Assembly: GCA_002425885.1 (NCBI GenBank)
Contig: DINC01000373.1
Coordinates: forward strand, 255-13,708
Source: Spirochaetia bacterium UBA5550
Lineage (GTDB): Bacteria; Spirochaetota; UBA4802; UBA5550
Direction: 5' to 3'
Length of the DNA stretch: 13,454 nt
Both the position numbers and the translations under genes were made by a program. How positions within the stretch are numbered: the stretch's first letter is position 1; each line of letters starts with the position of its first letter. The notes beneath the pieces are model-generated. The model was not told where the DNA came from, searched no databases, and saw nothing but the letters and a program-made list of their open reading frames with translations. Positions 1 to 13,454 of the stretch are shown here, in pieces.

Positions 1-33
1 TTGCCTGTTACAAAATAGAAATATAAAAAAATG

Positions 34-39
34 AAGGAG
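34..39 (+). promoter_or_regulatory. Ribosome binding site that decides the fdhA start
   Basis: AAGGAG stands 6 bases before ATG46. An upstream in-frame ATG at 31 overlaps this motif and has only an A-rich run before it (TATAAAAAA), so initiation at 46 is the better reading. Confidence 0.8.
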
Positions 40-45
40 CTTTTT

Positions 46-2748
46 ATGGACGTAATCCAACTCACGATTGATGGGGTGGCAGTTACGGGAAAAAAAGGTC
101 AGACTATTCTCGAAGTTGCTCTTGAGAATGGTTTTGATGTACCCTATCTCTGTTATCATCCCAGGATCAGCAAGACCGGTGCGTGCCGGCTCTGTATTGT
201 TCGTATAAACGATGTAATGATTAAAACGTCGTGTACTGAACCGGCTGTTGATGGAGCTAAGATTGTCACGGAAGATGATGAAATCAGAAGTCTGCGAAAG
301 GGCATACTTGAAATGCTCCTTGCGGAAGGTGATCACAACTGTCTTTACTGTGAAGCCAATGGTAACTGCGAACTTCAGAAACTCTGTTACCGTTATGGTG
401 TGGAAAATCCGGGACTCGATTTTCCGAAAAACAGAAGGCAGCGGGATGTTGTTTCAAGCCAGGGACTCAGGCGTGATGAGAACCGTTGTGTACTTTGCGG
501 CAGGTGCGTGAAAGCTTGCGCTGAGATACAGGTAAACAATGTATGGCAGTTTGACAACAGGGGTTCACACGCGTGCCTCACAGCTGATATGTTTGAAAAG
601 ATCGGGGATTCTTCCTGCGTACAGTGCGGTACATGCGTACAGCTCTGTCCCACGGGAGCTCTTTCATTCCAGACAGTCCTCGGGCGTGGTCCGGAATGGG
701 AACTCAAAAAGGAATCCAGTATATGTATATACTGCGGTGTTGGATGTAAGATAGATTTTTACACCAATGCCAAAGGTGAGCTTGTAAAAGCTATGGGTAA
801 TGTAGATGGCCCGAATAAAGGGCATCTCTGTGTTAAAGGGCGTTTCGGTTTTGATTTTGTTCAGAGTTCAAAACGTCTTACTAAGCCGCTCATCAGAAAG
901 AACGGCAAACTTGAAGAAGCTGAGTGGGGAGAAACTCTTGACTATGTTTCAAAAAGACTCTCTGAAATCAAAGAAAAATCAGGTCCGGATTCAATAATGG
1001 CATTCTCATCAGCAAAATGCACAAATGAAGAAAATTACCTGATGCAGAAAATGATGCGCGCGGTGATTGGCACCAACAATGTCGACCACTGCGCCCGGCT
1101 CTGACACAGCTCAACTGTCGCCGGTCTGGCGGCTACACTCGGTTCAGGTGCAATGACTAACTCAATCAGGGAAATTCCTCTGACAGAGTCATTTCTTATA
1201 ATAGGATCGAACACTACCGATAACCATCCGGTAATCGGCTCAATGATTAAAAATGAAGTAATCAATAAGGGCAAAAAGCTTGTTGTGGTAGACCCGAGAA
1301 AAATAGAACTGGCAAAATACGCTGATGTATACCTGCAGATTAAGCCGGGTACTAACGTTGCTATACTTAACGGGTTTATGCATGTAATTATCGGGGAGAA
1401 TCTCCTCGATAAAGAGTATGTCAGTACAAGATGCGAAGGCTATGATGAAATGGCAAAAGTTCTGGAGAAATATACTCCTGAACATGTTGCTAAGATCTGC
1501 GGTCTTGATGATCCGTCAAAGATTGTTGAAGCTGCACGGATTCTGGCACAAAGCAAGCCCATGGCTCTATACTATTGTATGGGTATCACACAGTTTAAAT
1601 CAGGTGTTAACGGCGTAAAAAGCTGCGCTAATTTACAGATGCTCCTCGGTAACCTCGGTATACCGGGCGGCGGCGTGAATCCGCTCCGCGGGCAGAACAA
1701 CGTACAGGGTGCCTGCGATATGGGTGCTCTTAATGCTGTTTATCCGGCGTATCAGCCTGTTACATCTGAAGATAACCAGAAGAAATTTAAAGAAGCATGG
1801 AAGACTCAGGTTGAACTTTCTGTCAAACCGGGTCTCACGATAGTCGAGTCTCTTAATGCTGCAATCGCGGGAGATGTTAAGGCTCTCTATGTATTCGGTG
1901 AAAACCCTGTAATGTCAGATCCTAACCAGCATCACGTAATTGAAGCTCTTGAACATGTGGATTTACTTGTTGTTCAGGATATAGTTCTCACAGAAACAGC
2001 TGAACTTGCGGATGTTGTTCTTCCCGGACGCGCATTTATAGAGAAAGAGGGGACAGCGAGCAACACTGAGCGCCGTGTTCAGATGATGCACAAAGTTGTT
2101 AAACCTGCCGGAGAGAGCCAGGATGACTGGTGGATCCTTATGCAGATTGCCAACCGTATGGGTGCAAACTGGGATTACACATGCGCGAAGGATATATTTG
2201 AAGAAATAAGAAAAGTTACACCATCGTACGCAGGTATAACTTACGAAAGGCTTGAGAAGGAGCTTATCCAGTGGCCATGTCCCACAGAGGGGCATCCGGG
2301 TACACAGTACCTCCACAAGGATAAATTCAACAGGGGCCTTGGACTTATGTCCGCAATAGAGTTCACACCTCCTGCAGAGGATGTTGATCTTGAGTATCCG
2401 ATGATCCTGACAACAGGAAGGGTACTCCAACATTTTCATACAGGCACAATGAGCCGTAATTCAAAAATTCTGGATGAAATCTGTCCTGAAGGTTTTATAG
2501 AACTTCACCCCATGGACGCGAGCAACTATAATGTTTCTGATGGAGAGGTCGTTTCCATCTCAACAAGAAGGGGCAGCATCAGGATGAAAGCAAGGGTAAC
2601 TGACAAGCCGAAACCTAATGTCGTGTTTATGCCTTTCCATTTTGTGGAAGCAGCAGCTAACAAGCTGACCATTGACGCCCTGGATCCTACATGTAAGATC
2701 CCGGAATTCAAGGTATGCGCCTGTAAAATTGAGAAAGTGAATGCGTAG
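46..2748 (+). CDS. fdhA: Selenocysteine-containing NAD-linked formate dehydrogenase, catalytic (alpha) subunit
   Basis: Oxidises formate to CO2 (or the reverse) at a molybdopterin centre in the cytoplasm; no Tat or Sec signal is visible. The frame passes through TGA at 1102-1104, in the context CARL-U-HSSTVAGL, the formate dehydrogenase active-site motif, so TGA encodes Sec353 of a 900-residue protein. Order of domains: NuoG-like [2Fe-2S] (C36, C47, C50, C63); His-Cys [4Fe-4S] (H97, C99, C102, C108); two ferredoxin clusters (C148/151/154/158 and C191/194/197/201); the [4Fe-4S] of the molybdopterin domain (C227, C230, C234, C262); then the catalytic domain and a C-terminal dinucleotide-binding domain. 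ATG46 is preferred over in-frame ATG31 because AAGGAG lies 6 bases before ATG46. The layout resembles FdsA/FdhA of soluble NAD-dependent enzymes, and the NuoE-NuoF fusion gene follows after 10 bases. The alternative of a broken gene is rejected (Sec context plus SECIS). Confidence 0.95.
1102..1104 (+). other. UGA recoded as selenocysteine (Sec353 of FdhA)
   Basis: The in-frame TGA follows codons for DHCARL and is followed by HSSTVAGL. Formate dehydrogenases have Sec or Cys at exactly this place, where it ligates the Mo/W. The reading frame continues without another stop to 2748, and a SECIS hairpin begins 12 bases after the TGA. Confidence 0.96.
1117..1133 (+). promoter_or_regulatory. Bacterial SECIS element (SelB-binding hairpin) inside fdhA
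   Basis: The bases GUCGCC (1117-1122) pair with GGCGGC (1128-1133), giving six pairs including one U-G, around the loop GGUCU. The loop starts 18 bases after the UGA. As I recall E. coli fdhF, this is the same loop sequence and the same spacing. The element is within the coding sequence, as is usual in bacteria, and would recruit SelB with Sec-tRNA. Confidence 0.9.
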
Positions 2749-2758
2749 GGGGCGGATA

Positions 2759-4591
2759 ATGAATACAACAGCGATTACGAAAACAATAGATAAATACGGT
2801 AATGACAGGGAGCACCTGATGCTCATCCTGCGTGACCTTGAAGCACAGTCAGGTAAGAATGTGCTTGATGCAGATACACTGACAGAAGTTGCAGAGCAGA
2901 TGAATATACCAAAGAGTGCTTTGGCCGGATTCCTCGGTTTTTACACGATGTTTAAGAAGAATCCCAGAGCTAAGTATCTTATAAGGGTCTGTAAATCAGG
3001 CCCCTGCCATGTAATGGGTTCAAGGACAATCTTTGATGAAGTTGAAGATATCCTGGGAATCAAACCTGGCGAAGCAACAAAGGACGGCATGTTTTTCCTT
3101 GAAAGATGCGAGTGTCTCGGTGTATGTTCAGTAGCTCCTGCTATGATGGTTAACTATGATATTCATGGCAACCTGACAAAAGAGAGCCTGAAGAAGATAT
3201 TTGATGACTACAGAAAGAAAGAACCTGAATTCGGTGAAGAGTGCGGCCCGGAAGTTGAGGAGAAAGCATGTATTCTTTCAAACGATGGACAGACAAAAAG
3301 ACTCCTTGCTGATATAGGTAAAATTGATCCTCTTAGTCTCGACAGCTATCTCCAGTCAGGCGGTTACAAGGCTGCGGAGAAAGCAATGAAAGGGCTTCAG
3401 CCTGCTGATATCATTGACATAGTCAAAGATTCAGGCCTCAGAGGTAGAGGGGGCGCGGGTTTTCCGGCTGGTATGAAGTGGTCTTTTGTTACTAAAGGTG
3501 ATATGCAGAAGTATGTTATCTGTAATGCTGACGAAGGTGAGCCTGGAACATATAAGGATAGAATTCTTATGGAAGGGAATCCTCATCTCCTTATAGAAGG
3601 TATGATGATCTGCGGTTTTACAATTAAGGCAACAGAGGGTTATATCTATGTGAGAGGTGAATTCAGAAGGTCAATTATGCGTCTTCAGAAGGCAATTGAT
3701 CAGGCTCGCGCAAAAGGTATCCTTGGAAAGAATATATTCGGAAGCGGTTTCGACTTCGATGTATTCATTAAAGAGGGTGGCGGAGCTTATGTCTGCGGTG
3801 AGGAGACATCTCTCATCAACTCTATGGAAGGGAAGAGGGGTTATCCCAGATTCAAACCGCCGTTCCCCGGTGGTTCAGGATTCAATAATCTCCCTTCAAA
3901 CGTAAACAACGTTGAGACATATATGTCTGTGCCTATGATCATAGATAAAGGTGCAGCATGGTACAAAGAGATGGGCCCGTCATATTGTACAGGAACCAAA
4001 CTCTATTGTCTTTCAGGCAAACTAAATGAAACCGGACTTGTTGAGCTCCCCATGGGAACAACCATGCGTGAACTTATAGACAAGTACGGAAAAGGTATTA
4101 AAGGCGGAAAGAAATTCAAGTTTGCCCATGTGGGCGGTTCAGCAGGCGGAATACTTGGCGAAGACCTTATGGATCTTCCTCTGGATATCGACTCAACAAC
4201 CAAAGCCGGTGTAACTCTAGGTTCCGGTGTTGTGATGATTGCTGACGAGGATACATGCCCTGTTGACTACATGCTTCAGATACTCGATTTCTTTGAGCAT
4301 GAATCATGCGGCCAGTGTGTACCATGTAGGGTCGGTACAAGCCATCTTAATTATTACGCGAAGAAGTTCGCCTCAAGAACAGCAAAGATTGAAGATATTG
4401 ATGCAATGGTTGCAAAAGCACAGTTAATGAAGAGTGCATCTCTCTGTGCGTTGGGACAGTCTCCTATACTCCCTATAACAACTATGCTGAAATATTTCAG
4501 AAAGGATTTTGAGAAGCATTGTGATCCGTCATACAAATGTCCTGAGTGCGACAGGTCGCTTAAAACTTTTTTTAGCGCGAAAGGTCACTAA
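2759..4591 (+). CDS. nuoEF: NuoE-NuoF fusion: NAD(H)/FMN diaphorase subunit of the formate dehydrogenase
   Basis: Passes electrons between FdhA iron-sulfur centres and NAD(H). In this 610-residue protein the N-terminal ~160 residues are a NuoE-like thioredoxin-fold [2Fe-2S] domain with the expected C78-x4-C83 and C119-x3-C123. The remainder is NuoF-like: the glycine-rich RGRGGAGF (228-235) and NADEGEPG (256-263) of the FMN/NAD site, GGGAYVCGEETSL further on, and a [4Fe-4S] site at C517, C520, C523 and C563. The start ATG2759 follows a GGGGGCGG stretch; an upstream in-frame ATG at 2741 overlaps the end of fdhA and lacks a ribosome site. It lies 10 bases after fdhA, so one operon. The C-terminus ends with C588, C594 and C597, as though a HydB-type ferredoxin tail were absent. 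FdsG and FdsB, or HydC and HydB, are the separate-gene counterparts. Confidence 0.92.
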   Translation: MNTTAITKTIDKYGNDREHLMLILRDLEAQSGKNVLDADTLTEVAEQMNIPKSALAGFLGFYTMFKKNPRAKYLIRVCKSGPCHVMGSRTIFDEVEDILGIKPGEATKDGMFFLERCECLGVCSVAPAMMVNYDIHGNLTKESLKKIFDDYRKKEPEFGEECGPEVEEKACILSNDGQTKRLLADIGKIDPLSLDSYLQSGGYKAAEKAMKGLQPADIIDIVKDSGLRGRGGAGFPAGMKWSFVTKGDMQKYVICNADEGEPGTYKDRILMEGNPHLLIEGMMICGFTIKATEGYIYVRGEFRRSIMRLQKAIDQARAKGILGKNIFGSGFDFDVFIKEGGGAYVCGEETSLINSMEGKRGYPRFKPPFPGGSGFNNLPSNVNNVETYMSVPMIIDKGAAWYKEMGPSYCTGTKLYCLSGKLNETGLVELPMGTTMRELIDKYGKGIKGGKKFKFAHVGGSAGGILGEDLMDLPLDIDSTTKAGVTLGSGVVMIADEDTCPVDYMLQILDFFEHESCGQCVPCRVGTSHLNYYAKKFASRTAKIEDIDAMVAKAQLMKSASLCALGQSPILPITTMLKYFRKDFEKHCDPSYKCPECDRSLKTFFSAKGH

Positions 4592-4618
4592 GTCATTAAA
4601 TATAATGGCTATGACTTA
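4589..4618 (+). repeat. Inverted repeat between nuoEF and the transporter gene
   Basis: TAAGTCAT (4589-4596) is matched by ATGACTTA (4611-4618), eight perfect pairs around a 14-base AT-rich loop. The left arm overlaps the nuoEF stop codon. There is no clean T-run after it, so it could be a weak attenuator, an mRNA-processing site or an operator; the sequence alone does not decide. Confidence 0.55.
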
Positions 4619-4650
4619 TTTATAAAAACAGTTTATAAAAACAATTTATA
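4619..4650 (+). repeat. AT-rich 13-bp tandem repeat, 2.5 copies, just before the transporter start
   Basis: TTTATAAAAACAG (4619-4631) is followed directly by TTTATAAAAACAA (4632-4644) and a partial third copy TTTATA (4645-4650). The array abuts the GGAGG ribosome site of the next gene. Copy-number change would alter the untranslated leader by 13 bases per unit without touching the coding frame. Confidence 0.7.
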
Positions 4651-4665
4651 TGGAGGATTTGAGTA

Positions 4666-5985
4666 ATGAGTAACGCAAATCTCGACTCAAAACGATGGAT
4701 AATAGCAATCGCCGGTACATGTCTTCAGATATGTCTCGGAACTGCTTATGCCTGGTCTTTCTTTCAGAAGCCCCTGAGTACAGCATTCGGCTGGTCACAG
4801 AGTATGACAGCATGGGCATTCTGTCTCGCTATCTGCTTTCTCGGTATATCCGCAGCTGTAGGCGGAATCCTTATGCCTAAAGTGGGCCCCAGGAAAATGG
4901 CTATGATCGGAGGACTTCTTTTCGGTCTTGGTTACATTTTAGCATCATTTGCTCTTAAAGCGCAAAGCCCGGCTCTCCTTTTCCTTACCTATGGTGTAAT
5001 AGGCGGCTGCGGTCTTGGTACAGGTTATGTAACCCCTGTTTCTACTGTTGCTAAATGGTTCCCTGACAAGAAGGGTTTTGCCACAGGTATGGTTGTTATG
5101 GGTTTCGGTCTTGGCGCTCTCTTTATGTCAAAGATTTTCGCACCTATGCTTATGAACGCATTTGCATTCAGCCCGGCCCTTGATCAGGCTGCACAGCAGG
5201 CTATACTTGTAAAAGTATTCCTTTATCTCGGGTTTATTTTCCTTGTGCTTACAATCCCTATCGGCTCATTAATTACTCCTCCGCCGGCAGGATATGTTCC
5301 AACAGGATATAATCCTCCTGCAGCAACAGCAGCATCTTCAGCTCTGGATAACCTCCCTGCAAAAGATGCAATCCTCACAGGAAGATTCGCGATTATCTGG
5401 GTCATATTTTTCTGCAACATTACAGCAGGTATAGGTATCATCGGATTCCAGTCTCCGCTCTTCCAGGATCTCTGGGCAAAAGCTAACAGTGTTGATATGA
5501 CACAGGCTGCAAATGTAGCATTACTTGCCGGTTATGGCGGTACTCTTATTGCTGTTACATCTATCTTCAATGGTCTTGGACGTTTCTTCTGGGGCGGATT
5601 ATCAGATAAGATTGGCCGTGTTCAGACATTCAGAATCATGCTCGGGACACAGGTTCTCTGCTTTATCGCTCTTGTTTATAATTCTAACCCATGGGTTTTC
5701 GCGTTAATATTCTGCTATGTTCTCCTCTGCTACGGCGGCGGTTTCGGAACTATGCCGGCTTTCATACTCGATGTATTCGGTGCTAAAACACACGCCATCG
5801 TTTATGGAACAGTTCTTACAGCATGGTCAGCAGCAGGTATAGTTGGTCCTCAGATGGTTGGTATGCTTAAGGATAATTTAGGGGCAGATGCAGCATTCTA
5901 CACATTCTGGTGTGGAGCTGGTATACTTGCATTCGGTTTCCTTGTAACACTTCTTGGAAGCAACGAACCGTATGAAAAGAAATAG
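4666..5985 (+). CDS. OFA-family MFS transporter, probable formate (or related monocarboxylate) carrier
   Basis: A 439-residue, very hydrophobic protein with about 12 predicted membrane segments in two halves, which is the major facilitator fold. The N-terminus (RWIIAIAGTCLQICLGTAYAW, shared start of the oxalate:formate antiporter family) and the segments GCGLGTGYVTPVSTVAKWFPDKKG and GLSDKIGR are characteristic of this family. GGAGG at 4652-4656 stands 9 bases before the ATG. Its place after a formate dehydrogenase argues for formate uptake or export, but family members also carry oxalate, pyruvate and other acids. OxlT requires a Lys in TM11; the corresponding region here (about 376-398, including LTAWSAAG) has none, which argues against dicarboxylate oxalate exchange. 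The substrate is inferred, not shown. The gene is followed by a terminator and seems to close the first transcription unit. Confidence 0.85.
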   Translation: MSNANLDSKRWIIAIAGTCLQICLGTAYAWSFFQKPLSTAFGWSQSMTAWAFCLAICFLGISAAVGGILMPKVGPRKMAMIGGLLFGLGYILASFALKAQSPALLFLTYGVIGGCGLGTGYVTPVSTVAKWFPDKKGFATGMVVMGFGLGALFMSKIFAPMLMNAFAFSPALDQAAQQAILVKVFLYLGFIFLVLTIPIGSLITPPPAGYVPTGYNPPAATAASSALDNLPAKDAILTGRFAIIWVIFFCNITAGIGIIGFQSPLFQDLWAKANSVDMTQAANVALLAGYGGTLIAVTSIFNGLGRFFWGGLSDKIGRVQTFRIMLGTQVLCFIALVYNSNPWVFALIFCYVLLCYGGGFGTMPAFILDVFGAKTHAIVYGTVLTAWSAAGIVGPQMVGMLKDNLGADAAFYTFWCGAGILAFGFLVTLLGSNEPYEKK

Positions 5986-5995
5986 ATAATATCAG

Positions 5996-6011
5996 GGTTT
6001 AGGAATAAACC
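5996..6011 (+). other. Small hairpin after the transporter stop codon
   Basis: GGTTTA (5996-6001) pairs perfectly with TAAACC (6006-6011) around a GGAA loop of the GNRA type. It sits 10 bases past the stop and 23 bases before the terminator stem. It may protect the 3' end or be incidental. Confidence 0.4.
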
Positions 6012-6034
6012 GGTATTACTCTGAATTACACTGT

Positions 6035-6066
6035 CCCCGTCTGATATCAGGCGGGGATTTGTTTTT
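6035..6066 (+). terminator. Rho-independent terminator of the fdhA-nuoEF-transporter unit
   Basis: CCCCGTCTG (6035-6043) pairs with CAGGCGGGG (6048-6056) through nine pairs, one of them U-G, around the loop ATAT. It is followed by ATTTGTTTTT. The GC-rich base plus T-rich tail is the intrinsic terminator pattern, and it lies about 50 bases after the transporter stop. Confidence 0.88.
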
Positions 6067-6075
6067 CAGCAAAGA

Positions 6076-6089
6076 GTTCAAGTTTGAAC
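6076..6089. repeat. 14-bp palindrome upstream of the hyf-like promoter
   Basis: GTTCAA (6076-6081) and TTGAAC (6084-6089) are perfect inverted copies separated by GT. The centre is about 95 bases before the predicted transcription start, a place typical for an activator site, but no regulator family can be named. Chance occurrence is possible. Confidence 0.35.
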
Positions 6090-6142
6090 CCTGCCTTCAT
6101 CTGTGTTTTTTTTAATCTTCGTGCAATGATTTTAATTATTCC

Positions 6143-6171
6143 TTGACAAACTCGTCCTGAGAGACTATAAA
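6143..6171 (+). promoter_or_regulatory. Sigma70-type promoter of the hyf-like operon
   Basis: A perfect -35 box TTGACA (6143-6148) and a -10 box TATAAA (6166-6171) are separated by the ideal 17 bases. The DNA upstream (about 6106-6142) is AT-rich, including a run of eight T, and could act as an UP element. Transcription would start near 6178, leaving a leader of roughly 65 bases before ATG6245. Confidence 0.85.
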
Positions 6172-6176
6172 TATGC

Positions 6177-6218
6177 GATTTAATTATTATATTAAACTTT
6201 TAATGAAATAATTAAATC
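6177..6218 (+). repeat. Long AT-rich inverted repeat at the 5' end of the hyf-like transcript
   Basis: GATTTAATTATT (6177-6188) has a perfect 12-base inverted copy AATAATTAAATC (6207-6218). Inside it ATTAA (6191-6195) and TTAAT (6200-6204) pair again around the loop ACTT. The first arm begins at the predicted transcription start, so the mRNA would begin with a hairpin; as DNA it could instead be an operator with half-sites about 30 bp apart. Confidence 0.75.
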
Positions 6219-6232
6219 AAATATTGAAGGGC

Positions 6233-6238
6233 GGTGAT
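6233..6238 (+). promoter_or_regulatory. Ribosome binding site that decides the hyfB start
   Basis: GGTGAT, within AAGGGCGGTGAT (6227-6238), matches the 3' end of 16S rRNA and stands 6 bases before ATG6245. An in-frame TTG at 6224 would overlap this motif and has no site of its own. Confidence 0.75.
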
Positions 6239-6244
6239 TCATCA

Positions 6245-8269
6245 ATGGGTCTTATCGCACTATCATTTTTAATTTCCCTGTGCGGGATTATACTCATTCC
6301 TCTTTTTCCGGTTAAGCTGAAAAAGATAACCGCTGTCATAGTAGTGCTGTCCTCCGGCGCGATTCATGTTTTCAATGCGGTTAAAGTACTCTCCGGCGGA
6401 ATAATCAATTTCACTTTAAATGCAGGTTTCCCGTTTGGAGATTTACCCGTACGGATAGACAATCTTTCTGCTTTTTTCATCATAGTGATCACATTCACGT
6501 TGTCAACCGGTGTTATATACGGCTATCATTATATGTCTCAGTATGATGATGAACCTGAGAAGCAGTCACTGCATTGGTGTTCTTTCCTGCTTCTTCAGTC
6601 CGGGATGATGGGTGTCTGCATGATGCAGAATATCCTGGCTTTCCTCATGTCATGGGAGGTCATGACTGTATCAGCATTCATTCTTGTTATATATGATTAT
6701 GAAACACCGAATACTATACGTGCAGGATTGAACTATTTTGTGCAGTCTCATATAGGCGTACTTCTTATTATTACAGGTTTTATATGGACAGCATCAGCAG
6801 CAGGTTCGTTTGATCTGGCTGTGATTATATCAGCAGCAAAAAATAACACCATTCACCTCGGCACATGGCCATTCATGGTCCTTTTTATCGGATTTGCTTT
6901 CAAGGCGGGTTTAGTCCCTCTTCATACATGGCTCCCCTGGGCTCACCCGGCCGCGCCATCACACGTTTCCGGTATAATGTCAGGTGTTATTATCAAGATG
7001 GGTATTTATGGAATCTTCAGAATTCTCCCGGTTTACCAGGGTGATATGCTGCAGATTGGAAGGCTTATACTCCTCATATCTGCAGCAACTGCATTATACG
7101 GAGTTATGGTTGCCATAATTCAGCACAATCTCAAGAGGCTACTTGCATATCATAGCGTTGAGAATATCGGTATTATCGGGATGGGTATAGGCCTCGGTGC
7201 AATCGGGACTGGTATGGGGAATAATACGGTTGCTTTCGTCGGATATTGCGGTGCGCTCCTGCATACACTTAATCACTCGCTATTTAAATCTCTCCTTTTC
7301 TTTACAGCAGGGTCGGTCTACAGGAAAGCTCATACTCTGAATATTGAGGAACTTGGAGGGCTTGCAAAAAAGATGCCCTATACCGCTGCGCTTTTTCTAA
7401 TCGCTGCACTTGCAATTACAGGGCTCCCTCCATTCAATGGTTTTATATCAGAATTTCTTATTTACAGTTCAATGTACACCGGGATGACTTCAGGTAATCT
7501 CTCCTTTTCAATGATCTTTCTCTGCTGTATATTCGCCCTTGTTATGGTGGGCGGCCTTGCTTTTCTCTGTTTCACTAAAGCATTCGGTATTGTTTTCCTC
7601 GGGAGTCCAAGGCACCATATACCTGAAGACTGCGGCGAGGTTGAGAGATGGTGCCTTGTGCCTCAGTTCGTTATACTTGCCATGATTCTTTTAATAGGAT
7701 TTTTCCCGCTGCCTTTTATTAAGCTGGTAAGCAAGCCCGCGCTTACGCTTATACCGGGAATACAGAATCCGGCTGAAATACTTGCCCCGGTGAACAGCAC
7801 AATGCTGTCAATATCAACCGGTGCAATTCTTATCGCAGTAATATGCGGTGCCGTATATGGTGTGAAGATTTTGGTTACCAGAAAAGCCATTGATAGAACA
7901 TCACCTACATGGGGATGCGCCTACACCGGCGCCAGTCCTAAGCTTCAGTATACAGCTACATCTTTTATAAAGAGCTATACTGTAATTGCATCTCCTCTTC
8001 TGAGGATAAAAACTACTGCGTCAGCAATTGAAGGGCTTTTTCCCGAGAAGGGTGAGTTTCACATCAGGACGTATGATAAGCTGGAAGAGAAGCTCATAGA
8101 CAGTAATCTCAACAGGGTCGGGAACTTTATGACGCTTTTCGCTTTTTTACAGAACGGGCTTATCCAGTACTATATACTTTACGGCGTGTTTTTTATAATC
8201 GCTGTAATGGGTTTTACTTTCAGAAAATCCATAATCAGTTTTATAATCTCCTTCCTGGCGCTGGGGTAA
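6245..8269 (+). CDS. hyfB: HyfB/HycC-like membrane subunit (NuoL-type proton-translocating antiporter homologue)
   Basis: A 674-residue polytopic inner-membrane protein, close to the usual length of HyfB. It belongs to the NuoL/M/N-Mrp antiporter family, whose half-channels move H+ or Na+. Residues of the ion path are visible: E138 in the SWEVMT segment, K220 in FKAGLVPLHTWLPWAHPAAPSH, K297 in HNLKRLLAYHS, and H344 and K348 in LNHSLFKSLLFF. The motif GLPPFNGFISEF is also present. The C-terminus holds the HyfB-type TWGCAY...QYTATSF stretch, a soluble segment and a final membrane helix. ATG6245 follows GGTGAT by 6 bases. It is the first gene of the second unit, with its own promoter, and the stop is 1 base before hyfC. 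Membrane-arm function looks intact; the symbol marks homology only, as the complex is not a hydrogenase. Confidence 0.9.
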   Translation: MGLIALSFLISLCGIILIPLFPVKLKKITAVIVVLSSGAIHVFNAVKVLSGGIINFTLNAGFPFGDLPVRIDNLSAFFIIVITFTLSTGVIYGYHYMSQYDDEPEKQSLHWCSFLLLQSGMMGVCMMQNILAFLMSWEVMTVSAFILVIYDYETPNTIRAGLNYFVQSHIGVLLIITGFIWTASAAGSFDLAVIISAAKNNTIHLGTWPFMVLFIGFAFKAGLVPLHTWLPWAHPAAPSHVSGIMSGVIIKMGIYGIFRILPVYQGDMLQIGRLILLISAATALYGVMVAIIQHNLKRLLAYHSVENIGIIGMGIGLGAIGTGMGNNTVAFVGYCGALLHTLNHSLFKSLLFFTAGSVYRKAHTLNIEELGGLAKKMPYTAALFLIAALAITGLPPFNGFISEFLIYSSMYTGMTSGNLSFSMIFLCCIFALVMVGGLAFLCFTKAFGIVFLGSPRHHIPEDCGEVERWCLVPQFVILAMILLIGFFPLPFIKLVSKPALTLIPGIQNPAEILAPVNSTMLSISTGAILIAVICGAVYGVKILVTRKAIDRTSPTWGCAYTGASPKLQYTATSFIKSYTVIASPLLRIKTTASAIEGLFPEKGEFHIRTYDKLEEKLIDSNLNRVGNFMTLFAFLQNGLIQYYILYGVFFIIAVMGFTFRKSIISFIISFLALG

Positions 8270-8270
8270 T

Positions 8271-9203
8271 ATGGAATCAATAATTTTAATTATAACAGCA
8301 AGTTTATTTTTTACAGGTATAGTTATACGAGTTAAAAGTATGGCTTCCGGAAGAAAAGGCCCGGGAATACTGCAGCCGCTCCGTGATATAGCAAGGAATA
8401 TGAAGAAGGGCGGGGTCTACAGTGAAACATCAGGTATTATTTTTAAAATAGCCCCGTCAATCTACACCGGTACCCTTATTACGGCTTCCTTGTGCATACC
8501 TCTTGGTGACAGGCCTGGAATACTTTCATTTCAGTGGGATTTTGTATTCTTCGTTTACACACTTGCACTTGGTAAATTCCTTATGGTAATAGCTGCACTG
8601 GATACCGGCAGCAGCTTTGAGGGTATGGGAGCAAGCCGTGAAGCTTTCTTCTCGATGCTTATGGAACCTGCGATGTTCATGGTTATGGGTTCTTTTGCCA
8701 TCTTAACCGGGAAGACTTCTTTTTCCGGTATATTTGCCGCACTTCATGGCACAGGAATATCAAATGCTGTCAGTTATACCATGGCCGCACTTTCTGCAAT
8801 AATCATTATGCTTGTGGGGATGGTTGAAAACAGCAGGATGCCCGTGGATGATCCCAAAACTCATCTTGAGCTTACTATGATCCATGAAGTGATGATCCTT
8901 GACAACAGCGGATTTGACCTCGGGCTTATAATGTATTCATCATGCCTTAAATTCGCTGTGTTCGGAGCTGTTGCTGCGGGGCTCTTTATGAAACCGGGGG
9001 CAGGCTTTTTTGCTGATGCGGGAATATTTTTTCTTGTACAGCTCTGTTATGCAGTATTCACAGGTTTTATGGAATCATTTATGGCCCGGTTCAGGATGAG
9101 AAACAATCCCCAGTTTATATATACTATTACTGCTGCAACACTTCTGATCTTTATCGGCGCAGTGCATGCAAGTGGTATAGCGGGGGGTAAAATGCCGTGG
9201 TAA
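8271..9203 (+). CDS. hyfC: HyfC/HycD-like membrane subunit (NuoH homologue)
   Basis: A 310-residue membrane protein, the usual size for HyfC/HycD. In complex I and group 4 hydrogenases, this subunit anchors the peripheral arm to the membrane arm and lines the entry to the coupling channel. Family motifs are clear: LGKFLMVIAALDTGSSFEGMG with the following SREA, and NSRMPVDDPKTHLELTMIHE, which carries the conserved acidic residues of the cytoplasmic loop. The start lies 1 base past the hyfB stop and follows GGGG, so it is probably translated by coupling. Its end overlaps the next gene by 7 bases. No unusual loss of motif residues is seen, in contrast with the peripheral subunits of the same operon. 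Confidence 0.9.
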   Translation: MESIILIITASLFFTGIVIRVKSMASGRKGPGILQPLRDIARNMKKGGVYSETSGIIFKIAPSIYTGTLITASLCIPLGDRPGILSFQWDFVFFVYTLALGKFLMVIAALDTGSSFEGMGASREAFFSMLMEPAMFMVMGSFAILTGKTSFSGIFAALHGTGISNAVSYTMAALSAIIIMLVGMVENSRMPVDDPKTHLELTMIHEVMILDNSGFDLGLIMYSSCLKFAVFGAVAAGLFMKPGAGFFADAGIFFLVQLCYAVFTGFMESFMARFRMRNNPQFIYTITAATLLIFIGAVHASGIAGGKMPW

Positions 9204-9826
9204 ACCTGATTCTTTTATCTTTTCTCGCAACACTATTCTTTATAATCACGGCATGGCGGCTTGTAACTTATCTTCAGATACTTGCGCTTCAGGGGATTCT
9301 TCTTTTTGCGGCTGCATTCTTTTCTCTTTCATCAATGCATACCGCTAACCTTGCATTTATTCTTCTTGAAACAGTTGTGGTAAAAACTGTGGCTATCCCT
9401 TTTTTTGTAGGATATATATTAAAAAGAAATAATATAACAAGGGAGGCAGAACCTCTTGTCCCTGTTTTTATCTCTCTTGTTCTCATGGTAAGCGCTGTGA
9501 TATTGATCTTCTTCCTCTCCTATGCGTCAGGGTTCAGTATCTTCGACAATCTTTTTTTTGTAGTGTCACTGGCCACTGTGTTTACTGGTTTATACATAAT
9601 CATGACCAGGAGAAAGATTATTACACACATGATGGGGTACCTGGTAATTGAAAACGGAGTATTTATCCTCTCTCTCGCTGTCGGTAATGAGATGCCCATG
9701 ATGGTTAACATGGGTATACTTCTCGACGTTTTTGCCAGCGTACTGACTTTAGGAATTTTCCTTAATAAAATCGGTGATGTTTTCAAGGATGGGGACGTCA
9801 CGCAGCTCAGGAGCCTGAAGGATTGA
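9197..9826 (+). CDS. hyfE: HyfE-like membrane subunit (NuoK-related)
   Basis: A 209-residue hydrophobic protein with six or so predicted membrane segments, the size of HyfE. HyfE-type proteins carry a NuoK-like region and are found only with HyfB/HyfF-type antiporter subunits. A Glu lies in the segment FILLETVVVKT (about residues 54-64), and another in YLVIENGVFIL (about 148-158), matching the buried acidic residues of NuoK-like helices. The start is GTG, 7 bases inside the end of hyfC, with GGGGGG (9182-9187) placed 9 bases before it; no ATG fits. The next gene begins 4 bases after its stop. Identification rests on these motifs, length and place in the operon. Confidence 0.82.
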   Translation: MVNLILLSFLATLFFIITAWRLVTYLQILALQGILLFAAAFFSLSSMHTANLAFILLETVVVKTVAIPFFVGYILKRNNITREAEPLVPVFISLVLMVSAVILIFFLSYASGFSIFDNLFFVVSLATVFTGLYIIMTRRKIITHMMGYLVIENGVFILSLAVGNEMPMMVNMGILLDVFASVLTLGIFLNKIGDVFKDGDVTQLRSLKD

Positions 9827-9830
9827 AATT

Positions 9831-11258
9831 ATGTACAGTATATTTTTTATAACATCATTTCTTATAGGCGGGGCGCTTCTCTTTAACAGGAATAATATTC
9901 TGAAAGTACTCCTCCTTGTATCTTTTATAATACTGCAGGGGAGCTTCGTATTTTTTGTTGTAAAAAATACCGGGAGCAGTTTCGGGTACCTCACTGCTGA
10001 CCATCTTGCAGTTATCTTTATAGTTGTTCTTTTTATTATATCATCCCTTTCGATATATCACAGTGCTGCGTATCTGAAATGGCAGCAGAAGAATGAGAGA
10101 GAGCATAACTTCTATTATGCGGCAATGGTAATACTTGTTGCCGCCCTTAATTGCGCCTACTGTGCCAATCATATAGCAATAACATGGATGTTCGTTGAGA
10201 TTACAACAATTGCGGCATCCTTCCTTATCTATTACCGCCGGACAGAGCTCACACTTGAAGCTACCTGGAAATATATATTTGTCTGCACAATAAGCATCAC
10301 CTTTGTTTTTATTGGTATATTATTCCTCGGTATATCTATGAAGCATGCCGGACTCACGGAGATGACCTATACATCGCTCATGGCTAATGCTTATCTCCTG
10401 AATCCTTTCTGGACAAAGATGGCGTTCATTTTTATCTTCACAGGATTTACAGCAAAAGCAGCTCTTTTCCCTATGTATACAGCGGGGATTGATGCTAAAG
10501 ATAAAGCCCCTTCACCTGCCGGCGCGATATTTGCCAGCGGTCTGATGAATGTGGGCTTCTGCGGTATCTTCCGGACTTATTGTATTGTTCAGCTTACCGA
10601 TTCCGCTGCATGGTCGAAATCGGTCCTTCTTATCAGTGCTACAATATCAATTTTCCTTGCTTCAGTATATATAATGAAAGTTGCCAATTATAAAAGGATG
10701 CTTGCCTATTCAAGTATAGAGCACATGGGGCTTGTAATGCTGGGCCTCTCAATGGGTGGAGCCGGGGTGTTCGCCGCGATTTTTCATCTCCTGCTGCACT
10801 CTTTTATCAAACCCGCCCTGTTTTATCAGACTGGTATAGCATACAGGGTTTTCGGCAGCAAAATGATTGAAGAAACCGGGGGCTACTTCAGACAGAGCGT
10901 GGCAGGTTCTCTTGTCTTTATCCTGGGTTATTTCTGTGTGACGGCAGTTCCACCGTCAGGATTATTTATCAGTGAATTCATGATATTCCGGGAGATGTAT
11001 CTTAAAGGCTATCTCTGGCTTATGGCAATAATAATGATGCTCCTTACTGTAATTATCTGGGCGCTTGGAAGAAATATATTCAGACTGGTTTTTACTGCTC
11101 CGCCAAATGTTAAATTTGAATCACTGGAGCGGCCAAGTCCCCTGGAATCGCTTTCCCAGATAGCCCTGATTCTGTTTGTTATGTTCATGGGGATTTTTCC
11201 TCCGGAACCAATACTAGATTATATCCGCGCAGCAGCGGCTATAGTGTCTTCACGGTAA
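9831..11258 (+). CDS. hyfF: HyfF-like membrane subunit (NuoN/NuoM-type antiporter homologue)
   Basis: A 475-residue polytopic protein of the proton-translocating antiporter family, a little shorter than E. coli HyfF. Ion-path residues are visible: E123 in MFVEITTIAAS, K209 in FTAKAALFP, K288 in NYKRMLAYSSIEH, and H323 and K327 in LLLHSFIKPALF. The PSGLFISEF motif is present near residue 380. With HyfB it makes two antiporter-type subunits; a HyfD homologue, the third in E. coli hydrogenase 4, is absent. AAGGA lies 8 bases before the ATG, which is 4 bases past the hyfE stop. HyfF instead of HyfD is favoured by length and order in the operon, but the two are paralogues. Confidence 0.85.
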   Translation: MYSIFFITSFLIGGALLFNRNNILKVLLLVSFIILQGSFVFFVVKNTGSSFGYLTADHLAVIFIVVLFIISSLSIYHSAAYLKWQQKNEREHNFYYAAMVILVAALNCAYCANHIAITWMFVEITTIAASFLIYYRRTELTLEATWKYIFVCTISITFVFIGILFLGISMKHAGLTEMTYTSLMANAYLLNPFWTKMAFIFIFTGFTAKAALFPMYTAGIDAKDKAPSPAGAIFASGLMNVGFCGIFRTYCIVQLTDSAAWSKSVLLISATISIFLASVYIMKVANYKRMLAYSSIEHMGLVMLGLSMGGAGVFAAIFHLLLHSFIKPALFYQTGIAYRVFGSKMIEETGGYFRQSVAGSLVFILGYFCVTAVPPSGLFISEFMIFREMYLKGYLWLMAIIMMLLTVIIWALGRNIFRLVFTAPPNVKFESLERPSPLESLSQIALILFVMFMGIFPPEPILDYIRAAAAIVSSR

Positions 11259-11271
11259 TGGAGGAGCCGCT

Positions 11272-12783
11272 ATGACTGATAAAATAAAAGACATCGTGAG
11301 AATAAAAAACTGTGAAACAGTAAAGCTCGATAGAATACCGATCCTGCAATATGCTGATTTTATTGAACTTAACAGTTCTCTCGTAAAAGACGGCATGAGG
11401 CATTTATCACATTACTTCGCTGCACCGGCAGGTAAAAATCTGCGGATTATTTCTATTGTCGCGGATGATGCGGCAGGGGACATTATATGTTCTTCATCAC
11501 TTGTGCCAAATGACAGGCCTCTCTCTTCAGCAACGGCACTTCACCAGTCGTTTCATCCGTTTGAAAGAGACATACATGAAAAATACGGTCTACATTATAC
11601 AGACCATCCTTGGCTGAAACCGCTGCGATTTCCTGCCGGAATAAAACATCCGAAAGATATGACAGAATACCCTTTTTATTCTTATGAAGGAGAAGACCTT
11701 CATGAAGTAGGAGTAGGTCCGATCCATGCCGGTGTAATTGAACCTGGTCATTTCAGGTTTATCTGTAACGGTGAAAAGGTTCTTCATCTTGAGATACAGT
11801 TAGGCTATCAGCACCGCGGAGTTGAAGAACTGTTTATTAAAAAGAAAAGTCTTCTGGAGAGGGTAATACTTTCGGAATCAATTGCAGGGGATACAACTAA
11901 CGGCAATGCAGCAGCTTTCTCGCAATTGTACGAATCTTTATGCGGATTCAGGCCGGGAGAGCATCTATCTTTTGTGAGGACTCTGGCTCTTGAACTGGAG
12001 AGAATGGCTATCCATACAGGTGACCTGTCTGCCCTTGCCGGTGATGTTGCGTATCAGCTGGGGAATGCTGTTTTCGGAAGGCTCAGAACTCCCATAATTA
12101 ACTATACACAATCCTGGGGAGGTAACAGGCTGGGGCGCGGCCTTATCCGGCCTGGAAGGACAAACTTCCCGTACACATCTGAACTTGCTGAGTCTCTGGT
12201 GAAAATTTTTAATGAATATGAACCGCATTATACTGAAATGGCGGATACTCTATTTGCCCGTCCCAGTGTACAGGCAAGGTTTGAAAAAACAGGAATTCTC
12301 TCTAAAGAGGATATTCTGGCAATGGGTACAGTGGGTACTCCTGCGCGTTCAACAGGTGTTAAACGGGATATCCGTTCAACTCATCCTCATGGTTATTATT
12401 TATCTTTTAAACATGAACCTGTCCTTCTGCCGCAGGGTGATGTATATGCCCGGGCATATATACGAGACAGGGAGATCCGTCAGTCTATGTCATTGATTAG
12501 AAAGATGATAACCGCAATACCTGCTGTAGATAAAAATGTTGATCTCAGTGAAAAAAAATGCGCATCAGAATCTTTATCTGTTTCACTTGTTGAAGGGTGG
12601 AGAGGTGAAATCTGTCATGCCGCAATTACTGATAAAAACGGAAATATTGCTTTATATAAGATTAAAGATCCCTCTATGCATAACTGGTTTGCCCTTGCAA
12701 TGGCTGTCCGTGGTGAAGAGATCTCCGATTTTCCTCTCTGCAATAAAAGCTTTAATCTTTCATATTGCGGACACGATTTGTGA
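11272..12783 (+). CDS. hyfG: HyfG-like large subunit (NuoC-NuoD fusion) lacking all Ni-Fe ligands
   Basis: A 503-residue soluble subunit of the peripheral arm. Residues ~1-120 are a NuoC/30-kDa-like domain with the motif HPFERDIHEKYGLHYTDHPWLKPLR. Residues ~150-503 are a NuoD/[NiFe] large-subunit domain with GPIHAGVIEPGHFRF and EIQLGYQHRGVEELF. In hydrogenases the next motif is CGIC; here it aligns with A205-G-D-T208. The C-terminal DPCxxC aligns with N495-L-S-Y-C-G500, and the protein ends at L503, so there is no cleavable tail. All four Ni ligands are therefore missing and it cannot be a [NiFe] hydrogenase. E. coli HyfG and HycE are longer, near 570. This pattern matches the Ehr class (complex I/hydrogenase-related). 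GGAGGAG precedes ATG11272 by 5 bases, 13 bases after hyfF. Symbol reflects homology only. Confidence 0.85.
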   Translation: MTDKIKDIVRIKNCETVKLDRIPILQYADFIELNSSLVKDGMRHLSHYFAAPAGKNLRIISIVADDAAGDIICSSSLVPNDRPLSSATALHQSFHPFERDIHEKYGLHYTDHPWLKPLRFPAGIKHPKDMTEYPFYSYEGEDLHEVGVGPIHAGVIEPGHFRFICNGEKVLHLEIQLGYQHRGVEELFIKKKSLLERVILSESIAGDTTNGNAAAFSQLYESLCGFRPGEHLSFVRTLALELERMAIHTGDLSALAGDVAYQLGNAVFGRLRTPIINYTQSWGGNRLGRGLIRPGRTNFPYTSELAESLVKIFNEYEPHYTEMADTLFARPSVQARFEKTGILSKEDILAMGTVGTPARSTGVKRDIRSTHPHGYYLSFKHEPVLLPQGDVYARAYIRDREIRQSMSLIRKMITAIPAVDKNVDLSEKKCASESLSVSLVEGWRGEICHAAITDKNGNIALYKIKDPSMHNWFALAMAVRGEEISDFPLCNKSFNLSYCGHDL

Positions 12784-12791
12784 GGTAGATG

Positions 12792-13454
12792 ATGTTCAGA
12801 TCGCTTTCAATAGTTTATCACAATGGCAGACAGTTTATTCCCGATATACGGGGCACAAAGCTTGCTCCTCCATTCAGAGGACTCCCCTTAATACGAAGAG
12901 TCAAAGCTGACGATAAAAAGATTGCGGCATTCTGCCCTGCGGGCGCAATCGGTACTGCACCGCTTTCTATAGACCTCGGTAAATGCGTTTTCTGTGGTGA
13001 GTGTGCATTCGCTTTCCCTGAAAAGATATCTTTTACATCAGATCACATAATCTCTACGAATATCCGTGAACGGCTCATCGTAAAAGAAGGTGATGAACTT
13101 CCCATTAGAACAGACCGTGATGCAGTAAGGAAAGAGATAAAAAGAATATGCGGCCGCTCGCTGAAACTTCGCGAAATCTCTGCAGCAGGTGATAACAGCG
13201 CGGAGTGGGAGATGACTGCATCAGGTAATGTTCAGTTCGACATGAGCCGCTTCGGAATTGAGTTTGTAGCATCACCGAAACACGCTGACGGAATTCTGAT
13301 AACAGGGCCAATTTCAGAGAATATGGCACGGGCAGTAGAAATTTGCTATGAAGCTGCCGCAGACCCGCAGATTATAATACTCGCGGGCACTGACGCCATA
13401 AGCGGCGGGATTTTCAAGGAAAGCAGCGCGCTTCAGAGAGATTTCCTCGCAAAT
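12792..13454 (+). CDS. HyfH-HyfI-like fusion (ferredoxin domain + NuoB-like small subunit), partial at 3' end
   Basis: The frame is open from ATG12792 to the window edge (221 codons, no stop), so the gene is incomplete here. Of two adjacent ATGs, 12792 is preferred because GAGGT (12782-12786) is 5 bases before it. Residues ~25-82 are a degenerate 2[4Fe-4S] ferredoxin: motif II keeps C65, C68 and C71, and motif I keeps only C48 of the CP; K38, D41, I44 and F75 replace the other four ligands. One cluster is thus intact and one lost. Residues ~121-221 match NuoB/HyfI: MSRFGIEFVASPKHADGILITGPI and AGTDAISGGIFKES. The cluster motif CxxCE is replaced by D134-N-S-A137-E, and GDCA by G-T-D201-A, so three proximal-cluster ligands are absent. 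The fourth would lie past the edge. It starts 8 bases after hyfG. The fusion replaces separate hyfH and hyfI genes. Confidence 0.82.
   Translation, partial: MFRSLSIVYHNGRQFIPDIRGTKLAPPFRGLPLIRRVKADDKKIAAFCPAGAIGTAPLSIDLGKCVFCGECAFAFPEKISFTSDHIISTNIRERLIVKEGDELPIRTDRDAVRKEIKRICGRSLKLREISAAGDNSAEWEMTASGNVQFDMSRFGIEFVASPKHADGILITGPISENMARAVEICYEAAADPQIIILAGTDAISGGIFKESSALQRDFLAN

Follow-up and report, generated by a model that had tools for sequence, protein, structure and literature searches.

An Ehr-class operon of Spirochaetia bacterium UBA5550 that keeps the ion-path residues of complex I-type membrane subunits and lacks nickel and N2-type ligands

Ehr complexes are relatives of the group 4 hydrogenases that lack the nickel ligands, and their function is described as unsettled in the accessible parts of four reports (PMC6349859, PMC10284858, PMC12342949, PMC7894505). 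They are widespread: about half of Nitrospirales genomes encode them, according to the excerpt available of one report (PMC12342949). Described forms (EhrA/C/L/S; Geobacter GSU0739-0745, Nitrospirales, comammox Nitrospira) share with the complex presented here a membrane arm and HyfG and HyfI homologues without nickel ligands. MBS, Mbx, and respiratory complex I are likewise non-hydrogenase relatives of complex I type with an antiporter arm. MBS and Mbx keep the N2 cluster as last electron carrier. N2 holds the same position in complex I, as stated in the available portion of the source (PMC8042128), and is absent from the present complex. In DAB2 (DabA2-DabB2) and the cyanobacterial NDH-1 CO2-hydrating complexes, a NuoL-type membrane subunit is coupled to a cytoplasmic arm, as here.

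We analysed a window of 13,454 nucleotides, which contains a six-gene Ehr-class operon, hyfB-C-E-F-G-(H/I fusion). Its subunit order and folds resemble those of group 4a formate hydrogenlyase (FHL) and hydrogenase 4 (E. coli HycE, 7z0s; the genome's own operon on contig C186), but nickel ligands, N2 cluster, HyfA, and HyfD are all missing, and identity to the genome's own FHL is 24-35%. That genome encodes two group 4 hydrogenase operons with intact nickel motifs elsewhere, each with its own membrane subunits. Compared with described Ehr complexes, the window form is additionally without an N2-type site, has one ferredoxin cluster fewer, and carries HyfH fused to HyfI; the accessible parts of the descriptions mention only nickel-ligand loss.

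Operon organization and residues of the two arms

Table 1. Features of the window (L024, close relative)
Feature	Positions	Strand	Remarks
Formate dehydrogenase	31..2748	+	NuoG-like N-terminus; in-frame TGA (selenocysteine position) at 1102-1104
NuoE-NuoF fusion	2741..4591	+	neighbour
MFS transporter	4666..5985	+	lactate / oxalate-formate type; neighbour
Terminator-like hairpin	6033..6058	+	also in L024, where one stem G-T pair is A-T
Promoter-like site	6143..6171	+	TTGACA-17-TATAAA upstream of hyfB; conserved in L024
hyfB	6245..8269	+	HyfB-like antiporter subunit, 674 aa; Pfam Proton_antipo_M 7e-54; ion-path Glu/Lys/His retained
hyfC	8271..9203	+	HyfC/NuoH-like subunit, 310 aa, Ehr-type acidic loop; Pfam NADHdh 4e-32
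hyfE	9197..9826	+	HyfE/NuoK-like subunit, 209 aa; NCBIfam hydrogenase 4 membrane subunit 3e-15, under family cut-off
hyfF	9831..11258	+	HyfF-like antiporter subunit, 475 aa; Pfam Proton_antipo_M 9e-40
hyfG	11272..12783	+	30 kDa + 49 kDa type, without Ni ligands; C-terminus ...NLSYCGHDL
hyfH/I	12789..13454	+	HyfH-HyfI fusion, extends past window end; one ferredoxin-type [4Fe-4S] site retained

All reading frames of the operon are open. For hyfB we adopt the ATG at 6245; open reading frame calling begins at a TTG at 6224. The window end truncates the single fused HyfH/I protein after residue 222. The gene resumes past an NN assembly gap (C312:13709-13710), where codons for IPGNPPHP are legible by eye, and the uninterrupted gene of L024 encodes 250 aa. 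A response regulator on the opposite strand follows, and no more hyf genes occur in the 1.5 kb of contig remaining downstream. A supply of intact peripheral subunits from that side, the check proposed in the earlier note, is thereby ruled out: no HyfG, HyfH, or HyfI copy follows. Rfam families gave no match in the window at gathering scores.

The earlier note held that ion-path parts are retained while redox sites are lost, and likened the complex to the Ehr class. Residue readings and alignments bear out the first claim, and the encoding of a group 4 hydrogenase-like large subunit without nickel motifs together with antiporter-like membrane subunits bears out the second. On the membrane side, HyfB E138, K220, H340, K348, and E403 are kept in 74-75 of 75 aligned sequences, HyfF E123, K209, K327, and E382 in 75-76 of 76, and HyfE E152 and D177 in 74-75 of 75 (window included in each set); all are common to the genome's own nickel enzyme. 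HyfC was said to keep its acidic loop. This stands for the loop acids E186, D193, E200, and E206, but the loop is rewritten relative to the FHL enzyme, from which D194, H198, H205, and D211 differ; E186, D193, D194, E200, and E206 are found in 67/67 sequences, again counting the window.

HyfG lacks all four nickel Cys ligands of group 4 [NiFe] hydrogenases (CGxC and DPCxxC). RICGIC has become SIAGDT and DPCYSC has become NLSYCG, which places A205, T208, S497, and G500 at the ligand positions; a misread nickel enzyme is ruled out by these residues and by the pattern match over relatives. Its last residue aligns with the Arg of DPCYSCSER, which we take to be the maturation protease cleavage site, and the protein thus has no C-terminal extension for that protease. 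The nearest structure to its AF2 model is E. coli HycE (7z0s_E; TM 0.85 by query length). In HyfH/I, the four Cys of the N2-type site are replaced by D135, A138, D202, and N (the first three read inside the window, the fourth beyond the assembly gap), so that the ligands of complex I N2 are missing. The outer ferredoxin cluster (N6a type) has lost its four Cys (K39, D42, I45, F76), and the inner cluster (N6b type) has all four (C49, C66, C69, C72). A structure model built on the L024 homologue (pLDDT 93) has a predicted small-subunit fold that matches 6u8y_J and NuoB.

Conservation of the stripped form

Both nickel motifs are absent from 153 of the 161 HyfG-like proteins sampled, tested by the pattern R/K-x-C-G-x-C plus DPCxxC and not by each ligand singly; the 40 commonest variants of the first motif were inspected. 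In all counts, "Ehr" means a HyfG-like protein without nickel motifs, so that nickel loss is part of the definition. The C-terminal tail, S-aromatic-x-G and a few residues, is kept in 150 of these 153 proteins. The N2 Cys set is missing from 72 of 119 HyfH/I proteins, replaced mostly by D-C-D-N (48) or D-A-D-N (12), and the inner-cluster Cys are kept in 113/113 with a ferredoxin domain in the alignment. The pattern of lost Cys, whose conservation the earlier note proposed to test, is conserved across many relatives. L024 stands in for the window HyfH/I in alignments and counts, with the window residues read separately. Duplicates were excluded (L120, L121, L136, and L137 from HyfG and neighbour counts; L121, L136, and L137 from the HyfH/I set and tree), and plasmid loci L160-L163 lie inside the sets of 161 and 119 and outside the 115 loci considered below.

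The full N2 Cys set is present in the other 47/119 HyfH/I proteins; redox work may persist in that part of the class, which runs counter to a non-redox role for Ehr complexes in general.

On a tree with two nickel enzymes as its root, N2-intact Ehr takes the earliest branches, with at least three changes of N2 state; the tree is a "quick" build that raised a long-branch warning, and its change count cannot separate gain from loss. The 119 nickel-less rows stand opposite the two nickel enzymes with SH-aLRT 100, a split that carries the same warning, has only those two outgroup rows, and includes no named reference Ehr.

Loss of catalytic ligands could also mark the genes as decaying remnants of a hydrogenase-4 operon. 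A check for decay had been proposed from the outset, and when run it makes this explanation extremely improbable: dN/dS against the close relative is 0.012-0.094, which shows purifying selection, identical losses recur across the 119 Ehr tree rows, and the window frames are all open. We therefore reject it. Since many bacteria conserve this stripped form, it probably has a different job.

Neighbouring genes and the formate connection

In the window, a formate dehydrogenase, a NuoE-NuoF fusion, and an MFS transporter precede hyfB. The MFS transporter shares 83% identity with another that lies close to the FHL operon of the genome. One could suppose that formate electrons pass from this dehydrogenase through the remaining cluster into an ion-pumping Ehr arm, with quinone or another carrier as acceptor. 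The same gene set adjoins Ehr in L024, NuoF and MFS genes lie nearby in L062, and BLAST-labelled NuoEF or FDH-N-like genes are no more than about 10 kb away in L032, L143, and L158. Such a coupling has been proposed for other lineages, in the part of the source available (PMC6349859), and Geobacter Ehr subunits are more abundant on formate, as an accessible excerpt reports (PMC7894505), an observation that fits the redox reading as well as the one we favour. Against it, N2, which connects the kept cluster to the cavity, is gone, and the electron-entry subunit HyfA is not in the operon. Because the dehydrogenase comes with a NuoEF module of its own, NAD suffices as its acceptor. In the same-genus locus L134, Ehr stands without formate dehydrogenase, NuoEF, or MFS genes in the 3.3 kb upstream examined. 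In addition, a conserved terminator-promoter pair separates the formate genes from hyfB, which weakens the coupling here and leads us to reject a joint transcript as the default. One hairpin is listed, compared with an average of 0.2 in shuffled sequences, and the promoter-like site is not listed by the automated scan, whose rule demands a final T. We consider electron delivery from formate unlikely; the dehydrogenase is probably a neighbour of Ehr and not a subunit.

Neighbours differ with the state of N2. A regulatory-type HTH-EIIA gene adjoins 27 of the 40 loci with intact N2 and none of the 66 N2-less loci; 9 of the 115 loci have a missing or mixed HyfH/I state. SulP, SbtA, and Chr are transporter families that include bicarbonate carriers. 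One of them lies among the two nearest open reading frames on either side, on either strand, at 17 of 115 Ehr loci, a count that leaves out the Chr genes that BLAST identifies in L079 and L080. About 0.2 would be expected from 34 such genes in 20 genomes, with a single Chr counted for each genome and a genome assumed to hold 3,400 genes; at least half of the 20 genomes were chosen for having a neighbour of this kind at their Ehr locus. The three families were pooled after being seen, and their loci occupy roughly five to seven positions in the tree; SulP is also beside one nickel-motif locus (L198). These families and EIIA were sought by BLAST with nine representatives, which far relatives may escape. 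The neighbour set comprises 66/67 downstream (L162:12486-12809 omitted) and 85/85 upstream genes, with loci L121, L134, L136, and L137 dropped.

No SulP, SbtA, or Chr gene turned up at 26 Ehr loci from a further phylum, that of the genome holding L045, which we take to be Planctomycetota because the tandem Ehr of L045 is closest to L046 (titled Scalindua) and L086 (Brocadiaceae). Among 25 inspected of the 30 families matched by 29 neighbour proteins there, none was CO2-related. The 29, several of which belong to loci with a nickel motif, are 24 of 43 listed neighbours and five proteins from L171, L174, L193, L196, and L201; the other 19 listed (14 BLAST-labelled EIIA, 5 others) were left unscanned.

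What may drive the membrane arm

The earlier note offered three mechanisms. Of these, a pump run by redox chemistry at one cluster has the lowest likelihood for the window: the link that would pass electrons between the retained cluster and the former cavity is missing. The genome (84% complete) has one MqnA/D-type family match for a quinone pathway, with MenD matches under the cut-off.

A pure ion channel or Mrp-type Na+/H+ antiporter, with the peripheral arm only as a lid or assembly scaffold that a partner, or the state of the cluster, would open, would agree with the intact membrane arm, the invariant cluster ligands, and the HTH-EIIA gene upstream of many relatives. That gene was not found beside any of the 66 N2-less loci, however, and the nearly invariant HyfG tail is hardly expected of a mere lid. 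We regard this mechanism as doubtful.

Our tentative preference, held at close to even confidence, is for a complex that translocates ions with its redox path cut, and in which the peripheral arm would either carry out or gate a step free of redox chemistry. The complex I-type membrane arm would still conduct H+ or Na+, and electrons would no longer reach the old catalytic cavity through the peripheral arm. We infer that ion flow may instead be coupled to a non-redox event in that arm and not to H2 or quinone chemistry, either gating by a partner or a small-molecule reaction in the former Ni/N2 cavity. The remaining [4Fe-4S] site would be structural or a redox sensor.

If a small molecule is involved, CO2/HCO3- is the best guess, by analogy with DAB2. 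In the accessible part of the report on that system, which has a NuoL-like subunit, its authors propose that the proton force drives CO2 hydration with no transfer of electrons (PMC13144422). The analogy is loose because, on the same excerpt, the ion-pair motifs found in true pumps are missing from DabB (PMC13144422). The peripheral arm of the window complex is hydrogenase-derived, without the DabA/beta-carbonic-anhydrase fold, and the DabA (DUF2309) family is absent among the Pfam matches of ten window proteins; the functions are likened by analogy only. Ehr, chiefly its N2-less branch, might be a third kind of complex I-derived inorganic-carbon machine, in which a hydrogenase-derived arm that has given up electron transfer would use an ion gradient to hydrate CO2, take up bicarbonate, or balance CO2 and formate. 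We judge this decidedly improbable. It also runs counter to the CO2/HCO3- idea that the neighbour in the window is a formate dehydrogenase and not a bicarbonate carrier.

From nickel enzyme to nickel-less form to the form without nickel or N2, these complexes make up a natural series in which the ion path is kept throughout. The neighbour patterns, HTH-EIIA at N2-intact loci only and SulP, SbtA, or Chr in several clades, are testable leads to function. The series itself offers a way to ask how the membrane arm of complex I is driven without quinone or hydrogen chemistry.

Metal sites and membrane arm

The window covers bases 255-13708 of contig C312, part of a 4.1 Mb assembly (393 contigs, 84% complete); among named relatives, Spirochaetia bacterium UBA5763 (locus L024; HyfG identity 86%) is the nearest. 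The window operon has neither HyfA nor HyfD, and an Rfam scan of the window at gathering scores gave no match. The last gene of the operon, for the fused HyfH-HyfI protein (HyfH/I), extends beyond the window over a two-base assembly gap (NN, L007:13709-13710); reading frames on either side of it disagree.

Features of the window and of related loci
Feature	Position	Remarks
FDH (formate dehydrogenase)	within first 6 kb	in-frame TGA at codon 358 (1102-1104); motif DHCARL-TGA-HSSTVAGL
NuoE-NuoF fusion	within first 6 kb	after FDH
MFS transporter	within first 6 kb	lactate / oxalate-formate type; after NuoE-NuoF fusion
Terminator-like hairpin	6033-6058	between MFS gene and hyfB; recurs in L024
TTGACA-17-TATAAA site	6143-6171	between MFS gene and hyfB; recurs in L024
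Operon hyfB-C-E-F-G-(H/I)	starts 6245	
HTH_17 + PTS EIIA_2 protein	L122:2457-3131, L139:2817-3524, others	directly upstream of N2-intact operons

Hydrogenases and complex I relay electrons from ferredoxin-type clusters to the active site by way of the N2-type (proximal) cluster. The earlier note held that the peripheral subunits lack the Ni site, the proximal cluster and one ferredoxin cluster, and all ligands of each are indeed replaced or missing. In alignment with the genome's own intact enzymes, the four Ni-binding Cys of HyfG have become A205, T208, S497 and G500. HyfH/I lacks all four ligands of both the outer, N6a-type cluster and the N2-type site, and thus entire clusters, not single ligands, have been removed; C49, C66, C69 and C72 are present, the ligands of the inner, N6b-type cluster by complex I numbering. 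The C-terminal residue of HyfG aligns with the Arg of DPCYSCSER, which we take to be the cut site of the maturation protease in group-4 precursors; since the gene stops there, hyfG would encode a ready-made end.

The ion-translocation residues of HyfB and HyfF and the acidic loop of HyfC, proposed at the outset to be kept, are near-invariant in 67-76 aligned sequences: the ion-path Glu, Lys and His in HyfB (74-75/75), HyfF (75-76/76) and HyfE (74-75/75), and the HyfC loop acids in 67/67. The genome's nickel enzyme has the same Glu, Lys and His as the window complex, which is of the Ehr class (group-4 hydrogenase relatives without Ni ligands). HyfG (mean pLDDT 89.7; final five residues below 50) and the L024 HyfH/I (93.3) are predicted to share the folds of their hydrogenase and complex I counterparts. 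The nearest PDB sequence matches are MBH 6cfw and formate hydrogenlyase (FHL) 7z0s, and none is named Ehr.

Whereas complex I and hydrogenases place N2 between the ferredoxin-type clusters and the active site, the window complex has neither N2 nor Ni ligands. Because both are lost, the kept cluster would find no partner within reach, and the usual way of driving the ion path would be closed.

Decay of the peripheral genes was ruled out: dN/dS against L024, rough because dS is 0.5-1.3, indicates purifying selection (HyfB 0.043, HyfC 0.036, HyfE 0.012, HyfF 0.025, HyfG 0.094, HyfH/I 0.030 over 221 codons). No intact HyfG, HyfH or HyfI is supplied downstream in the 1.5 kb left on the contig, where the next gene lies on the opposite strand. 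Elsewhere in the genome are two group-4 hydrogenase operons whose ORFs, read by eye, show CGIC and DPCxSC: one, FHL-type, on contig C186 and another on C235. Each brings its own membrane subunits. Directly after the L024 Ehr operon, a set at L024:13949-18507 reads like an NAD-linked (HoxEFUYH-like) NiFe hydrogenase operon.

Spread and history of the class

Besides 80 loci from named genomes and 30 short ones (used in two side comparisons only), we collected 40 longer regions, drawn from the window's phylum and that of L070's genome (Bacteroidota; second sample), and another 40 regions from the phylum to which L045's genome belongs (probably Planctomycetota; third sample). In the window's phylum, 97/296 genomes have a match at E 1e-20, a number to which nickel enzymes and complex I must contribute because most weaker matches span the NuoB-like part only. 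Matches occur in 15/395 of the second sample at 1e-50 and in 49/392 of the third at 1e-45, where 8 of the HyfG fetched have a Ni motif.

The pattern of lost Cys is conserved among relatives. Both Ni motifs are missing in 153/161 HyfG-like proteins (at least 250 aa), 150 of these 153 ending in S-aromatic-x-G plus a few residues. Outside the third sample, the N2 Cys set is missing in 72/119 HyfH/I-like proteins and present in 47; inner-cluster Cys occur in 113, and the aligned part of the remaining six has no such ferredoxin domain. When a tree of 121 HyfG is rooted on the genome's two nickel enzymes, the earliest branches are N2-intact Ehr, and the N2-less rows, window included, fall inside a nested group of 80 that also contains five N2-intact rows (L061, L067, L072, L075, L077). 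At least three changes of N2 state are needed. In our reading, the loss of nickel preceded that of N2, an order that rests on the rooting, the change count giving no direction.

L045, L046, L086 and L160 have two Ehr operons in tandem; in the first three, one has fused H/I and the other an unfused small subunit keeping the N2 Cys. Two Ehr sets also occur in L028 and L032.

The founding comparative paper on Ehr, reportedly by Marreiros and co-workers, lies outside the literature covered, and N2 loss may therefore already be in print; the passages available carry no statement on it, nor any linking Ehr to bicarbonate. Passages elsewhere describe Ni ligands as missing and function as unknown (PMC10284858, PMC12342949), and HydDB leaves Ehr out of the hydrogenases (PMC5037454).

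Formate dehydrogenase upstream

The TGA-containing FDH motif marks a selenocysteine position at the usual Sec/Cys place. An FDH-Ehr complex, as proposed for other lineages in PMC6349859, is possible for the window. Against it, the hairpin and promoter-like site are kept between the gene sets, in a stretch 72% identical to L024 (275/382 columns); near the FHL operon lies a second copy of the MFS gene (83% identity), which fits a self-standing formate-handling set; and the 3.3 kb upstream of Ehr in same-genus locus L134 holds an ABC_trans_CmpB protein and one protein without Pfam match, but no FDH. On these three grounds FDH-Ehr carries little weight here.

In the second group-4 hydrogenase operon, a molybdopterin FDH-like protein (L008:4000-6018) seems, by eye, to lack the active-site Cys/Sec, reading NNITLDSESGHKASL where NNVDHCARL-Sec-HSS is expected.

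Neighbours and a candidate role

The six Ehr genes are clustered in most loci, with no constant electron-input partner. A gene of about 224 aa encoding HTH_17 and PTS EIIA_2 adjoins 27/40 N2-intact and 0/66 N2-less loci; its presence divides the class in two. In the third sample (N2 state unscored) it adjoins 14/26 Ehr loci.

In 17/115 loci a SulP, SbtA or Chr transporter, all families with reported HCO3- carriers (passage of PMC10880623), lies within two ORFs of the operon on one side or the other. SulP and Chr also include carriers of other anions. The Ehr-adjoining copy is the sole one found in several draft genomes (SbtA, G297; Chr, G300 and G700; SulP, G383, G336 and G698). L031 has SulP, then beta-carbonic anhydrase, near Ehr, and L030 has PEP carboxylase. 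The best solved-structure match of the L077 SulP is 6ki1, which we take to be BicA, a cyanobacterial bicarbonate carrier; that of the L127 SulP is another structure. Transporter loci are spread over roughly five to seven positions in the HyfG tree (L081 is absent from it), and because 7 are N2-less and 10 N2-intact, the link does not follow the redox sites. Against it count the 98/115 loci without such a neighbour, its absence from all of the third sample's 26 Ehr loci, its presence at one Ni-motif locus (L198), and the post hoc pooling of the three families.

SulP-like genes lie near two Ni-motif group-4 operons of the third sample (L198:2294-4015, L202:15711-16201). A short membrane-type protein overlaps the Ehr operon end in L013:12264-12803 and L015:2424-2969, with weak BLAST similarity to the L058 SulP; the L013 protein has no convincing Pfam match.

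For Geobacter, one passage of PMC7894505 puts Ehr protein levels on formate above those in the hydrogen-containing conditions, whereas another calls the proteins abundant on both substrates; levels are also raised in a syntrophic coculture (PMC8691401). A CO2/HCO3- role, a gated antiporter and FDH-Ehr can all accommodate these data. In DAB2, the DabA2-DabB2 complex, a NuoL-type subunit is proposed to serve a non-redox reaction driven by proton force (passage of PMC13144422), and we liken the window complex to it. Given the presumably cut electron path and this precedent, we prefer an ion-coupled, non-redox role that the window Ehr may serve; CO2/HCO3- is the foremost candidate, followed by a gated antiporter and then by FDH-Ehr.
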